Source of the DNA: Roseibium sp. HPY-6
Lineage (GTDB): Bacteria; Pseudomonadota; Alphaproteobacteria; Rhizobiales; Stappiaceae
Assembly (NCBI RefSeq): GCF_040530035.1
Contig: NZ_JBEWCD010000001.1
Span: 558,001 to 622,000, forward strand
Length of the DNA: 64,000 nt
Direction of reading: 5' to 3'
The notes beneath the pieces were generated by a model, which was not told the DNA's origin, did not search any database, and was given only the letters and a program-made list of their open reading frames with translations. Positions 1 to 64,000 of the stretch are shown piece after piece (position 1 is the first letter of the stretch; every line of letters begins with the position of its first letter). A program made the translations under genes and the position numbers.

Positions 1-2
1 CC

Positions 3-497
3 CTCTTGTTGGAAGACTACCTGCGTGCTCCGGACCTCGGACAACCACTGGTCAAGACGGACAATTTGTCCGACTATCTGGAGATCGGTGCGGCCAACCT
101 GGACAGTACCGAAGACGTGATTCCTGAAGGCCTCGCCACCGCAATCGCGGACCTGCGTTCGCTGCGCACCGAGGTGAGCGACTTGCCGCTCGACCCACAA
201 CCCGAGAATTCGGACCTTTCCGAACTGTCCGACAGGTTTTCGCGCATCCGCAGCTCAATTGCGAGCAATCTGCCCACCACGGAATTCCTGAAGCTGGAAA
301 GCTACTTTCAGATCGTCGAAGACAAGCTGGGGTTCCGTTTTCCGGACGACCCGGCCGCTGATACGACGGACGTCCGGCTACCTGACGCGTGGAAAACCGA
401 ATTGGCCACGCTGTTCTATGACAGTCTGTCGGCACTGAGTTATTACGTGAACGTGGTCAGGCGCAGACCGCCTCAGCTGCAAAACACGCTTTCCTGA
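3..497 (+). CDS. Hypothetical protein, 5' end outside window
   Basis: The reading frame is open to the left edge of the window, so this is the C-terminal part of a longer protein. A TTG at position 6 could start translation, but no ribosome binding site is visible. The visible part is acidic and largely helical in character, rich in Leu, Asp and Ser, with no signal peptide, membrane segment or motif I recognise. It ends about 120 bp before the convergent mandelate-racemase-like gene. Function unknown; the coding call rests on a long open frame with alphaproteobacterial codon use. Confidence 0.6.
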   Translation, partial: LLLEDYLRAPDLGQPLVKTDNLSDYLEIGAANLDSTEDVIPEGLATAIADLRSLRTEVSDLPLDPQPENSDLSELSDRFSRIRSSIASNLPTTEFLKLESYFQIVEDKLGFRFPDDPAADTTDVRLPDAWKTELATLFYDSLSALSYYVNVVRRRPPQLQNTLS

Positions 498-618
498 AAA
501 ACCGGAACACAAACGACGAGAAGCGGCGGGACGTCTGCGAAAGACGTTTGCGTCCCCCTAAGCACCCCTGCAATCCGGGGGAAAAGCCGGCCTGAGTGTC
601 CCTGCCCTTTGCGACCTG

Positions 619-1704
619 CTACGCAAGGATCTTTTCGATAGCGCCTTCGTCCCAGAGTATTCCGGCACCCGGGACCTGCGAAGGCATCGCATGGCCGTCG
701 GAGATTTCAGGCGTTGAGGTGGTGATTGTTCCTGCAATATCGAACCATTCCAGGATCATCGCTGTCGGGGTTGCGTTTAGCAAATGTGCGGAAATCTCTA
801 CAAAGAGGTGGCTGGCAATCGGCAAAGAGGCTTCGTCGGCCAAACTGGCTGCAGCGCGCCACCCGGTAACACCACCGATTTTCATGACATCCGGCATCGC
901 GAGGTCAGAAGCATTCGCAGCCACGGCTTTTTTCATATCCGGGACACCCCACCAGTTCTCCCCCGTCTGGACCGGTGTTTGGATTGCAGCGCGGACTGCG
1001 GCGTGTCCCTGATAATCTGATGCATGAACAGGCTCTTCGATCCACGCGAGCCCCTCTTCGTCCAGCATATTCATGCGGCGAACGGCTTCTTCCACGTCAA
1101 AGGCCTGGTTGAAATCCGCCGCGACCCAGACGTCTTTTCCCGCAACATTGCGAATGGACCGGACGACAGCGACGTCTGTTTTCGGATCGGGATGCCCTGC
1201 CTTGATTTTGAAGGCCTGAAATCCGCGCTTCAGCGAAGCCTCGACCACCCGCGCCGTTTCGTCCGGACCCATTTGCCCCAGACTGTCGTAGACACGCACA
1301 GGCCCCGCCTTTCCGCCCAGGAGCAGACACAACGGCTTTTCTTCACGTTTTGCCGCAGCATCCCACAAGGCCATATCGATCCCGCTGATCGCCATGGCGA
1401 CAAGACCCTGATTGCCCAGAAGACGGAACCGGGCATCCAGCAGTGCTGAGACAGCCACAGGTTCGGCCGTTTCGCCCACAAGACTGGTTGCGATGTTTTT
1501 TGACAGCGCTGCGAGAGGCTCAAGCGCCATGGGCGTATAGGCAAAGATATAGGTGGACCCCACGACACCATCATCAGCGATGAGATCGATCAACACCAGC
1601 GGCGCGGCTTCGAGTGTGCCTGACGCTGTTTTGTGAGGCATCTCGAGCGGCGCCATCACCGGACGTATACGGCAGTCCGAAATCCGTGCGTTCTGTTCGT
1701 TCAT
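619..1704 (-). CDS. Mandelate racemase / muconate lactonizing enzyme family protein
   Basis: This is an enolase-superfamily enzyme of 361 residues, the usual length. These enzymes abstract the proton alpha to a carboxylate with Mg2+. Every catalytic element of the mandelate racemase subgroup is visible: the Lys-x-Lys pair at K166/K168, metal ligands D197, E223 and E249, the D272-H299 dyad, and a Glu at about 319. The stretches GENWWG, PDVMKIGGVTGW and SHLFVEISAHLL closely follow Pseudomonas putida mandelate racemase as I remember it. The protein is probably cytoplasmic. It stands alone, with no mandelate catabolic genes nearby, so the true substrate may be another alpha-hydroxy acid or sugar acid. 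Family certain, substrate not. Confidence 0.9.
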   Translation of the reverse strand: MNEQNARISDCRIRPVMAPLEMPHKTASGTLEAAPLVLIDLIADDGVVGSTYIFAYTPMALEPLAALSKNIATSLVGETAEPVAVSALLDARFRLLGNQGLVAMAISGIDMALWDAAAKREEKPLCLLLGGKAGPVRVYDSLGQMGPDETARVVEASLKRGFQAFKIKAGHPDPKTDVAVVRSIRNVAGKDVWVAADFNQAFDVEEAVRRMNMLDEEGLAWIEEPVHASDYQGHAAVRAAIQTPVQTGENWWGVPDMKKAVAANASDLAMPDVMKIGGVTGWRAAASLADEASLPIASHLFVEISAHLLNATPTAMILEWFDIAGTITTSTPEISDGHAMPSQVPGAGILWDEGAIEKILA

Positions 1705-2065
1705 ACTCGAAAGATAGAAGCGCTTTTGTTGAAGTGTCTAGGGTGATTGCCAGTTTGCAAATCGTGATCGGTGCCTCGAAAGAAATAGCTAACCCCACAC
1801 TTTAAATAACGTCTGTTACACAAATAATCAGTAATAATTCAGCCTAAAATAATCCCAATGTCGTAAAAAAATAAACACATCAATGAAATATTTCGTAAAA
1901 TTTGTTTATTAATTTCACAATTTAAACTTCAAAATATCAACTTACTGACGAATTTGATTTCTAGATTTCCAAACATAATAAATAAAAATACGGGCTGGAA
2001 CTCTAGAAGAGCGCTCCCGCAAGAACAAATACTTGCAAGCGCAGTCATTAGGAAGGAGATTCCAA
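1705..2065. other. AT-rich intergenic region
   Basis: About 360 bp of distinctly AT-rich sequence lies between the divergent racemase-like gene and the small lipoprotein gene. It must hold the promoters of both. I see no convincing sigma-70 pair, no long inverted repeat and no supported gene. Confidence 0.5.
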
Positions 2066-2266
2066 ATGAAGATCGTGTACGTGATTGGTGTTGTTTTCGG
2101 CCTGCTGGGGCTGGCTGCCTGCAATGGAGAAAATCCCAATCAGACCGATGGAGCCGCTGATCCCAATCAAAATGTAACGCCTCAGAGCTCAGCTCCCAAT
2201 ACCACCGCGCCCGCGATTGGTTCTGCTGAAAGCACCCAGGCGCCTGCCCCGGTAACCACGCAGTAA
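2066..2266 (+). CDS. Small lipoprotein
   Basis: The predicted 66-residue protein has a short N-terminus, a hydrophobic stretch and the lipobox LAAC at residues 16-19, so Cys19 should be lipidated after signal peptidase II cleavage. The rest is low-complexity and rich in Asn, Pro, Thr, Ala and Gln, like a flexible surface tether. I chose the ATG at 2066 because a strong AGGAAGGAG sits 5-13 bp upstream; a longer frame opens at a TTG at 2033 without one. Asn after the lipobox Cys gives no clear inner-membrane retention signal. Role unknown. Confidence 0.75.
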   Translation: MKIVYVIGVVFGLLGLAACNGENPNQTDGAADPNQNVTPQSSAPNTTAPAIGSAESTQAPAPVTTQ

Positions 2267-2371
2267 TCAGACCGGGAGGCGTGGAGGCAACACTTTGTCG
2301 ACCGCTTTCATTTGAAGAAAGATCAATTTCATAGACTGAAATTGTCTCAGGTGGGGTCCTATTGCATTCGT

Positions 2372-2412
2372 TGTGGCGGCTGTCGGTGCAGAGAGCGCAA
2401 ACAGCCGCCACA
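2372..2412. repeat. 12-bp perfect inverted repeat
   Basis: TGTGGCGGCTGT (2372-2383) pairs with ACAGCCGCCACA (2401-2412) around a 17-nt loop. It lies in the roughly 200-bp gap between the lipoprotein gene and the convergent LysR gene. There is no T-tract on either side, so a classical intrinsic terminator is unlikely; a Rho-assisted 3' end, protein site or small RNA are possible. Confidence 0.5.
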
Positions 2413-2473
2413 TCACGTTTGGTTGCTGGCGCTCCGGGAGCATGGATTGCAATGCTGCGCGGGACCGGTCTGG

Positions 2474-3340
2474 TCAGCCTTCCTCTCGCAACCAATCAAG
2501 AAAACTGTCCGCAAGCCTCTGCTGTCGATGCCGGCCGGTAACGATGGCGCCGAAGCCTTTTTCAATTGTATGAAAACCAAATGGTGCAATCAGCCGCCCG
2601 TCTTGCAGTTCTTCTTCGATCAAGCGCCGTTCCACAAGCGCAAGTCCGAACCCGGCAAGGGCGCCCTCAATCACAAGAAACGTGTGCGCATAGGCAATAG
2701 TGTTTTCCGACACGGCTTCGATCCCGGTTCGCCGTTTGAAGTCGCCCCAAACATCACCCGGCAACTCCTGAACGCAGCGCGTCTTCGCAATCAGCGCTTT
2801 GCCTTGCTTCTTCACATCAAGCCCAGGGGCGTGAACAATGCCGAAGGAAACATCACCAAGTCTCTCAATGTCTTTCCGATCGCCGAAATCCCAGCGCAAG
2901 CGATCCCAGGTAAGAATGAGGTCGACGTCGCTGTCTGCGATCCTGGCTTTGCCCGTCATGCGGAAATTCACCTGCGCATCCGGATGGCGCTGATAGAACC
3001 TCGACAGGCGCGGCATGAGCCAGCGCATGGCGAACGTGGAACTGATGCCGATATCAAGCACAGGATTTTCTGAGCGACTGGTCAGGTCTTGCCATGCCTT
3101 TTCAACCCCGTTCAACGCGGAATGAACGGCGGCGCTGAGCAATGCTCCCTGCTCCGTCAATCGTACGCCAGCGCCATCGCGCTCAAAAAGAGGCGTTCCG
3201 GCCAAATCGGAAAGATGAGCGATCTGCTTGCTGACTGCTCCATGCGTTCGGCCCAACTCCTCAGCCGCAGCGCTCATCGATCCCAGACGTGCAGTCGCTT
3301 CGAATGCCGGCAAGGCATTCATTGGGGGCAATTTTCTCAT
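2474..3340 (-). CDS. LysR family transcriptional regulator (GcvA-like)
   Basis: This LysR-type regulator has an N-terminal winged helix-turn-helix (about residues 3-62, opening PPMNALPAFEATARLGS) followed by a periplasmic-binding-protein-like effector domain, 288 residues from the chosen start. The PPMNALPAFE opening is typical of the GcvA/AmpR branch. The start at 3340 follows GGAGA by about 6 bp; the frame extends 13 codons further without a better site. It is divergent from the DUF1127 gene and convergent with the lipoprotein gene, so the usual target-next-door guide gives no metabolic hint. Effector unknown. Confidence 0.85.
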   Translation of the reverse strand: MRKLPPMNALPAFEATARLGSMSAAAEELGRTHGAVSKQIAHLSDLAGTPLFERDGAGVRLTEQGALLSAAVHSALNGVEKAWQDLTSRSENPVLDIGISSTFAMRWLMPRLSRFYQRHPDAQVNFRMTGKARIADSDVDLILTWDRLRWDFGDRKDIERLGDVSFGIVHAPGLDVKKQGKALIAKTRCVQELPGDVWGDFKRRTGIEAVSENTIAYAHTFLVIEGALAGFGLALVERRLIEEELQDGRLIAPFGFHTIEKGFGAIVTGRHRQQRLADSFLDWLREEG

Positions 3341-3498
3341 CGCGTCTCCAAATCGGAAAACAGCCATTTCTATAAGCAAGTTACCACTTCAAGTCTTGTG
3401 AACGTTTTTCACATTGAAGAGAAATCTTCTCCATAAATTTTTTGCGTTGCGAGAGTCATAATCTAGGTAACTGGAACGACGTCGAATTGGCCCAAATC

Positions 3499-3915
3499 AT
3501 GCCGGAATCGCTCATATTTAGAGAAAACACACGCAATGACCCGGGAAAACTCTGCTTTCGCAACACAATTGTCGCGGCGACACCTCAAACAGATCGCTCC
3601 ATTCGATTCGTTCTCTTTTCTCACATAAAGTCTGGCATTCGCCATTTTAGGTCACTAACGCAGAAATGGAAGAACCGAAGACAGTTTGAAAAAGAACGCG
3701 CAAATCTCATTGAGCACGAACCGGACAGCGTCCTTCAGGACCTTGGCATTACGCGCGAGCAGCTTAAGAGCTATACCTATCGGCCGGCCCTTCGGCACCG
3801 TTTGCAATCTGCGGAGATCATACCATTCCAAGCCGCACGTTGGACCGGGAACACAGATCCGGCAGTGCAGCCGCATGAACCGGATAATCGTAAAAAGAGT
3901 GAAAGCAAACCTTAA
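3499..3915 (+). CDS. DUF1127 domain-containing protein
   Basis: A DUF1127 (YjiS-like) segment lies in the centre of this 138-residue protein: a basic helix with WKNRRQFEKERANL, then DSVLQDLGITREQLKSY. In alphaproteobacteria short DUF1127 proteins have been linked to RNA binding and to phosphate and carbon metabolism. This copy has unusually long N- and C-terminal extensions. The start is uncertain: the frame opens at a TTG at 3442 and the first ATG is 3499, neither with a clear ribosome binding site. A shorter protein covering only the domain is possible. Confidence 0.65.
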   Translation: MPESLIFRENTRNDPGKLCFRNTIVAATPQTDRSIRFVLFSHIKSGIRHFRSLTQKWKNRRQFEKERANLIEHEPDSVLQDLGITREQLKSYTYRPALRHRLQSAEIIPFQAARWTGNTDPAVQPHEPDNRKKSESKP

Positions 3916-3971
3916 CACCTTCCGCGCACTGTCGGTGACGTCCGGGCGGCTGTCGTCCGAACGCAAGCGGA

Positions 3972-4742
3972 GTGGGATATCCTGGGGTGGAGAGAACTTT
4001 CGAAGCGGCGCGTCTCGACATTTCCGATCTGGCCGCAAGAATGCCTGTCGGGTCTTCTCTCGCAATCGAAACAATTCGCAAGGCCGACATGAAACGTCTG
4101 AATGGTCTTGACGGCCTGCCCTTGGCGACCTTGAGCTTGCGGTGGCTATCCGCACCGGATCTCGAAGCCGTCCCCTTGCCAGCAACGCTGACGGAACTCA
4201 GGATCTGGCATTCGTCAAAGCTCAAAAGTCTCAAAGGCATCGAGACGGCATCCGACCTGGAAACGCTTGAAGTGAGAGAAATAGGCCTTTTGGAGGACGC
4301 GGCAGCCTTGAAATTGCTTCCGAAACTGCGGAGCCTGTCGATTATTGGTGGCCCGCCCTCGCTCCAGAAAATTGCCAGCCTCGACTTTCTCGATGGCCTC
4401 CCGATTGCCGAGTTGACGCTGACGGCCATTGATGGCGCGAAACTCGATCTGACACCCGTTACACGATTGCCGAACCTGGAGCGGCTCTATCTTCATGGCC
4501 CGAATTTTCAGCCTGCCGAGCTTGCAAAGGTCGCTGCGGCCTATCCCTGGTTTTTCGACCAACTGATGGATTTGCCGGACTACTCAATTGACGGCATGCC
4601 GTGCAAAAAGTGTCGCAAGCGCCGAAAAGAACTGTTTCTAAAAGGCAAAAAAGGGCTCTGGTGCCCGCAGTGCGAAAGCAAAGGGCTTACAAAGGTCCTC
4701 GCCGATTTCTCTGAGCTTGTCGCCTCGTTCCGGTCAGTTTGA
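3972..4742 (+). CDS. Leucine-rich repeat protein with C-terminal zinc ribbon
   Basis: The protein (256 residues) has irregular leucine-rich repeats across roughly residues 40-190, with recurring L-x-x-L-x-L and LP-x-L spacing (for example LPKLRSLSI and LPNLERLYLHG). A C-terminal CxxC...CxxC set (C211, C214, C231, C234) looks like a zinc ribbon flanked by a Lys/Arg-rich stretch. There is no signal peptide, so it is probably cytoplasmic. LRRs usually bind proteins; a basic zinc ribbon often binds nucleic acid. I do not recognise the family. Two GTG starts, 3972 and 3987, are both possible. Confidence 0.65.
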   Translation: MGYPGVERTFEAARLDISDLAARMPVGSSLAIETIRKADMKRLNGLDGLPLATLSLRWLSAPDLEAVPLPATLTELRIWHSSKLKSLKGIETASDLETLEVREIGLLEDAAALKLLPKLRSLSIIGGPPSLQKIASLDFLDGLPIAELTLTAIDGAKLDLTPVTRLPNLERLYLHGPNFQPAELAKVAAAYPWFFDQLMDLPDYSIDGMPCKKCRKRRKELFLKGKKGLWCPQCESKGLTKVLADFSELVASFRSV

Positions 4743-4894
4743 CCGTCTGAAGCGGCGCTTTGCGAGGCCTAGAATATCTCCTTTGACAATGAGACCGTCA
4801 GGACACCCAGTTAAAGCCAACGGCAACCGCATTCGTAAATCGCGCCTTTCCAGGCTTTTCCCGAATTGCTCTATGAAAACTGGATCTCCTGCGC

Positions 4895-5533
4895 ATGCTT
4901 CACCTCGACCACATCACTATCATTGCGCCAACACTTGAAGAGGGTGCCGAGCATGTCCGCAATTGCCTGGACATCGAGGTCCCTTTTGGAACGCGTCACC
5001 TTTACATGGGCACGCACAATCACCGGCTCCAGCTCGGAGACCGCATCTATCTCGAGATCGTCGCATTGGACCCCAAAGGAACGGCACCCGGCCGTGCCCG
5101 TTGGTTTGGCCTGGACGATCAAAGATCGGTCAGAAAAGACTGGGAAAGCGGCAGGCGCTTGCGGGGATGGGTCGCAAACATAAGTTCCTTCAGGAACTTG
5201 CCACCTGCACACCGGAGTATTTTCGGCGAAGAAACCGCCCTTCCCGTCGACACACCAGGGTTTTCGTTCTCCATTCCGCAAGATGGTTCGCTGCCTCTGG
5301 ATGGGGCCGCACCGTCGCTGATCGATCATTGGGGCAATCCGACAGCCATGGCCGATATTCCGGACTTGGGCGCCCGGCTTCGCGCGTTCTCGCTGGAGCA
5401 CCCCGAGCCGGAGGCTATAGGGTCGCTCTACCGGGATCTTCAAATCGGCCGGCAGCCATCAATCGCCAAGGGCGCGCAGGTGCGTTACGAGGCAAAGATA
5501 GATACGCCGGCGGGTGTGAGAACCCTGACTTAA
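4895..5533 (+). CDS. VOC / glyoxalase-like domain protein
   Basis: The 212-residue protein opens with LDHITIIAPTLEEG and has the long single-chain layout of the Glyoxalase_3 group in the vicinal-oxygen-chelate superfamily. His5 and a later Glu in RIYLEIVALDP sit where VOC metal ligands are expected. These proteins bind a divalent metal and act in isomerisation, lyase, dioxygenase or resistance reactions, so substrate cannot be read from sequence. No signal peptide. It converges on the GT17 gene with about 30 bp between stops. The ribosome binding site is weak. Confidence 0.75.
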   Translation: MLHLDHITIIAPTLEEGAEHVRNCLDIEVPFGTRHLYMGTHNHRLQLGDRIYLEIVALDPKGTAPGRARWFGLDDQRSVRKDWESGRRLRGWVANISSFRNLPPAHRSIFGEETALPVDTPGFSFSIPQDGSLPLDGAAPSLIDHWGNPTAMADIPDLGARLRAFSLEHPEPEAIGSLYRDLQIGRQPSIAKGAQVRYEAKIDTPAGVRTLT

Positions 5534-5563
5534 GCCACGTTTGCTTTGCCGGGCAATGCCCGT

Positions 5564-6424
5564 TCAAGAGCCCGGTCTGGCGAGCATGTGATCAAAGTTG
5601 CCCGCCTGAACACATTCGGGCAGCGTATTTGTGCTGACAAGCTCGGTTCCCAGGAGCTCCATTTCATAAAGCTTCTGAATGTCGCTCGTATCGACCGTTT
5701 GACCGTGAACGACCGAGTCCAGTTTGGTCTTGAACGCTTCCAGTCCGCCCATCGATGAAAAATGCCACCCCGCGTGCGGCAATATCTTCACTGGTCGGCT
5801 GATACCCGACAGACTGTTGTTGCGGACCCTGAGAAACGGTTGGGCGGCAATATCGGGCACGTAGGATTTCTTCGTCATCCGCGCCTTCGTGCGCCGAAGC
5901 TGTTGCGGCGTTGTCAGATATCGGTGTTGCAGCATCCGGCTTCCAAGCAGCCAGGTCTTGTCAGGGACGATCCGGTTGAGATGATGCTTGTGAAGGCTTT
6001 GTTCAAAAACAAGGAGCCGCCCCTTGTAAAGACGCTTTTCGAGCACGCGCTCAAGCACATGGCCGCGCACAACTTCATCGACATCGGACAACATGACCAG
6101 GTCATCCGGATCACACTTCTCAAGCCCTTGCGAGATGCAATTGCGCTGATAATTCTCTCGTTCCCAGTCCTTCTTGCGCCGGTTTTTGTAGACGCCGAGT
6201 GCGGGAGGCAACTCCTCTGGAAACCTGATCTGCAAATCGATAATCTTGTCGGCCCAAGGAGCGAACCGTTCGCGGTTTTCGTCGAAGTAAAAGGGCTTGG
6301 GTGCACCTCGCTGTGTCTGGTCCGCTTCCACCAGAACGAAACGGTCGACATGATCGCCCATTTCCCGCAGACGGATCTCGAGCAAATCGAATTCGTTATG
6401 AAAAACAAAACAGTCGTAAAGCAT
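5564..6424 (-). CDS. Glycosyltransferase family 17 protein
   Basis: The start MLYDCFVFHNEFDLLEIRL is characteristic of GT17 (beta-1,4-N-acetylglucosaminyltransferase III family and its bacterial relatives). The conserved VLVEADQTQRG and a DxD-type VMLSDVDEV (about residues 109-117), expected to bind metal and the nucleotide-sugar, are present. Length is 286 residues, with no membrane segment. It lies 26 bp downstream of another glycosyltransferase gene in the same direction, so the two are probably one operon making a cell-surface glycan. Donor and acceptor are unknown. Confidence 0.85.
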   Translation of the reverse strand: MLYDCFVFHNEFDLLEIRLREMGDHVDRFVLVEADQTQRGAPKPFYFDENRERFAPWADKIIDLQIRFPEELPPALGVYKNRRKKDWERENYQRNCISQGLEKCDPDDLVMLSDVDEVVRGHVLERVLEKRLYKGRLLVFEQSLHKHHLNRIVPDKTWLLGSRMLQHRYLTTPQQLRRTKARMTKKSYVPDIAAQPFLRVRNNSLSGISRPVKILPHAGWHFSSMGGLEAFKTKLDSVVHGQTVDTSDIQKLYEMELLGTELVSTNTLPECVQAGNFDHMLARPGS

Positions 6425-6450
6425 TTTCGTCTCTATCGCCGGGCTGTCCT

Positions 6451-7500
6451 TTAAAGGCTTTTCCAGAGCCGGAATTTCGCTCTCATCGCCTTTTCCTCCA
6501 GGAAGCGCCTCGCCTTGAAACCGGCAGGAAGGTGCAAGCTCTGCGCCGTGTAGTCTCCCGACAGGAAGGCGCTTTCAAACCGGCGCATGACAGATTGCGG
6601 TCTGTAGGGTTCGACCGACGATCGGGCAAGATCCATGTCGCGTATGTCGGGTTCGTATTCGGTCAGCAGGCTCTCAAGATCTTTGCGGGTGCGGTAGAGC
6701 CACGCCTGTTTCGGGCTCATCACAACATGGTTTTGATCCATGCCTCCAGCCCAGCTGAAAACCGGTTTGCCGAAAAACAGGAATTCGGCGATTGCGAGAC
6801 CGAAACTTTCACCGATCTTCTTGGCATTAATTCCCGCATCACAGGTGGCCAGGAAGCGAGCTTTTTCAGCAGTTCCCACAATGGGCGGCAGAAACAGTGC
6901 GCGCGAGTGGTCGATGAATTTTTCCGTATTTACGAAGAGAAAATAGAGGTTTGACCGTCTTTCCAACGCGGTTTCAACAGCCTTGTGCGCAAATGGCAGA
7001 TTGAACTGGTCGAACCCACCGTACCGGCCAACAACAAAGGCGTCATCCGGTATGCCCAGATCCGGGCGAAGACTGCTGCCGGCGTCCGGAAGATCAACGA
7101 TGTGAGGCACGGCCGGGGCACGCCCTCCCGTCATCCAGTCAGACAACCAATCTGAAACGTAGGCATATACATCACCATGCGGTTCAAAGTGCCGGAAAAC
7201 CGCGTGCACTCCGGTGCGCTCTGCGCTGATTTCAAGCGGCCGCTTTCGCCCGTCCCGGATAAAATAGCAAAAATCCAGATTGTCGCGCTCACTCAGGCGA
7301 CGCGCATCCTGCCCCAGCGAAACTGGCACCAGGCGAAGAGATTTTTGAAACTTTTCGACAACCGAAGCATCACTGCCTGTCTCGGCATAGTAGACCACAG
7401 CCTCGTGGCCGAGAACGGTTTGCACGCCGAGCGCATAGTCGTGGAGCGCGACGCTCATCCCGCGCTCGTTAATGGCGCCAGCCTGAAATCCGATCAGCAT
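6451..7500 (-). CDS. Glycosyltransferase, GT-B (group 1-like)
   Basis: The 349-residue protein has the GT-B layout: an N-terminal half starting MLIGFQAGAINERG with no clear motif, and a C-terminal half with KIGESFGLAIAEFLFFGKPV. The second matches the E-x7-E donor-binding region of retaining group 1 glycosyltransferases. It is cytoplasmic or membrane-associated, with no signal peptide. It lies just upstream of the GT17 gene, which suggests successive steps on one polysaccharide. The N-terminal half is weakly conserved, so sugar specificity cannot be assigned. Confidence 0.75.
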   Translation of the reverse strand: MLIGFQAGAINERGMSVALHDYALGVQTVLGHEAVVYYAETGSDASVVEKFQKSLRLVPVSLGQDARRLSERDNLDFCYFIRDGRKRPLEISAERTGVHAVFRHFEPHGDVYAYVSDWLSDWMTGGRAPAVPHIVDLPDAGSSLRPDLGIPDDAFVVGRYGGFDQFNLPFAHKAVETALERRSNLYFLFVNTEKFIDHSRALFLPPIVGTAEKARFLATCDAGINAKKIGESFGLAIAEFLFFGKPVFSWAGGMDQNHVVMSPKQAWLYRTRKDLESLLTEYEPDIRDMDLARSSVEPYRPQSVMRRFESAFLSGDYTAQSLHLPAGFKARRFLEEKAMRAKFRLWKSL

Positions 7501-7622
7501 TCCGGTCCCGTTTGTTCCTGGTTGCGGGACCGATACAGGGTTTCGACTTCAAGGTCCATGAATTTGAACGCGGCGCGGCATCAGCATCGCCAACCCGTGG
7601 CAGGCAACGACCGGGCAGGGTT

Positions 7623-10025
7623 TCAGAGTTGATCGGTCGCTCCCTCGCTACCCGCTTCGTCAGGATCAAAAATACCTGCTGCACCACCCCCTGCTGCGGC
7701 AGCCTGGATGGCGGCCTGTACAGCCGCTCTTGCCGACTCGGGCGACACTTGACCTTCGCCATTTTCGCCGGCAACCCGCACGGTAACCTGACGGTGGGCA
7801 AACTTGATGCCATTTTGCTCGAACAGATCCCGCAAGCCCGCATAAACGATCTTGCGGAGTTCGAATTGCTTTCCAGGCTTGGTCGTGAACTTCACACGCG
7901 CGATCATGGCTGAATCTTCCATCGACATGATGCCCTGCGACTTCAGCGGGGCCAGGAACATCGGCCCGTAATATTCATCCTGCAGGAGCTCCTTGCCGAA
8001 GTTCTTGATCAGCTTGCGCATCTTTTCCACGTCCGTGTCATAGGTGACACGGAAGGCAAGTTTCATCACGGCCCAGTCACGCGAGAAGTTTTCGACCTGC
8101 TGGATTTCCCCGAACGGAATGGTTGTCAGAGCGCCGCGGTGATGCCGCAGCTGCATCGAACGGATCGAAATCTTCTCAACCACCCCCTTGGCGCTGCCAA
8201 TGTCGATGTACTCGCCTTTGCGGAAGGCATCATCGACCAGGTAGAACGCGCCTGAAAAGATATCACGGATAAGGGTCTGCGCACCAAAGCCGATCGCGAG
8301 GCCAACCACCCCGGCACCTGCAAAGAGCGGCGCAATGTTCACGCCAAGCTCGGACAGAACGACCATGGCGGCAATGACGACAATCGTGATCAGGAGGAAA
8401 TTCCGGAATATCGGAAGAAGCGTCGCAATACGGCTTTCACCGGCACCACCGACCTCGACTTCCTCATCCTCCTCCGCCGGCGCTTCCTTGGCGATCTGCC
8501 GGTCGATAACGATCTTCACCGCCTCATAGGACATGTAGCCAAGGAATGTGACGAGCAGAACCTCAACGAAAGAGCCGATCAAAGAACTGCTGCCGGCAAG
8601 CGGCACACCCCACCATGACGCCAGAAGATCGAAGGAAGCAAACAGGACGAGGATCACGGCCCCGCGATCGAACAAATCCCGAAAAGGCGAACGCTGTGCT
8701 TCCCGTTCGGCTGCTTCCGCACGTGCCTGGGCCATTGCGCTTTCCGGGTCGTCCTGCAGACCCTCGCTTTCGTCTGTCCGCTTGATGTCCTCGGCAATTT
8801 TCGCCTGAACGTCCGCCGTATCCAGTCTTGGAAGCAGAACCTTGTCGATAATCAGCACAAGGATGCCGTAGGCCACCGATGCCAGCAACATGACCTGCAG
8901 CGGCGCGCCGACAAGCCCGGTCGCATCGGGCAGATCCAGAAGGATGCGGACAGCGGAAATGCCCCAGGCGACAACAAAGTAGAAGACCGCAACAAAGTGC
9001 CAGACATTTGCCAGAACCTTGCGCCAGATCGGCGCTCCAGCCCCTGCCTCGCCCCGTATCAGACGCGCAATCACCTTCCTGTAAGCGATCGAAATTCCGA
9101 TCAGAATGATCATGGACAGGGCCGAAGCACCAATGAGCGCGATCTTGTGCGCGTCCTGAGACAGCCCGAGCCGTTCCATCCACAGGCAGAAGCCAATGGT
9201 AAAGAGCGATACCGCACTTCCGATAAGAAGCGCCTTGTAGAGACTACCGGCCTCCTGGCCGGACATGTTCAAGAGGCGGTGGCTGTCCGCGTCCGGCGCA
9301 AGGAGATTGAGAAAAATGATGCGAAGAACGAGAAAAGAAGCGAAAACACCAAAAACCACCAGAGCTGTCTGGTTGGCGGCTTCCAAACCTGAGCCGACCA
9401 CGAGATAGACCAGAACGGCGACGATGAAGAAAAGCACAACGCCGACTATCATCAGGAGTGCGCGCAGGAACAGATAGATGATCTTGTCAGACCGGCTATA
9501 GACGTTTTCATGGTACATGCCCACGAAGTGCCTGCGGCCCCATCTGGCAAGCAGTGTCATCGCCAGAACGCCGAAAATAATGCCGGCAGCTATGTCGATG
9601 AGTGCCGTTGGTATCCAACTCAGGCCACGCCCTTCTCCCTCAGCTCTCAAGGTCCACAACATCGTCTGGTGGATGATTGGGATTTCTTTCAGGATCGTCT
9701 TGAAAACGTCCCGCGCCGAAACGGCCTGGTCCACGAACTGGTCAGCTTCCTGGAGGATACCGGCACCTTCACCAGCCTGTACTGCGTTCTGTGTTCCTGT
9801 TTCATTCGTGTCGGCCGCTTTGGGATCGGCAGCTTCATTGTTCTCGGTGCTGTCATCCGACGCCAATCCGGTCACGACACCCGTCAGACCTTGAGCCTCA
9901 GCTGCGTTTGATCCGAAACCGATCCCGGGTGCAAACGACAAGAACGCTACCAGGGCAAAGGTGAGCACCCATGCTGCTGTTGATCTGGAAACAGAATTTG
10001 GGAAGCGGATATCGGTCGCTAACAT
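7623..10025 (-). CDS. Mechanosensitive ion channel, MscS family (large)
   Basis: This 800-residue protein has an N-terminal signal-like helix (about residues 14-42), an acidic linker, then about ten membrane helices and a C-terminal MscS core. In the core, GAGVVGLAIGFGAQTLIRDI is the Gly/Ala-rich pore helix TM3; the beta domain follows with KGEYIDIGSAKGVVEKISIRS and TTIPFGEIQQVENFSRD. It should open under membrane tension during hypo-osmotic shock. The long multi-helix N-terminus resembles YbiO/YjeP-type members rather than compact MscS. The C-terminal 40 residues are Ala-rich and probably disordered. Single-gene transcript. Confidence 0.92.
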   Translation of the reverse strand: MLATDIRFPNSVSRSTAAWVLTFALVAFLSFAPGIGFGSNAAEAQGLTGVVTGLASDDSTENNEAADPKAADTNETGTQNAVQAGEGAGILQEADQFVDQAVSARDVFKTILKEIPIIHQTMLWTLRAEGEGRGLSWIPTALIDIAAGIIFGVLAMTLLARWGRRHFVGMYHENVYSRSDKIIYLFLRALLMIVGVVLFFIVAVLVYLVVGSGLEAANQTALVVFGVFASFLVLRIIFLNLLAPDADSHRLLNMSGQEAGSLYKALLIGSAVSLFTIGFCLWMERLGLSQDAHKIALIGASALSMIILIGISIAYRKVIARLIRGEAGAGAPIWRKVLANVWHFVAVFYFVVAWGISAVRILLDLPDATGLVGAPLQVMLLASVAYGILVLIIDKVLLPRLDTADVQAKIAEDIKRTDESEGLQDDPESAMAQARAEAAEREAQRSPFRDLFDRGAVILVLFASFDLLASWWGVPLAGSSSLIGSFVEVLLVTFLGYMSYEAVKIVIDRQIAKEAPAEEDEEVEVGGAGESRIATLLPIFRNFLLITIVVIAAMVVLSELGVNIAPLFAGAGVVGLAIGFGAQTLIRDIFSGAFYLVDDAFRKGEYIDIGSAKGVVEKISIRSMQLRHHRGALTTIPFGEIQQVENFSRDWAVMKLAFRVTYDTDVEKMRKLIKNFGKELLQDEYYGPMFLAPLKSQGIMSMEDSAMIARVKFTTKPGKQFELRKIVYAGLRDLFEQNGIKFAHRQVTVRVAGENGEGQVSPESARAAVQAAIQAAAAGGGAAGIFDPDEAGSEGATDQL

Positions 10026-10148
10026 TTTGGCCCCGTGCGAGTCGCTGTTTTTTCTTTGCCTCTGTTAAGCACGGTTCCGTACAATTTGAAAGAAACCAGC
10101 CATTACCGCATCCGGAGGCATCAAGCGCAAAGACAGGATGAAAACAAA

Positions 10149-10171
10149 AAGCCCGGCTGGGCACCGGGCTT
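10149..10171 (-). terminator. Intrinsic terminator after the DUF2336 gene
   Basis: AAGCCCGG (10149-10156) pairs with CCGGGCTT (10164-10171) around a 7-nt loop. Read on the minus strand the stem is followed by a T-rich stretch. It lies about 30 bp beyond the stop of the minus-strand DUF2336 gene and ahead of the mscS-type gene. Confidence 0.8.
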
Positions 10172-10203
10172 TCGCATTATCTATTTCCTGGACTGGGAAC
10201 GCG

Positions 10204-11289
10204 TCAGCTGACCACGTTGGTGTTCCAGTGTGACATCTTGCGTTTCGCCTCCGCGACTGTCAGCCGGGCAAAATACGCTATAGCGAGATTGCGCACCTCC
10301 GGAGTGAGACGGTGACGCCAGGGTCCGATCGACAAGAGCGCGCTGACGGAGATGGAGGAAAACCCGAACGCTTTTGCCAGAACGATAAACGGTTCGGGAT
10401 TGGGGCTGACCATGCAATGGCTTAGCTCCTCAACATCGCCGCGGATCATCAGGGCAAATGTTGCGACCGCCTCAGCAAAACGGTCTTCGGACGCAAACCG
10501 GCGCAAGGCGGCCTCGTTCACCATGCCGCGTTTTGCGAGCAGCATCACACGCGCTTTTGCCGTGTCGAAATCGTATCGCCCAAGCCAATACTGATTGGAC
10601 ATATGCTGCGCGGCGATATCGGCCGCTTCTCCGACACGTTCCGCCGCCTCGCTTTGCCCGCTATCGCGCAGCTTTTTGCGCACTTCGTCGCTTGCGATCG
10701 CAACAAGGCTCGATATGTGAGCTTCGGCGAGGTCTCCTCGGTCACTCAGGAAGTTCTGCAGGGTTGCATCTGAAGCCGCGTCGCTGATGAGCGATTGGAC
10801 GGACGCGTCGGAAAGACTTGCCCCATCATTGCTTGCAACCTTGCGCTTCACTTTCAGATCGCCTCGCTGTACGAGAATATCCGTGACATTCTCGGAAAGC
10901 ACTTCACGTTGCGCGATGGCATAGCAATGCGAATTGCCACGTTTTTCGGCGATCGAAATCAGGTCCTCATCACTGAGAATGGATGAGCGCAGAAGGATCG
11001 GTTCAGCGACCTCAATATCGTCATCAGCAAGCCGCCGGATTGTGTCCAGAGGACCGCGGCGCAGACCTGACATCTGCTCGGAGACGTATCGTCGAACTTC
11101 AGATTCCACCATGTCGACGAGCCGGAGCAGAACAGAATCGTAAACACCTACCTGTTCGTCCGAACACCTTTCCGATGTCAACGCGAAGAGGGCTGCAACA
11201 TGCCGGGCAAGCTCTGCTTTCCGGGCGCTGCCAGCTTCCCCGGTCAGCTCCGAAAAGTTCACCAGTTCGGTTTTCAAGGCTTCACTCAT
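10204..11289 (-). CDS. DUF2336 domain-containing protein
   Basis: The 361-residue protein is all-helical in appearance, with HEAT-like repeats. Features such as PLDTIRRLADDDIEVAEPIL and LSDEDLISIAEKRGNSHCYAIA are those of the alphaproteobacterial DUF2336 family. No signal peptide or membrane segment. DUF2336 proteins are common in alphaproteobacteria, and I know no firm biochemical role. The gene is monocistronic, ending at a strong terminator, with a 470-bp gap upstream. Family fairly sure, function unknown. Confidence 0.8.
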   Translation of the reverse strand: MSEALKTELVNFSELTGEAGSARKAELARHVAALFALTSERCSDEQVGVYDSVLLRLVDMVESEVRRYVSEQMSGLRRGPLDTIRRLADDDIEVAEPILLRSSILSDEDLISIAEKRGNSHCYAIAQREVLSENVTDILVQRGDLKVKRKVASNDGASLSDASVQSLISDAASDATLQNFLSDRGDLAEAHISSLVAIASDEVRKKLRDSGQSEAAERVGEAADIAAQHMSNQYWLGRYDFDTAKARVMLLAKRGMVNEAALRRFASEDRFAEAVATFALMIRGDVEELSHCMVSPNPEPFIVLAKAFGFSSISVSALLSIGPWRHRLTPEVRNLAIAYFARLTVAEAKRKMSHWNTNVVS

Positions 11290-11762
11290 GCTTCGATACC
11301 AGTTTTCAGATGTGCCGTTGCGGCGTCTTATCGAAAATGGATGTGAGACTTAAAGAAGAACCCAACAGGAATGTCGGGAATGTAATCGTCTTTGTGCCAA
11401 ATTTAGTGAAAATTCTAAGCGCATTGCAGAAGTCGAGACTAGTTTATTGAAAGAAAAGAAGAAAGCGGACATCAACCGGCCCTTCTGGCACAATGCATAC
11501 ACAGGAAAAAAATTGTAAATTCGATCAAAAAAAGTTGGCTTTATCTGCGGTTGAACGAGCGATCGCTCGATTGACAAGGCGATTTGCCAAATGGCGGCCA
11601 GGCGACATGCTCAAAGACGAACATCACTTCGTAATCGCATGGGTCATGATCGGGCGTCCTGGATGGGGATGTGCCGCCACTGGTCAATCTTCTTGAAACA
11701 GGTTCACCAAGGGGCGCAACCGGTTTGCCACCGGCTAAACTCCTATTCCAGCGCCGGGCGAA
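11290..11762. other. Intergenic region with 14-bp palindrome
   Basis: About 470 bp lie between the DUF2336 start and the indolepyruvate oxidoreductase stop. It holds a perfect 14-bp palindrome, CGAGCGATCGCTCG, at 11556-11569. A 67-codon plus-strand frame (11493-11696) spans the palindrome but has no ribosome binding site or recognisable product, so I do not call it a gene. Confidence 0.45.
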
Positions 11763-14700
11763 CTACTCCGCCGCTTCCAGGAACTGCGACGTTGCTGCCT
11801 CACGATCCCCACCGCTGCTATCTGTTTTGTTGAGCTGCTTGAGCAACAAATCACGTTTATCGAACGCCTTCTTCAGATTGGCCTCCTTGACCGGACCGAA
11901 CCCACGGACAAGATCCGGCACGCGCGCCAATTCAACAAGAAGACCGTAGTTTCCGTCCGGCAGCCTATTCAGGATTTCTGCGATATCGGATTTGTACTGG
12001 CGGATCAGCGCCCGCTCCGCCGTTCGCTCAGCTGTTCTGCCGAATGGATCATACCATTTGCCGCGAACACCCTTGAACTTGGCCAACAAGCCGAAGGCCT
12101 GGAAAATCCAAGGTCCAAAGGCGATTTTTTCCGGACGTCCGGTTTTGGGATCCTTCCGGTGCGCCAACAGAGGCGGTGCCAGATGAACCTTGATCCTCTT
12201 TGGATCCTGAAAACGCTGCGAGACCTTTTCCTTAAAGTCGGGAGACGAATAAAGACGTGCGACCTCATATTCGTCCTTGTAGGCCATCACCTTGAACAAC
12301 ATGTCGGCAACGGTCTGCGTAAGTCGCATTGTTCCAGGACCGTGCAACGTATCGGCTGATTTCACTTTTTCGACGAGGTCGCGGTAACCTGCAGCGTAGT
12401 CCGTATCCTGATACCTCGTGAGTTCTTCTTCGTTGAAGGCTATCTTTTCCTCGAGCGTGAACGTCGGCTGCGCTTCGGCGGCAGGCAGCGCGCTCAGAAG
12501 TTTGTCCGGTTGCGCCACCAGTACGCGTCCCGCCCGGAACGCCTTGATGTTGTTTGCAACAGCAGCCCCATTGAGCTGAAGTGCGGTTTCCAGCGCGTGA
12601 TCCGACACAGGCAGAGCACCGCTCTGGTAAGCCATCCCGACAAGCAGCATGTTTGCAAAGATGGCGTCGCCAAGAAGCTTTTCCGCTATGTCCGCCGCAT
12701 TCATGGAGACATAAGTACCCGATGCCTCGCGCAAGGCCGTATCCATGCGCTTTTCGTCAAATGAAAGCGTTTGTTTGAGAACAAATTCCGCGGTCGGCGC
12801 AACTTTGGTATTTGCCACCGTGACTGTGTGTCCACGCCGTGCCAAGGCTAGCTGATCTGCATTGGTGGCGACCACCATGTCGCTTGCGATCAACAGATCA
12901 AGGCTGGCCGTTGGAACCCGTGGTCCCTCGATGGACCTGTCACTGGCAGCAAAACGTACGTGAGATGTAACCGGCCCGCCCTTTTGGGCAAGCCCGGTCA
13001 TATCAAGCGTCGATGCTTGCTTGCCATCGATATGCGCTGCCATGGCAAGAACAGCGCTGATGGTCGTGACGCCCATACCGCCGATACCGGCAACGAGCGT
13101 GTTCTGAGTCCGCTCAAGCGATGGAAGGACCGGATCGGTCAAGGCGTCTGCAAGAACGTCGATGTCGATCTCGGCTTTTTTCGGCTTGCGAAGTGCCGCG
13201 CCATCGATTTCGACGAAGGACGGGCAAAAGCCCTTGATGCAGGAAAAGTCCTTGTTACAGCTCGACTGATTGATAACGCGCTTTTCACCGAACGGCGTTG
13301 CCAGGGGTTCGACAGACAGGCAATTCGACTGAACCGAACAGTCTCCACACCCTTCGCAAACCCGCTCGTTGATAAACAGTCTCTTGTCCGGGTCCGGAAA
13401 CTGTCCCCGCTTGCGCCGGCGACGCTTTTCGGCGGCACAGGTCTGATCATAGACAATAACCGAGACGCCTTTGAACGTCTGGAGATCTTCCTGGACATCC
13501 ATCAGTTCGTCGCGGTGGTGGATTTTCGTACCCTTTGCAACGGGTGTCCAGGAACCATAGTTTTCCGGGTTTTCGGACACAATGGCAATGCGCTCGACGC
13601 CTTCGGCCTCCAGCTGTCGCGTGATCTGCGGCACGGTCAAAAGGCCATCGACCTTCTGCCCGCCGGTCATTGCGACCGCGTCGTTGTAAAGGATCTTGTA
13701 GGTGATCGGCACGTTCGAGGCGAGCGCCTGACGGATGGCCAGGATCCCGGAATGGAAGTAGGTGCCGTCACCCACATTGGCGAAGACATGACTGTCGTCG
13801 GAGAACGGTTCCTGTCCCACCCAAAGGACACCCTCGCCGCCCATCGCGATCTGGCCTTCGGTCGTGCGGCCAGCCATTTCGGTCATGGCATGGCACCCGA
13901 TCCCCGGCATGGAGCGCGACCCTTCGGGCGTTTTGGTTGAGGTCGAATGCGGGCATCCTGAGCAGAAATAGGGAATTCGCGCTGCGCGTTCGGCATGTCC
14001 CTGCGCCCACATGACCTGCTTGGTCATGCGGTCGGCAACAGCGCCCATGTCCTGCGACACCACCTCTTGCGGCAGCCACGCCATCAGTCCCTTGATCAGT
14101 TCGGCAACGGACAATTCAAGCACATCCGACAGGAACGGTTTTCCGTCCGGACGGCGCTTGCCCCAGATTTCCGGGCGGCTCATGTCCGGCCAGTGATAGG
14201 AAATCTCCTTGATCTGGCTTTCCATGAAGGCACGCTTGTGCTCGACAACGAGCAACCGCTCTGTGCCGCGGGCAAATTCGCGAAGCCCCAATGGCTCCAG
14301 GGGCCAGGTCATTGCCACCTTGTAGACAGCAAGTCCGATGGACTTGGCGAGATCCTCGGTTATGCCCATGAGATTGAGCGCCTGCAAGAGATCGCGGTAG
14401 GCCTTGCCGGACGTAACGATACCGAGTTTAGCCTGCCCGCGCGTTCCGTAGGTGACACGATCAAGACCGTTTGTCCGGACATAGTTATGAGCTGCCGGGA
14501 TACGAAGGTCCCGGACAAGCCGTTCCGTTTCCAGCCGGTTGCCCAGCATAAGGTCACGGTTTTGCCTGTAGTCCTTGCGCGGATCACCTTCCAGCGGGCG
14601 CATTAGCCGGAGCCTGTCGCCGGAGATATCGATCGTCGCAGACGCGTCCATCGTGTCTGCAACACAGATCAACGCGGTCCAGAGGCTTGTAAATCTGGAC

Positions 14701-15284
14701 ATTTCGAGCCCGTGAAGACCGAAGTCCAGCACGTCCTGAATGTCTGAAGGGTTCAGAACGGGAATCTCAGCGTGTTCAAAAAAGAACTCGCTTTGCGCGG
14801 GGAGGATGGAGGATTTTGCGAGGTGGTCATCGCCCGCCAGCGCGAGTACGCCGCCATTCCGGTCGGTCCCCGATGCATTGGCCTGGCGCAACACGTCGCC
14901 GGCACGATCCACACCTGGAGCCTTGCCGTACCAGATGCCGAAAACGCCATCATAGTCTGTCGGCCTGCCGACGCCGCCCTCGCCTCTCAGTTTCTGGCTG
15001 CCCCAGACCGCCGTTGCGCCAAGTTCCTCATTGACCCCCGGTTTGAACACAACATCATGAGTGTCTAGGTGGCGCTGAGCGCGCATGAGCTCGGTGTCGT
15101 AACCGGCAAGCGGCGATCCGCGGTAACCTGAAATAAATCCGCCAGCCTTCAGGCCGGCGTCACGGTCCAGCCGCGCCCGATCCAGTGCCAGCCGCACGAG
15201 TGCCTGTATGCCAGTCAGATAAACCCGTCCTTCTGTCGCGACATATTTGTCTTCCAGCGACACGGTTGGCATATGAACATTCAT
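11763..15284 (-). CDS. Indolepyruvate ferredoxin oxidoreductase, fused subunits
   Basis: The protein (1173 residues) oxidatively decarboxylates aryl-pyruvates made by transamination of aromatic amino acids, passing electrons to ferredoxin and forming aryl-CoA. It is the fused alpha-plus-beta form common in proteobacteria. Visible parts: CSGCPHSTSTK near residue 447 and the TPP-region GDGTYFHSG near 503 in the IorA-like part, a ferredoxin-like CEGCGDC near 645, and a C-terminal gamma-type domain beginning GIGGMGVTT near 733. The N-terminal start with YVATEGRVYLTGIQALVRL is typical. It is divergent from an Lrp-family gene, a common arrangement for amino-acid catabolic enzymes. Confidence 0.95.
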   Translation of the reverse strand: MNVHMPTVSLEDKYVATEGRVYLTGIQALVRLALDRARLDRDAGLKAGGFISGYRGSPLAGYDTELMRAQRHLDTHDVVFKPGVNEELGATAVWGSQKLRGEGGVGRPTDYDGVFGIWYGKAPGVDRAGDVLRQANASGTDRNGGVLALAGDDHLAKSSILPAQSEFFFEHAEIPVLNPSDIQDVLDFGLHGLEMSRFTSLWTALICVADTMDASATIDISGDRLRLMRPLEGDPRKDYRQNRDLMLGNRLETERLVRDLRIPAAHNYVRTNGLDRVTYGTRGQAKLGIVTSGKAYRDLLQALNLMGITEDLAKSIGLAVYKVAMTWPLEPLGLREFARGTERLLVVEHKRAFMESQIKEISYHWPDMSRPEIWGKRRPDGKPFLSDVLELSVAELIKGLMAWLPQEVVSQDMGAVADRMTKQVMWAQGHAERAARIPYFCSGCPHSTSTKTPEGSRSMPGIGCHAMTEMAGRTTEGQIAMGGEGVLWVGQEPFSDDSHVFANVGDGTYFHSGILAIRQALASNVPITYKILYNDAVAMTGGQKVDGLLTVPQITRQLEAEGVERIAIVSENPENYGSWTPVAKGTKIHHRDELMDVQEDLQTFKGVSVIVYDQTCAAEKRRRRKRGQFPDPDKRLFINERVCEGCGDCSVQSNCLSVEPLATPFGEKRVINQSSCNKDFSCIKGFCPSFVEIDGAALRKPKKAEIDIDVLADALTDPVLPSLERTQNTLVAGIGGMGVTTISAVLAMAAHIDGKQASTLDMTGLAQKGGPVTSHVRFAASDRSIEGPRVPTASLDLLIASDMVVATNADQLALARRGHTVTVANTKVAPTAEFVLKQTLSFDEKRMDTALREASGTYVSMNAADIAEKLLGDAIFANMLLVGMAYQSGALPVSDHALETALQLNGAAVANNIKAFRAGRVLVAQPDKLLSALPAAEAQPTFTLEEKIAFNEEELTRYQDTDYAAGYRDLVEKVKSADTLHGPGTMRLTQTVADMLFKVMAYKDEYEVARLYSSPDFKEKVSQRFQDPKRIKVHLAPPLLAHRKDPKTGRPEKIAFGPWIFQAFGLLAKFKGVRGKWYDPFGRTAERTAERALIRQYKSDIAEILNRLPDGNYGLLVELARVPDLVRGFGPVKEANLKKAFDKRDLLLKQLNKTDSSGGDREAATSQFLEAAE

Positions 15285-15430
15285 CCGGCGTCCTCCTGAA
15301 ACGTCGATCTTGGCGGCAGCGCCTCCCCGCCACTTTCTTCTAGATAAATATCATCCTTTTCTTGGGCAATTTCTGTGCTATCGTCACGGTCAATAACCTC
15401 AGAACCGCATAAAAATTCCCCAAATAGGCG
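15285..15430. promoter_or_regulatory. Divergent promoter region, oxidoreductase / Lrp
   Basis: The 146-bp gap separates the divergent starts of the indolepyruvate oxidoreductase and Lrp-family genes and must carry both promoters. Its AT-rich middle (around 15340-15365) is the likely place for Lrp-type binding. I cannot define an individual site. Confidence 0.45.
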
Positions 15431-15910
15431 ATGACCGAAAAATATCTTCTCGACCCGTCCGACATCCGTGTTCTCCGAGTCTTGCAGCGGGATGCATCGC
15501 TGTCCATCGCCGAAGTGGCCAAAGAAGCGGGAATGAGCCAAACGCCGTGCTGGCGGCGGATCAAACGCCTCAAGGAACAAGGGATTATCCGCCAGATTAC
15601 CGCGATAATCGACCGGGAGTCCGTCGGTCTGGGTTTCGTCGCCTATTCTTTCGTAAAGCTGGCCGTCCCGAGCCGGGACAATATGGAGACATTCGACAAG
15701 CTGGTGCATCACTGGCCCGAAGTCGTCACCTGCGAACGCATCACCGGCGCCGTGGACTACCTGATCAAGGTCGTCACCGACGACATAAAAACCTATGACA
15801 ATTTTCTGCGGCTGAAGCTGCTGGACAACACGCTGGTCTCCGATGTCCAGTCAAGGATCGTGGTCAATACGGTCAAGGATACCGTCGCTTTGCCGCTTCG
15901 GGAAAACTGA
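15431..15910 (+). CDS. Lrp/AsnC family transcriptional regulator
   Basis: The 159-residue length is typical. An N-terminal AsnC-type helix-turn-helix (DIRVLRVLQRDASLSIAEV, then SQTPCWRRIKRLKEQGII) is followed by a RAM effector-binding domain with VITCERITGAVDYLIKVV-like character. Such regulators bind amino acids and often control the adjacent catabolic gene. The divergent neighbour is indolepyruvate ferredoxin oxidoreductase, so I infer regulation by aromatic amino acids or their keto acids. The start ATG 15431 matches the family. Confidence 0.9.
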   Translation: MTEKYLLDPSDIRVLRVLQRDASLSIAEVAKEAGMSQTPCWRRIKRLKEQGIIRQITAIIDRESVGLGFVAYSFVKLAVPSRDNMETFDKLVHHWPEVVTCERITGAVDYLIKVVTDDIKTYDNFLRLKLLDNTLVSDVQSRIVVNTVKDTVALPLREN

Positions 15911-15977
15911 ACCGGGTCGTGCGGCAACCCAATCGTTGCTAGATGAAACGCACATGCCCCTGGATCCGCTTTGTGCG

Positions 15978-16259
15978 TCAGTCGCGCTCCACAGCCGTTA
16001 CCTTTCCGGATTGCGGATCGATTTTGATCTCGAACTTGCTGCCGTCAAGGATTGCTTCCACCTCGATACGAGACCGTTTGACCTCAATCTCACGAATGTC
16101 ATAGCCGCCCGTTTCAAGCGCCAGGGCAATCCCGGACACTGAAGTTCCAACGGTATCTCCGGCCTGAACCTGGGCGGACGCGGCTGTGCCGGTTGCCAGG
16201 AAGGTTGCCATAGCAAGCGTCGCAGCCTGAATTGGATTTGCCAACTTTGGTATTTGCAA
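15978..16259 (-). CDS. PepSY domain-containing secreted protein
   Basis: This is a 93-residue protein with a signal peptide (hydrophobic run ending TGTAASA, about residues 3-30) and one PepSY-like repeat: GYDIREIEVKRSRIEVEA then FEIKIDPQSGKVTAVERD. I set the start at a TTG (16257-16259) because GAGGA lies about 7 bp upstream and it places the signal peptide at the N-terminus; the frame is open for 52 more codons without such support. Small PepSY proteins are periplasmic and of uncertain role, sometimes in metal or protease contexts. It is convergent with the Lrp gene. Confidence 0.75.
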   Translation of the reverse strand: MQIPKLANPIQAATLAMATFLATGTAASAQVQAGDTVGTSVSGIALALETGGYDIREIEVKRSRIEVEAILDGSKFEIKIDPQSGKVTAVERD

Positions 16260-16389
16260 CGTGTGTTCCTCGTCTTGATCAGTCGGTTGTGTGTCGCCGC
16301 TGCTGATGTGGTCTCTCGCGAGCACGTTGCAAATTAAAGAAAATCCATCATTCGAAGTGCATTGAAACCAGGTTCGCGCCATAGCCAAC

Positions 16390-17658
16390 TCAAATTGCAA
16401 ATCGCGAAGGCGCAAATGCTGTCAGATCCAATCCCGGGTCCTTGCCTGCAATCTGTTCGGCCAAAAGACGCCCGGTGACGGGACCAAGCGTGAAGCCGTC
16501 GTGTGCGTGTCCGAAATTCAGCCAAAGGCCAGGTGTCTTGTAGGACGCTCCGAAGACAGGCAACGAGTCCGGAAGACACGGACGGGATCCCAGCCAGGGC
16601 GTTTCCTGAAGTGCCTTTCCCAGCGGAAAGAGCTCCGTCGCACGGCGCCGCGCCCGCTTGATGACATTCGGATTGGCTGGCGCATCCCGGTCCGTCAGTT
16701 CAACACCTGTCGTCAGACGAATACCGTTGTCCGTCGGTGTCAGCGCGAAGCCGTGGTCAAGATCAACGACGGGCCTGGAAAGCGTCGCTCCGGGTTCGGG
16801 CTGAAAATGCATGTGATAGCCGCGCTTCGCGACCAGCGGAAAGTCTTCACCCAGGTTCTTCAGCAGATCCATGGACCAGGCCCCGAGCGCCACCACAGCA
16901 TTTCGCGCGTTGATGGAACCACGCTCACACTCGATCCGCCAGCCTCCCCGCTGCCGCTGCAGTTTTCGTGCATCGCCCCTGAAAGAGCGACCACCTTCTT
17001 GTATATAGCCACGCCAGAAGGCATCGACCACGGCTCCGGGGTTCGAAACGGAACAACTCTCGCTCCAATGCACTGCCTTCACATGCACGGGTTTCAGACC
17101 TGGCTCGAGAGCGGATGTTTCCTCGCTGGTCAGTTCATTATAGGAGACCCCATGAACGCGCGCGTAATGACGCTCAATCTCGTCCTCACGAAATGAGCTG
17201 ATTGACCGGTAAAGGTGAAGCCAGCCGCCCCTGCGGTAATACCGCTCGGCGATCGACAGACGCGCGAGGTCGAGATGGTCCTGCGCAGCCAGGGCCCTGA
17301 GCGGCGCAATCGCTCTGGAATAGTGCTCGATCCCCCGTCCGCTGCTGGCCGCGTGATACTGTTTGAGCCAGGGTGCAAGTGAGATGATTTTTTTCAAGTC
17401 GCAGGACACAGCGCTGGATTGGCCGGATAAGATGCTGAGAACCTGCATCGGTTTTAAGGGGATGGGGTGCGGAACGAACCCGTTGCACTGAACGATGCCC
17501 GCGTTGCCGAATGACGCCTCTTCGCCGGGGTGAGACCGGTCCAAAAGGGCAACATCGAGCCCCAGCAGTTTCAGGTGAAACGCTGTCGACACCCCGACGA
17601 TTCCGGCCCCGAGGACCACGACGTCGAATGAAGTGTATTGACCGTTTTCTTCTGTCAT
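16390..17658 (-). CDS. FAD-dependent oxidoreductase, DadA-like
   Basis: The 422-residue flavoprotein of the DAO family starts with a Rossmann motif, VVVLGAGIVGVSTAFHL, and keeps the C-terminal GHAHDGFTLGPVTGRLLAE that closes over FAD. Length and layout match D-amino acid dehydrogenase small subunit (DadA), which oxidises D-amino acids to keto acids and feeds electrons to the respiratory chain at the inner membrane face. It is divergent from a transporter gene and near the Lrp/indolepyruvate genes, consistent with amino-acid use. No alanine racemase gene is adjacent, so another amine substrate is possible. Confidence 0.82.
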   Translation of the reverse strand: MTEENGQYTSFDVVVLGAGIVGVSTAFHLKLLGLDVALLDRSHPGEEASFGNAGIVQCNGFVPHPIPLKPMQVLSILSGQSSAVSCDLKKIISLAPWLKQYHAASSGRGIEHYSRAIAPLRALAAQDHLDLARLSIAERYYRRGGWLHLYRSISSFREDEIERHYARVHGVSYNELTSEETSALEPGLKPVHVKAVHWSESCSVSNPGAVVDAFWRGYIQEGGRSFRGDARKLQRQRGGWRIECERGSINARNAVVALGAWSMDLLKNLGEDFPLVAKRGYHMHFQPEPGATLSRPVVDLDHGFALTPTDNGIRLTTGVELTDRDAPANPNVIKRARRRATELFPLGKALQETPWLGSRPCLPDSLPVFGASYKTPGLWLNFGHAHDGFTLGPVTGRLLAEQIAGKDPGLDLTAFAPSRFAI

Positions 17659-17769
17659 ACCAACGCTAAAGACAATTCAGGCGCGCCTTTGCGTCTGGTA
17701 TCGGCGCCCCCGTTCGGTTAAGTAGCGCAAGGAGCCTGCCTCACCTTGCTGTTTCTGGAGACACACTAG

Positions 17770-18744
17770 ATGATTCGACTAATTGGGGCAGGATTGGCTT
17801 TTATCGGACGGCACGGAACCGCCGCCCTTGCCGCGAGCATATTCATCGGCATGGCGCTCCCGGTCTTGTCCGCTCATCTGAGACCCTTTCTTGCACTCGC
17901 TGTCTTCAGTCTCCTGACACTGGCTTTTCTCCGGGTGGATCAGGATGCCATCAAGACCCGTTTGAAACGACCTGCACTCCTGATCGCAGCTCTTTTCTGG
18001 ATGATGCTGGGCGCACCACTGCTGACCTATCTGCTTATCAGGCTTTCAGGCGTTTCCGCGCTTGGGCCGGACGTTGTTCTGGCGCTCTATATTGCAACGG
18101 CAGCACCACCGGTCATGGCGGCTCCGGCTTTCATTTATCTCCTCGGTCTCGACGGGACGCTCAGCCTTGCTCTTTCGGTTGCAGCTCTGATCGTGACACC
18201 GCTCACGGCGCCCTTTATCGGCAGCCTCATGCTCGGCTCGTCCCTCCCGTTGAGCGTCGGTGGACTGGCAACGCAATTGTCCATCCTGCTCGCAGGGGCG
18301 TTTGTGCTCGCCATGCTCCTCAGAAAGCTTGCCGGAGAGGAGCGGCTTAAGCGAAGTGCGAACCATATCGGTGGTCTGAACGTTCTTCTCCTTCTTTTCT
18401 TCGCGATCGCCGCGATGGACGGCGTGGCTGCCAGTTTCGCGGACCGGCCGCTTTATACGCTCATGATAACCGCGCTCACATTCGGTCTGGCGATTGTTCA
18501 GATCGGGCTGTCGCTCGCGCTGTTCGCCCCGGCGACGCGGGAAGACGCCTATGCGATCGCTCACACCTGCGGCACGCGAAACATGGGGCTCATGGTTGCC
18601 GCCTTTGGCGGAACTCTTCCCGAATTCACGTGGCTCTGGTTCGCGGTCGGACAATTCCCGATTTATCTGCTGCCCATGTTCCTCAAGCCATTTGTACGTG
18701 TTTTTTGCCGCCAAAACGCAAAAACTGTGACGCCGGAGAACTGA
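17770..18744 (+). CDS. BASS-family-like membrane transporter
   Basis: The 324-residue protein has about nine to ten membrane helices. The broken-helix motifs of the bile acid:sodium symporter fold are recognisable: ATAAPPVMAAPAFIYLLGL around residues 113-131 and CGTRNMGLMVAAFGG near residues 268-282. Members carry organic anions, keto acids or amino-acid derivatives with Na+. It is divergent from the DadA-like oxidase gene. Residues that define the Na+ sites cannot be judged without alignment. Fold likely, substrate unknown. Confidence 0.72.
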   Translation: MIRLIGAGLAFIGRHGTAALAASIFIGMALPVLSAHLRPFLALAVFSLLTLAFLRVDQDAIKTRLKRPALLIAALFWMMLGAPLLTYLLIRLSGVSALGPDVVLALYIATAAPPVMAAPAFIYLLGLDGTLSLALSVAALIVTPLTAPFIGSLMLGSSLPLSVGGLATQLSILLAGAFVLAMLLRKLAGEERLKRSANHIGGLNVLLLLFFAIAAMDGVAASFADRPLYTLMITALTFGLAIVQIGLSLALFAPATREDAYAIAHTCGTRNMGLMVAAFGGTLPEFTWLWFAVGQFPIYLLPMFLKPFVRVFCRQNAKTVTPEN

Positions 18745-18802
18745 AACCGGGATTTCCTATGCTTAACTACCGGCACGAACGTTTGAAGTCGGAGGAAAAT
18801 GC

Positions 18803-19573
18803 ATGCCCGTCCCGTCCTATCTGAAGAAGAAGCTTCAGCAAGCCGTGTTTTGCTTGCTGCCTTCTTTCATGATGATCTGCGCATCAGCCGGTTTGGCCTC
18901 GGCGGGGGACGACGCAAAGTTGGAAATCTTCGGTTTTTCCAAACACGGAGATTTCTTCGCCTTCGAACAATACGGGTTCCAGGACGGCTCGGGCTACCCT
19001 TATTCGGACATCTTCGTGATCGACGTGCTTGGCGATAGCTGGGTGAAACCCTCGCCTTTTCGCCGGATAGATGAGATGGAGTACCTGGAGGGCACGGACG
19101 AGTATGCGTACTTGACCGACACCCGCGCCCGTAATTTTGGTGCCGCGGATAAGCTGCTCGAAATGAAGGGCATTGCTGGACGGGGTCAAACTGTCGCTTT
19201 CAATCCCAGAACGGAATTGGGCTCAAATCCCCATAAGATGGTGGTGGCCCCCAGGCTGCCGCTTCTGTCCGGCGAAACGTCGGTCGAACTGACCCTGTCT
19301 GAGTTTCCATTACAAAACGCCCAATGCACCGCCTATGACGTCGAGAGCAAAGGGTTTCGGTTGACCATGGTCAACAACGGCGTGACACGGACATTGAACC
19401 ACGACACCACCCTTCCAAAGAGCCGTGTTTGCCCCACTTCATACAGAATGGAGCGGTTTTTCACCTACTACCCTGAAAGTGCCCCACCCGTATTCGCCGT
19501 GCTGATCCAGATGGAAAGCCTCGGATTTGAAGGGCCTGACCGCAGGTATCTGGCGATAGCGGGCCGGCTCTAG
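18803..19573 (+). CDS. DUF2259 secreted protein
   Basis: The protein (256 residues) has an N-terminal signal peptide (basic start, hydrophobic segment, LASA ending near residue 34). The mature part then matches DUF2259: LEIFGFSKHGDFFAFEQYG, a Ser-Asp-Ile-Phe-Val-Ile-Asp segment, and a C-terminal FEGPDRRYLAIAGRL. In Rhizobiales this family lies just upstream of rpe, as here. It is periplasmic and of unknown function. The start ATG at 18803 follows GGAGGAAA by a few bases. Confidence 0.85.
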   Translation: MPVPSYLKKKLQQAVFCLLPSFMMICASAGLASAGDDAKLEIFGFSKHGDFFAFEQYGFQDGSGYPYSDIFVIDVLGDSWVKPSPFRRIDEMEYLEGTDEYAYLTDTRARNFGAADKLLEMKGIAGRGQTVAFNPRTELGSNPHKMVVAPRLPLLSGETSVELTLSEFPLQNAQCTAYDVESKGFRLTMVNNGVTRTLNHDTTLPKSRVCPTSYRMERFFTYYPESAPPVFAVLIQMESLGFEGPDRRYLAIAGRL

Positions 19574-19693
19574 GAAACCGCAACTTCGGCAAAAAGAGTT
19601 TGAAACTCTTTGGCGCGCATGATAGCCGCGCAGGCGATACCGTCTGTCCGGCTGGCAAAGCACTCCGGGCGCTGATTTTTCCGGGAGCCTGTC

Positions 19694-20362
19694 ATGCCGC
19701 ACAACACAATCATCGCCCCGTCGATCCTTGCCTCCGACTTTTCCAAGCTCGGACAGGAGGTTCGCGACGTTGTGGAGGCCGGCGCCGATTGGATCCACCT
19801 GGACGTCATGGACGGCCACTTCGTTCCGAACATCACTTTCGGTCCGGATATCATTGCGAAACTGCGTCCGCATTCCGACAAGGTGTTCGATACCCACCTG
19901 ATGATTGAACCCGTCGATCCATACCTTGAGGCCTTTGCAAAAGCCGGATCGGACATCATCACTGTGCATGCAGAAGCAACACCTCACCTCGACCGGACAC
20001 TTCAGGCGATCCGCGATCTTGGCAAGAAGGCTGGTGTTTCGCTGAACCCATCGACGCCGGAAAACGTGCTGGAATACGTATTGGACCGCCTGGACCTTAT
20101 TCTGGTAATGACAGTGAACCCGGGCTTTGGCGGTCAGAAATTCATCCACTCGCAAGTCGAGAAAACGCGGCGGATAAAGGACATGATCGCAGACCGCCCG
20201 ATTGACCTTGAAATCGATGGCGGCGTGACGCCGGAAACCGCCCCTTTAGTGACTTCCGCGGGCGCGAATGTGCTGGTAGCTGGTTCGGCCGTCTTTAAAG
20301 GAGGCACGAAAGAGGCCTATGCAGCGAACATTTCAGCGATCAGGGATGCTGTAAAATTGTAA
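19694..20362 (+). CDS. rpe: Ribulose-phosphate 3-epimerase
   Basis: Rpe interconverts D-ribulose 5-phosphate and D-xylulose 5-phosphate in the pentose phosphate pathway. All family signatures are visible in 222 residues: [36 protein letters not shown] with the metal-binding Hx[23 protein letters not shown], and [11 protein letters not shown] near the C-terminus. It is cytoplasmic. It follows the DUF2259 gene by 120 bp and precedes the FkbM gene. It is the first gene of the conserved rpe-purB-pur block. Confidence 0.97.
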
Positions 20363-20521
20363 GTATTTTCGAAGCACTCTCCGGTTGTTTCAATGTAAAA
20401 ACAACGATGCAAATCTTCAAAAGCTTGAAATTTGTGCAATCGCTTTAATTGTTTCGAAAGTCCGTTCGCCCAACCTCTCGCATTCAGACGCAAAGTCACT
20501 TCAAACGGACAGCGGGCGCAC

Positions 20522-21343
20522 ATGTTACGTGAAAGAAAACTATCCGATCTAATACTTGACCGCGCCCTTTATGCCCTAGCGGAAATGATGCGAAAGCGCG
20601 CGTCAAAGAAAGACCGGTTTACCCATATTTGCGTACCGATGAATGATGTGATCGGGATGCGGTTGTTCAGCACCGGCAGTTTCGAACAAACCCAGCTGGA
20701 TGGAGTTCTCGACTTTCTCGATGAATACCCTCCGGATGAAGACGCGATTTTTCTCGATGTCGGCGGCAACATCGGGGTTTATTCGATCCTGCTGCGTGAC
20801 CGCTTCAAGACCGTTTATTCCTTTGAACCAAACCCGGTCACGTTTGAAATTCTGAAGGCAAATCTCGGCCTGTCGGGCGCCCGGAATGTCGAAGCCGTGA
20901 ACATGGCCCTCTCTGACCGTCAGGACCAGGTCCCGATTTTCATTCCGCGAAATGGCAATCTAGGCTGGGCGACGCTGGACGCCTCTCATCACGATATCGC
21001 AGTCGACAAGGTCGACATCAAGTGCACCACACTCGATGCATTCGTGGAGGAAAATCAGCTGGACGCCGCCAGGATCAAGATGATCAAGATCGATGTCGAA
21101 GGACACGAAACCAGCGTCATCAGCGGCGGCGTCGAAACGCTTGCAAAACACACGACGCCGCTTCTTTGCGAGGTTCTGTCCGATGAGAGCGGAGCCGATC
21201 TCATTTCAACGCTTGAGGCTCTGGGCTATTCGCGGTTTGAAATCTTCAAACGAGACGTCAGCAAGATGTTCTTGACCCGCGTTAGACGGGAGCCCTTCGA
21301 CGTGGACAAGAACGGCAAGGCCGCACTGGTCCTGGCGCGATAG
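20522..21343 (+). CDS. FkbM family methyltransferase
   Basis: This is a SAM-dependent methyltransferase of about 273 residues. Motif I is DVGGNIGVYSILLRD, followed by YSFEPNPVTFEILKANL and the FkbM-typical MIKIDVEGHETSVISGG. FkbM enzymes O-methylate sugars, polysaccharides or natural products. I place the start at ATG 20522; the frame opens 30 codons earlier without a better signal. It lies between rpe and an APC permease, without glycan genes beside it, so the substrate is unknown. Confidence 0.85.
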   Translation: MLRERKLSDLILDRALYALAEMMRKRASKKDRFTHICVPMNDVIGMRLFSTGSFEQTQLDGVLDFLDEYPPDEDAIFLDVGGNIGVYSILLRDRFKTVYSFEPNPVTFEILKANLGLSGARNVEAVNMALSDRQDQVPIFIPRNGNLGWATLDASHHDIAVDKVDIKCTTLDAFVEENQLDAARIKMIKIDVEGHETSVISGGVETLAKHTTPLLCEVLSDESGADLISTLEALGYSRFEIFKRDVSKMFLTRVRREPFDVDKNGKAALVLAR

Positions 21344-21503
21344 CAGGTCCTGGTCTCATGGTACCAGATCACTCGCGCGAAGCTTGCAAAACGCGCACCC
21401 CCCCAAAGGTTTCCTGAACACATTTCACAAACCCGACTTCCCGACCGGGTATCCCCTCGGCTAAGGTCGTGTGCAATGCTTTATTGATTGTCTGGGGGAC
21501 ATC

Positions 21504-23126
21504 TTGGCACATATGCGCCGCAGCATTGGGCTGTTGGGACTCACATTTGTCGCCATCAGCGGCATACTGGGGTCTGGCTGGCTGTTCACACCGCTCCTTG
21601 CTGCCCAGGCTGCCGGGCCTTCGGCGATGATTGCATGGGTCATCGGCGGCTTTGCAATGCTCCTGCTTGCCGCAACGTTTGCGGAAATCGCGACGATCCT
21701 CCCCGTCGCCGGCGGTATCGGCCGCGTGCCGCATTTTTCACACGGCTCGGTCGTGTCCATGACAATGGGGTGGACGGCCTGGATCGGATACAACACCGCT
21801 GCAACCATCGAAGTCGAGGCAGTGCTGAGGTATTCCAGAAGCCTTGCGCCCTGGCTTTACGGCCCGGACGGTCAGCTGACCTTCAGCGGTCTCGGTGTTG
21901 CCTGCCTGCTTCTCATGATTTTCACGGTGCTGAACGCTTTTGGGGTGAAGTTTTTCGCACGCATCAACACCGCCCTGACCTGGGTGAAAGTCATCGTTCC
22001 GGCCCTCCTGGCAACAGTGATCCTCACATCCGAGTTTCGCATTGCCAACTTCAGTGACTATGGAGGCTTTGCCCCCGAAGGCCTGAAGGGCATTTTGTCG
22101 GCGATTTCAACAGGTGGTGTCATCTTTGCCCTGATCGGATTCCGGCATGTCATCGACATGGCCGGGGAAGCGAAAAACCCCAAGGTGAATGTACCGCTGG
22201 CACTCGTTCTGAGCCTCGTCATCTGCCTTCTGATCCTCGGTGGATTGCAAATCGCGTTTCTTGGAGCGTTGGATCACTCGAACCTTGAAGGCGGTTGGCA
22301 CGCGCTGCATTTTCCAGGACAACTCGGGCCCATGGCATCGCTTGCCACTGCGGTTGGAGCCCTCTGGATCGTGAGCATTCTCGACACCAGCGCACGCATT
22401 TCCAGTTTTGCCTCCGGCCTGGTCTCGGTCGGCTCCAATGCGCGCCTTGGGCTTGCGATGGCCCAAAACGGTTTGTTTCCGAAGTTCATGGAAACACTCT
22501 CCCGTCGCGGCGTTCCGCTGTTTTCGCTTCTGGTAAACTTTCTGGTCGCGGCCGTGTTCTTCGTGGTGCTGCCCTTTCAGCAGGTTATTGCGCTCAATAC
22601 GTCTTCCATTGTGCTGTCATTTGTCGTGGGCCCGATAGCGGTGCTTGCCTTCAGACGCTTGCTACCGAACACGCCAAGGGCGTTCGTTCTGCCTGTCGCG
22701 CCGATTACGGGATGCCTGGCCTTCGTGGTCGCCAGTCTGATCATCTATTGGAGCGGCTGGGACACGATGGTTCATCTGGTCATATGCCTGCTGATCGGTT
22801 TGGCGCTTTTGCTTTTACGCAATGCGCAGGGCGGCTTTGACAGTCTGGACTGGCGGGAAGCGCTCTGGCTTCTACCCTATCTGCCTGGCCTCGTTGTCCT
22901 GTCTTATCTGGGGTCCTTTGGTGGCGGACTGGATGTCATCCCGGTCGGCCCGGACATACTTGCGGTCGGCGCGCTTGCTTCAGGCGTCTATTTCCTCGCC
23001 AATCGTCTCAGCCTGCCCAAGGACAAATTTGATCTCTATCTGGCGGAAGAAGAACTTGATGAAATCGGTGAATACGATGTTGTGGAGGATGCACCCGTCG
23101 AAGAGCCTGGTTTCAAGCGGGACTGA
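21504..23126 (+). CDS. Amino acid permease, APC superfamily
   Basis: The protein is about 540 residues with 12 or more hydrophobic helices and the APC first-helix motif ISGILGSGWLFTPLLAAQAAG, which binds substrate in the unwound TM1. Later helices carry FRHVIDMAGEAKNPKVNVP, typical of amino-acid antiporters and symporters. The C-terminus is an acidic cytoplasmic tail. TTG 21504 has a GGGGGA about 5 bp upstream; ATG 21513 is the alternative start. The amino acid carried is unknown. The stop lies 6 bp from the convergent Nudix gene. Confidence 0.87.
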   Translation: MAHMRRSIGLLGLTFVAISGILGSGWLFTPLLAAQAAGPSAMIAWVIGGFAMLLLAATFAEIATILPVAGGIGRVPHFSHGSVVSMTMGWTAWIGYNTAATIEVEAVLRYSRSLAPWLYGPDGQLTFSGLGVACLLLMIFTVLNAFGVKFFARINTALTWVKVIVPALLATVILTSEFRIANFSDYGGFAPEGLKGILSAISTGGVIFALIGFRHVIDMAGEAKNPKVNVPLALVLSLVICLLILGGLQIAFLGALDHSNLEGGWHALHFPGQLGPMASLATAVGALWIVSILDTSARISSFASGLVSVGSNARLGLAMAQNGLFPKFMETLSRRGVPLFSLLVNFLVAAVFFVVLPFQQVIALNTSSIVLSFVVGPIAVLAFRRLLPNTPRAFVLPVAPITGCLAFVVASLIIYWSGWDTMVHLVICLLIGLALLLLRNAQGGFDSLDWREALWLLPYLPGLVVLSYLGSFGGGLDVIPVGPDILAVGALASGVYFLANRLSLPKDKFDLYLAEEELDEIGEYDVVEDAPVEEPGFKRD

Positions 23127-23132
23127 CCGCGT

Positions 23133-23615
23133 TCAGCTAAGGCGCGGTTTCATCGCTCCGGACCGGCCTGGCTCCATCAGCTTTTCCCTGAGCCCGGTCG
23201 GGTAAAAATCCAGCCCCTTGGCGTCCAGTTCCGCGAATGAGACCCATTTGGCAATTCCGGATGTTTCATCGCTGTCTTCAAACGCAATACTGTCCTTCTG
23301 GTAGAACCGGCTTTCAGCAAAATGAGCATGGCAGGCAAAGATGATCTCGTGGCCCGCGACGCCATGATGTTCGAAAAGATTCTCGACAACGAGATAGCTG
23401 TCGAGAAGTGTGATACGAGCCCCCAGTTCCTCCAGAAATTCCCTCTGCAGCGTATCCCGCCAGGGCTCGCCGAATTCGACGGTTCCACCCAGGGGCCGCA
23501 TGCCCTTGACCCGGCCGGTATCATCGAAAATATCGGACAGGAGCAATGCGTCGTCCTGCCAGATCAGTGCGAGTGCCTTGACGGTGATTGTATTTGCCGG
23601 ACGCCAGATTGGCAT
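23133..23615 (-). CDS. NUDIX hydrolase
   Basis: The 160-residue enzyme contains a complete Nudix box, G-x5-E-x7-REFLEELG, starting GTVEFGEPWRDTLQ, which binds Mg2+ and cleaves nucleoside diphosphates linked to another moiety. The opening PIWRPANTITVKALALIW and the C-terminal AKWVSFAELDAKG fit general ADP-ribose or nucleotide-sugar pyrophosphohydrolases. I chose ATG 23615 because GGAGAG lies about 6 bp upstream; ORF extension by 15 codons is possible. Cytoplasmic; substrate unassigned. Confidence 0.87.
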   Translation of the reverse strand: MPIWRPANTITVKALALIWQDDALLLSDIFDDTGRVKGMRPLGGTVEFGEPWRDTLQREFLEELGARITLLDSYLVVENLFEHHGVAGHEIIFACHAHFAESRFYQKDSIAFEDSDETSGIAKWVSFAELDAKGLDFYPTGLREKLMEPGRSGAMKPRLS

Positions 23616-23778
23616 GTGTCTCTCCATCACCTGAAAGGTTCTTCTACCCCTCCCCAGCACGTAAAATTCACAAGGAGGACGTCACCTGCAAGCAAAATCG
23701 GCTTCGCTGCATTGATGGGCAAGCGCTGCTCTGCTATTTCGCAGCCACACACTCCTTCCACATGAGGTTCTGCCCGCG

Positions 23779-25107
23779 ATGATCCCGCGCTATTCCCGCA
23801 CTGACATGGTGTCCATCTGGTCTCCGGAATCGAAATTCCGTATCTGGTTCGAGATCGAGGCCCATGCCTGCGACGCGCTGGCCAACCTCGGTGTCATTCC
23901 CAAGGAAGCCGCGGCGACCATCTGGGAAAAAGGAGGCAGCGCCACTTTTGACATCGACCGCATCGACGAGATCGAGCGCGAAACAAAGCACGATGTCATT
24001 GCTTTTCTGACCCATCTGGCGGAAATCGTCGGACCGGACGCCCGCTTCGTTCACCAGGGCATGACCTCGTCCGACGTCCTGGATACCTGTTTCAACGTAC
24101 AGCTGGTCAAGGCGACCGACCTTCTCCTCGAAGATCTCGAAGCGCTGCTCGCCGCGTTGAAACGCCGTGCGATGGAGCACAAGGACACCGTCTGCATCGG
24201 GCGCTCCCACGGCATTCACGCTGAGCCGGTCACCTTCGGTCTCAAGATGGCCGAAGCCTACGCAGAATTTGACCGTTGCAAGACCCGCCTTCTGGCCGCT
24301 CGCGAGGAGATCGCGACATGCGCCATTTCCGGCGCTGTCGGCACGTTCGCGAATATCGACCCGAGTGTCGAAGAGCATGTGGCCAAGGCCATGGGCCTGA
24401 AGCCGGAACCGGTTTCCACACAGGTCATTCCCCGTGATCGTCATGCCATGTATTTCGCAACGCTCGGCGTGATCGCATCCTCGATTGAACGGGTTGCAAC
24501 GGAAATCCGGCACCTGCAGCGTACCGAAGTTCTCGAAGCGGAAGAATTCTTCTCCAAGGGGCAGAAGGGCTCATCGGCCATGCCCCACAAGCGCAATCCG
24601 GTGCTGACCGAAAATCTGACCGGGCTTGCGCGCCTTGTGCGCGGTTACTCCATCCCTGCCATGGAAAACGTCGCGCTGTGGCATGAACGCGATATCTCGC
24701 ATTCCTCCGTTGAACGCATGATCGGTCCGGACGCAACTGTCACGCTCGACTTTGCGCTTGTCCGACTGACGGGCGTCATCGACAAGCTCATGGTCTACCC
24801 TGAGCGCATGATTGGGAACATGGACCGGCTCGGCGGACTGGTGCATTCGCAGCGCATCTTGCTGGCTTTGACCCAGGCAGGATCTTCGCGCGAAGACGCC
24901 TACAGGCTGGTTCAGAGAAATGCGATGAAGGTCTGGGACAGCTACCAGGTCGCCGGCGCTGCCTCTGTCGATTTCCTGACCGAATTGCTGGAAGATGCCG
25001 ATGTGCGCAACTACCTGTCCGAACAGGAAATTCGCGACCGGTTCGATCTTGGCTATCATACGAAGAATGTCGACGTGATCTTCGAACGGGTGTTCTCTGA
25101 CAACTGA
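23779..25107 (+). CDS. purB: Adenylosuccinate lyase
   Basis: PurB acts twice in purine synthesis, cleaving SAICAR to AICAR and adenylosuccinate to AMP, each releasing fumarate. The 442-residue protein shows the fumarase/aspartase superfamily elements: GMTSSDVLDTCFNVQL, GRSHGIHAEPVTFG with the catalytic His region, and the signature GSSAMPHKRNP near residue 265. The N-terminal start MIPRYSRTDMVSIWSPE is standard for the short alphaproteobacterial form. It acts in the cytoplasm as a tetramer. Located 4 kb upstream of the main pur block, as in related genomes. Confidence 0.97.
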   Translation: MIPRYSRTDMVSIWSPESKFRIWFEIEAHACDALANLGVIPKEAAATIWEKGGSATFDIDRIDEIERETKHDVIAFLTHLAEIVGPDARFVHQGMTSSDVLDTCFNVQLVKATDLLLEDLEALLAALKRRAMEHKDTVCIGRSHGIHAEPVTFGLKMAEAYAEFDRCKTRLLAAREEIATCAISGAVGTFANIDPSVEEHVAKAMGLKPEPVSTQVIPRDRHAMYFATLGVIASSIERVATEIRHLQRTEVLEAEEFFSKGQKGSSAMPHKRNPVLTENLTGLARLVRGYSIPAMENVALWHERDISHSSVERMIGPDATVTLDFALVRLTGVIDKLMVYPERMIGNMDRLGGLVHSQRILLALTQAGSSREDAYRLVQRNAMKVWDSYQVAGAASVDFLTELLEDADVRNYLSEQEIRDRFDLGYHTKNVDVIFERVFSDN

Positions 25108-25358
25108 GGCGCAGGCACCACAACGGCATTCGTCGCATTTGGCAGCAAAGACGGAGTATCGCTTTCCGGATCTTCATTTCTTCCGGGATGACAACCGGAT
25201 TGAAATTTGCCACGTTTGTCGCGACTGAGATTGATCAGCTCGCAACCAAACCTGGCAAATGCTCGAACCTGAGCTTGCAGAGACGCTGCAGGGTGGTTCG
25301 AGCGAGATTGCTCCAACCAAAAAACCTGGCTCATTGTGCCTGTCCGGCGGAGATCATC

Positions 25359-26108
25359 ATGAAAATCGGCGTCGTATCCGACATTCACGGCAACCTGCTC
25401 GCTCTCGAAGCGGTTATTGCGGACCTGAAGCATGAGAGCCCGGATGTAATCGTCAACCTCGGCGACTGTGTTTCGGGTCCGCTTTGGCCCGATGAAACCG
25501 CGGACATCCTCCGTGAAAAAAACTGGCCGACCGTTCGCGGCAATCATGACCGGTTTCTGATCGAGGACCCTCTTGAAGCCCTCGGACCAACTGATGTCTT
25601 TGCAGCGGAGCGGCTGTCACCGGAGAACCTGGACTGGCTGCGCACCACCGGAGCAACAATCCGTCTGAGCGACGACATTTTTTTGTGTCACGGAACGCCG
25701 GATAACGACAACCGCTATCTGACCGAAAAGGTCGAGGGACCAAAGGGCCATCTGCCGGATGAGGACACCCTGCTTGCAGAGATAAAAGGCGAAAAATCAG
25801 CCATCATTTGCTGCGGGCACACGCATATTCCCAGGATCATTCGCCTCAATGCGACAGGACAGACCATCCTTAATCCCGGCAGCGTCGGCCTGCCCTCCTA
25901 TCAGGACGATCATCCAACGCTGCACAAGATGGAAGTCGGCAGCCCGCATGCGCGATATGCGCTGATGACAAAATCGGGAATGACCTGGAACTTTCAGGAA
26001 AAGATTATCAGCTACGACTGGGATGCAGCCAGCCGCGAAGCGGCAAAGAACGGTCGGTCAGGCTGGGCACGCGCTTTGGCGCATGGATTCTATGGCCCGC
26101 TTTCCTGA
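25359..26108 (+). CDS. Metallophosphoesterase, YfcE/MJ0936-like
   Basis: The 249-residue calcineurin-like phosphoesterase carries the ordered metal-binding motifs: SDIHGN (D-x-H), LGDCVSGPLW (GD), RGNHDRF (GNHD), then LCHGTPD and CGHTHIP (GHTH), ending LNPGSVGLP. These bind two divalent metals and hydrolyse phosphomono- or diesters. I place the start at ATG 25359, with CGGAG about 7 bp upstream; the open frame extends 57 codons upstream without family similarity. The RBBP9-like gene follows by 27 bp, probably in one operon. Confidence 0.9.
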   Translation: MKIGVVSDIHGNLLALEAVIADLKHESPDVIVNLGDCVSGPLWPDETADILREKNWPTVRGNHDRFLIEDPLEALGPTDVFAAERLSPENLDWLRTTGATIRLSDDIFLCHGTPDNDNRYLTEKVEGPKGHLPDEDTLLAEIKGEKSAIICCGHTHIPRIIRLNATGQTILNPGSVGLPSYQDDHPTLHKMEVGSPHARYALMTKSGMTWNFQEKIISYDWDAASREAAKNGRSGWARALAHGFYGPLS

Positions 26109-26135
26109 CCTTGCAGACCTAAACAAGGCACACGA

Positions 26136-26690
26136 ATGAAAATCACTGAAACAGACATATTGCTCATTCCAGGTTACGGCAAACCGCTGCCGGGCCATTG
26201 GATCCTGCGTTGGCGCGACAAGATGCCAACGGCCCGCGTCGTCAAGCAGACGGAGCTTCTGGCACCGGTCAAAAAAGACTGGCTGGAAAAACTTGTTGAA
26301 GACGTTGAGGCAGCTGAGCGACCTGTCGTCCTGGTGGCACATTCACTCGGCTGTATTCTTGTCGCCCACGGCGCGCATGTGCTCAAGGACAAGGTCAGGG
26401 GCGCCTATCTGGTGGCACCCTCAGACTGGGATCGGCCGGGGCTTGTCGAAGGCTTTGATGGCGGCGACTTCAAGCCCGTTTCACGCGACCCGCTTCCCTT
26501 TCCAGCCCATCTCGTGGCCAGCCGCAATGACCCCTATTGCACCTATGAGCGCGCACAGGAATTTGCCGATGCCTGGGGAGCGACGTTTCAGGATGCCGGC
26601 GAAGCGGGACATATCAATCTGGAAAGCGGACACGGCCCCTGGCCAGAGGGCATGATGTCCTTCGCACATTTCATGAAGCGCCTGGGTTGA
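26136..26690 (+). CDS. RBBP9/YdeN-family alpha/beta hydrolase
   Basis: This is a 184-residue serine hydrolase with the RBBP9/YdeN layout: LLIPGYGKPLPGHWILRW, the nucleophile elbow AHSLGC (Ser at about residue 70), VASRNDPYCTYERA carrying the catalytic Asp, and GHINLESGHGPWPEG with the catalytic His. The substrate of this family is not known. It is cytoplasmic and lies 27 bp downstream of the phosphoesterase gene in the same direction. Confidence 0.88.
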   Translation: MKITETDILLIPGYGKPLPGHWILRWRDKMPTARVVKQTELLAPVKKDWLEKLVEDVEAAERPVVLVAHSLGCILVAHGAHVLKDKVRGAYLVAPSDWDRPGLVEGFDGGDFKPVSRDPLPFPAHLVASRNDPYCTYERAQEFADAWGATFQDAGEAGHINLESGHGPWPEGMMSFAHFMKRLG

Positions 26691-26705
26691 TCCGGCAACA
26701 ACAAC

Positions 26706-26724
26706 GGACGCACTGATCGCGTCC
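26706..26724. terminator. Weak hairpin between convergent genes
   Basis: GGACGC (26706-26711) pairs with GCGTCC (26719-26724) around 7 nt, between the convergent RBBP9-like and aldolase genes. No T-tract follows on either strand, so the terminator call is tentative. Confidence 0.3.
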
Positions 26725-26758
26725 GCCTAGCGTCGGAATCCCGATGTTCGCCCGCTCG

Positions 26759-27568
26759 TCAGTAGCCCGTTCCGCTCGCTTTTGAAACCTTGTCCTTGAG
26801 CCAGCTGACTTCGCCAAGTGCGTCGCGCGCTGCACTGTCGATAAAGACCGTGTCGATCCCGTGCGAGATCAGGCGGTATCCCATTGAAACGGCCTCCTCT
26901 ACCTTTTCGCCGCTCAGGCAGAAGATCCCGGCGAGCTTGCCTGCCGCGAGGGCCTTTTGCGCGATCTCGGCACAGGCGCGGGCAGTTGCCTCCCCGTTCG
27001 GGTCGAGTGCAGAACCATTGGAAAGTGACAATGACAGGTCGCTCGGTCCGACAAAAATACCGTCAAGTTCAGGCACCGACAGGATATCGTCCAGAGCATC
27101 GATCGCTTCACGTGTCTCTATCATCGCGAGCCCAAGCGTTTGGGAATTGGACGCCTTCAGATACTCTTCATTGCTCTGACCCGTCAGCATCACCGCGCGT
27201 CGAGGTGACCAGCTGCGATCTCCGACCGGCGGATATTTCAAGGCTCGTGCGAACGCCTCCGCATCTGCCTTTGAATTGATCATGGGTGCAATAATGCACT
27301 CAGCGCCCATGTCGATCAGCCGTCCGGCAAGCGCATTGTCGCCAACCGGGATGCGGACAATGGGATGCGCACCGCCAAGGGCAATATGCGTCACCGCATC
27401 CACTGTCCCATCGAAATCGTACATGCCGTGCTGCATGTCGATCGTAACGGCTCCATATCCCGCTCGGGCAAGAATCTCCGGGATCATCGCCGACCGAAGA
27501 AAACACCAGCTTGTCACAACCGGCTGCCCGGACCGCATCTTGTCCGCGAGAAATTGTTTTTCCGTCAC
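26759..27568 (-). CDS. HpcH/HpaI family aldolase
   Basis: The class II aldolase has about 269 residues. It cleaves 4-hydroxy-2-keto acids of sugar or aromatic catabolism to pyruvate and an aldehyde using a divalent metal. Family features are VTIDMQHGMYDFDG, AECIIAPMINSKADAEAF, AMIETREAIDALDDIL (metal Glu), FVGPSDLSLSL (metal Asp) and a C-terminal SHGIDTVFI. I set the start at a GTG (27566-27568) because GGGAG lies about 7 bp upstream; the longer frame has a poorly conserved 35-residue N-terminus. Substrate unassigned. Confidence 0.87.
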   Translation of the reverse strand: MTEKQFLADKMRSGQPVVTSWCFLRSAMIPEILARAGYGAVTIDMQHGMYDFDGTVDAVTHIALGGAHPIVRIPVGDNALAGRLIDMGAECIIAPMINSKADAEAFARALKYPPVGDRSWSPRRAVMLTGQSNEEYLKASNSQTLGLAMIETREAIDALDDILSVPELDGIFVGPSDLSLSLSNGSALDPNGEATARACAEIAQKALAAGKLAGIFCLSGEKVEEAVSMGYRLISHGIDTVFIDSAARDALGEVSWLKDKVSKASGTGY

Positions 27569-27841
27569 GCTCGATCTCCCATTTGTTTTGCCGCGATCAA
27601 AGCGCGCGCGGGCAATGGCTGCAAGCCCTGTCGGAGACAAATTCGTACAATGATCCCGCAATGAATGGTTCAACTCACGGCATCTTTGCTTCGTACACCA
27701 CCGAGAACGTACAAACCGCCCCTTTCCGGCGGACTTTTTTTGAAATTTAGCCGTTCTTGAAAGCTCGAGAACCCCTTTTTCCTTGACCGAAGAATCTACA
27801 TTCCTTACGCTAGGTAATCTTTAATTATTTTATTTAGAAAA

Positions 27842-28159
27842 ATGTTCAATTCTGTAGCAATACTAGCGCTAATTTCGGCGTTTTTTTACAGTGTCGCAAT
27901 GGTCGCGATGAAGTCCTTGGCGGAATTTCCAAGCATCGGTCTGGCCCTGATCATTGGAGCCGCCCTGCTCACGGCAGGCGCTTTCGAAGTGTTTGCCCTC
28001 AGGCAGGAAAGACTCGGCCTGATCTATGTCGGCATACTGGGTGCGGAAGTGATTTTTATCGGTGCAATGACCCAATTGCATTTTGGTGAAAGTTACTCTT
28101 TCCGCGAACTCACCGGCATGGGGCTAGTCCTGATCGGAACGGCCATCGCCTGGACCTGA
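27842..28159 (+). CDS. Small four-helix membrane protein, SMR/EamA-like
   Basis: The 105-residue protein has four predicted membrane helices and ends GMGLVLIGTAIAW, resembling the last helix of SMR and EamA-type transporters. The key TM1 glutamate of EmrE is missing; the equivalent region reads ISAFFYSVAMVAMKSL. A Glu occurs in helix 3 (GAEVIFIGAM). It is therefore unlikely to be a classical drug:proton exchanger and may be a half-size EamA-like carrier or a lipid-related SMR relative. The start has no strong ribosome binding site and sits in AT-rich DNA. Confidence 0.7.
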   Translation: MFNSVAILALISAFFYSVAMVAMKSLAEFPSIGLALIIGAALLTAGAFEVFALRQERLGLIYVGILGAEVIFIGAMTQLHFGESYSFRELTGMGLVLIGTAIAWT

Positions 28160-28402
28160 ATGTCAGGTTCTGAGCAGCGTGCACCTTGATGCTGAGGTCG
28201 GATCGTCCCGCAGGGTCGCCTCCGCGCGGGACCGGTGCGTCAAAAGTCCGGTTGCCTTGCCACTGGAACCAAAGCGCGTGTCCGGTCGGGTTGCTTGCGC
28301 ATCGTAAGAAATCGACTGCCTTGCAAACATTCCACAGCATGCGTCACACACGCGTGTCTTTGTGGAAACGCGCACTGGACTGTTCTGCTCGCTCACAAAC
28401 AA

Positions 28403-28428
28403 AACGCCCGCCGTTCCCGGCGGGCGTT
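28403..28428 (-). terminator. Intrinsic terminator after the zeta-subunit gene
   Basis: A perfect 11-bp stem, AACGCCCGCCG (28403-28413) with CGGCGGGCGTT (28418-28428), encloses TTCC. On the minus strand it is followed by TTTGTTTG, fitting termination of the minus-strand zeta-subunit gene that ends at 28459. Confidence 0.85.
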
Positions 28429-28458
28429 GAACGTTCCTCGCACCATTTGAAAACGGTG

Positions 28459-28782
28459 TCAGCCTTCGTTTTGCAGCTGCTCGACAGCGGTCGCCATCAG
28501 CTCATCCATATTGCGGCGGATCTGGTGGTCGGACTGGTCGATGTTGTTGGTGTCGAAGTCTTCCCGGATCTTGCGGAAGACGTCTTCGTCACCCGGCTCT
28601 TCGAAGTCTGCGCGGACGACCTCCTTGGCGTATTCCTCGGCCTTTTCGCCTTCATAGCCCAGCAGTCCGGCAGCCCATTGGCCCAAAAGCTTGTTGCGGC
28701 GTGCGGTCGCCTTGAACCGCAACTCCTCGTCATGCGCGAATTTGCTCTCAAAGCCCTGTTCGCGCTTGTCGAATGTGCTCAT
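28459..28782 (-). CDS. F1-ATPase zeta subunit (DUF1476)
   Basis: This 107-residue protein matches DUF1476, known from Paracoccus denitrificans as the zeta subunit. It is a natural inhibitor that binds F1 and blocks ATP hydrolysis in alphaproteobacteria. The N-terminus, STFDKREQGFESKFAHDEE, is the inhibitory segment; the rest is a four-helix fold with RRNKLLGQWAAGLLGY. The start at 28782 has AGGAG about 9 bp upstream; the open frame continues 30 codons further. Its place beside purC, away from the atp operon, is usual in this order. Confidence 0.92.
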   Translation of the reverse strand: MSTFDKREQGFESKFAHDEELRFKATARRNKLLGQWAAGLLGYEGEKAEEYAKEVVRADFEEPGDEDVFRKIREDFDTNNIDQSDHQIRRNMDELMATAVEQLQNEG

Positions 28783-29107
28783 ACTCTTCGTCTCCTGAAC
28801 TGCGCTCATGCACTGCACCCCATATGGGGATTCGTTGGCCTCTTGCATATCCCCGCAAGCGCGCCAAATCAACGCGATACATACACACTTGCGTCAAAAG
28901 CATGACAAACGCGCCAATTCGGGCACCCGCAACAGCCACGGAAAAACATACGATTGTACTTTTGCCGCGCTTCGGGTAAGTTCCGCGCCGCAAATCGGGG
29001 ATTGCAGCCTTATTGGCACCTGCCGGTTGACCAGGAAATGTCCCGCAGGATTTTTGACAAGGTAAGCAGAGCCCGTTCAAAGGTTTCACGAAAAAACGGT
29101 ATAGCCC
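28783..29107. promoter_or_regulatory. Divergent promoter region, zeta subunit / purC
   Basis: The 325-bp gap lies between divergent starts and must carry promoters for the zeta-subunit gene and the pur block. I see no PurR-box palindrome and no riboswitch that I recognise. Confidence 0.45.
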
Positions 29108-29872
29108 ATGAATCGCCGTCGGCGCATTTACGAAGGTAAAGGTAAGATTCTCTATGAAGGCCCGGAACCGGGAACTCTGGTTCAGCACTTCAAGGACGAT
29201 GCGACCGCCTTCAACAACAAGAAGCATGAGATTGTTGACGGCAAAGGTGTTCTCAACAACCGCATCTCGGAATTCATTTTCAATCATCTGAATGCAATCG
29301 GCATCCCGACCCACTTCATCCGCCGCATGAACATGCGCGAGCAGTTGATCCGCGAAGTCGAGATCATTCCGCTGGAAGTTGTCGTTCGCAATGTTGCTGC
29401 CGGGTCCATTGCCAAACGCCTTGGCCTTGAGGAAGGCACGCAACTGCCCCGCTCCATCATCGAATTCTACTACAAGAACGACGAGCTGGACGACCCGATG
29501 GTCGCTGAAGAACACATCACGGCGTTTGGCTGGGCAACTCCGCAGGAGCTGGACGACATGATGGCGCTCGCCATAAGGGTCAACGACTTCCTCTCTGGCC
29601 TGTTCCTGGGTGTGGGCATCCGCCTCGTGGACTTCAAGATCGAATGCGGACGCCTGTTCGAAGGTGACATGATGCGCATTGTCGTCGCCGATGAGATCTC
29701 TCCCGACAGCTGCCGCCTTTGGGACATTGAGACCAACGACAAGATGGACAAGGACCGGTTCCGCCGTGACCTTGGCGGCATGCTGGAAGCCTATCAGGAA
29801 GTCGCCAAGCGGCTCGGCATCATGATGGCGACGGAACGTCCGCCCAATTCCGGCCCGACACTGGTGCAATGA
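29108..29872 (+). CDS. purC: Phosphoribosylaminoimidazole-succinocarboxamide synthase
   Basis: PurC joins CAIR and aspartate with ATP to give SAICAR. The 254-residue protein begins [20 protein letters not shown], the ATP-binding start of the family, and contains [26 protein letters not shown] and [14 protein letters not shown], then [12 protein letters not shown] with metal and substrate ligands. It is cytoplasmic. It heads the purC-purS-purQ run, although a lipoprotein gene intervenes before purS. Confidence 0.97.
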
Positions 29873-29940
29873 GGAACAACCGCCCTGCAATCAGAGGGTG
29901 AGTTATTTCGTCGCGTTGCAATTGTAAAAACTGCCAATTA

Positions 29941-29969
29941 AACGCCTCCTTGCAATTCAAGGGGGCGTT
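29941..29969 (+). promoter_or_regulatory. Hairpin covering the Shine-Dalgarno of the lipoprotein gene
   Basis: AACGCCTCCTTG (29941-29952) pairs with CAAGGGGGCGTT (29958-29969) around CAATT, a 12-bp stem with one T-G wobble. The 3' arm contains AAGGGGG, the only ribosome binding site for the ATG at 29976, so the closed hairpin would hide it. No T-run follows, making a plain purC terminator less likely, although an attenuating role is possible. Confidence 0.6.
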
Positions 29970-29975
29970 ATCATT

Positions 29976-30509
29976 ATGAATATCCAAACACTCACGAAAA
30001 CAGCAGCCGCCATTCTGCTCTGTGGAATTTTGGCCGCATGTCAAACGAGCGGGTTGAAACCCGGCAGCATCCAGACGAACTACGCGCCAAGTGGCTGGAC
30101 AAAGAAGTCGTCAAACGGCTTTACCGGTTATGTCTGCGAAGTACCGCGATGCAAGTCCGACCGGCTGATCGCCCAGGGTCCGATCAAGGTATCAGGCGAT
30201 GCTGAACAGGCGATCAAGGACGGTATCCTGTCGCGCGAACTCTTCAATGCGATCGCAAACGTCTACAACATCGCTGCAAAAGACCGCGCGAAGCTGACCA
30301 TCACACGCCGTGTTGTGAAAAAGAACTATGCAGGCTTTGATTTCAGCGGATACTTCAGGGATAGGAAGGGCCGTATCTGGATAACCGGACGGTTTGTCAT
30401 TCAGGACAACCGGGGATCCGTGCTCGTCTCCGCCGCGCGCAGCAAAAGCGTCGCCAACACATATTTCAAACGTTATCTGAACCAGACAACAATCAGGCGT
30501 CTGCCATAA
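29976..30509 (+). CDS. Putative lipoprotein
   Basis: The 177-residue protein has a signal peptide ending in the lipobox LAAC (Cys at residue 22) with Gln after it, suggesting outer-membrane sorting by the usual +2 rule. The mature part has a CEVPRCKSD segment with two Cys that could pair, and a later basic, beta-rich region. No known domain recognised. It sits between purC and purS in the same direction, yet with its own leader hairpin, so regulation may be separate. Confidence 0.75.
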   Translation: MNIQTLTKTAAAILLCGILAACQTSGLKPGSIQTNYAPSGWTKKSSNGFTGYVCEVPRCKSDRLIAQGPIKVSGDAEQAIKDGILSRELFNAIANVYNIAAKDRAKLTITRRVVKKNYAGFDFSGYFRDRKGRIWITGRFVIQDNRGSVLVSAARSKSVANTYFKRYLNQTTIRRLP

Positions 30510-30544
30510 TTCCCAGCAATTGTGCGCATTCCTCTTTCTCTTCC

Positions 30545-30570
30545 GGGGCTCCTCGTGTATGGGGAGCCCC
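30545..30570 (+). terminator. Candidate hairpin terminator after lipoprotein gene
   Basis: GGGGCTCC (30545-30552) pairs with GGAGCCCC (30563-30570) around a 10-nt loop, 35 bp beyond the lipoprotein stop and ahead of purS. Only a poor T-stretch follows, so it may terminate weakly or with Rho. Confidence 0.45.
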
Positions 30571-30618
30571 AAACTGTTTGTTGCTGCAGCATCTGCAGAC
30601 CATTGCGGGAAGCCAACC

Positions 30619-30858
30619 ATGAAAGCACGCGTGATCGTCACTCTGAAAAACGGTGTTCTCGATCCTCAGGGTAAAGCAATCGAAGGCGCGCTTGACGGCC
30701 TCGGCTTTGATGATGTCGGGTCCGTCCGTCAGGGCAAGGTGTTCGATGTTGAGCTCACGGGATCCGACAAGGATGCCGCAAGAAACGAACTCGAGCAGAT
30801 GTGCGAAAAGCTGCTCGCGAACACGGTCATCGAAAACTACGCGATCGAAATCGCGTGA
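30619..30858 (+). CDS. purS: Phosphoribosylformylglycinamidine synthase subunit PurS
   Basis: This is the small subunit of the three-part FGAR amidotransferase (PurS-PurQ-PurL), which converts FGAR to FGAM with glutamine and ATP. Its 79 residues match the family: KARVIVTLKNGVLDPQGKAI, GFDDVGSVRQGKVFDVEL and a C-terminal NTVIENYAIEIA. The start at ATG 30619 matches the family N-terminus. purQ follows after a very short membrane-protein gene; purL is about 5 kb away. Confidence 0.96.
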   Translation: MKARVIVTLKNGVLDPQGKAIEGALDGLGFDDVGSVRQGKVFDVELTGSDKDAARNELEQMCEKLLANTVIENYAIEIA

Positions 30859-30874
30859 AATCCGGATCCGGGAG

Positions 30875-30982
30875 ATGGATGAGGACACCCGCAACGCCAT
30901 TCGTTTCATGGCGATCAAGGCGGCGGTGTTCATTCTGATACCGGCCTTGGCGGCGCTTATTGCCGTTCTTGTGATGCTCTAG
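30875..30982 (+). CDS. Very small membrane protein between purS and purQ
   Basis: A 35-codon frame lies exactly between purS (ends 30858) and purQ (starts 31001) in the same direction. After a charged N-terminus (MDEDTRNAIRFMAIKAA) comes one hydrophobic helix of about 20 residues. CCGGGAG lies just upstream of the ATG; a second in-frame ATG at 30879 is out of phase, so 30875 is the only start. The intergenic fit and single membrane span argue for a real gene. Function unknown. Confidence 0.55.
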   Translation: MDEDTRNAIRFMAIKAAVFILIPALAALIAVLVML

Positions 30983-31000
30983 AAATAACGGGATCGCCCT

Positions 31001-31669
31001 ATGAAAACCGCTGTCATCGTTTTCCCAGGATCCAATCGTGACCGTGACATGTTCCACGCCCTGGAGCTTATCACCGGTTCACGGCCCCAAAGTGTCTGGC
31101 ACACCGAAAGCACGCTGCCCGACGCGGATCTCGTGGTTGTTCCCGGCGGCTTTTCCTATGGCGACTACTTGCGTTCCGGCGCCATTGCCGCCCGCTCGCC
31201 GATCCTCAAGGATCTGGTTGCGAAGGCCGAGAGCGGCGTTTCTGTTCTGGGCGTCTGCAACGGCTTTCAGATCCTGACGGAGGCCGGTCTTCTGCCCGGC
31301 GCTTTGATGCGCAATGCGGGCCTCACCTTTGTCTGCAAGGAAGTGAGAATGACGACGGTGAACAACGCCACGCGGTTCTCGTCAAAGTTCACCGAAGGTC
31401 AGGTCTGGCGCTGTCCCGTCGCGCATCATGACGGCAACTACTTTGCCGACGAGACCACGCTTGCCAGGATCGAGGACAACGGTCAGGTCGTTTTCAGATA
31501 CGCTGAGGGGACCAATCCCAACGGCTCGATCAATGACATCGCGGGGATCACGAACGCGAAAGGCAACGTTCTTGGAATGATGCCGCACCCGGAGAATCTG
31601 GTCGAACCGCTCAATGGCGGCCTCGACGGTCGCCTTTTGTTCGAAAGCCTCGCTGACAAGGCGGCCTGA
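31001..31669 (+). CDS. purQ: Phosphoribosylformylglycinamidine synthase, glutaminase subunit PurQ
   Basis: PurQ supplies ammonia from glutamine to PurL. The 222-residue class I glutamine amidotransferase begins [16 protein letters not shown] and shows the nucleophile region [10 protein letters not shown] (Cys at about residue 86) and GMMPHPEN with the catalytic His and paired Glu region near residues 191-198. The oxyanion-region stretch [19 protein letters not shown] is also present. It is followed 24 bp later by a DUF2164 gene. Confidence 0.97.
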
Positions 31670-31692
31670 TTCGCGGCCGGCAGGATGACGCC

Positions 31693-31947
31693 ATGAAGGA
31701 ACTCAAGCTCGACAAGGAAGTCAGGACGCGCCTGACTGCCCAGATCCAGAGATATCTCGATGATGAGCTGGACCTTGAGGTCGGCAACATGGACGCGGAG
31801 TTCCTGATTGATTTTTTGAGCGGCTCCCTTGGCGCCCACTTCTACAATCTCGGTCTGAAGGACGCGCAGGCGCTATTTGCGCGCAAAGCCGATGATGTCA
31901 CCGACGAGATCTACGCCATGGAGCGCAAGGTCGAGGATCGAAAGTAG
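31693..31947 (+). CDS. DUF2164 domain-containing protein
   Basis: The 84-residue helical protein matches DUF2164: an N-terminal basic-acidic helix (DKEVRTRLTAQIQRYLDDEL), a central LEVGNMDAEFLIDFLSGSLG and a tail ending DVTDEIYAMERKVED. It is cytoplasmic and of unknown function. It lies 24 bp after purQ in the same direction, so it is probably cotranscribed. Its stop lies 5 bp from the convergent AraC-type gene. Confidence 0.85.
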   Translation: MKELKLDKEVRTRLTAQIQRYLDDELDLEVGNMDAEFLIDFLSGSLGAHFYNLGLKDAQALFARKADDVTDEIYAMERKVEDRK

Positions 31948-31952
31948 TCCAA

Positions 31953-32798
31953 TCAGGCCGCTTGATTGCGCTTTTGTTTCGGCGGATATCCGAAACGGCG
32001 TGAAAAAGCGCGCGAAAATGCCGCCGGGCTCGAAAAACCGCACAGCGTTGCAACCGACTTCACTTGCCGCCCGGCCTCAAGCTCGGCCCTTGCAATATCC
32101 AAACGCCAGTTGGAGAGGTATCCCATCGGCGTTGCGCCGACCAGATCCTTGAAGGTGACGGCGAACTGTGTCCGCGACATGCCCGCCGTTTCGGCAAGCT
32201 TCTCCAGTGTCCAGGTTTCCCCGGGCGCTTCGTGAATGGCTACGAGGGCTGCAGCAATACGCGGATGCGCCAATCCGTTCAGGAGACCCGTATCGGCCCT
32301 GCCCTCCTCCATGGCATGACGCAACAGACGGATCACGACCACTTCGCACAAACGCTGGAAGGCCGCCTGCCCACCGCATCTCGGCATCGTCGCTTCTTCG
32401 ATCAACGGTGTCACCACGGCGGTCAGGTACGGTTCTTCGGAAAGCGGCACGGAGATGCACGCCGGCAAGGCATTGATCAACTGTTTGCCGATGCCGGAAA
32501 TCGTAATATGCGCGGCCACAAGCGGCGTTTCGCCAGCCAGAGGCGCCGTTTCGGGAAACACCCGGGTTTCCTCGTCCTTCAACGGACAGAAAACCAGCCG
32601 GCGGGCACCGGCGGGGTCCGTGAAGATGACAAGATTTGCGACACCGTTATTCGGTTCATCAATCAGTGCATTGGAGACCTGAACGCGCAAGCGATCGATG
32701 AGAGACGACAGCCGATCGAGCTTTCCGCTGAATGATGTTCGATACGCAATCGGCAATTTCGTACTCCTGATCATCTTTTCGGGATGTTTCATCGTCAA
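31953..32798 (-). CDS. AraC family transcriptional regulator (cupin_6 type)
   Basis: The 281-residue regulator has an N-terminal cupin-like effector domain (about residues 20-170) and a C-terminal AraC double helix-turn-helix (about 185-278: TLEKLAETAGMSRTQFAVTF and SVATLCGFSSPAAFSRAFSR). It is divergent from the peroxiredoxin-like gene with 67 bp between starts, an arrangement in which such regulators commonly activate their neighbour, often in response to oxidants or reactive carbonyls. The inducer is not known. It lies in the accessory stretch that separates purQ from purL. Confidence 0.87.
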   Translation of the reverse strand: MTMKHPEKMIRSTKLPIAYRTSFSGKLDRLSSLIDRLRVQVSNALIDEPNNGVANLVIFTDPAGARRLVFCPLKDEETRVFPETAPLAGETPLVAAHITISGIGKQLINALPACISVPLSEEPYLTAVVTPLIEEATMPRCGGQAAFQRLCEVVVIRLLRHAMEEGRADTGLLNGLAHPRIAAALVAIHEAPGETWTLEKLAETAGMSRTQFAVTFKDLVGATPMGYLSNWRLDIARAELEAGRQVKSVATLCGFSSPAAFSRAFSRRFGYPPKQKRNQAA

Positions 32799-32865
32799 AC
32801 GTTCGCTAATTTAAGCGCATCGAAAGGCAAATGTGAAGCCTTGCCCAATAAGTATGAGGAAAAAG

Positions 32866-33402
32866 ATGCTTATCCCACGTCAGCAGGTTCCTGGCCTGAC
32901 CGTTGAAACCCTAAACTCGGGCACGTTCGATCTTGCACAGGATGCGGCGGACTTCGCAACGCTCGTGGTTTTTTACCGCGGCCTTCATTGCCCGATCTGC
33001 GCAACGTATCTCAAGGAACTCGGACGCCTCACGTCCGACTTCGCCGCAAAAGGCGTCAAGACGGTCGCCATATCGTCCGACGAAAAGGACCGCGCCCAGC
33101 AGATGGCCGACAAGGTTGGCCATGAAGACCTTCGTTTCGGATACGGACTGCCTCTGACAGTGGCAAAGGAATGGGGTCTCTACGTCTCCACAAGCCGTGG
33201 CACGACGTCCATCGGCATCGAGGAACCGGCCCTTTTCTCAGAACCGGGCGTGTTCCTCGTCAAAGGGGATGGCACGCTTTACTTCGCATCCGTTCAGACG
33301 ATGCCGTTCGTGCGACCGCATTTCCAGGAAATGATCGGCGCACTCGACTTCGTTCAAAAGAACGACTACCCGGCCCGCGGCGAATACACCGGCGCGGTCT
33401 GA
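32866..33402 (+). CDS. AhpC/TSA-family peroxiredoxin-like protein
   Basis: The thioredoxin-fold protein of about 178 residues has the active-site region VVFYRGLHCPICATYLKEL, with a CxxC at about residues 43-46. This resembles peroxiredoxin-like proteins annotated as AhpC/TSA or redoxin family; the spacing CPIC is more thioredoxin-like than the typical peroxidatic T-x-x-C. I start it at ATG 32866, preceded by GAGGA; the frame opens 11 codons earlier. Divergent from an AraC gene, which probably controls it. Confidence 0.8.
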   Translation: MLIPRQQVPGLTVETLNSGTFDLAQDAADFATLVVFYRGLHCPICATYLKELGRLTSDFAAKGVKTVAISSDEKDRAQQMADKVGHEDLRFGYGLPLTVAKEWGLYVSTSRGTTSIGIEEPALFSEPGVFLVKGDGTLYFASVQTMPFVRPHFQEMIGALDFVQKNDYPARGEYTGAV

Positions 33403-33410
33403 GGGTCGTA

Positions 33411-33444
33411 TCCCCGGGCCGCGATCCCACTTTCGGCCCGGGGA
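33411..33444. terminator. Strong hairpin between convergent genes
   Basis: TCCCCGGGCCG (33411-33421) pairs with CGGCCCGGGGA (33434-33444), an 11-bp GC-rich stem with a 12-nt loop. It lies between the convergent peroxiredoxin-like and DUF1127 genes and probably terminates both, though no long T-tract follows. Confidence 0.55.
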
Positions 33445-33473
33445 ACTGAATAATAAGGTGGGTCAACACCGCA

Positions 33474-33749
33474 CTAGGTCCGGACCGGACCCGTTTCACG
33501 TCTTGCGTATATGCCTTCTGAATCGAAGTGGCCGTCACTTTCCCAGAAAGGTCTCTGTGCTTCCTGGAGCGCAGCTTCCCATGTCAGATTGACGTCTTGC
33601 AATTCTCTGTCCGTCAGTTCGAGCAATTGACGGCGTGTCCTATAAAGGTGCGACCAGGTCAGCAGTTTTTGGATCAAAACCCTGCCGAAACGGGTCCACG
33701 TGGTTTGTGCAGGAAAGATTCCTGCCCTCATTGTAACTATTGAACTCAT
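33474..33749 (-). CDS. DUF1127 domain-containing protein
   Basis: The 91-residue protein has a DUF1127/YjiS core, RTRRQLLELTDRELQDVNLTWEAALQEAQRPFW, quoted here as two parts: RTRRQLLELTDRELQDVN and then LTWEAALQEAQRPFW. The N-terminal 40 residues are partly hydrophobic. Such proteins often sit beside, and are controlled by, LysR or MocR regulators, and here the gene is divergent from a MocR-type gene with about 100 bp between starts. Likely cytoplasmic, possibly RNA- or protein-binding. Confidence 0.8.
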   Translation of the reverse strand: MSSIVTMRAGIFPAQTTWTRFGRVLIQKLLTWSHLYRTRRQLLELTDRELQDVNLTWEAALQEAQRPFWESDGHFDSEGIYARRETGPVRT

Positions 33750-33852
33750 AATATCACCTGAATTTGGGGCACAATCCGTGCTATTCTTAAATTGTATCGG
33801 TCCAATTATATGAATTGACTCTTTCTGGGGTGCAATATACTAAATTGTCACC
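33750..33852. promoter_or_regulatory. Divergent promoter region with repeated AATTG half-sites
   Basis: The gap between the divergent DUF1127 and MocR-type genes holds AATTG at 33790, 33813 and 33843 and the inverse CAATT at 33803. MocR regulators usually bind repeated half-sites in their own divergent promoter, so these are candidate operator elements. No footprint knowledge supports a specific site. Confidence 0.35.
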
Positions 33853-35364
33853 ATGACAAATTGGCTCCCAAACATACCTGAGGGACAAGCCCCCATATAC
33901 ATTCGGCTCGCCGATTGCATCGGAGAGGACATCGCGACAGGAAAGCTGCCAGCCGGCACGAAACTGCCGCCACAACGCGACCTTGCTTATGATCTCGGCG
34001 TCACCGTAGGCACCATTGGCCGCGCCTACGCGGTTATCAGGCAACGTGGGCTTGTCAGCGGCGAGGTTGGACGGGGCACCTATGTGCTTGGCACCAACGC
34101 TGGCGAGTCCCTCGACGATCGCTTCGGGTCTCCGGACAAGAGTACACGACCCGGGAGCGCGGGCGCTGGTCAATCGGCTACGACCGGGATGTCCTGGGTC
34201 CAGGGCGCCATGAAGGCCCCCAAAGACGTCGCGTTTTCCGGCACACGCATTACGGTTCCCGCGCCCGAAGCCATCCGTTTCGACAGCACATCTGCACCGG
34301 ATGTCGGTCAAGCGCAGGCCATTCGCGATCTGACGGCAAAAATCACCGATGACTGTCCCTATGACATCGCAAGCTACACACGATCCGTGCCTGATAGCTG
34401 GCGGCAGGCGGGGCGCATCTGGCTATCACGCGGCACGTGGCATCCGGATTTGGGGTCTATTGTTCCAACGACCGGTGCTCAGGCCGGGATTATGTCAATT
34501 ATCTCGGCAACAACAGCGCCAGGCGACCAGGTTGCCTTCGAAGATCTCACTTATAGCTCCATAGCGCGCGGCTCAGCGCTTTCAGGGCGCAGACCTGTTC
34601 AAATACAAAGCGACGATGAAGGCCCTCTCCCGGACGACCTTGCGCGTGTTTGTGCCCAGCGGCATCCGAAGATTCTGTTTGTCATGCCGACAATGCACAA
34701 TCCAACGACCAGACTGATGGGTGCTCAAAGGCGCTCCGATCTGGTGGAAGTCGCACGCCGGCACAATCTCTGGATTATCGAAGACGAAGTTTACGGGTCC
34801 CTTCGCACCACGGACATTGCACCGTTCGCCGAACTTGCGCCTGAGCGCACGTTTCATGTGGGCTCACTTTCCAAAGCGGTTACAGCGGGCGTGCGCGGCG
34901 GCTGGGTCTCAAGCCCGAATTCTCACGCACAGCGTATCTACACAGCTCATAAAATGCTCACAGGCGGCGTATCCTTCCTGCTGTCTGAACTGTCTGCCCG
35001 CCTCGTGCTGGGCGGCATTGCTGAGACCTTGCGTGAGCGAGTGCTCAACGAGATCGCGGCCCGCCACGAACTCGTTCAACAATATATCGGTCCGTTCGAG
35101 CACGTCTCTGCGAAGGACGCGCCGTTTTTCTGGCTCAAGGTTCCAGAGCCCTGGCTGTCCGGGACCTTTAAGGCGGCAGCCGCTGCTTTTCACACGCTGA
35201 TCGACGATGAAGACGAGTTCAAGTCAGGCCGCTCCGGAAGGGTTTATCACCATGTCCGTGTCGGCGTTACCAATCCCCTCACCCGTGAGGAGACAATCAA
35301 GGGGCTTGAAGTCCTGAGGAACCTGCTCAACGACAGCGGTGCCGGTTACGACAGTTTCGAGTGA
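33853..35364 (+). CDS. MocR/PdxR-type regulator (GntR HTH fused to aminotransferase)
   Basis: The 503-residue protein joins an N-terminal GntR winged helix (about residues 12-82: LADCIGEDIATGKLPAGTKL, then LAYDLGVTVGTIGRAYAVI) to a fold-type I aminotransferase domain. The PLP Lys is in HVGSLSKAVTAGVRGGW (about residue 340), with DEVYGSL and MPTMHNPTTRL upstream. MocR proteins use PLP as cofactor or sensor and control genes for vitamin B6, GABA, taurine or similar metabolism. The nearest divergent gene encodes a DUF1127 protein, so a different target may lie elsewhere. Confidence 0.93.
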   Translation: MTNWLPNIPEGQAPIYIRLADCIGEDIATGKLPAGTKLPPQRDLAYDLGVTVGTIGRAYAVIRQRGLVSGEVGRGTYVLGTNAGESLDDRFGSPDKSTRPGSAGAGQSATTGMSWVQGAMKAPKDVAFSGTRITVPAPEAIRFDSTSAPDVGQAQAIRDLTAKITDDCPYDIASYTRSVPDSWRQAGRIWLSRGTWHPDLGSIVPTTGAQAGIMSIISATTAPGDQVAFEDLTYSSIARGSALSGRRPVQIQSDDEGPLPDDLARVCAQRHPKILFVMPTMHNPTTRLMGAQRRSDLVEVARRHNLWIIEDEVYGSLRTTDIAPFAELAPERTFHVGSLSKAVTAGVRGGWVSSPNSHAQRIYTAHKMLTGGVSFLLSELSARLVLGGIAETLRERVLNEIAARHELVQQYIGPFEHVSAKDAPFFWLKVPEPWLSGTFKAAAAAFHTLIDDEDEFKSGRSGRVYHHVRVGVTNPLTREETIKGLEVLRNLLNDSGAGYDSFE

Positions 35365-35660
35365 GGTGCCCTTATGGCCGCGATCGTATGTGAGGCAAAG
35401 CGACCCAAGCCTTCTTTGCAACCCTGAGCATTCTGGAGAACGTCCGCGCTTCAACCGTGATCATTTGCCGAAACATTGCGACGGGATCCGCGCTCAAAGG
35501 ACGCATTGCGCGTCAACGGACTGTACGTTAACGATCGTTTAAACTTTTAGTTATTTTGTCACTGTTTTTCTTTACAATCCCATCACAACCCATTACTCTA
35601 CGCGAAGTTGTTCAGAAGTCTTTATATCAAATCTCACCTAAAGTAAAATAGTGTACAGCC
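35365..35660. other. Intergenic region before coiled-coil gene
   Basis: About 296 bp turn from GC-rich near the MocR stop to AT-rich near 35540-35660. A near-palindrome TTAACGATCGTTTAA occurs around 35526-35540. I see no gene and no clear terminator. Confidence 0.4.
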
Positions 35661-35951
35661 ATGGAATTAAATGATGACGTAATTGTTGTATTTAAGAAAA
35701 TACTTAATTCTCAAGGTACAAATTCGAATAAGCGCAGTTTCGCCATGCAAGTAGAAAATCATACTGATACGACCAAGGAGCTGACAGCCGAACGGTTACT
35801 GCTCCGGATCATGAAACTTGAACACACCGTGCAAGAACTTCGACAGGAAAGTTCTTTCAAGGACAAGGAAATCAGACGGCTTGAAGGCCAGATGCGGGAC
35901 TGGCAACAGGTGACGCTGAAGCTTCAGTCACGCGTTGCCAAGCGTATCTGA
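35661..35951 (+). CDS. Small coiled-coil protein
   Basis: The frame encodes up to 96 residues. The C-terminal half (about residues 40-92) is a strongly charged heptad-type helix: LLLRIMKLEHTVQELRQES followed by KDKEIRRLEGQMRD, which suggests a homodimeric coiled coil. The N-terminal 28 residues read poorly and the DNA there is AT-rich; an internal ATG at 35745 would give a 68-residue protein with the coiled coil intact. Neither start has a good ribosome binding site. No family recognised. Confidence 0.45.
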   Translation: MELNDDVIVVFKKILNSQGTNSNKRSFAMQVENHTDTTKELTAERLLLRIMKLEHTVQELRQESSFKDKEIRRLEGQMRDWQQVTLKLQSRVAKRI

Positions 35952-36141
35952 GGCCGCTTTCGTTCGTCTCATGCCTAGTTGAACCAGGGTTTTGTTTCTG
36001 GCGGCTCTCGATGTAAGCCGGCCGGAAACAAAGTTTGTTCGTTCCCCTCCCTTTTCCGGACGCAATCTGCTAAACGGCGGCAACATTGCGCGACCGCGGC
36101 TGCCCGACCCACAGACGGCGGCCACAGAACACTGGAACGAC

Positions 36142-38340
36142 ATGATCCCGAACGACATCAAGATCACGCCCGACCTGATTGCGTCCCACGGTCTTAAGCC
36201 GGACGAATACGAACGCATCCTGGACCTGATCGGCCGAGAGCCATCCTTTACCGAGCTCGGCATTTTCTCAGCCATGTGGAACGAGCACTGCTCGTACAAA
36301 TCATCAAAAAAGTGGCTCAAAACCTTGCCGACCGAGGGCCCACGCGTGCTCCAGGGTCCGGGTGAAAATGCAGGTGTCGTCGATATCGGCGACGGCCAGG
36401 CAGTGGTCTTCAAAATGGAAAGTCACAATCACCCGTCCTACATCGAGCCCTATCAGGGCGCTGCGACGGGTGTGGGGGGTATTCTGCGCGATGTTTTCAC
36501 TATGGGCGCGCGCCCCGTCGCTGCCATGAACGCCTTGCGATTCGGTGAACCTGAGCATCCGCGCACGCGCCACCTCGTCTCGGGCGTCGTGTCCGGTGTC
36601 GGCGGTTACGGCAATTCCTTTGGCGTTCCGACAGTCGGCGGCGAAGTCGAATTCCACGCACGCTACAACGGCAACTGTCTTGTAAACGCCTTTGCAGCAG
36701 GCCTTGCGAATTCGGACGCGATTTTCCTGTCCAAGGCGGAAGGCGTCGGTCTGCCGGTTGTCTATCTTGGCGCCAAGACCGGCCGGGACGGCGTCGGTGG
36801 CGCAACCATGGCCTCTGCCGAGTTTGACGATACGATCGAAGAAAAGCGTCCGACCGTGCAAGTCGGGGACCCCTTCACCGAAAAGTGCCTGTTGGAAGCC
36901 TGCCTGGAACTCATGGAAACGGGCGCCGTCATTGCCATCCAGGACATGGGTGCAGCCGGCCTCACCTGTTCCGCCGTTGAAATGGGAGCAAAGGGCGACC
37001 TGGGTATCGATCTTGATCTCGACAAGGTACCGGTGCGCGAGGAGCGCATGAGCGCCTATGAGATGATGCTCTCCGAGAGCCAGGAACGCATGCTGATGGT
37101 TCTGCGCCCGGAGATGGAGCAGGAAGCTGAGGCCATCTTCCGCAAATGGGGGCTCGACTTTGCGATCGTCGGCGTTACGACTGACACGCTGCGTTTCGTC
37201 GTCAGGCATCAGGGCGATGTGGTCGCGGATCTGCCAATCAAGGAACTCGGCGACGAAGCACCCGAGTATGACCGCCCCTGGAATGAACCGGTAAAGCAGG
37301 CCGTACTCGCCGCATCGGACGTCGAAGAACCAGGCGACTACGCCGAGGCGCTAAAGACACTCATCGGCAGCGCAAACGGGTCTTCCCGCCGCTGGGTTTA
37401 CGAGCAGTACGACACGCTGATCCAGGGCAACAGCGCGGCAACACCTGGCGGAGACGCGGGCGTCATCCGTGTTTCAGGAACGCGCAAGGGGCTGTCGTTT
37501 TCCGTGGATGTCACGCCGCGGTATTGCGAAGCCGACCCTTATGAAGGTGGTAAACAGGCTGTCGCCGAGGTCTGGCGTAACCTGACCGCTGTCGGCTCCG
37601 AACCGCTTGCTGCGACCGACAATCTCAACTTCGGCAACCCGGAAAAGCCCGACATCATGGGGCAGTTTGTCGGGTGCATCAAAGGTATCGGCGAAGCTTG
37701 CAGCGCGCTCGATTTCCCGATCGTTTCCGGCAACGTCTCACTGTACAACGAGACACATGGTGAAGCGATCCTGCCGACCCCCGCCATTGGCGGCGTCGGC
37801 CTGTTGCCGGATGTCACGGTTCGCGCAGGCGCGGCCTTTGCCAACGAAGGCGACGCCATTCTTTTGATCGGCGGGCACGGCAAACATCTCGGAGCCACAC
37901 AATACCTTGCTGACGTGCTCGGCCGCGAGGAAGGGGCTCCTCCTCCCGTCGATCTTGCAGCGGAAAAGCGCCGTGGCACCATCGTGCGCCAGTTGATAGG
38001 CGCAGCGCGGCTCAGCAGTGTCCACGACATTTCATCCGGAGGCCTTGGCGTGGCCCTTGCGGAAATGGCTATCGCGAGCGGCATCGGTGCGACGGTTGAA
38101 GTCGACGGCCCCGCGCATGCGGCGCTCTTCGGTGAAGACCAGGGCCGCTATGTGCTGACCGTCGCCGAAGACAAGCTGGACGCAGTTCTGGAAGACGTTC
38201 TGGACGCCGGGATCGAGGTACAACAAATCGGCAAAACCGGCGGAACCGATTTGACTGTTGACGGCATTCTCACCATATCCGTTGCAAACTTGCAAAAAGC
38301 GCACGAAGATTGGTTCCCGAACTACATGACGGGCAGCTAA
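36142..38340 (+). CDS. purL: Phosphoribosylformylglycinamidine synthase subunit PurL
   Basis: PurL is the synthetase subunit that makes FGAM from FGAR, ATP and the ammonia delivered by PurQ. At 732 residues it is the small PurL type that needs PurS. Family features include [21 protein letters not shown] near the N-terminus (first part [16 protein letters not shown]), [20 protein letters not shown] and the ATP-binding [17 protein letters not shown] place the start at ATG 36142, where family similarity begins; the frame is open 50 codons further upstream. bolA follows by 42 bp. Unusually, purL is separated from purQ by about 4.5 kb. Confidence 0.96.
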
Positions 38341-38382
38341 CCTGCATGCCTTTCAGGAACTTAATATGAGGACTGACGTACG

Positions 38383-38616
38383 ATGCCGATGAACGCAAAC
38401 GAGATCGAGACCCTGATCAAAGAGGCCCTGCCCGATGCTCAGGTTGAGATCCGTGATTTGGCTGGCGACGGCGATCACTACGCGGCAAATGTGGTCTCGG
38501 AATCCTTCCGGGGCAAAAGCCGCGTACAGCAGCACCAGATGGTTTATGAGGCACTGAAGGGGAATATGGGCGGTGCCCTGCATGCCCTTGCGCTTCAAAC
38601 GAAAGCGCCGGATTGA
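38383..38616 (+). CDS. bolA: BolA family protein
   Basis: The 77-residue BolA/IbaG-type protein contains DGDHYAANVVSESFRGKSRVQQHQMVYEAL; in parts, DGDHYAANVVSESFRGKS then RVQQHQMVYEAL with the conserved RxxxHxxV helix and the His that binds a [2Fe-2S] cluster with monothiol glutaredoxin. It lies between purL and grxD, and BolA-Grx complexes handle Fe-S trafficking and iron sensing. No Cys in the loop suggests the BolA-H type. Cytoplasmic. Confidence 0.93.
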   Translation: MPMNANEIETLIKEALPDAQVEIRDLAGDGDHYAANVVSESFRGKSRVQQHQMVYEALKGNMGGALHALALQTKAPD

Positions 38617-38712
38617 GACTGACAGCCAAAACAAATTGCCCTGCACTTTGTCCGGCCTCTTGAACTTCCACCGCGCTGAAACACATATGCAAGCGAAGCA
38701 ATAGGAAATTCG

Positions 38713-38850
38713 ATGGTTTTGCTCCTCCTTTCAGTTTTAACGATCATGCTGATCATGGAACTGCGTATATGGAGAGCGTTTGCACAACTGGTTTATCGTA
38801 CGGGTCGCCGAACACTCGCGCCCGCGAAACACAAGGATACACATCCATGA
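38713..38850 (+). CDS. Very small membrane protein overlapping grxD
   Basis: A 45-codon frame starts at ATG 38713 with AGGAA about 6 bp upstream. It encodes [18 protein letters not shown], one hydrophobic helix, followed by a basic tail that ends KHKDTHP. Its TGA overlaps the grxD ATG as ATGA (38847-38850), the pattern of translational coupling. It lies wholly in the gap between bolA and grxD. These points support a real gene, although I know no family. Confidence 0.55.
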
Positions 38851-39182
38851 GCATCCAGGACTGGATCAAGAACGAAGTCGACAGCAACGATGTGGTTTTG
38901 TTCATGAAGGGCACGCCGAACTTTCCGCAATGCGGATTTTCGGGCCAGGTCGTACAGATACTCGACTATGTCGGCGCCCCATACAAAGGCATCAATGTCC
39001 TGGAAGACGATGAATTGCGCCATGGCATCAAGGAATTCACCAACTGGCCGACAATACCGCAGCTCTATGTAAAGGGCGAGTTCGTCGGTGGCTGCGATAT
39101 CATCCGTGAGATGTTCCAGAATCAGGAACTGCAGGGCCTTCTCACCGACAAGGGTGTCGAAACGGCGCAACAGCCTGCATGA
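38847..39182 (+). CDS. grxD: Monothiol glutaredoxin (Grx4/GrxD)
   Basis: The protein has 111 residues and the monothiol active site FPQCGFSGQ (usual CGFS), preceded by [10 protein letters not shown] and followed by the glutathione-binding [19 protein letters not shown]. Monothiol glutaredoxins carry [2Fe-2S] clusters with glutathione and pair with BolA, whose gene lies just upstream. The start at 38847 overlaps the stop of a 45-codon membrane-protein gene. A strong terminator lies about 30 bp after the stop. Confidence 0.95.
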
Positions 39183-39211
39183 ACTGAATCAGTTTCTGAA
39201 ACGACCAGGCT

Positions 39212-39237
39212 AAGGGGCGGATCTTCCGCCCTTTTTT
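39212..39237 (+). terminator. Intrinsic terminator after grxD
   Basis: GGGCGGA (39215-39221) pairs with TCCGCCC (39225-39231) around TCT and is followed by six T residues; flanking A and T extend the stem. It closes the purL-bolA-grxD transcript. Confidence 0.9.
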
Positions 39238-39439
39238 GCGCTGTCGGCTGCACTGAAATGAATGTCCATTCAACATTGACAGCCGACCACAAGATCCTTT
39301 CTGGCTGCACCACTCGCCGTTCTCAGCGCGAAAGACAGCGACTCCAAGCGCCAAAACCACCCAGGATTGTACTTTATCCAACGTTAACTCGAATCAAATC
39401 GGGCCGAATTTGGGCGATCGCTCGGAAAATTCAAACGAA

Positions 39440-39463
39440 TCACCTAGTATGAACGCTAGGTGA
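39440..39463. promoter_or_regulatory. 8-bp dyad in upstream region, possible operator
   Basis: TCACCTAG (39440-39447) and CTAGGTGA (39456-39463) form a perfect inverted repeat with an 8-bp spacer, about 100 bp before the small secreted-protein gene at 39561. The rest of the 39238-39560 gap shows nothing else I can name. The 24-bp dyad has the size of an operator for a dimeric regulator. Confidence 0.4.
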
Positions 39464-39560
39464 ATGCGGATGTCAGAGTAAGTACAGGTGCGTTCCGCCA
39501 TTCTCCGACCATATCACGGGACCCGGCACAACGACGGGTCAGGAAATGGGACCGGGGACA

Positions 39561-39842
39561 ATGAACAAGTTTGCTGTTGCAACCACCTCCACTTTTGTAC
39601 TGGCTTTGGCAGGCCTTGGAATAGCCGTGTCCGGCAGCCCTTCGACGGATAGCGAACTACGGCGCATCGACTGTCAGGCGATTACGATGTTCACGCCGAC
39701 GCAAAGCAGAAGCGCAGAGGATCTTTGTGCAAATTACGGCGGCGTTGCGGAAAACGGATCCGAGCCGAGCAAAGCCGGCCTCGTCATCCTCGTCCGCAAT
39801 CAGCCAATGGGCGGTTTCCTGGGCGAAAACACGGTTCGCTGA
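39561..39842 (+). CDS. Small secreted protein
   Basis: The 93-residue protein begins with a signal peptide (MNKFAVATTSTFVLALAGLG, then a likely cleavage near residues 25-30). The mature part has two Cys, in RIDCQAI and DLCANYGG, that could form a disulphide. GGGGAC lies just upstream of ATG 39561; an earlier ATG at 39546 adds five residues. It is convergent with the cyclase gene with 6 bp between stops. Family unknown; periplasmic location inferred. Confidence 0.65.
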   Translation: MNKFAVATTSTFVLALAGLGIAVSGSPSTDSELRRIDCQAITMFTPTQSRSAEDLCANYGGVAENGSEPSKAGLVILVRNQPMGGFLGENTVR

Positions 39843-39848
39843 AAACGC

Positions 39849-41426
39849 TCAGTCTCCGTCACGGCCATCGCCATTTTCCGCGATAATCGCGAACGCTTCG
39901 ACGGGTTCCGCAACGTTATGCAGTGTCAAGCTACCGAGGCTCTCTACTGCAAAGCTGATATGACCTGCCACCTCATCTGACGCGACTATTTCCCTGCCAT
40001 GAATCTTGCCATGTTCGCCAAGCCTTGCGGCAATATTGGCCGCGCTGCCAATCACGGTGAAATCAAGCCTTTCCTTTGACCCGACATTGCCATAGGTCAC
40101 ATCGCCATAGGCGATACCTATGGCGCAGGTGAGCGTCAGGTCATTCAGGTTTTCGTCAGGGATTGCCAGCATTCGCACGATTTCATTCGCACTTTCAACC
40201 GCCTGCCGACAGGCATGATCGTGTCCGGTTCCTGCCGGGAAAATCGCAAGCACGGCATCGCCGATAAACTTCAGCACCTCACCTTCATGCGCGTTGACAA
40301 TTTCCGTCGCGGTTTCGAAAAACCTGTTCAAGACGGCGACATAGTCGTCGCGCCCGAGTTCGGATTCAAGGCGTGTGGAGTGGCGCAGGTCGCAGAACAG
40401 GATTGCCGCGTCTATAACGTCGCCATCACCGCGCCGGATCTCTCCCCCCAGCACACGTGCACCGGTGCGTTTTCCAAGATACGTCTCAAGAAGCGATGTC
40501 GCGTTGGACGTCAGCGCAAAGACCTCGAACAAACGGCTAATCAGCGCGGAGCATTCGAAAATCAGCCCGAGATTTGCCGTCGTGAAACCGTTGGGATGAT
40601 CTGAAGCCAATGTAAGAACATTGATCCGTCCATCGGAAAACGGGAGTGGCATTGCCACATAGTCGGTGACACCCTGTTCCTTCAGGTCTTCCATGATCGG
40701 GAAGTTGAACTCGTCCGGATTGGTATCGAGTTTCTGGCGAACACCGCCAAGCCCTTCAGCAACGTGCTGAAAAGGGCTTTCCTTGAAGACCGGACTGTCG
40801 AGAAGCTCATAGGACGGGTATCGGCTGGTCACCTCGTCTTCGTCGCGCTGCCAGATGCAGTTGTGGCCCGCGATCATCGGGTGAAGCGACCAGATGAGAA
40901 TGCTCATTCGGCTGACGGCAACACCGTCTTCAACGAGTTTCTTTCCCAGTGCGGCAAGCAAATCCTGTGGTGTCTTCGCCAGCCACGCCTCACGCAGCAG
41001 CCAATCGACGACCGGGCCCGAGATGTTGCCGGTCGGCATATCCTCAATTTCAGCGCCCTGATGCTCTATCCGCGTCGCAACGCTCGGCATGAATGCAAAG
41101 AAGCCGTCGACGGCCTGTCCTTCCGGGAGCGCATTGGGATAGTGCCAGGCGCCATAATTGAGCACCTCCCCCTCCACTTGGACATGCCTGTAGGAAGCCG
41201 TTCCCTTGAAGGGGCAAAACGTCTTGTGATCGGGCGCAGCAACCAGCTGGGCAACAATGTCCTCAGACGGAAAATAAACGACAGGTGGCAATCGGGTTTC
41301 ATACATGACCCTTGCCCTTGACGAGCGTGCGAGCAGCTTCCCGTCCCGCCAGGCAGTCACCTCCCCCGACAACGGTTCAACCACTATTCCGTAGTCATTT
41401 GATGTCTGTTGCACACGTATGGTCAT
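39849..41426 (-). CDS. DUF427 domain fused to class III nucleotide cyclase
   Basis: The 525-residue protein joins an N-terminal DUF427 domain (about residues 20-110, with the core FCPFKGTASYRHV), a linker of about 200 residues that may be GAF-like, and a C-terminal class III cyclase domain (about 335-515). In the cyclase, metal Asps are D346 (LFCDLRHS) and D390 (FIGDAVLAIF), and K386 with D455 (LDFTVIG) fits ATP specificity; GSAANIAARL carries the transition-state region. No membrane segment. Probably makes cAMP in response to something sensed by DUF427 or the linker. A stand-alone DUF427 gene lies 0.9 kb upstream. Confidence 0.85.
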   Translation of the reverse strand: MTIRVQQTSNDYGIVVEPLSGEVTAWRDGKLLARSSRARVMYETRLPPVVYFPSEDIVAQLVAAPDHKTFCPFKGTASYRHVQVEGEVLNYGAWHYPNALPEGQAVDGFFAFMPSVATRIEHQGAEIEDMPTGNISGPVVDWLLREAWLAKTPQDLLAALGKKLVEDGVAVSRMSILIWSLHPMIAGHNCIWQRDEDEVTSRYPSYELLDSPVFKESPFQHVAEGLGGVRQKLDTNPDEFNFPIMEDLKEQGVTDYVAMPLPFSDGRINVLTLASDHPNGFTTANLGLIFECSALISRLFEVFALTSNATSLLETYLGKRTGARVLGGEIRRGDGDVIDAAILFCDLRHSTRLESELGRDDYVAVLNRFFETATEIVNAHEGEVLKFIGDAVLAIFPAGTGHDHACRQAVESANEIVRMLAIPDENLNDLTLTCAIGIAYGDVTYGNVGSKERLDFTVIGSAANIAARLGEHGKIHGREIVASDEVAGHISFAVESLGSLTLHNVAEPVEAFAIIAENGDGRDGD

Positions 41427-41511
41427 GGCGAACAGATAGGTGAGCGAAAAGAAGCTGTCCAGCCTTGACGCCTTGCGCGAAATCCGAATTCACCGCCGGT
41501 CGCTGCCATTG

Positions 41512-42153
41512 TCAGTCTTTGAACCAGGCGTCCCAGGCGCTCCAGTTGTCGACCAGATTGGCAATCATGGCGTATCCGGTACCATCGCAATGCATCTTGT
41601 CGCCCCGGGTAAGGCTGCTCATGTAGTCGCGGTTGGCAAGCAGTGGTGTTTGCAGGTCGAGATAGGGAATGGAGAGAGCCTCCGCCACGGCCTTGAAGCG
41701 TTCATTGAGCTCTTGGCCTCTGCGCTGGGTAAAGGAGACTTCCAGTCCTTCGCTCGGCTGCATCGGTGAACAGGCTTCATTTGCCGGGGGCAAACCAACC
41801 CACAAGGTCGGATACAACGCAGAGACTTCACTTACGAGCGCTTCGGCCTCGGAAATGGAAACGTCTTCCTCAACCTGCCGGCCCTTGTCGGTAACTTCGG
41901 CAATATCGTTCATACCGAACTGGAGTACGACCCGATTATCGGCTCCCTCCTGGAAACGGACATCGCTTTCCTGTTTCCAGCGCAACCGGATTTCCGGTGT
42001 GGTTTCGCCGCGAATTCCCAGATCATAAAACGACAACCGATAGTCCCAAGCGAAACGCCTTTCGCATAGGCGCCCGATCCAGCCAAGGCAGCGCTCGTCG
42101 CCGGTCCCGTTAATATAACTGTCACCGACGAAGCAGATACGCAGGTCCCGCAT
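41512..42153 (-). CDS. SGNH/GDSL-type hydrolase
   Basis: The 213-residue enzyme has the GDSL block I, ICFVGDSYINGTG (nucleophile S12), block III FGMNDIAEV and a C-terminal GDKMHCDGTGY with the catalytic pair D185-x-x-H188. These esterases hydrolyse acyl or acetyl esters, including on glycans and peptidoglycan. No signal peptide, so it is probably cytoplasmic. I place the start at ATG 42153, with GGGAGGA upstream; the longer frame adds 38 unconserved residues. It lies between the two DUF427 genes. Confidence 0.85.
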   Translation of the reverse strand: MRDLRICFVGDSYINGTGDERCLGWIGRLCERRFAWDYRLSFYDLGIRGETTPEIRLRWKQESDVRFQEGADNRVVLQFGMNDIAEVTDKGRQVEEDVSISEAEALVSEVSALYPTLWVGLPPANEACSPMQPSEGLEVSFTQRRGQELNERFKAVAEALSIPYLDLQTPLLANRDYMSSLTRGDKMHCDGTGYAMIANLVDNWSAWDAWFKD

Positions 42154-42362
42154 GCAGTTCCTCCCGAACAATTTGCGATACCGTCGCGCTATTTTCGCGA
42201 CAGGTCCAGTGCCTTGTTGCGGAGCAGACCATGCAGGTTGTTTTTGCTTTGACGGCGTCTGATCCAACGATTCTGTCCAAACGCCGATATCCTTGTCTCA
42301 GAAAACGTCTTTCAAATGGCGGGATATGCTGAGGTCTTGGCGCGCTTGTACGGCCACCAAGA

Positions 42363-42848
42363 TCACCAGAATTCCGTACCCGGAGCGCCTTTGGGCATCC
42401 CGCGAAGGTTTGGTGTAATCCAGCCGCCATAAAACGTACCGGCTTGGGGATCAACGCGCGCGTCGCCAACAAAACACGCATCCATTTTGGTCGCATAAAA
42501 CGCGAGACAGTCTCTGATACTGGAAAAGGACGGCACCGGTTTCTCGTAGGACCATGCCGCGCGGGACGCGGAGATGGATCCGGCTTTTACATCGAAATAC
42601 CGCGCATTTCCCTTCCATTCGCAGAAGCTGGTCCCGGGCACGGGAACAAGGTCACAATCAACGTCTGAAAGCGGAATGTAGTATGTGGGCGGGTGATGTG
42701 TTTCAAGAACGCGCACCGCATTGACTGTGTCGACGATCGTGAGCTTCGAAAGCTCTATTCGTATCCTTTGCGGAACCGCTTCCACGATTGGTGGCCTTGG
42801 ATAGTCTTGAACGTTTTCGATCTCAAGCTCTGGAAACTCGAACGTCAT
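42363..42848 (-). CDS. DUF427 domain-containing protein
   Basis: The 161-residue protein is a single DUF427 domain with a long N-terminal part. Its core FCEWKGNARYFDV repeats the pattern C-x-[WF]-K-G-x-A-x-Y seen in the cyclase fusion (FCPFKGTASYRHV). Both are preceded by a Tyr-[FI]-Pro-x-x-Asp segment (YYIPLSDVD here). The ATG overlaps the previous gene's TGA by 4 bp, so translation is probably coupled. DUF427 has a beta-rich fold of unknown function. Confidence 0.88.
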   Translation of the reverse strand: MTFEFPELEIENVQDYPRPPIVEAVPQRIRIELSKLTIVDTVNAVRVLETHHPPTYYIPLSDVDCDLVPVPGTSFCEWKGNARYFDVKAGSISASRAAWSYEKPVPSFSSIRDCLAFYATKMDACFVGDARVDPQAGTFYGGWITPNLRGMPKGAPGTEFW

Positions 42849-43237
42849 ATGAACCTCGTCAGGACATAAGCTGCAGCTGCAATGTGAGCGAGGGTCACGA
42901 TGACTGAAAGGCTATGAAGCAGCTTGAAACGCGCTTTGTTATTCGCGTCGGATGCGTGATTGATCGCCGGCATGAGTATTTGCCGTGTTGGCACGGTCGA
43001 AAGAGCGATTGCGGCCAAAATGCCCGCTGAGACCGCATTGATCAAGGCGAGGCAAATCGCGGCGATCGCTGACGCGAAAAAGACAAACAGATAAAAGAAA
43101 GGAAACGCTCTCCGGATCGTCGGGCTTGCGACCTCCGGGGGCAAGGCTGAAAACACGAATGCGGCAAATCCAAACGCGTACAGCACCATTCCACCAAAGA
43201 GCAGTGCTGACACCAGCAGCGCAACCGTCTCCATCAT
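42845..43237 (-). CDS. DUF4149-like membrane protein
   Basis: The 130-residue protein has four predicted membrane helices, with FRFKLLHSLSVIVT-type sequence (here ARFKLLHSLSVIVTLAHI) before the last helix, as in DUF4149/TMEM205-like proteins. Its start overlaps the upstream gene by ATGA and its stop overlaps the DUF427 start the same way. It is an inner-membrane protein of unknown role. Family assignment is moderate. Confidence 0.7.
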   Translation of the reverse strand: MMETVALLVSALLFGGMVLYAFGFAAFVFSALPPEVASPTIRRAFPFFYLFVFFASAIAAICLALINAVSAGILAAIALSTVPTRQILMPAINHASDANNKARFKLLHSLSVIVTLAHIAAAAYVLTRFI

Positions 43238-44109
43238 TGGTTCTCCCTTCGCTTCGAAGACCCTGCGGACGGCACTGCCTCCGGATCCATTCCAGCGTTC
43301 TTGTGACCGGTTTTTACGCTCACCCCCGGGATCATGTAGGGCACCTCAGCACGATAGGCCTGAAAGCGATCGCCGAACGCAACATGGAACCGTTTCTCCT
43401 TCAAAAGCGGGGCTGCAAGGCAATAACCTGACAACGCGAGCGCAAGCGCCAGTTGGTCCGGCGTCCAAACCGGAACGGTCCAGAGAGTCAGGGCAAAGGC
43501 TGCATAAATTGGCTGGCGCACGACCCGGAAGAGCCCCCTCACCGGCATGTCGGGATAGACGGGTTTTGCTCCCGCCAGCAGTGACATCCAACCAAGTGCG
43601 CCGGACTGCACTTCAAGCCCGGCATCGAAACTGGCCTTCATCAGCAAAATCCAGGTCGATGCATAAACCGCGCACAGAAGCCAGAACACCGATCCTTCCG
43701 CCTGCCACCAGACTATCCCGGACGGTGTCCAGAAACCGAACAAGGCAATGAGCTGAAGGGAGGCGATCGTTGCATAAGTCGTCGTTGAAAGAGTTGCCCC
43801 ATGAGAACCCGGAATGAGACGCCGCAAAAGGTGGCGGCCCCTTTGTGTCAACAACGCGGAATGGATTAGTGGGAACTGCAACAACAGCAGCAGATTTGCT
43901 GCGGCTGCCCAGGGCCATGGCACTGCTCCAAGGCTTTTGCTCATGCCAAAAAACATTGCTGTGATCATGCACAGCACTGCGGCAGCAAAGACGAAATGGC
44001 AGATTGCGCCATAAAGCACAGCCAGAAGAACACGCTTGGTGCCGGGTGCCGGCTTCATCGCTCCCTGGATCAAGCGGGTAACCCCGGCTATGCGCGGATC
44101 AAGAGGCAT
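43234..44109 (-). CDS. PEMT/ICMT-like integral membrane protein (possible methyltransferase)
   Basis: This 291-residue protein has about six to seven helices. Its C-terminal third, RGLFRVVRQPIYAAF then KEKRFHVAFGDRFQAYRAEV, is the SAM-binding region layout of isoprenylcysteine carboxyl methyltransferase, PEMT, MddA and NnrU-like proteins; the usual RHPxY is RQPIY here. Such enzymes methylate lipids, thiols or small hydrophobic substrates. The gene overlaps the renalase-like gene by 11 bp and the DUF4149-like gene by 4 bp. Activity is inferred. Confidence 0.75.
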   Translation of the reverse strand: MPLDPRIAGVTRLIQGAMKPAPGTKRVLLAVLYGAICHFVFAAAVLCMITAMFFGMSKSLGAVPWPWAAAANLLLLLQFPLIHSALLTQRGRHLLRRLIPGSHGATLSTTTYATIASLQLIALFGFWTPSGIVWWQAEGSVFWLLCAVYASTWILLMKASFDAGLEVQSGALGWMSLLAGAKPVYPDMPVRGLFRVVRQPIYAAFALTLWTVPVWTPDQLALALALSGYCLAAPLLKEKRFHVAFGDRFQAYRAEVPYMIPGVSVKTGHKNAGMDPEAVPSAGSSKRRENQ

Positions 44110-45055
44110 CGAGGTGCTCCAACAGATTTTCCGCTATCGCAACGCCACTCTGCCATGCAGCCTCGACACATGCGTCCAGACACCAGTCCCCGCCAAGATA
44201 GAGCGTCCCGGCACTGTTGCGGACAAACGGTTTGCCAAGTGGCGTCTCAACGTTTGCAAAGCGCCATCGATGAGCGGAGGCGTATCGCACGCTGGAGGGC
44301 GCGAGCCCGAGTTCATCGCAAAGGAGGAAGAGCATTTCTGTCTTGATCTCTTCCGGATCACTTTCCAGGTTGTCCGCGCTCCAGTCCGCATCCGCCTGGG
44401 CAACCCAACAATTCACGTCTTGCCGACCCGGCTTGGAACTGTTGAGGGCAATCCAGGTAAGCGGGTTGTTGGGGACAAAGCGGTTCGTGAATTCGGTGGC
44501 TATTCGCTCAGAAGCTTCGGAAAATGCAGCCATCAATGTCCAGCAAGGCGACATGCGGGCGTGGGAAATCTCCCTCGAGAGCGGATTGCCTGCACCCAGA
44601 AGTGTCAGCGCCTGGGGTTGAGGTACGGTAATGACGAGGTGCTCGCAAAAGATCTCCGAGCCATCTGTAGCGAGTCGCCAACCGTTGCCCGTTTCTGAAA
44701 TGGACGTGACCAATGTGTTTCGCCGGATATCGAGCCCTGCGCCGATCTCCTTCGCAACGGCATTCATCGAAGGCACGCCCACGGTCACCGCACGATCCTG
44801 TACAGGCCACTCGCCTGCCGCACCGGTTCGTGTCAGCTGCTCCAGAAGCGCGTCAAAACCGGACGTTTGCGCCGTTATGAACTGGGCACCGTGATCGAAC
44901 TGAAAACCTAGATCGGTTCGGCGTGTTGCCAGGCGCCCGCCTATGCCTCTGCTCTTTTCAAGGACCAAGGGGCTATGACCGCTCTTCTTGAGCAGCTGCG
45001 CGCAGGACAAGCCTGCAACGCCTGCACCGATGACGCCGATGGGTTGGCTATTCAT
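44099..45055 (-). CDS. Renalase-like NAD(P)/FAD-dependent oxidoreductase
   Basis: The flavoprotein has about 318 residues. It starts IGVIGAGVAGLSCAQLLKK (FAD Rossmann motif), has LEKSRGIGGRLATRR, the second glycine-rich segment typical of amine oxidase and renalase folds, then FDHGAQFITAQ, and ends YLGGDWCLDACVEAAWQSG, the C-terminal FAD closure. Bacterial renalases oxidise dihydro-NAD isomers. I use ATG 45055; a TTG at 45061 is the frame start. First gene of the overlapping cassette that runs through to the stand-alone DUF427 gene. Confidence 0.85.
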   Translation of the reverse strand: MNSQPIGVIGAGVAGLSCAQLLKKSGHSPLVLEKSRGIGGRLATRRTDLGFQFDHGAQFITAQTSGFDALLEQLTRTGAAGEWPVQDRAVTVGVPSMNAVAKEIGAGLDIRRNTLVTSISETGNGWRLATDGSEIFCEHLVITVPQPQALTLLGAGNPLSREISHARMSPCWTLMAAFSEASERIATEFTNRFVPNNPLTWIALNSSKPGRQDVNCWVAQADADWSADNLESDPEEIKTEMLFLLCDELGLAPSSVRYASAHRWRFANVETPLGKPFVRNSAGTLYLGGDWCLDACVEAAWQSGVAIAENLLEHLDAS

Positions 45056-45264
45056 CGGCAAAACCCACGTCCGTCACCTGGCAATCGCGAAGCCGGGTCC
45101 GTCTCGTCCGTCGCGGCGGATGATCATTTGGTCTGGTATCTGGCGTGCGCATGGAGACCGTCCAAGGTAAACAACAGAATGCTTACGTGGATGCGGCCGA
45201 GTTGGATGGCGGCATTGCGCCGCATGTCAGTGCCTTCAGCGCAGTCTTGATCGAGCCCCGGTTG

Positions 45265-46413
45265 TTACACGACCTGACGCACCTGCTCCAGGAATGCGCC
45301 GACCTCGCTCCTTAGAACGTTGCCTTTTTCCTGCAATTCGTCTGCGGCGCTCAGGACCTGAGCTGTCCCGTCAAGCGTTTCGTTCGCCATGGCGCTGATG
45401 GAGCCAATATTTGAGCTGACTTCCATCGCCCCGCTGGACGCCTGGTTGATGTTCCGGGCAATCTCTGACGTGGCAGCTCCCTGCTCTTCGACAGCTGCTG
45501 AAATCGCCGCCGCAATTTCGTTCACCTTGGAAATTGTTCCGCCAATTGAACGGATAAAGTCGACCGCCTGGCCACTGGAGGACTGGATCTCCTTGATCTG
45601 CAGACCGATCTCTTCGGTCGCCTTGGCTGTCTGGCTTGCCAGTTCCTTGACTTCTGCGGCGACAACGGCAAAGCCTTTGCCCATTTCACCGGCGCGGGCC
45701 GCTTCGATGGTCGCGTTCAAAGCCAGAAGGTTAGTCTGATTGGCTATATCGGTGATCAGCGAAACCACTTCGCCGATCTTTTCCGATGCGTCGGACAAGC
45801 CGGTTATCCCTTTGTTCGCCTGCTCGACTTCATCTACTGCCTCACTCGCGATCTTGGCGGACTGGTTGACCTGCTGATTGATCTCGTTGACGGACTGGGT
45901 CATTTCTTCTGTTGCCGCCGCAACCGAACCGACGTTGGAAGACGCTTCTTCGGCATGGCCGGCCACCACTGACGCCTGATCGCTCATGGATGTGGATGTC
46001 TGGTTCATCGACTTCGCGTTGACCTGCATCTGTTCCGCAGCTGCGCTGACGGATTCAACAACACTTGTCATCTGCGCTTCGAAATCACCGACGACCTCCC
46101 GAAAGGAGGTGACACGGCCTTCCATTGCTTCCATTGCATGGTTGATTGAATCGCTCGCCTCACCGAATGAACCCGTCATCCCACGGACTGAAATGCGCCG
46201 GAAATACTTGTTTTGGGAGACGTAGTCGAGTGAAGCCTTGGTTTCGCGCACATAGGCGTCCGTGCGGTCGATCATCCGGTTGATCGCGTGAAGGAGCCGT
46301 CCGGCATCTCCGGTTTCGGTGATATTCAGGACACGGGCTTCAAAATCACCTTCCGCAACGCGTTCGACAATTTCAAGGGCCTTGTTGACAGCCGATTTGT
46401 TGTTTCCAAGCAT
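45265..46413 (-). CDS. Soluble methyl-accepting chemotaxis protein
   Basis: The 382-residue chemoreceptor has no membrane segment. The N-terminal 60-100 residues are HAMP-like ([19 protein letters not shown], then [14 protein letters not shown]). The signalling hairpin has the canonical tip [20 protein letters not shown] and [19 protein letters not shown]. It lacks its own sensor. The gene just upstream (51 bp) encodes a PAS protein of Aer type, so the two probably work together to sense redox or oxygen and control CheA. Confidence 0.92.
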
Positions 46414-46464
46414 GACGTCCTCAACGGGTATGGAAAAATTGAAAGGGATACAGACCAGTGTGGA

Positions 46465-46989
46465 TCAAAGGCGGGCTATGAACTCGTCATAGGCGATGCC
46501 TTTTCTGCAAAGGAAATCATCAATCAGCTGCTTGGAGGCTTGCAGGCCTTCCTTTCGATTTCCATGACGCTGTTCTTCTTTGAGCAGGTCGTCATAGAGC
46601 GGAAAAATTGCGCTTTCCAGAATGTCGCGATCCGGTACACGGCGGTTCGAATGGTATCCCAGGATCGTGCCGGACCGGTCCCGGCTAGGAGTTACATGTG
46701 CCTGAACCCAATAGTGATCGCCGTTCTTGCACCGGTTCTTGACGTAAGCGAAAATTTCACGCCCGCCCTGAATGAATTCCCAGAGCAGATCAAAAACACA
46801 ACGCGGCATTTCGGGATGTCGAATAATGCTGTGCGGATGGCCGACGCATTCCTTTTCGGTGTAGCCCGCAATTCTCAAAAAGACGTCGTTGCAGTAGGTA
46901 ATTCGACCCTTCAGGTCTGTTTTGCTGACAATAAGCTCGTCTTCACCGAAGAATTGCTCAACACCTGTAACAAGTACATCTCTAGACAT
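46465..46989 (-). CDS. PAS domain protein, Aer-like sensor
   Basis: The 174-residue protein is essentially one PAS domain (about residues 10-120): DLKGRITYCNDVFLRIAGY, then HSIIRHPEMPRCVFDLLWE, and GDHYWVQAHVTPSRD. The RHPEMP and YWVxAxVTP elements are those of the Aer PAS, which binds FAD. A helical tail follows. I start at ATG 46989, with GGGGG about 7 bp upstream; the frame is open 39 codons further. The receptor gene follows by 51 bp. Confidence 0.88.
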   Translation of the reverse strand: MSRDVLVTGVEQFFGEDELIVSKTDLKGRITYCNDVFLRIAGYTEKECVGHPHSIIRHPEMPRCVFDLLWEFIQGGREIFAYVKNRCKNGDHYWVQAHVTPSRDRSGTILGYHSNRRVPDRDILESAIFPLYDDLLKEEQRHGNRKEGLQASKQLIDDFLCRKGIAYDEFIARL

Positions 46990-47408
46990 CTTTGCCCCCA
47001 CAACGAAATCAACCGTCCAGACACCGAAGGCTCTCAGCAAATCAAAGAATAGAAGCTGCGAAACGAGAATAAATTGCGAATAAATTGATCGAAACATGGA
47101 ATACAATCAATAATTGTATCGCAAATTTCTCTCAATACATTTATTCCCCTTCGGAAATCTTGACTTCGTTATTAGACGCAGAAATATTTCTGAGATATTA
47201 ATCCGTTAGAGAAAGTTATCAATCGGAACATGTTTTTGCGCGACATGTCAAAAAAAACTACCCTTGATATAAAAACTGCACGCCGGACAACAAATACTTG
47301 TATAAGTATTAATACATACTCTTTCGGCGCTAGGATAGAAATCTTTCGGAAAGAACGGATACACTTTCTGAAAGTAGCAAAAAAGAATTGCTCAACTTTA
47401 CGGCAACT
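46990..47408. other. AT-rich intergenic region with small palindrome
   Basis: About 420 bp between the PAS gene start and the aldehyde dehydrogenase stop are AT-rich. AATACTT (47293-47299) and AAGTATT (47304-47310) form a perfect dyad with a 4-bp centre. The promoter of the PAS-receptor operon should lie here. No supported gene. Confidence 0.4.
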
Positions 47409-48833
47409 TCACCCGGTGATTGCTTTCAGTTCCAGGAAATCCTCCAGGCCGAATTCACCATATTCACGGCCGTTACCGGATTGTTTATAGCCGCCGAATG
47501 GTACATCCCAATCCGGACTTGCCCCATTAATGTAAACGCTGCCCGCGCGCAGTTTTCTGGAAACGCGTTTAGCGCGCTCCGGATCGCCAGTCTGGATGTA
47601 TGCCGCGAGGCCATAAGGCGTATCATTGGCCATGGAAATGGCCTCGTCCTCGGTTTTAAACGGGATCATGACGAGTACCGGACCAAAAATCTCGTTCCGC
47701 GCAATGGACATCTGGTTCGTGACATCTGCAAAAACGGTCGGCTTGACGAAATAACCCGTTTCAAATCCTTCGGGTTTGCCTGGTCCGCCGGCAACGACCC
47801 GGGCGCCGTCTGCAACGCCCCTTTCGATGTGACCCTGGATGCGCTCAAACTGCAGTTCGGAGATCACCGGCCCGATATGGTCCCCTGCGTTCTGCGGGTT
47901 GCCGACCTTTGTGTCGGGCGCAACTGTTTCTGCCAGTGCAACGACTTGCTCGTAGACACTGTTTTCAACGAGCAGCCGCGTGGGGGCGTCGCAGGACTGC
48001 CCCGTATTGGAAAAGCAGCTTTCAAGCGAAAACCGGACTGCCGTCTCAAGATCGGCGTCGGCAAAGATGAGGTTCGCGGATTTGCCGCCAAGCTCCAACG
48101 CGACGCGCTTCACTGTCGGCGCCGCGCTTTGCAAGACGGCAACCCCAGCACGGGTGGATCCGGTGAACGACATCATGTCGATATCCGGATGCGCGGACAT
48201 TGCGGCCCCAACGCCCGGACCGTCGCCATTGACCAGATTGAAAACCCCAGCCGGGCATCCAGCCTCATGCAGCATCTCTGCAAACAGCAAACCGGAAAGC
48301 GGAGCGATTTCACTCGGCTTTAGGACCATTGTGCACCCGGCGGCCAGAGCCGGTGCAACCTTGGCGGTGATCTGATTGATCGGCCAGTTCCAGGGCGTGA
48401 TCAGTCCGCAAACGCCAATGGGTTCGTGGCGCAGCAAACTTCCGCCCCGGGGGCTAGGACGCTCAAATGCGTGTGCCTTCAGTGCTTCGAGCGTTGCCTG
48501 AAGATGCCCGACACCAGACGGCGTTTGTTGCGTGCGCGCAAAGTCGACAGGCGCTCCCATCTCAAGACGGATCGCTTCGTCCATCTCACCAGACCGGCGC
48601 TCGTAAATTTCGATCACCCTTTGCAGCAAACCGGCGCGTTCGTCGACACTCACTTCCGACCAGAATGCAAAGGCAGCCTTTGCAGCCTCAACGGCCAAAT
48701 CGACATCAGCAGCGCTTCCAAGAGATATCACGGCAACAGCCGCTTCGGTCGCCGGATCGATCACCTCCAGATCCCGGGAGGTAACCGGATCTACCCAGGT
48801 GCCACCGATATAGAATTGCCGCTTTTCAATCAT
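47409..48833 (-). CDS. Aldehyde dehydrogenase family protein
   Basis: The 474-residue NAD(P)-dependent enzyme has ITPWNWPINQITAKVAPALA near residues 139-158, the Rossmann-proximal FTGSTRAGV, the general base Glu in LELGGKSANLIF and the nucleophile Cys in NTGQSCDAPTR (about residue 281). It oxidises an aldehyde to the acid. Its ATG overlaps the stop of the HIBADH-family gene (TGATG), so the two are one unit, controlled probably by the divergent LysR gene. Substrate unassigned. Confidence 0.93.
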   Translation of the reverse strand: MIEKRQFYIGGTWVDPVTSRDLEVIDPATEAAVAVISLGSAADVDLAVEAAKAAFAFWSEVSVDERAGLLQRVIEIYERRSGEMDEAIRLEMGAPVDFARTQQTPSGVGHLQATLEALKAHAFERPSPRGGSLLRHEPIGVCGLITPWNWPINQITAKVAPALAAGCTMVLKPSEIAPLSGLLFAEMLHEAGCPAGVFNLVNGDGPGVGAAMSAHPDIDMMSFTGSTRAGVAVLQSAAPTVKRVALELGGKSANLIFADADLETAVRFSLESCFSNTGQSCDAPTRLLVENSVYEQVVALAETVAPDTKVGNPQNAGDHIGPVISELQFERIQGHIERGVADGARVVAGGPGKPEGFETGYFVKPTVFADVTNQMSIARNEIFGPVLVMIPFKTEDEAISMANDTPYGLAAYIQTGDPERAKRVSRKLRAGSVYINGASPDWDVPFGGYKQSGNGREYGEFGLEDFLELKAITG

Positions 48834-49825
48834 CAGCCCGCTGCTTTCCGAAAATCCTGCCCAAATGTTGCGCCACGATTCGGCACAACCTCATATCCGG
48901 CTTCTTCGGGCTCGTCGTCAAGCATTTCCGGAGGGAATCCAGGTGCCCGAACGTCGAGCCCGGTCGCCTCCTCAAGACGGCGAATGATGTTCGGAGAGAG
49001 CTCGCGTGAACCATATCGTTTGATCGCGTCGGCAAAGAGGCTGTTCAGCAGCGGCGATACGTCTAGTGGCACGTCATGTGCCTCTGCAATTGCTTGAAAC
49101 AAACCGATGTCCTTGGCAACAAGATCCATCGTGAAGGAGATATCGCGCGACCCGTTCAAGATCACCTGGCTTTCGGTTTCATGGACGAAGGAATTGCCTG
49201 ACGAAATGCGGATTGCTTCATAAGAGGTACTGAGATCAATGCCCGCTGCTTTGCACGTGACCAGGGCTTCTGCAAGCGACACAAGATTTGCCGTGGCGAG
49301 GTAGTTCGTGACCACCTTGAGGATAGATGCCGACCCGATATCGCCAGTATGGAGCACGCGCCGTCCAAGCACTGTGAGCAACGGCAGCGCTTTTTCAAAG
49401 GTTTCTCGCGTACATCCGGCAAAAATGGAGATGTTCCCGGTCGCTGCCCGGTGGCACCCGCCCGAAACGGGACACTCGATCGCTTCCGCGCCTCGGGCTA
49501 TGACTTGATCAGCAAGGCGCCGCGTTTCGTTTGCGTCGGTGGTAGACATTTCCGCCCAGATGGTGCCCGGGCCAATTCCTTCAAGGATCCCACCGGGACC
49601 TTCAACGACTGCCGCACAAGCGGCAGGACTTGGCAGACAGGTCACCACGACATCACAGCTCGATGCAAGCTGGCTGGGGCTTTCGCCGCGTTCGGCTCCC
49701 CTGGAAACGAAGGTCTCCATAAGGGTCCAGTCGAGATCCAGAACACTTAAGGCATGGCCATTTCGAAGGACACTGCCAGCAAGTTTTCCTCCGACATTTC
49801 CAAGCCCGATAAAGCCGATATGCAT
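48833..49825 (-). CDS. NAD(P)-dependent oxidoreductase, 3-hydroxyisobutyrate dehydrogenase family
   Basis: The 330-residue beta-hydroxyacid dehydrogenase begins with the Rossmann motif HIGFIGLGNVGGKLAGS. It has the substrate signature ECPVSGGCHRAATG (about residues 117-130) and the catalytic Lys in SILKVVTNYLATAN, around residue 170. C-terminal residues 285-330 are an extra tail rich in Pro and Glu. Together with the aldehyde dehydrogenase downstream it should interconvert a hydroxy acid, semialdehyde and acid. The particular substrate cannot be told. Confidence 0.88.
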   Translation of the reverse strand: MHIGFIGLGNVGGKLAGSVLRNGHALSVLDLDWTLMETFVSRGAERGESPSQLASSCDVVVTCLPSPAACAAVVEGPGGILEGIGPGTIWAEMSTTDANETRRLADQVIARGAEAIECPVSGGCHRAATGNISIFAGCTRETFEKALPLLTVLGRRVLHTGDIGSASILKVVTNYLATANLVSLAEALVTCKAAGIDLSTSYEAIRISSGNSFVHETESQVILNGSRDISFTMDLVAKDIGLFQAIAEAHDVPLDVSPLLNSLFADAIKRYGSRELSPNIIRRLEEATGLDVRAPGFPPEMLDDEPEEAGYEVVPNRGATFGQDFRKAAG

Positions 49826-49848
49826 TTAAAGCTCCTCCCAGAAGCGCA

Positions 49849-49864
49849 GTTGATTGCATGCAAC
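49849..49864. promoter_or_regulatory. Possible LysR box in divergent promoter
   Basis: The imperfect dyad GTTGATTGCATGCAAC lies in the 116-bp gap between the HIBADH-family gene and the divergent LysR gene. Its size and place suit a LysR recognition site. Confidence 0.3.
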
Positions 49865-49941
49865 AGTCTGCGCCGCAGAGAAAAAGAAGAGAAACGATAT
49901 AATCTATAGACATTCCTCGATTTTTTTTATCAATTAGAGTT

Positions 49942-50835
49942 ATGCAGACACTTCCCAACCTGCTCTGGCTCCGAAGCTTCGAGGCCGCCAGTCGTCTTGG
50001 AAGCTTTACCGCTGCCGGGCAGGAACTTGGGCTGACACAGGCTGCTGTCAGCAATCACATCAGCTCACTGGAAAGTCAGCTTGGGCACCAGCTATTGGAG
50101 CGCACAACACGCAAGGTGGCTCTCACAGCCAGCGGGCAAGCCTATTTGCCCGCCGTTCGAAAGGCATTGCAGGATCTGGCTGTTTCAACGGCAGGTCTTT
50201 TCGGTAACCGGACGTCCGGTTCGGTCACGATTCGTGCGCCAATTTCCGAAAGCGTTTTGATCATTGCCCCTGCTCTTCCCGCGTTTCAGCAGGATCATCC
50301 AGGTCTCGACCTCCGACTGCTTTCTGCGATTTGGGCTGACACTGTTTTGGAGACCGGAATTGACCTCGAAATCCGCCTCGGAACTGGAATTTGGCCGAAT
50401 GTGCGCTCTGAGGCACTCGGGTCGGAATTCGTCGTTCCCGTGTGTCATTCTGATCTCATAAAAGAATTGAAGAAACCATCCGATCTAATTGAAAAAAGTA
50501 GAATTCATACACTTGGCTTTGATGATCATTGGAGGCGTTACTTTGAGGAGCTCGGGCTTGGAACACCATCAAGGTCTGCCAGTGTCACCGTCGACACCTC
50601 ACTGGCCGCCGTTGAACTCGCGGCTGCGCGAGGCGGCGTCGCCCTCGTCCTCGAACGGATCGCCATAAGGCTCGCTGCGACCGGCCGACTTGCAATCCCG
50701 TTTGAAACGAGAATACCGTCACGCCAGAGCCACTACCTGCTGCACAGAGAAAACGCCGGGCCTCAAAAACCAGCCGCGCGTGTGGTAGAGGCCTGGTTGA
50801 GACAGTTGTTCACCGCAGACGACAAAAGCGAATGA
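49942..50835 (+). CDS. LysR family transcriptional regulator
   Basis: The 297-residue regulator begins QTLPNLLWLRSFEAASRLGS and has a winged helix through residue 62 (GLTQAAVSNHISSLESQLG), then the effector-binding domain. The type is GcvA-like, as the LWLRSFEAA opening suggests. It is divergent from the HIBADH/aldehyde dehydrogenase pair, so it probably controls that pair and senses one of its intermediates. Convergent with ttcA. Confidence 0.9.
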   Translation: MQTLPNLLWLRSFEAASRLGSFTAAGQELGLTQAAVSNHISSLESQLGHQLLERTTRKVALTASGQAYLPAVRKALQDLAVSTAGLFGNRTSGSVTIRAPISESVLIIAPALPAFQQDHPGLDLRLLSAIWADTVLETGIDLEIRLGTGIWPNVRSEALGSEFVVPVCHSDLIKELKKPSDLIEKSRIHTLGFDDHWRRYFEELGLGTPSRSASVTVDTSLAAVELAAARGGVALVLERIAIRLAATGRLAIPFETRIPSRQSHYLLHRENAGPQKPAARVVEAWLRQLFTADDKSE

Positions 50836-50895
50836 AACAATCATTCGCAAGATCGACCCCGCAGGGTTAGATCGACGCTTGGTCGAAGGCCGTGC

Positions 50896-51837
50896 TCACT
50901 CTGTTGCAAACAGTTTCGCCGTCATGGCGAGGCTTGCGCCGCAGGGCTCTTCCGCTTCCCCGCCTGAAGCATCTGCAGGGCTCTCTGCGGGCCGAAGATT
51001 GGTGAAATCGTAGAGCGAACGGTCGAGCAGATGGGACGGCCGGGTATGTCCGAGCGCCCTGGCCATAACGCCAAGCCGGCCCGGCGTTTCCTTTTCCCAA
51101 CCCTGAAGCATGCGTTTGACTTCCTCGCGCTGCAGTCCGTCCTGCGAGCCGCAAAGGTTGCAGGGAATGATCGGAAACCGCATGCCGTTTGAAAAGCGTG
51201 CGATATCGCTTTCGGCCGCATACGCAAGTGGCCGCAACACGAGCAGATCGCCTTCATCATTGATCAGCTTCGGCGGCATGGACGCCAGCCGTCCGCCGTG
51301 GAACAGGTTCATGAAGAAGGTTTCCAGGATGTCGTCCCTGTGATGGCCGAGCACGATAGCTTCGCAACCCTGCTCGCGGGCGATCCTGTAGAGAATTCCG
51401 CGCCGCAGCCGTGAACACAGCGAACAATAGGTCCGGTGCTCCGGGATCTTGTCGGTCACGATGGAATAGGTGTCCTCGCGCACAATGATGTGCTCGATCC
51501 CGTTATCCTCGAAGAACCTTGGCAAGATGTCGGTCGGGAAACCTGGCTGCGCCTGGTCCAGATTGCAGGCGATGAGATCAACCGGCAGCAAACCCCGCCA
51601 TTTCAGTTCAACCAGTACGGCCAGTAGCGTGTAGCTGTCCTTGCCGCCGGACAGGCAGACCAGCCATTTTGGTCTTTTGTCGTTCGAGATGTTCTCGGGC
51701 AGCATGCCGAAGTCACTGATTGCCTCGCGCGCCTGACGCAACAGCCGCTTGCGCAATTTCTTGAACTCCACGCTGGATGGCGCGCCCCGAAGAAGCGCCG
51801 GAACATCGGTATCGGTGCTGTTGGCAATGTCGTTCAT
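50896..51837 (-). CDS. ttcA: tRNA 2-thiocytidine biosynthesis protein TtcA
   Basis: TtcA thiolates cytidine 32 of certain tRNAs with ATP and a [4Fe-4S] cluster. The 313-residue protein has the PP-loop SGGKDS at 63-68, C138xxC141 in [12 protein letters not shown] and C226xxC229 in IPCNLCGSQ, all conserved in Ttc[16 protein letters not shown] is a further signature. The last 35 residues are Ala- and Glu-rich and look disordered. Cytoplasmic. Confidence 0.95.
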
Positions 51838-51900
51838 TGGAGCGCCCAGGTTCGAGAAATTGCTGGTGAAGCGTGTAACGGAACCATAGCGAAATGAAAA

Positions 51901-51920
51901 GACCTGCCAGACGGCAGGTC
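51901..51920 (-). terminator. Intrinsic terminator after the subtilase gene
   Basis: GACCTGCC (51901-51908) pairs with GGCAGGTC (51913-51920) around AGAC. On the minus strand the stem is followed by TTTTCATTT, beyond the subtilase stop at 51991. The plus side also has a T-rich run, but no plus gene ends there. Confidence 0.75.
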
Positions 51921-51990
51921 CCTTCGTTCTTTTTTTCGAAACGACGTTTCGTGAACTTTACGAGGGCAACAAATAGCCCACGCGGGTAGT

Positions 51991-53889
51991 TCAAACCGGC
52001 CGATACTGCTGCGCTGTCATATCAAAGGCAAATCGCGTATCAATGCCCCGGATCTCGGCAATAAGATCGAAATTGTCGCTGCCTGTCGAGGAATAGCCCT
52101 CATCGACGTAAAGCCTGCCGAGCCCGTCCGCCGCGATGCTGCCCCACCAGCGGTAGCGCGAGCCGCCCACCGGTCCCGCAATCTCGATCGCCTGCCCTGC
52201 GAGCGAAGACACGCGGAACATGATTGCCATTTTCGATAGGATACCGTCCGCATTCGCCTGCACGGGCTGGGCGGATACGAGTGCCTGCTGCAAGGCAAGC
52301 GTCGAATGGGCTCCGACCAGCTGCGGGCTAATGTCGATGAACGCGCGGACCTCCAGCGGCCGCCATCTTTCAACTTCGCGCCGGAACGCGGTCGAACGTC
52401 TGTTTCCGCCTACGCCGAAGAGCGCACCTGCGAGCGCGGGGATATCGGGACGGTTACCGATACGCTGCGTGGCCGGGCGTCCGGGCGCATCCTGCTGCGG
52501 CGAACCGGTTGTCCGAAGCCCATTGCGCAATTCATCCGGCGTGAAAACAGGCCTGTTACGCGCGCGCGCCATACCCTGCACGCAGGCCAGTGCACCCGTG
52601 ACGATCGGTGACGCGCTCGAGGTCCCGGAGAACGTATCCGTGTACCAGAGGTCCTCATCGCCGCCGCCCTGCAAATCGCCATAGCCGCAGGTCGTGACCT
52701 CGCGGCCCCAACCCTGTGCGTCGACCAAGGCGCCGTAATTCGAAAACCCCAGCCGGGATCTGTCAGGTCCATGGGTCCGCCCGTGCGTTCCAGGAGGCGG
52801 CGCGCCCGCGCCGACGACGATGGCACCCGAATCCCGGTTCGCCCGTCTGAACGGGTTGGTCCAGCCCGCCGGAAAACCGAACCCTGGCGTTTCATACAGC
52901 GCATCATCGAGATCTTCAGCTCCGTTTCCGGCCGCCTCCACGACGATAATGCCGCGCCTGGAGGCATTGAGAATGGCAGCAAAATCGTCAGGCCACCATT
53001 CGACGGCGATGTAACCACGCTGATCGGGCCTTAGACGAAAATTGTGCCTGGGACCGGGCCGGTGCATTTCCAGAAGTAGAATATCCCCGGCATTAAGCCT
53101 GGCTGCGGCGTGATTGATTGCGCCAGCGGAACCGAGTGTCCGGTGCGAAACCGCCGTGCAGATCGCATCCGGAGAAATTCCGGTGACGCCAAAGGGATTA
53201 ACATCACCGCCATATTCACCGAGAACCGCGGTGCCGTGATTGCGCCAGCTCACATCGTTGAATTCGACACCTCCCACGACACCGCCCTGCCGCTCGGTCA
53301 GGTCTTCATGGCTGAACCGCCATGCTCCCTCGATATCGGTAATGTGAATTCCGGCACCGCGGCCACCAGCCTGGTTCCACGCCCAGCGCGCGTCGACGCC
53401 GGCAGGTGCCGGGTCCAGGTAAATCTGACGTGCGACAAAATTTGGCGTTGCCGGTGGCGGAACATCCGAAAGCGCGACCATTTCATTCATCGCGGCTTCG
53501 ACACCCTTCGCTTCTTCGGGCAGTTCCACCGGTGGCTTTATGTAGACACCTTCGAACAGATCGTTATCGAGCAGCTCTTTCTGCAGATCTTCTAGGTCCG
53601 CGTCCGGTGCGGTCAGTTTGTAAAAGCCCGAGAGGTTTTCAAGCGGTGCCATGGCGTGAGGTGCATGAGCGGCAACAGCTGCCTCCACCCGTTCTTCCGA
53701 TGGACCGAATAAAGGCGCGGCGACGCAATTGTGCTTTTTCAGCGCCTTCTCCGCCTTCGTCGTTTTCGTCCCGCCCAGGGAACGAAGCGAAGCGCCGGCC
53801 ATGCGCAGACCCACATCGGGTTTGGCGACAGCAATGAGCTCCGGCTGACGTGATGGCGCTGCAGTAACTTTCCTGGTCTTCCTGGCCAT
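51991..53889 (-). CDS. S8 family serine peptidase (subtilase) without signal peptide
   Basis: The 632-residue subtilase has catalytic D185 (IHITDIEGAW), H218 (WRNHGTAVLG), oxyanion N322 (EAAGNG) and S424 (SGTSSASPIVTG). Residues 1-45 are basic and disordered-looking, with no signal peptide. A pro-like region around 85-125 ends LFEGVYIKPPVELP. After the catalytic domain (to about 490) there is a beta-rich C-terminal domain (500-632) of unknown type. A small gene just upstream encodes a protein resembling the pro-region. Cytoplasmic, or exported by a non-Sec route. Confidence 0.9.
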   Translation of the reverse strand: MARKTRKVTAAPSRQPELIAVAKPDVGLRMAGASLRSLGGTKTTKAEKALKKHNCVAAPLFGPSEERVEAAVAAHAPHAMAPLENLSGFYKLTAPDADLEDLQKELLDNDLFEGVYIKPPVELPEEAKGVEAAMNEMVALSDVPPPATPNFVARQIYLDPAPAGVDARWAWNQAGGRGAGIHITDIEGAWRFSHEDLTERQGGVVGGVEFNDVSWRNHGTAVLGEYGGDVNPFGVTGISPDAICTAVSHRTLGSAGAINHAAARLNAGDILLLEMHRPGPRHNFRLRPDQRGYIAVEWWPDDFAAILNASRRGIIVVEAAGNGAEDLDDALYETPGFGFPAGWTNPFRRANRDSGAIVVGAGAPPPGTHGRTHGPDRSRLGFSNYGALVDAQGWGREVTTCGYGDLQGGGDEDLWYTDTFSGTSSASPIVTGALACVQGMARARNRPVFTPDELRNGLRTTGSPQQDAPGRPATQRIGNRPDIPALAGALFGVGGNRRSTAFRREVERWRPLEVRAFIDISPQLVGAHSTLALQQALVSAQPVQANADGILSKMAIMFRVSSLAGQAIEIAGPVGGSRYRWWGSIAADGLGRLYVDEGYSSTGSDNFDLIAEIRGIDTRFAFDMTAQQYRPV

Positions 53890-53929
53890 TGGATTTCCTC
53901 CTGTCTGGAGGACGGACTGACCGGCAGTA

Positions 53930-54181
53930 TTATGGAAGCCCCAATTCAGGCTTCATCACGACAGATAAAACTCCGTCGATTTCCCTTATTTTTTCGGCAA
54001 ATTCACCGGCCCGTTCGTCCACAAAAAACGATACAAAATAACTGTTGCCCGTATCGGAGTTGGGCGTTGCAAGACTGAAATTCGAATGCGCGTTATAGGT
54101 TTTGCTGTGTCTTGCCAGCTCTCTCGCCTGGTCACCTACCGGCTCACCCTTTTGCAAGTCGAACAGCAGGAAATCAGACAT
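53930..54181 (-). CDS. Small protein resembling the subtilase pro-region
   Basis: The 83-residue protein lies 40 bp upstream of the subtilase gene in the same direction. Its C-terminal half, SYFVSFFVDERAGEFAEKI then REIDGVLSVVMKPELGLP, has the beta-helix-beta pattern of inhibitor I9-type pro-domains. It also mirrors the protease's own segment ending LFEGVYIKPPVELP, with the same K-P-x-x-x-L-P finish. I infer an in-trans chaperone or inhibitor. Start chosen at ATG 54181; the frame runs 23 codons further without support. Confidence 0.6.
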   Translation of the reverse strand: MSDFLLFDLQKGEPVGDQARELARHSKTYNAHSNFSLATPNSDTGNSYFVSFFVDERAGEFAEKIREIDGVLSVVMKPELGLP

Positions 54182-54551
54182 GAGAACAGCGATCTCAGCC
54201 AATGAAGCAACCTTCAAAACAAACAAATAACAGAATAAGTCTATGATCAAATTTTATGCATGACAACAACATGTCACGACGCTCAAAGATTCAACTTAGC
54301 AAACAACCAGAAGATGCCGTAGCGGCAAATCAAAAAAAGGATTTGAAATCAAAACACATCTGGAAAAAATAAAACCAATTATTCAACACTATTTCGAATC
54401 CGACTTCAAAAATTCAACAGAAATGACGTGATTAAAGAGCATATTCATAAGTTGTACCTATGAATCATCCACGATAGCGTTGTAATCTTCACCTTGCCTG
54501 CCAGTCGTTCGGACTGAATGAACCGGCGGTGCAATGTGGGAGGTTTTGAAA
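54182..54551. other. Low-GC divergent region, subtilase unit / LysM gene
   Basis: About 370 bp, strikingly richer in A and T than the neighbours, separate the divergent small-protein and LysM-protein genes. It should hold both promoters. A 38-codon lysine-rich frame at 54256-54372 has no ribosome binding site and is not called. Confidence 0.45.
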
Positions 54552-55040
54552 ATGACGGTTACTCTCGATATTCAGCAGCCACAGCCTTTTGATCTTGTCG
54601 GCTCAACGATTTTGATTGCAGGCAATGCGACCGCGTTCGAAGGCACGCTAAGCATTCGCGTTTCGGAAGGCCATGATGAATACACGTCTTTCACAAATGT
54701 CGGCTCGCTTGGGCTCCGGCAGTTTCAGGCGTCGATTGCAATTCCTGATACCAACAGCTTCCAGCTTAACCGGCTGTTCCTGACGCTTGCCGACGATACG
54801 GGCAACGAGAACGGCCCGTCGGTTGTCATCCCGGTGCTCTTTGGCCCGAAGATCCTGCCCGGATATGGCGGCTGGCAGCCTTACACGGTTCAATCAGGAG
54901 ACACGCTGAGCCAGATCGCGCAGCAGCAATACGGCAATTCGAACTTCCAGCCGATTTTTGAAGCCAACCGGCATATTCTGAGCGATCCGAACGTCATCTT
55001 CCCGGGTCAGCTGCTTCGCATACCGCGCAACGATATTTGA
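54552..55040 (+). CDS. Gmad2 (Ig-like) plus LysM domain protein
   Basis: The 162-residue protein has an N-terminal Gmad2-type immunoglobulin-like domain (about residues 3-100: [19 protein letters not shown] start, then [13 protein letters not shown]) and a C-terminal LysM (about 113-160: [19 protein letters not shown] and [13 protein letters not shown]). LysM binds N-acetylglucosamine glycans such as peptidoglycan. No signal peptide is visible, as for the divergent subtilase. Start at ATG 54552, with GGGAGG 8 bp upstream; an ATG at 54534 is possible. Confidence 0.85.
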
Positions 55041-55095
55041 GTTCTTTCGGCTGCCTTAAGAGGATGCAGCGCTCCACGAAACTTCCGGCGAACGT

Positions 55096-55116
55096 CCGCC
55101 CGCATATCGCGGGCGG
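55096..55116 (+). terminator. GC-rich hairpin after the LysM gene
   Basis: CCGCCCGC (55096-55103) pairs with GCGGGCGG (55109-55116) around ATATC, 56 bp past the LysM gene stop. No T-tract follows. The rest of the 55041-55390 gap shows no supported gene. Confidence 0.45.
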
Positions 55117-55390
55117 TCGATGGAAAAGCTGTGTCAGCGGCGCAAATTCAAGCAGTCATCGGCGCTTCTTTAAAACCACAATCGATCAAGCATCTGAAAA
55201 ACAAAAGTTTTTTAGATAACAAAAGACCTTTTCTCGAATTCTCGAACCGCAGGGCAAGTCCACTCGTATCACTTTGCGAGACGCCGATAAAAGCTTCTGC
55301 ACCATCGGCACTCAAAAGGAAACGCCGGACGTTTCGAACCGGCAAGATCAAAGTGTCGAACTGAACCCGATGAGAAGGATGCGTCATCAC

Positions 55391-55912
55391 ATGAAACGAC
55401 AAAACACCCGATTTGCCGCCCTATGCGCAAGCCTGTGTATCGGAAGCCTGACAGCAAGTGCAGCGCTTGCAGACCTTGCCGTGCGCTTTGACGAGGGCGC
55501 TCCCAAAGACAGATTCAGTTTCGAGAATGTCGGAAGCTGCACCATAGGGTCCTCCGAGCTGACACTGGATATCTCAGGTTCGGAAGCGGGCCTCATTTTC
55601 GATACGACCGACACGGGTGCGGGCGTGGAAGTTTACCAGCCGCTTGAAATCGTCACAGGATCTGAGTCGCTGACCGCCGTGACACCGGTTGCAGATGGTG
55701 ACAAGACCATCACGCTCAGCATTCGCGAACTGCAGCCGGGTGACACCATCGCCTTCACTATCGATGTCGATGACACCGCAGGACAGCGCGAGATAACGGT
55801 GTCCGGCTCAGAAATTGAAGGAACCGCCCTGGTTCACAAGGCCGATGGGCGGACATCGTCGGCGGTCATTTCGTCCAACGCCAAAGCACTGATCAAAACA
55901 GGGTCCTGCTAA
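55391..55912 (+). CDS. Secreted protein, aggregation-factor-core-like
   Basis: The 173-residue protein has a clear signal peptide (MKRQNTRFAALCASLCIGSL, cleavage after SAALA near residue 27). The acidic beta-rich mature part starts DLAVRFDEGAPKDRFSFENV and contains GLIFDTTDTGAGVEVYQPLE and TIAFTIDVDDTAGQREITV. It resembles proteins of marine alphaproteobacteria annotated as aggregation factor core; I recall the pattern but cannot check it. One Cys pair is possible. Start at ATG 55391; two in-frame ATGs lie just upstream. Confidence 0.65.
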   Translation: MKRQNTRFAALCASLCIGSLTASAALADLAVRFDEGAPKDRFSFENVGSCTIGSSELTLDISGSEAGLIFDTTDTGAGVEVYQPLEIVTGSESLTAVTPVADGDKTITLSIRELQPGDTIAFTIDVDDTAGQREITVSGSEIEGTALVHKADGRTSSAVISSNAKALIKTGSC

Positions 55913-55918
55913 AAGGGA

Positions 55919-55950
55919 GCCCGACCGCTGATTTGCGGTCGGGCTGTTTC
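55919..55950 (+). terminator. Intrinsic terminator after the secreted-protein gene
   Basis: A perfect 10-bp stem, GCCCGACCGC (55919-55928) with GCGGTCGGGC (55935-55944), encloses TGATTT and is followed by TGTTTCT. It starts 7 bp beyond the stop codon. Confidence 0.88.
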
Positions 55951-56295
55951 TAAACGCGTCTAGCGGAAGCAATCACCGCTTTTGGAAACCGGCCTTTCAG
56001 GGGCGGCTTCACTCACACTTACTCTGCGTCCAAATCACGTTCGCTCTGAAAGATAGAAATCGGAAAACCGGTCGACAAAGTCGGCAGGAACCGACTTCTC
56101 CACCATGCCGGCCTGCAGGGGTTTGAAAGTTAAAATTCCCTTGTCGAAAACTTCAGGTTCTTGACCAATTGCAGAGGCGGTTTCTTAACGCACGAAAAAT
56201 AAAGTGTCCGGAAAAGTGTTGCAGATCACAGTCTGGCAAGAGCCTTTGACCTAGTTTTCATTAACGGACGACACAGTCACATTGGAGAGATCGCC
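55951..56295. other. Intergenic region before the 62-residue gene
   Basis: About 345 bp after the terminator show no open frame that I can support. The last part, with GGAGAG just before 56296, carries the translation signal of the small gene. Confidence 0.4.
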
Positions 56296-56484
56296 ATGAG
56301 CAGTCTGAATTCCAACACAGGTGAAAAACTTGCTGGCGAAAAGCTTGGCGAAATCCAGCCTGTTACCGTGACTGTCTGGACCGACTGGTCGCGCGATACC
56401 CAGAAAGACTCAACGCCCGTCAAGGCTTATCAATTGCGCTCCGTTGCCACCGCAGGCTCGGTTCGCGGGAACCCGTTTCAATAA
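56296..56484 (+). CDS. Small unknown protein, 62 residues
   Basis: A GGAGAG lies 6 bp before ATG 56296, a good signal. The product is polar, starts MSSLNSNTGEKLAGEKLGEI with the short repeat GEKLAGEKLGE, then VTVTVWTDWSRDTQ, and ends SVRGNPFQ. There is no signal peptide or membrane span. I recognise no family. A short length with a leader-like front half and a distinct tail could suggest a peptide precursor, but no modifying enzyme or exporter of that type lies beside it. Confidence 0.5.
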   Translation: MSSLNSNTGEKLAGEKLGEIQPVTVTVWTDWSRDTQKDSTPVKAYQLRSVATAGSVRGNPFQ

Positions 56485-56568
56485 CCAGCCCGCACAATTA
56501 GCCTGTAGACGCAGCAGCTCACTTTGCCTTGCGCGCACGCCCTGCCCTGTGGATCGAGGCATCTCGTT

Positions 56569-57024
56569 TCATGAGTGTGAAGTGCCGCTTCGCTGCTGAA
56601 ACGCCTTGATCGTTTCCGCATGCGGCGCGATAAGTTCGGCGACCGTCATTTTTGCCAACTCATCCTGAAAAACCGATCGCGCTGCTTCAAGCGCATCGGC
56701 TGTTGCCTTGTTGGCCGCCTTTTCAAGCAGACAGGTCGGATTGTCCGATGATGGCCCCACCGCGAAAAGCTGCGGGGCGCCCAAGGCGGCATAAACATCT
56801 GCGAGCGAAATCTCGGTCAGTGATTTGAGCAGATACCAGCCTCCGCCATGTCCCTTTGTCGAAGCGACAAAGCCGGCATCCCGAAGTCCGGCCATAACCC
56901 TACGCACAAGTGCAGGATTCGTGGCCAGCATCTCGCCGATCTGTTGCGACGTGACCGGGCTATCAATCTGGTCCAAATGCAGCAGGACATGAAGCACTCG
57001 TGGCAGGCGGCTGTCGGTTGGCAA
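56569..57024 (-). CDS. Rrf2 family transcriptional regulator
   Basis: The 151-residue regulator has a winged helix (residues 1-80: RLPRVLHVLLHLDQ, then SQQIGEMLATNPALVRRVMAGLRDAGFV) and SGGHGGGWYL-type wing (here TKGHGGGWYLLKSL). IscR and NsrR members have three Cys for a cluster; here only one Cys, in NPTCLLEKAANKA, is present, so an Fe-S ligand set is lacking. It is divergent from the exporter gene, which it probably represses, possibly through a thiol switch. Confidence 0.88.
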   Translation of the reverse strand: MPTDSRLPRVLHVLLHLDQIDSPVTSQQIGEMLATNPALVRRVMAGLRDAGFVASTKGHGGGWYLLKSLTEISLADVYAALGAPQLFAVGPSSDNPTCLLEKAANKATADALEAARSVFQDELAKMTVAELIAPHAETIKAFQQRSGTSHS

Positions 57025-57160
57025 GTCTCTCTCCGTTTTCTCGGATCATAGATGACACGAGGATTTGTGACAAACAAAGTTACAAGACATTGACATGCGT
57101 ATTCATGAAACTTATTAAGTTACGTGACTCGTTTCCTTCTTGCCCGACCGGAGTTTTCGC

Positions 57161-58624
57161 ATGTCGCTTGTCGCTGCTGACCCGGCCATCGGTGCGCGAC
57201 ATCGCCCCCTGGCCGTCGCGGCCCTGTTCCTGGCCGCCTTCATGAACATTCTCGACGTAACGATCGTGAACCTTGCCCTGCCCGCGATCCGAACCGAACT
57301 GAATGCAACGACAACCCAGCTGGAGTGGGTTCTGATTATCTATGTCCTCACTTTCGCGGCGGGCCTGTTGCCCTTTGGTCGCTTCGGCGACTCTTTTGGT
57401 CGAAAGCGCGTCTTTTGCGTTGGTGTCGGTGGATTTCTGGGAAGTTCGGTGGTCTGCGGTCTCGCGCCGGATATCCAAACCCTAATTGTGGCCCGAGCCG
57501 TCCAGGGTCTTACGGCAGCGATGATGATCCCACAGGTTCTGGCGATCGTGCACGTGATCTTTTCTGCCGAAGAGAAAGGAAAGGTCATCGGGCTTTTTGG
57601 AACCGTCAACGCACTTGGTGCGGTCGCAGGTCCGCTGCTCGGAGGCGTTCTCATCACTGCCAACATTGCCGGACTCGGGTGGCGGCCGATTTTTCTGATG
57701 AATGTGCCGTTCTGTCTGCTGTCGCTGATTATCGCACTGCGCTTCGTGCCGAGGATCGAGGTATCGGTGCGAACAAGACCCGATTGGACAGGCGCAGTCC
57801 TGTTTGCCGCTGCAATTGGCTGCGTCATCTACCCCCTGACCGAAGGAAGGCATCTCGGCTGGCCGTGGTGGTGTTTTGGACTGATTGTCCTCGCAGCTGC
57901 TTTGGCGGCGCTTTTCGTTCACATGCAGATGCTGCATGCGCGGCTGGGTCTGTCACAAATCCTTCCCGCCAAACTGATCTCCGACAGCGCCTTTATGCGA
58001 GGCCTTGTCATCGTGACCGCGTTTTTCTCGGGCATTGCCGGGATCCACTTCATGTTGGCGATCGTGCTGCAGTCCGGATTCGCCCTGACGCCTCTACAAG
58101 CGGGCCTGGCAACAGCTCCTCACCCGATTGGCGTCATGATCGCGTCAACGCTGACAGGCCGTCTGGGAAATCGTTGGCTTCAGATGCGCATGGTTGTCGG
58201 CGGCGGTCTCCTTCTTGTCGGCATGGTCTGGGTCAGGAGCGTGCTTGGCCAGAATTCAGCGGATATCACCTTTGCTGATCTGTTCCTTCCCATGCTCGTG
58301 GTTGGCTTGGGCATGGGCACCGCCATTGCCGCCATGTTCCAGTCCGTGCTTATCCGCGTCTCTCCGGCTGATGCCGGCGCTGGGTCGGGCGTTTTGCAGG
58401 CCGCACAGCAGGTTGGCATTGCAGTCGGCATCGGCATTGTCGGGCAGATTTTCTTCGCAACACTCGACCCGTCGGAAAGTCGCACCGACTACGTGCGCGC
58501 GGCCCAAACGGCTCTGCTTTTCCCGGTCGGGATCTATCTATTGCTTGTAATCACAGGCGTTTGGAATGTGTACGAAAACAAAAGGTCACGTCATGAAGCC
58601 CAAAGAAAACCAGTCGCCCATTGA
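57161..58624 (+). CDS. MFS transporter, DHA2 (14-helix) family
   Basis: The protein has about 487 residues and some 14 membrane helices. It has the DHA2 motif ILDVTIVNLALPAIRTEL in TM1, motif A GRFGDSFGRKRVF between TM2 and TM3, and FGTVNALGAVAGPLLGGVLI for motif C. Such proteins export drugs, dyes or metabolites using proton entry at the inner membrane. Divergent from an Rrf2 repressor. Its end overlaps the start of the methyltransferase reading frame by 32 bp, suggesting cotranscription. Confidence 0.9.
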   Translation: MSLVAADPAIGARHRPLAVAALFLAAFMNILDVTIVNLALPAIRTELNATTTQLEWVLIIYVLTFAAGLLPFGRFGDSFGRKRVFCVGVGGFLGSSVVCGLAPDIQTLIVARAVQGLTAAMMIPQVLAIVHVIFSAEEKGKVIGLFGTVNALGAVAGPLLGGVLITANIAGLGWRPIFLMNVPFCLLSLIIALRFVPRIEVSVRTRPDWTGAVLFAAAIGCVIYPLTEGRHLGWPWWCFGLIVLAAALAALFVHMQMLHARLGLSQILPAKLISDSAFMRGLVIVTAFFSGIAGIHFMLAIVLQSGFALTPLQAGLATAPHPIGVMIASTLTGRLGNRWLQMRMVVGGGLLLVGMVWVRSVLGQNSADITFADLFLPMLVVGLGMGTAIAAMFQSVLIRVSPADAGAGSGVLQAAQQVGIAVGIGIVGQIFFATLDPSESRTDYVRAAQTALLFPVGIYLLLVITGVWNVYENKRSRHEAQRKPVAH

Positions 58625-59222
58625 ATTTTGGGAAGAGGTTTATGCAAATGCATCTCCGCGCACCAAAGGGCAGCCATCAGCCGCATTGGCAAGATTTGCT
58701 TCAGATCGCCTGCCCGGTCACGCCTTGGAACTCGGTTGCGCAAAGGGCGACGATACCGTCTGGCTGGCGAACAAGGGCTGGACGGTTGTTGCCGTCGATA
58801 TCTCGGCGACCGCCCTTTCCTATGCCGAGGCCAATGCGCAGGCGCATGGTGTTCTCGGCAAGATCGATTTCCAGCAGCACGACCTCGCCCATTCGTTTCC
58901 TGACGGAGAGTTTGATCTCGTTTCAGCAATGTTCCTGCAAACCCCATTTGAATTTGCGCGCGAAGCGGTCCTGAAACAGGCGGCCTAAAGCCTGAAAAAG
59001 GGCGGACTGTTTTTGGCTGTAACCCACGGGTCTAGACCATCTTGGTCCTGGGACAAATCCAACGCGCCCTTCCCTTCGCCGCAAAAGCGTTTTCAGGATC
59101 TGGATCTGATCCCGACGCATTGGCGGGATGTGTTTGTCGGAAACGAGGAGCGCATCGCGACCGGTCCCGACGGCCAGACAAGCACGGTAACGGACACTAT
59201 CGTCTGCCTGGAACGCCGCTAG
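58593..59222 (+). pseudogene. SAM-dependent methyltransferase with in-frame stop
   Basis: A class I methyltransferase frame begins at ATG 58593, with motif I ALELGCAKGDDTVWLA and VVAVDISATALSYAEANA. It stops at a TAA (58986-58988). The same frame then continues with SLKKGGLFLAVTHGSRPSW to a TAG at 59222, exactly the expected second half of the domain: the loop after motif III and the C-terminal DTIVCLERR. One codon thus interrupts a 209-codon gene. Either a nonsense mutation (or sequencing error), or a truncated active product. The start lies inside the end of the exporter gene. Confidence 0.75.
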
Positions 59223-59235
59223 TTGACGCACAAAA

Positions 59236-59259
59236 AAAGCCCGCCAGACGGCGGGCTTT
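59236..59259 (-). terminator. Intrinsic terminator after rpsD
   Basis: AAAGCCCGCC (59236-59245) pairs with GGCGGGCTTT (59250-59259) around AGAC. On the minus strand a T-run of seven follows, so it ends the rpsD transcript; it can also stop the plus-strand methyltransferase transcript. Confidence 0.9.
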
Positions 59260-59282
59260 CCTTGAACTGTATTCGGCGCTGA

Positions 59283-59900
59283 TCAGCGCGAATAGAACTC
59301 AACCACCAGGTTCGGTTCCATCTGCACCGGATACGGTACATCGGAGAAACCGGGGATGCGGTTGTAGGTAGCGGTCATTTTGGAGTGGTCGGCATCGACA
59401 TAGTCCGGCACATCACGCTCTGCGGACTGGACTGCTTCCAGAACGAGAGCAAGCTGCTTGGACTTTTCACGAACTTCAACGACATCACCCGGGCGCAGCT
59501 GGTAGCTCGGGATATTGACGCGCTTGCCGTTGACCTTGATGTGGCCGTGGTTGATGAACTGGCGGGCCGCAAAGACGGTCGGAACGAACTTGGCGCGGTA
59601 GATGATCGCGTCGAGCCGGCGTTCCAGCAGGCCGATCAGGTTTTCAGACGTATCGCCTTTCAAACGCGACGCTTCTGCATAGACCTTGCGGAACTGCTTT
59701 TCGGAAATGTTGCCGTAGTAGCCTTTCAGCTTCTGCTTGGCGCGGAGCTGAACACCGAAGTCGGACAGTTTGCCTTTGCGGCGCTGGCCGTGCTGGCCTG
59801 GGCCGTATTCGCGCTTGTTGGCCGGGCTCTTCGGACGACCCCAGATGTTTTCGCCCATCCGGCGGTCGAGTTTGTATTTAACGCTGTGGCGCTTTGACAT
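59283..59900 (-). CDS. rpsD: 30S ribosomal protein S4
   Basis: This is the primary 16S rRNA-binding protein of the small subunit. The 205-residue sequence has [20 protein letters not shown] at the N-terminus, the S4 RNA-binding domain [20 protein letters not shown] followed by [20 protein letters not shown], and the C-terminal [10 protein letters not shown]. The alphaproteobacterial type lacks the N-terminal zinc site. It is alone rather than in the alpha operon, as usual for this order. Confidence 0.98.
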
Positions 59901-60521
59901 CGCGGTTTCCTTTGAATTCGCGTTGTTGTTCTAAAAGGAAACGCGCCCTCCTTTATCTTCCCGATGCCCAGAGGATACCGTTCGGATCGACAGGGGCTCA
60001 GCTAGACGGCGCCGGCTGAACACCCACGGGTGCGTAGATCCGGGAGACATTTGTCTGCCGGACCGCGCGGGAGATACAGCCTATATGGCGAAATGTCAAC
60101 GCCGCACCCCGCGCTCCACTGGGCACTCTTCCCGTTCGCCACCTTGCAACCTGTCTTCCCGATCAACAGGTTCGGGCAAAGCGCGCCGCATGCGGTTTGA
60201 GGCGGAACAGATCCGGCAACCCAAAGATGAAGTCACCTTAGGACACTTACCCGTATGAAGTGGTACTGCAGACCTCGTGAAAATACTTACAAACCGCAGA
60301 ATTCCGCCACTTACCTGCAGAATCAGGTCATTTTGCGCCTTCGCGCCCGTCTGTTCCCATAAACAGGGAAAAACAATGCATACATTTAGGGAATGTTAAT
60401 TGGGGTTTTTCACTATGCAATCCGGCCCACAACCATGGATAATTATATCAGTGGCTATTGAGCCGACACGTCGCGTCATATATCGGAACCTCTCAAAACG
60501 GACTTGGTAGCAGGACTAAGG
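59901..60521. other. Leader region of rpsD and upstream of the EAL-CBS-GGDEF gene
   Basis: About 620 bp separate the divergent rpsD and EAL-CBS-GGDEF genes. The rpsD side is GC-rich, as in a structured leader. The other side becomes AT-rich near 60360-60440. A 57-codon plus-strand frame at 60085 lacks a ribosome binding site. I cannot define an S4-type autoregulatory structure. Confidence 0.4.
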
Positions 60522-62318
60522 ATGACATCGGATCGAAGTTCAAATCAGAAGACAGACGGCCAGAGTTCGGGTACGGCCCCGCAATCGGTCAATGCTGTTT
60601 TCGACGATTTGGATTATACGCTCCAGCCCATCGTGGATATCGGAACGGGTGTTGTCTATGGCTATGAAACCCGGGCTCAATCACTGAACGAGCAATTCAC
60701 CCGGTCAAACCAGGTTGAAAACGCAAGCGCGCACGAGAGCGCCGGTTTGCCCGGCGCAGCCGTGGAACAATTCAGAAAAGCCCTGAAACGCTTTGGAAAA
60801 CTGCGGATTGCTCAGGGAACAAAGCTCTTTTTCAAACTGGATGGCTCCGAACTCGGCCGGAACAGTGACTTGCACACTCAAATGGCGACCCTGGTCCGCG
60901 ATGCAGGCCTGCAGAACAACCAGGTCTGTATCGAGTTTGCGGAACGCAATCACCTGACGATCCCGGATGCCACCCAACGCGCAATCAATGGTCTGAGGCA
61001 ACTGGGCTTTCTCATCGCATTGGATAATTTCGGCCGCGGTGCATGCGAACTTGGTCTGCTACACGACATATCTCCGGACTACGTAAAGATCGACGACTTT
61101 TTCCTGAGCAGGGTCGACAGCGACCCGCGCCGAAAACTGTTCGTTACCACCGTCGCCAATCTCGCACACGTCCTTGGCGCAAGGGTGATCGCGCAAGGCG
61201 TCTCGACAGAACAGGAGTTCAAAGTCTGTCGTGACGTCGGCTGCGATCTTGTCCAGGGGGATTACATTGCCCCATCGTTTCTGAAACCCGCCTCGGCAAA
61301 GCTCTTTTACGACCACGTACGCGGCCCGTCAGCCGGCCCTCAAAGAAAGCGGGAACAGGACCGGATCAGGAATGAGCTCATTCAACTTCCGACAATTTCC
61401 ATCACAGCATCCCTGAGCGATCTTATTGACATGGTCGTTCACAATCAGGACGGAACCGTCATTCCGGTGATCGATGCCAACATGGAACCGCGCGGACTGA
61501 TCCACGAACGCGATCTCAAGGCCTATCTCTATTCAGGCGGTCAGGACGACGGAGATTTGCGTCCCCCGCTGGATACGCCAATGCGCTCTTTTGTGCGCGC
61601 TTGTCCGATTGCCGACATCGATTCCAATGCGGACATGCTGCTCGTGACCTTTGCCTCGTCGATCAACTCCGACGGGATCATTATCACCGAGAACTTTCGC
61701 TATGCCGGTTTTCTGTCCGCAACCTCACTTTTGAAAATCATTCACGAAAAACGTCTTCAGGAAGCTCAGGACCAGAACCCCCTTACCCGCCTGCCCGGCA
61801 ACAGCGCCATTTCACGCTATATCGCCGATATCGCAAAAATAGACGCCCAGGACAGGCATCTGTGTTACCTGGATTTTGATAATTTCAAACCCTTCAACGA
61901 TACCTATGGCTATCGGCAAGGCGACCGGGCAATCATCCTGTTCAGCGAACTGCTGCAGCGCCACATCTCCGGATCAGGCACTTTCCACGGACATATTGGC
62001 GGCGACGATTTTTTTGCAGGTTTTCAGAACGCAGACCAGACGGATGTCGCGGCACGCATGCTTGCCCTGAAGCGTGCCTTCCGCGACGATGTCGAGAGTT
62101 TTTATGATCCTGAGCACCGGGAACGCGGCTACATGGAGGCTCAGGACCGGTTCGGGACCACACGGCAGTTTCCATTGCTTCAGTGCTCGATTTCCATCTT
62201 GAGCCTTGCGCAGGGCGTCACTCTTCATCCAGATACGCTCAATCATGAAATCAGCGAGCTGAAACTTGAAGCGAAGCGCTCGGATGACGGTATCGTCGTA
62301 AAAAGCCTCGCCGCCTAA
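60522..62318 (+). CDS. EAL-CBS-GGDEF protein with degenerate catalytic motifs
   Basis: The 598-residue protein runs EAL-like (about 28-262), CBS pair (about 280-410) and GGDEF (about 425-590). In the EAL domain E49 (YETR), K189/D191 and QG (245-246) remain, but DDFG is DNFG at 168-171 and the AEGVET motif is AQGVST at 224-229, so c-di-GMP hydrolysis is probably lost. GGDEF reads GGDDF, with the first metal Asp in [16 protein letters not shown] intact. It may sense adenosyl ligand through CBS and bind or make c-di-GMP. Start ATG 60522. Confidence 0.88.
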
Positions 62319-63121
62319 CGCGGCCCGATTTCCTCCAGCACAAGACCGAACCCCGACAGCAGTCTTGAAAGTCCCGGTTCGCGCGGATTGGACGTGAACA
62401 GCGCACGATCTGGAGCCGCTGACGGGGCAACCGCGGCCTCATCGCCCAGAACCCGTACGAGCTGGCGCGCAATTGCTTCCGCCGGATCGAGCCAATCGAC
62501 CGGCCAGGGTGCAATCTTGCGAAAACGATTGGCCAGAAACGGGTAATGTGTGCAGGCAAGGACCACAATGTCTGTCCGCCGCGTGTCCTGTTCCAGAAAA
62601 CAGTCCGCGATTTCGCCCAAGAGTTCCTCGTCGGACACTTCAGAACCGCGCAGGTGCTTTTCAGCAAGAACTGCGAGACTGTCGGACCCGACAAGCCGCA
62701 CGTGGCATTGGCTGGCAAAACTTTCGATCAGGCTTCTCGTGTAGGTTCTGCGCACGGTTCCAGGGGTCGCCAGCACGGATATCAACCCCGACGAGGTCTG
62801 TTCTGCTGCCGGCTTGATAGCGGGAACAGTGCCGACAAAAGGTATAGCCGGATGCGCTTCCCTGAGCGCTTCGCCCGCAAGCGTGAAAGCGGTGTTGCAG
62901 GCAATCACCACGGCCTTCGGGTCATGTGTGGCCACCAGATCGGCAAAGAGACCGAGGATCCGCGATTTCAGTTCCGGCTCAGGCCATCGCCCGATCGGAA
63001 ACGCGGCGTCATCCGCCACATAAATCAGGGTTTCATAAGGTAGAAGATACCGCGCTTCACGCAGAACCGTCAGTCCGCCTAGACCTGAATCGAAAATCAG
63101 CACAGGGCGCTGCGAACTCAC
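62315..63121 (-). CDS. murI: Glutamate racemase
   Basis: MurI converts L- to D-glutamate for peptidoglycan. The 268-residue protein begins [17 protein letters not shown], with catalytic C75 in VIACNTAFT and C190 in [10 protein letters not shown]. It starts with a GTG (63119-63121) and GGGAGA about 6 bp upstream. The 34-bp repeat of the upstream MITE-like element ends about 10 bp before that site. Its TAG overlaps the stop of the convergent EAL-CBS-GGDEF gene by 3 bp. Confidence 0.94.
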
Positions 63122-63130
63122 CGGTCTCTC

Positions 63131-63400
63131 CCAGGGTACGGACCCATAAATGAAGTTGATTTGGTTTGAATCGTTTTGGCCAGATGAAAGGAGCGAATGC
63201 GCAGGAAATGTGGTTCATTTTCCAGCCTTCCGCGACGCGGAAGGTGGCCAAAACGGCCAAATCCGAAGGACGGCAAAATGGCTTCACTTCGCAGCGTCAA
63301 CGTACTTGACCGGGCACAAAGCCCGCTCTTCGCACGTTTCCTCGCGAGAATTCGCCATTTCTGCCGCCAAATCAGATCCATTTATGCGTCCGTACCCTAG
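63131..63400. mobile_element. MITE-like element with 34-bp inverted repeats
   Basis: The ends of a roughly 266-bp segment form imperfect inverted repeats: left 63131-63164, right 63367-63400, 29 of 34 positions matching, outermost core AGGGTACGGAC. Inner dyads occur, such as CCTTCCGCG/CGCGGAAGG around 63224-63242 and TTTTGGCC/GGCCAAAA. It codes for no transposase. The right end supplies the trmJ stop codon. No clear target-site duplication. Confidence 0.7.
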
Positions 63401-64000
63401 TCTTCACCACCCTCGCCGCGGTCCTTGCGCGGACGCGTTGAGCGTTTTTCCAGGGAAGCAACCACTCCCCTGAGAGCGCGAACTTCCTGTTCGGTGAGTT
63501 CTGCTTTCTGGAAGATGTTGCGCAAGGTGCGCACCATATGCGGCCGCCGCTCGGGTGGCCTGAAAAAGGTGACGGAATCCAGCGCCCCCTCGAGATGCTC
63601 GAAAAAGCGAAGGACGTCATCCTTCTTTGCAGGAGGGTGCTCTTCTTGCGACAAAATGAAGGGCAGCGCACCGGACGTTGCCGTCTTGCGCCACTCATAG
63701 GCGCACACGAGAACCGCCTGCGCTATGTTGAGCGATGCGAAATCCGGATCGACCGGCAGCGTGACGATTTCATCGGCAAGCGCCACTTCCTCATTGTTGA
63801 GCCCCCAACGCTCGCGGCCGAACAGATAGCCGGTAGCATGTCCGTTCTCGCCAAATTCGACTGCCTTTTGCGCAGCTTCGTCCGGTCCGCGCACCGGTTT
63901 CGGCACCTCCCGAGACCGCGCTGTCGTGGCATAGACGAATTGCAAATCGGCTATCGCGGCTTCGACGCTGTCAAATACCTGTACCTTGTCGATCACGTGA
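63397..64000 (-). CDS. trmJ: TrmH-family tRNA methyltransferase TrmJ, N-terminus outside window
   Basis: The visible 200 residues belong to a SPOUT methyltransferase of the TrmJ type, which 2'-O-methylates position 32 of tRNAs. VYATTARSRE, FGRERWGLNNEEVALAD and LPVDPDFASLNIAQAVLVCA are SAM-knot motifs. A GTG at 63996 opens the frame, but the N-terminal knot strand expected in this family is missing, so the gene continues past the window. The stop TAG lies at the element boundary. It is upstream of murI in the same direction. Confidence 0.87.
   Translation of the reverse strand, partial: HVIDKVQVFDSVEAAIADLQFVYATTARSREVPKPVRGPDEAAQKAVEFGENGHATGYLFGRERWGLNNEEVALADEIVTLPVDPDFASLNIAQAVLVCAYEWRKTATSGALPFILSQEEHPPAKKDDVLRFFEHLEGALDSVTFFRPPERRPHMVRTLRNIFQKAELTEQEVRALRGVVASLEKRSTRPRKDRGEGGED

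What the first reader, a model, noticed from the sequence alone, without database searches (positions are those of the whole stretch)
39849..41426. DUF427 fused to a class III cyclase beside a stand-alone DUF427 gene
The motif C-x-[WF]-K-G-x-A-x-Y is shared by the fusion (FCPFKGTASY) and the stand-alone protein (FCEWKGNARY). Pairing a DUF427 sensor-like domain with a cyclase having D346, D390, K386 and D455 suggests that DUF427 binds a ligand reported through cAMP. The stand-alone copy may bind, make or present the same ligand. This would be a clue to DUF427 function.
Basis: partly seen in the sequence, partly recalled or inferred. Interest (0 to 1): 0.72.

Follow-up and report, generated by a model that had tools for sequence, protein, structure and literature searches.

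The report
DUF427-GAF-adenylate cyclase signalling protein
A bacterial enzyme that should make the messenger cAMP carries a little-understood DUF427 domain plus a second sensor-like domain, and the separate DUF427 gene next to it appears to belong to a different, flavoenzyme-linked gene group.

Summary

The link to the stand-alone DUF427 (42363-42848) is weak. It lies beside the fusion in 3 of 20 fusion-bearing genomes, one close clade. The two domains fall in different branches, and the shared motif is the family signature. The stand-alone clade instead goes with a renalase-like flavoprotein: 11 of 16 members, in four arrangements, against 0 of 37 fusion and 0 of 14 tandem places in the stretches held.

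Best reading: an adenylate cyclase gated by DUF427 and/or GAF-like input, ligand unknown; the stand-alone gene is part of a separate redox cassette.

The parts
39849..41426 (-). DUF427 - GAF-like - class III cyclase, 525 aa
41085..41351 (-). DUF427 (PF04248) domain, residues 26-114; beta-tent fold
41190..41216 (-). motif CPFKGTASY, residues 71-79 (DUF427 family signature)
40497..41024 (-).
40422..40496 (-). conserved linker, residues 311-335, possible cyclase transducer element
   Evidence: 92% mean pairwise identity in A1; concept from passages of PMC5995499
39966..40421 (-). class III cyclase catalytic domain, residues about 336-487; D346, K386, D390, D455, N464, R468
41512..42267 (-). GDSL-like hydrolase; beside the fusion in G000, G013, G032, G034
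   Evidence: Pfam 3.2e-22; neighbourhoods
42363..42848 (-). stand-alone DUF427, CEWKG type, member of the renalase-linked clade
42845..43237 (-). DUF4149 protein, overlaps the stand-alone DUF427 gene by 4 bases
   Evidence: Pfam 9.4e-9
43234..44109 (-). protein with a distant match to methanethiol methyltransferase MddA, far below that model's cut-off
   Evidence: NCBIfam 1.2e-24, 86.9 bits against cut-off 270; no Pfam match
44099..45061 (-). renalase-like FAD oxidoreductase
   Evidence: renalase 4zcc E 2.7e-47 over residues 6-318

Best explanation
The gene encodes an adenylate cyclase with two N-terminal input domains. A beta-tent DUF427 domain and a GAF-like domain feed through a strongly conserved helical linker into a class III catalytic domain that works as a dimer and turns ATP into cAMP. 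A small molecule bound by DUF427, by the GAF-like domain, or by both would change the linker and so the rate of cAMP synthesis. Shown by sequence or model: the domains, their order, the complete catalytic residue set, the intact DUF427 signature, and conservation of the architecture. Inferred: catalytic activity, ATP rather than GTP as substrate, dimerisation, and ligand gating. The stand-alone DUF427 gene next door is a component of a renalase-like flavoprotein cassette that lies beside the cyclase gene in one clade; it is probably not the cyclase's partner.
Against: No activity or ligand data. DUF427 is the least conserved of the three domains. Full-length model pTM is only 0.55, so the placement of the input domains relative to the cyclase is unknown. 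The GAF assignment is below Pfam cut-offs. Five other cyclases with the same chassis in this genome lack DUF427, so the chassis does not need it. The fusion, GDSL and stand-alone genes are on one strand with gaps of 85 and 95 bases, so co-transcription in this genome is not excluded. Five of the 16 stand-alone clade members have no renalase-like gene beside them in the stretches held, and of 66 renalase-like places found only 11 have DUF427 within 2 kb.
Confidence: 0.6

Rival explanations
1. The GAF-like domain is the only sensor; DUF427 is a structural or dimerisation cap with no ligand of its own.
For: The GAF-like/cyclase pair occurs without DUF427 (30 of 52 chassis proteins, a set chosen partly for this; 5 of 6 examined in this genome), and it is more conserved than DUF427 (66% against 54%).
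Against: DUF427 signature residues E43, Y51, P53, C71, K74, G75, A77 and Y96 are at 100% in 36 fusion rows, more than a mere cap would seem to need.
Confidence: 0.2
2. DUF427 is catalytic (some beta-tent proteins are enzymes) and the fused protein couples a reaction to cAMP synthesis.
For: A nearly invariant Cys71-x-x-Lys74-Gly and aromatic set over all DUF427 groups; MsrB, an enzyme (recalled), shares the fold (passages of PMC4287342).
Against: PMC4287342 reports no significant sequence similarity of DUF427 to the other members (passages); no reaction is known to me; a computed, low-grade association with deoxyhypusine monooxygenase is the only enzyme link seen (table passage of PMC5307852); no test here.
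Confidence: 0.12
3. One reading: the stand-alone DUF427 binds, makes or presents the ligand that the fusion senses.
For: Same strand, two genes apart, in G000, G013 and G032; independent placement would give about 0.02 such cases in 20 genomes (rough estimate), so the adjacency in this clade is not random scatter, though it may be one event.
Against: 17 of 20 fusion-bearing genomes lack the adjacency, 5 of them although they hold a stand-alone copy of the same clade: in G034 about 3 Mb away, in G007 and G008 at least 320 kb away, in G001 and G004 on another contig. Different DUF427 branches and residues.
Confidence: 0.07

Closest known systems
Photoactivated adenylyl cyclases (5mbj; 5x4t)
   Same: class III catalytic domain behind an N-terminal sensor and helical linker; best sequence matches in the PDB
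   Different: their sensor is a BLUF light-sensing domain (recalled); here DUF427 plus GAF-like, and the Pfam scan lists no light-sensing domain
DUF427 protein RSPH17029_0682 (3djm)
   Different: stand-alone protein of unknown function (title of the entry)
CULT domain of cereblon, MsrB and other beta-tent proteins
   Same: the beta-tent fold, of which DUF427 is a listed member (PMC4287342, passages)
   Different: no significant sequence similarity; DUF427 lacks the zinc site (same passages)
Bacterial renalase (4zcc)
   Same: relative of the flavoprotein beside the stand-alone DUF427, E 2.7e-47 over nearly full length
   Different: a neighbour of the stand-alone gene, not a part of the fusion

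Membership tests
DUF427 (PF04248) | profile match above gathering score | tested here: met
   84.6 and 96.5 bits against 22.1
DUF427 (PF04248) | fold of 3djm | tested here: met
DUF427 (PF04248) | biochemical function | not testable with these tools
   none given in the passages read
Class III nucleotidyl cyclase | profile match above gathering score | tested here: met
   42.3 bits against 21.9
Class III nucleotidyl cyclase | two metal Asp, substrate Lys/Asp, transition-state Asn/Arg (roles recalled) | tested here: met
   D346, D390, K386, D455, N464, R468, invariant in A1
Class III nucleotidyl cyclase | cAMP synthesis from ATP | not testable with these tools
   Lys/Asp pair predicts ATP; assay needed
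GAF domain | Pfam profile above cut-off | tested here: not met
   GAF_2 14 bits against 28.6; best relative 21.4 against 22.4
GAF domain | GAF fold | tested here: met
Cyclase transducer element | conserved helical element just before the catalytic core | tested here: inconclusive
   position and 92% identity fit, motif not compared residue by residue
Renalase (neighbour 44099-45061) | full-length sequence relation to a solved renalase | tested here: met
   4zcc E 2.7e-47, residues 6-318 of 320
Renalase (neighbour 44099-45061) | oxidation of isomeric dihydro-NAD(P) (recalled) | not testable with these tools
   needs an assay

The most novel reading that the evidence does not exclude
DUF427 is a metabolite-binding beta-tent domain for pyridine- or flavin-type redox metabolites. 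The CEWKG stand-alone clade works with a renalase-like flavoprotein (and, in one subclade, a photolyase-like protein) on such a compound, while the CPFKG type was built once into an alphaproteobacterial adenylate cyclase that reports a related compound as cAMP.
Probability: 0.1. Interest if true: 0.8.

Novelty: new variant of a known kind. Interest (0 to 1): 0.42.

Why it matters
DUF427 is a widespread domain with a solved structure and, in the papers seen here, no known function. Fused to an enzyme with an easily measured product, it offers a direct screen for its ligand. The gene-order result gives a second, independent lead: one DUF427 clade is tied to a renalase-like flavoprotein, so there are two testable entry points to the same open question. 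It also steers experiments away from the cassette products as presumed ligands of the cyclase.

Tried and rejected
Conserved neighbours of the fusion were sought in the window and 80 named loci. Many Rhodobacterales loci share a block (RNase HII, DNA methylase, fatty-acid desaturase, a HhH-GPD/NUDIX protein, and a second cyclase about 5 kb away; Pfam on one representative each). It is not seen in the window or in the seven Roseibium/Labrenzia loci drawn, so I take it as inherited gene order, not function.

Apparent recurrent neighbours of tandem DUF427 genes proved to be opposite-strand shadow ORFs of the DUF427 genes themselves (coordinates). Other N-terminal domains on the same chassis: Pfam on 10 proteins, 9 of them long chassis ORFs, found none besides GAF (below cut-off) and cyclase at E 0.01; long ORFs may be start over-calls.

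The five CEWKG-clade places without an adjacent renalase (G036, G057, G165, G185, G251) stay unexplained; G251's contig is only 3,161 bases. The Fisher value printed assumed that all 83 rows outside the clade had been scanned, which was not shown; I do not use it and give the counts. One search also used 57 renalase places outside the genus; the right number is 54. In one search one row labelled SOLO (L017_11) is a truncated view of the G013 fusion, and I counted it as a fusion.

Papers: 21 hold a word starting with DUF427, among them other DUF427x families (seen); 3 hold it with 'cyclase', and the passages read in those three do not describe a fusion; none holds it with photolyase; 2 hold PF04248 (passages read); none holds NTP_transf_9 or renalase with photolyase and bacteria. 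The other listed papers were seen as listings only. I therefore say only that these searches showed no description in print; databases already carry names such as 'class 3 adenylate cyclase/uncharacterized protein (DUF427 family)'.

Full report
What is there. The minus-strand ORF 39849-41426 codes for 525 residues. Pfam places DUF427 (PF04248) at 26-114, E 4.1e-24, and the class III cyclase domain at 340-487, E 8.2e-11; a GAF_2 match at 190-297 is below its cut-off. The stand-alone gene 42363-42848 is also DUF427, E 8e-28.

The cyclase. D346, K386, D390, D455, N464 and R468 are invariant in the 40 aligned sequences, the window's and 39 homologues. With the usual roles of these positions (recalled), the Lys/Asp pair predicts ATP as substrate. 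The nearest solved sequences are photoactivated adenylyl cyclases (5mbj E 1.4e-19, 5x4t 4.9e-17).

How widespread. A protein search listed its best 120 hits, 57-91% identical; 119 carry both Pfam domains in the precomputed column (P0045, shorter, shows the cyclase only); 3110 proteins passed E 0.001, not all of them fusions. The best 80, kept as loci, all match from residue 1-12 to 505 or beyond and come from Roseibium/Labrenzia, from Rhodobacterales genera such as Leisingera, Ruegeria, Shimia and Phaeobacter, from Rhizobiaceae such as Hoeflea, and from unnamed bins. In 289 class-level genomes, 104 have a match to the middle domain. Of 48 chassis ORFs examined (loci of the best hits plus 18 chosen places, one of them a repeat), 17 carry DUF427 and 31 do not. 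This genome has 7 middle-domain matches; 6 were examined, 1 with DUF427 and 5 without. The tree of 52 chassis proteins puts all 22 with DUF427 on one side of a branch (86/92; 85% of bootstrap trees), consistent with one gain but not proof of it.

The neighbour. One search covered 61 genomes (own plus 60 relatives): 20 have DUF427 in an open frame of 517 aa or more, which I count as fusions; most were not translated one by one. All 20 are of the window's genus, which I take to be Roseibium because the contig length of G013 equals that of a Roseibium record (L033). The stand-alone gene is within 2 kb of the fusion in 3 of the 20: G000, G013 and G032. Their fusions are 82-83% identical to the window's and their stand-alone domains form one clade (100/86), so this may be one event. 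Eight of the 20 have a stand-alone copy placed in the same clade, so 5 of 8 hold it elsewhere. In G034 the renalase, methyltransferase-like, DUF4149 and DUF427 genes lie together about 3 Mb from the fusion, while a GDSL relative stays beside the fusion. In L035, L036 and L042 the aldehyde dehydrogenase, fusion, glutaredoxin and purL genes are present without the cassette. The cassette looks inserted, or kept, beside the fusion in one clade.

Two different DUF427 types. In a tree of 99 DUF427 domains the fusion domains fall with 7 of the 14 first copies of tandem DUF427 proteins (weak fork, 58/97), while the window's stand-alone domain lies in a 16-row clade (98/94) within a 49-row set of stand-alone and second tandem copies (96/99) that holds no fusion. 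Residues 72-73 are P-F in the fusions (100% and 97%) and E-W in the stand-alone clade (100% and 94%), while C71, K74, G75, A77, Y79, W94 and Y96 are common to nearly all. The shared motif therefore shows family membership, not a shared ligand.

What the stand-alone gene goes with. The gene at 44099-45061 is a renalase relative (4zcc, E 2.7e-47). A renalase-like gene lies within 2 kb of a stand-alone DUF427 at 11 distinct places: G000, G001, G004, G007, G008, G013, G032, G034, G041, G070 and G194, all in the 16-row clade. None was found within 2 kb of 37 distinct fusion or 14 tandem places, but only 28 and 8 of these have 2 kb held on both sides, and 36 and 14 have 1 kb; three linked fusions have one at 2.7-3.1 kb because of the cassette. 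Four arrangements are seen: renalase, methyltransferase-like, DUF4149, DUF427 (G000, G013, G032, G034); photolyase-like, renalase, DUF427 (G004, G007, G008; photolyase identified in G004 by Pfam, and PDB); DUF427 then renalase on one strand (G194, G041); divergent (G070). G001's contig ends after the renalase.

Against this. Of 66 renalase-like places found (49, 18, the window's counted in both), 11 have a DUF427 within 2 kb; most renalases do without it. Of 59 places fetched with wide flanks, which leave out the window and six linked places of its genus, 4 have one; outside the genus it is 3 of 54, against roughly 0.3 expected (computed 0.33 and P 0.0045 with 57 places, two DUF427 per genome, and relatedness ignored). 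Five of the 16 clade members have no renalase-like gene in the stretches held.

Mechanism. Most likely the protein is a dimeric adenylate cyclase whose linker is set by the ligand state of DUF427 and/or the GAF-like domain. DUF427 has the beta-tent fold, shared with the ligand-binding CULT domain of cereblon and with MsrB, without significant sequence similarity and without the zinc site (passages of PMC4287342). Whether DUF427 binds, catalyses or only supports is open; the one enzyme link met in print is a computed, low-grade association with deoxyhypusine monooxygenase (table passage of PMC5307852).

Novelty. The parts are known; this combination has database names but no description in the searches made. 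I rate it a new variant of a known kind: a class III cyclase with a DUF427 input.

Noticed in passing
window 44099-45061 and relatives in G001, G004, G007: In three genomes of the genus the renalase-like match carries one TGA inside; decay, sequencing or start effects were not separated.
   Followed up: no
G131 (class draw), e.g. L120: One 2.7 Mb alphaproteobacterial genome has 17 DUF427 matches.
   Followed up: no
L297-L304, L314-L316: Two-domain DUF427 proteins recur in the class; 7 of 14 first copies fall on the same side of the tree as the fusion domains (weak fork). In G066 a tandem gene and a fusion lie about 5 kb apart on one contig.
   Followed up: partly
L048, L065, L111 and other Rhodobacterales loci, about 5 kb upstream of the fusion: A second class III cyclase gene on the other strand lies near the fusion: a cluster with one member in each of 49 of 81 neighbourhoods, one representative checked by Pfam.
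   Followed up: partly
window 45265-46413 and 46465-47106: A chemotaxis-type signalling protein and a PAS protein sit upstream of the cassette, and directly upstream of the fusion in L035 and L036.
   Followed up: partly
G000:C1:2071559-2071825: A third DUF427 gene, of a distant type, in the same genome.
   Followed up: partly
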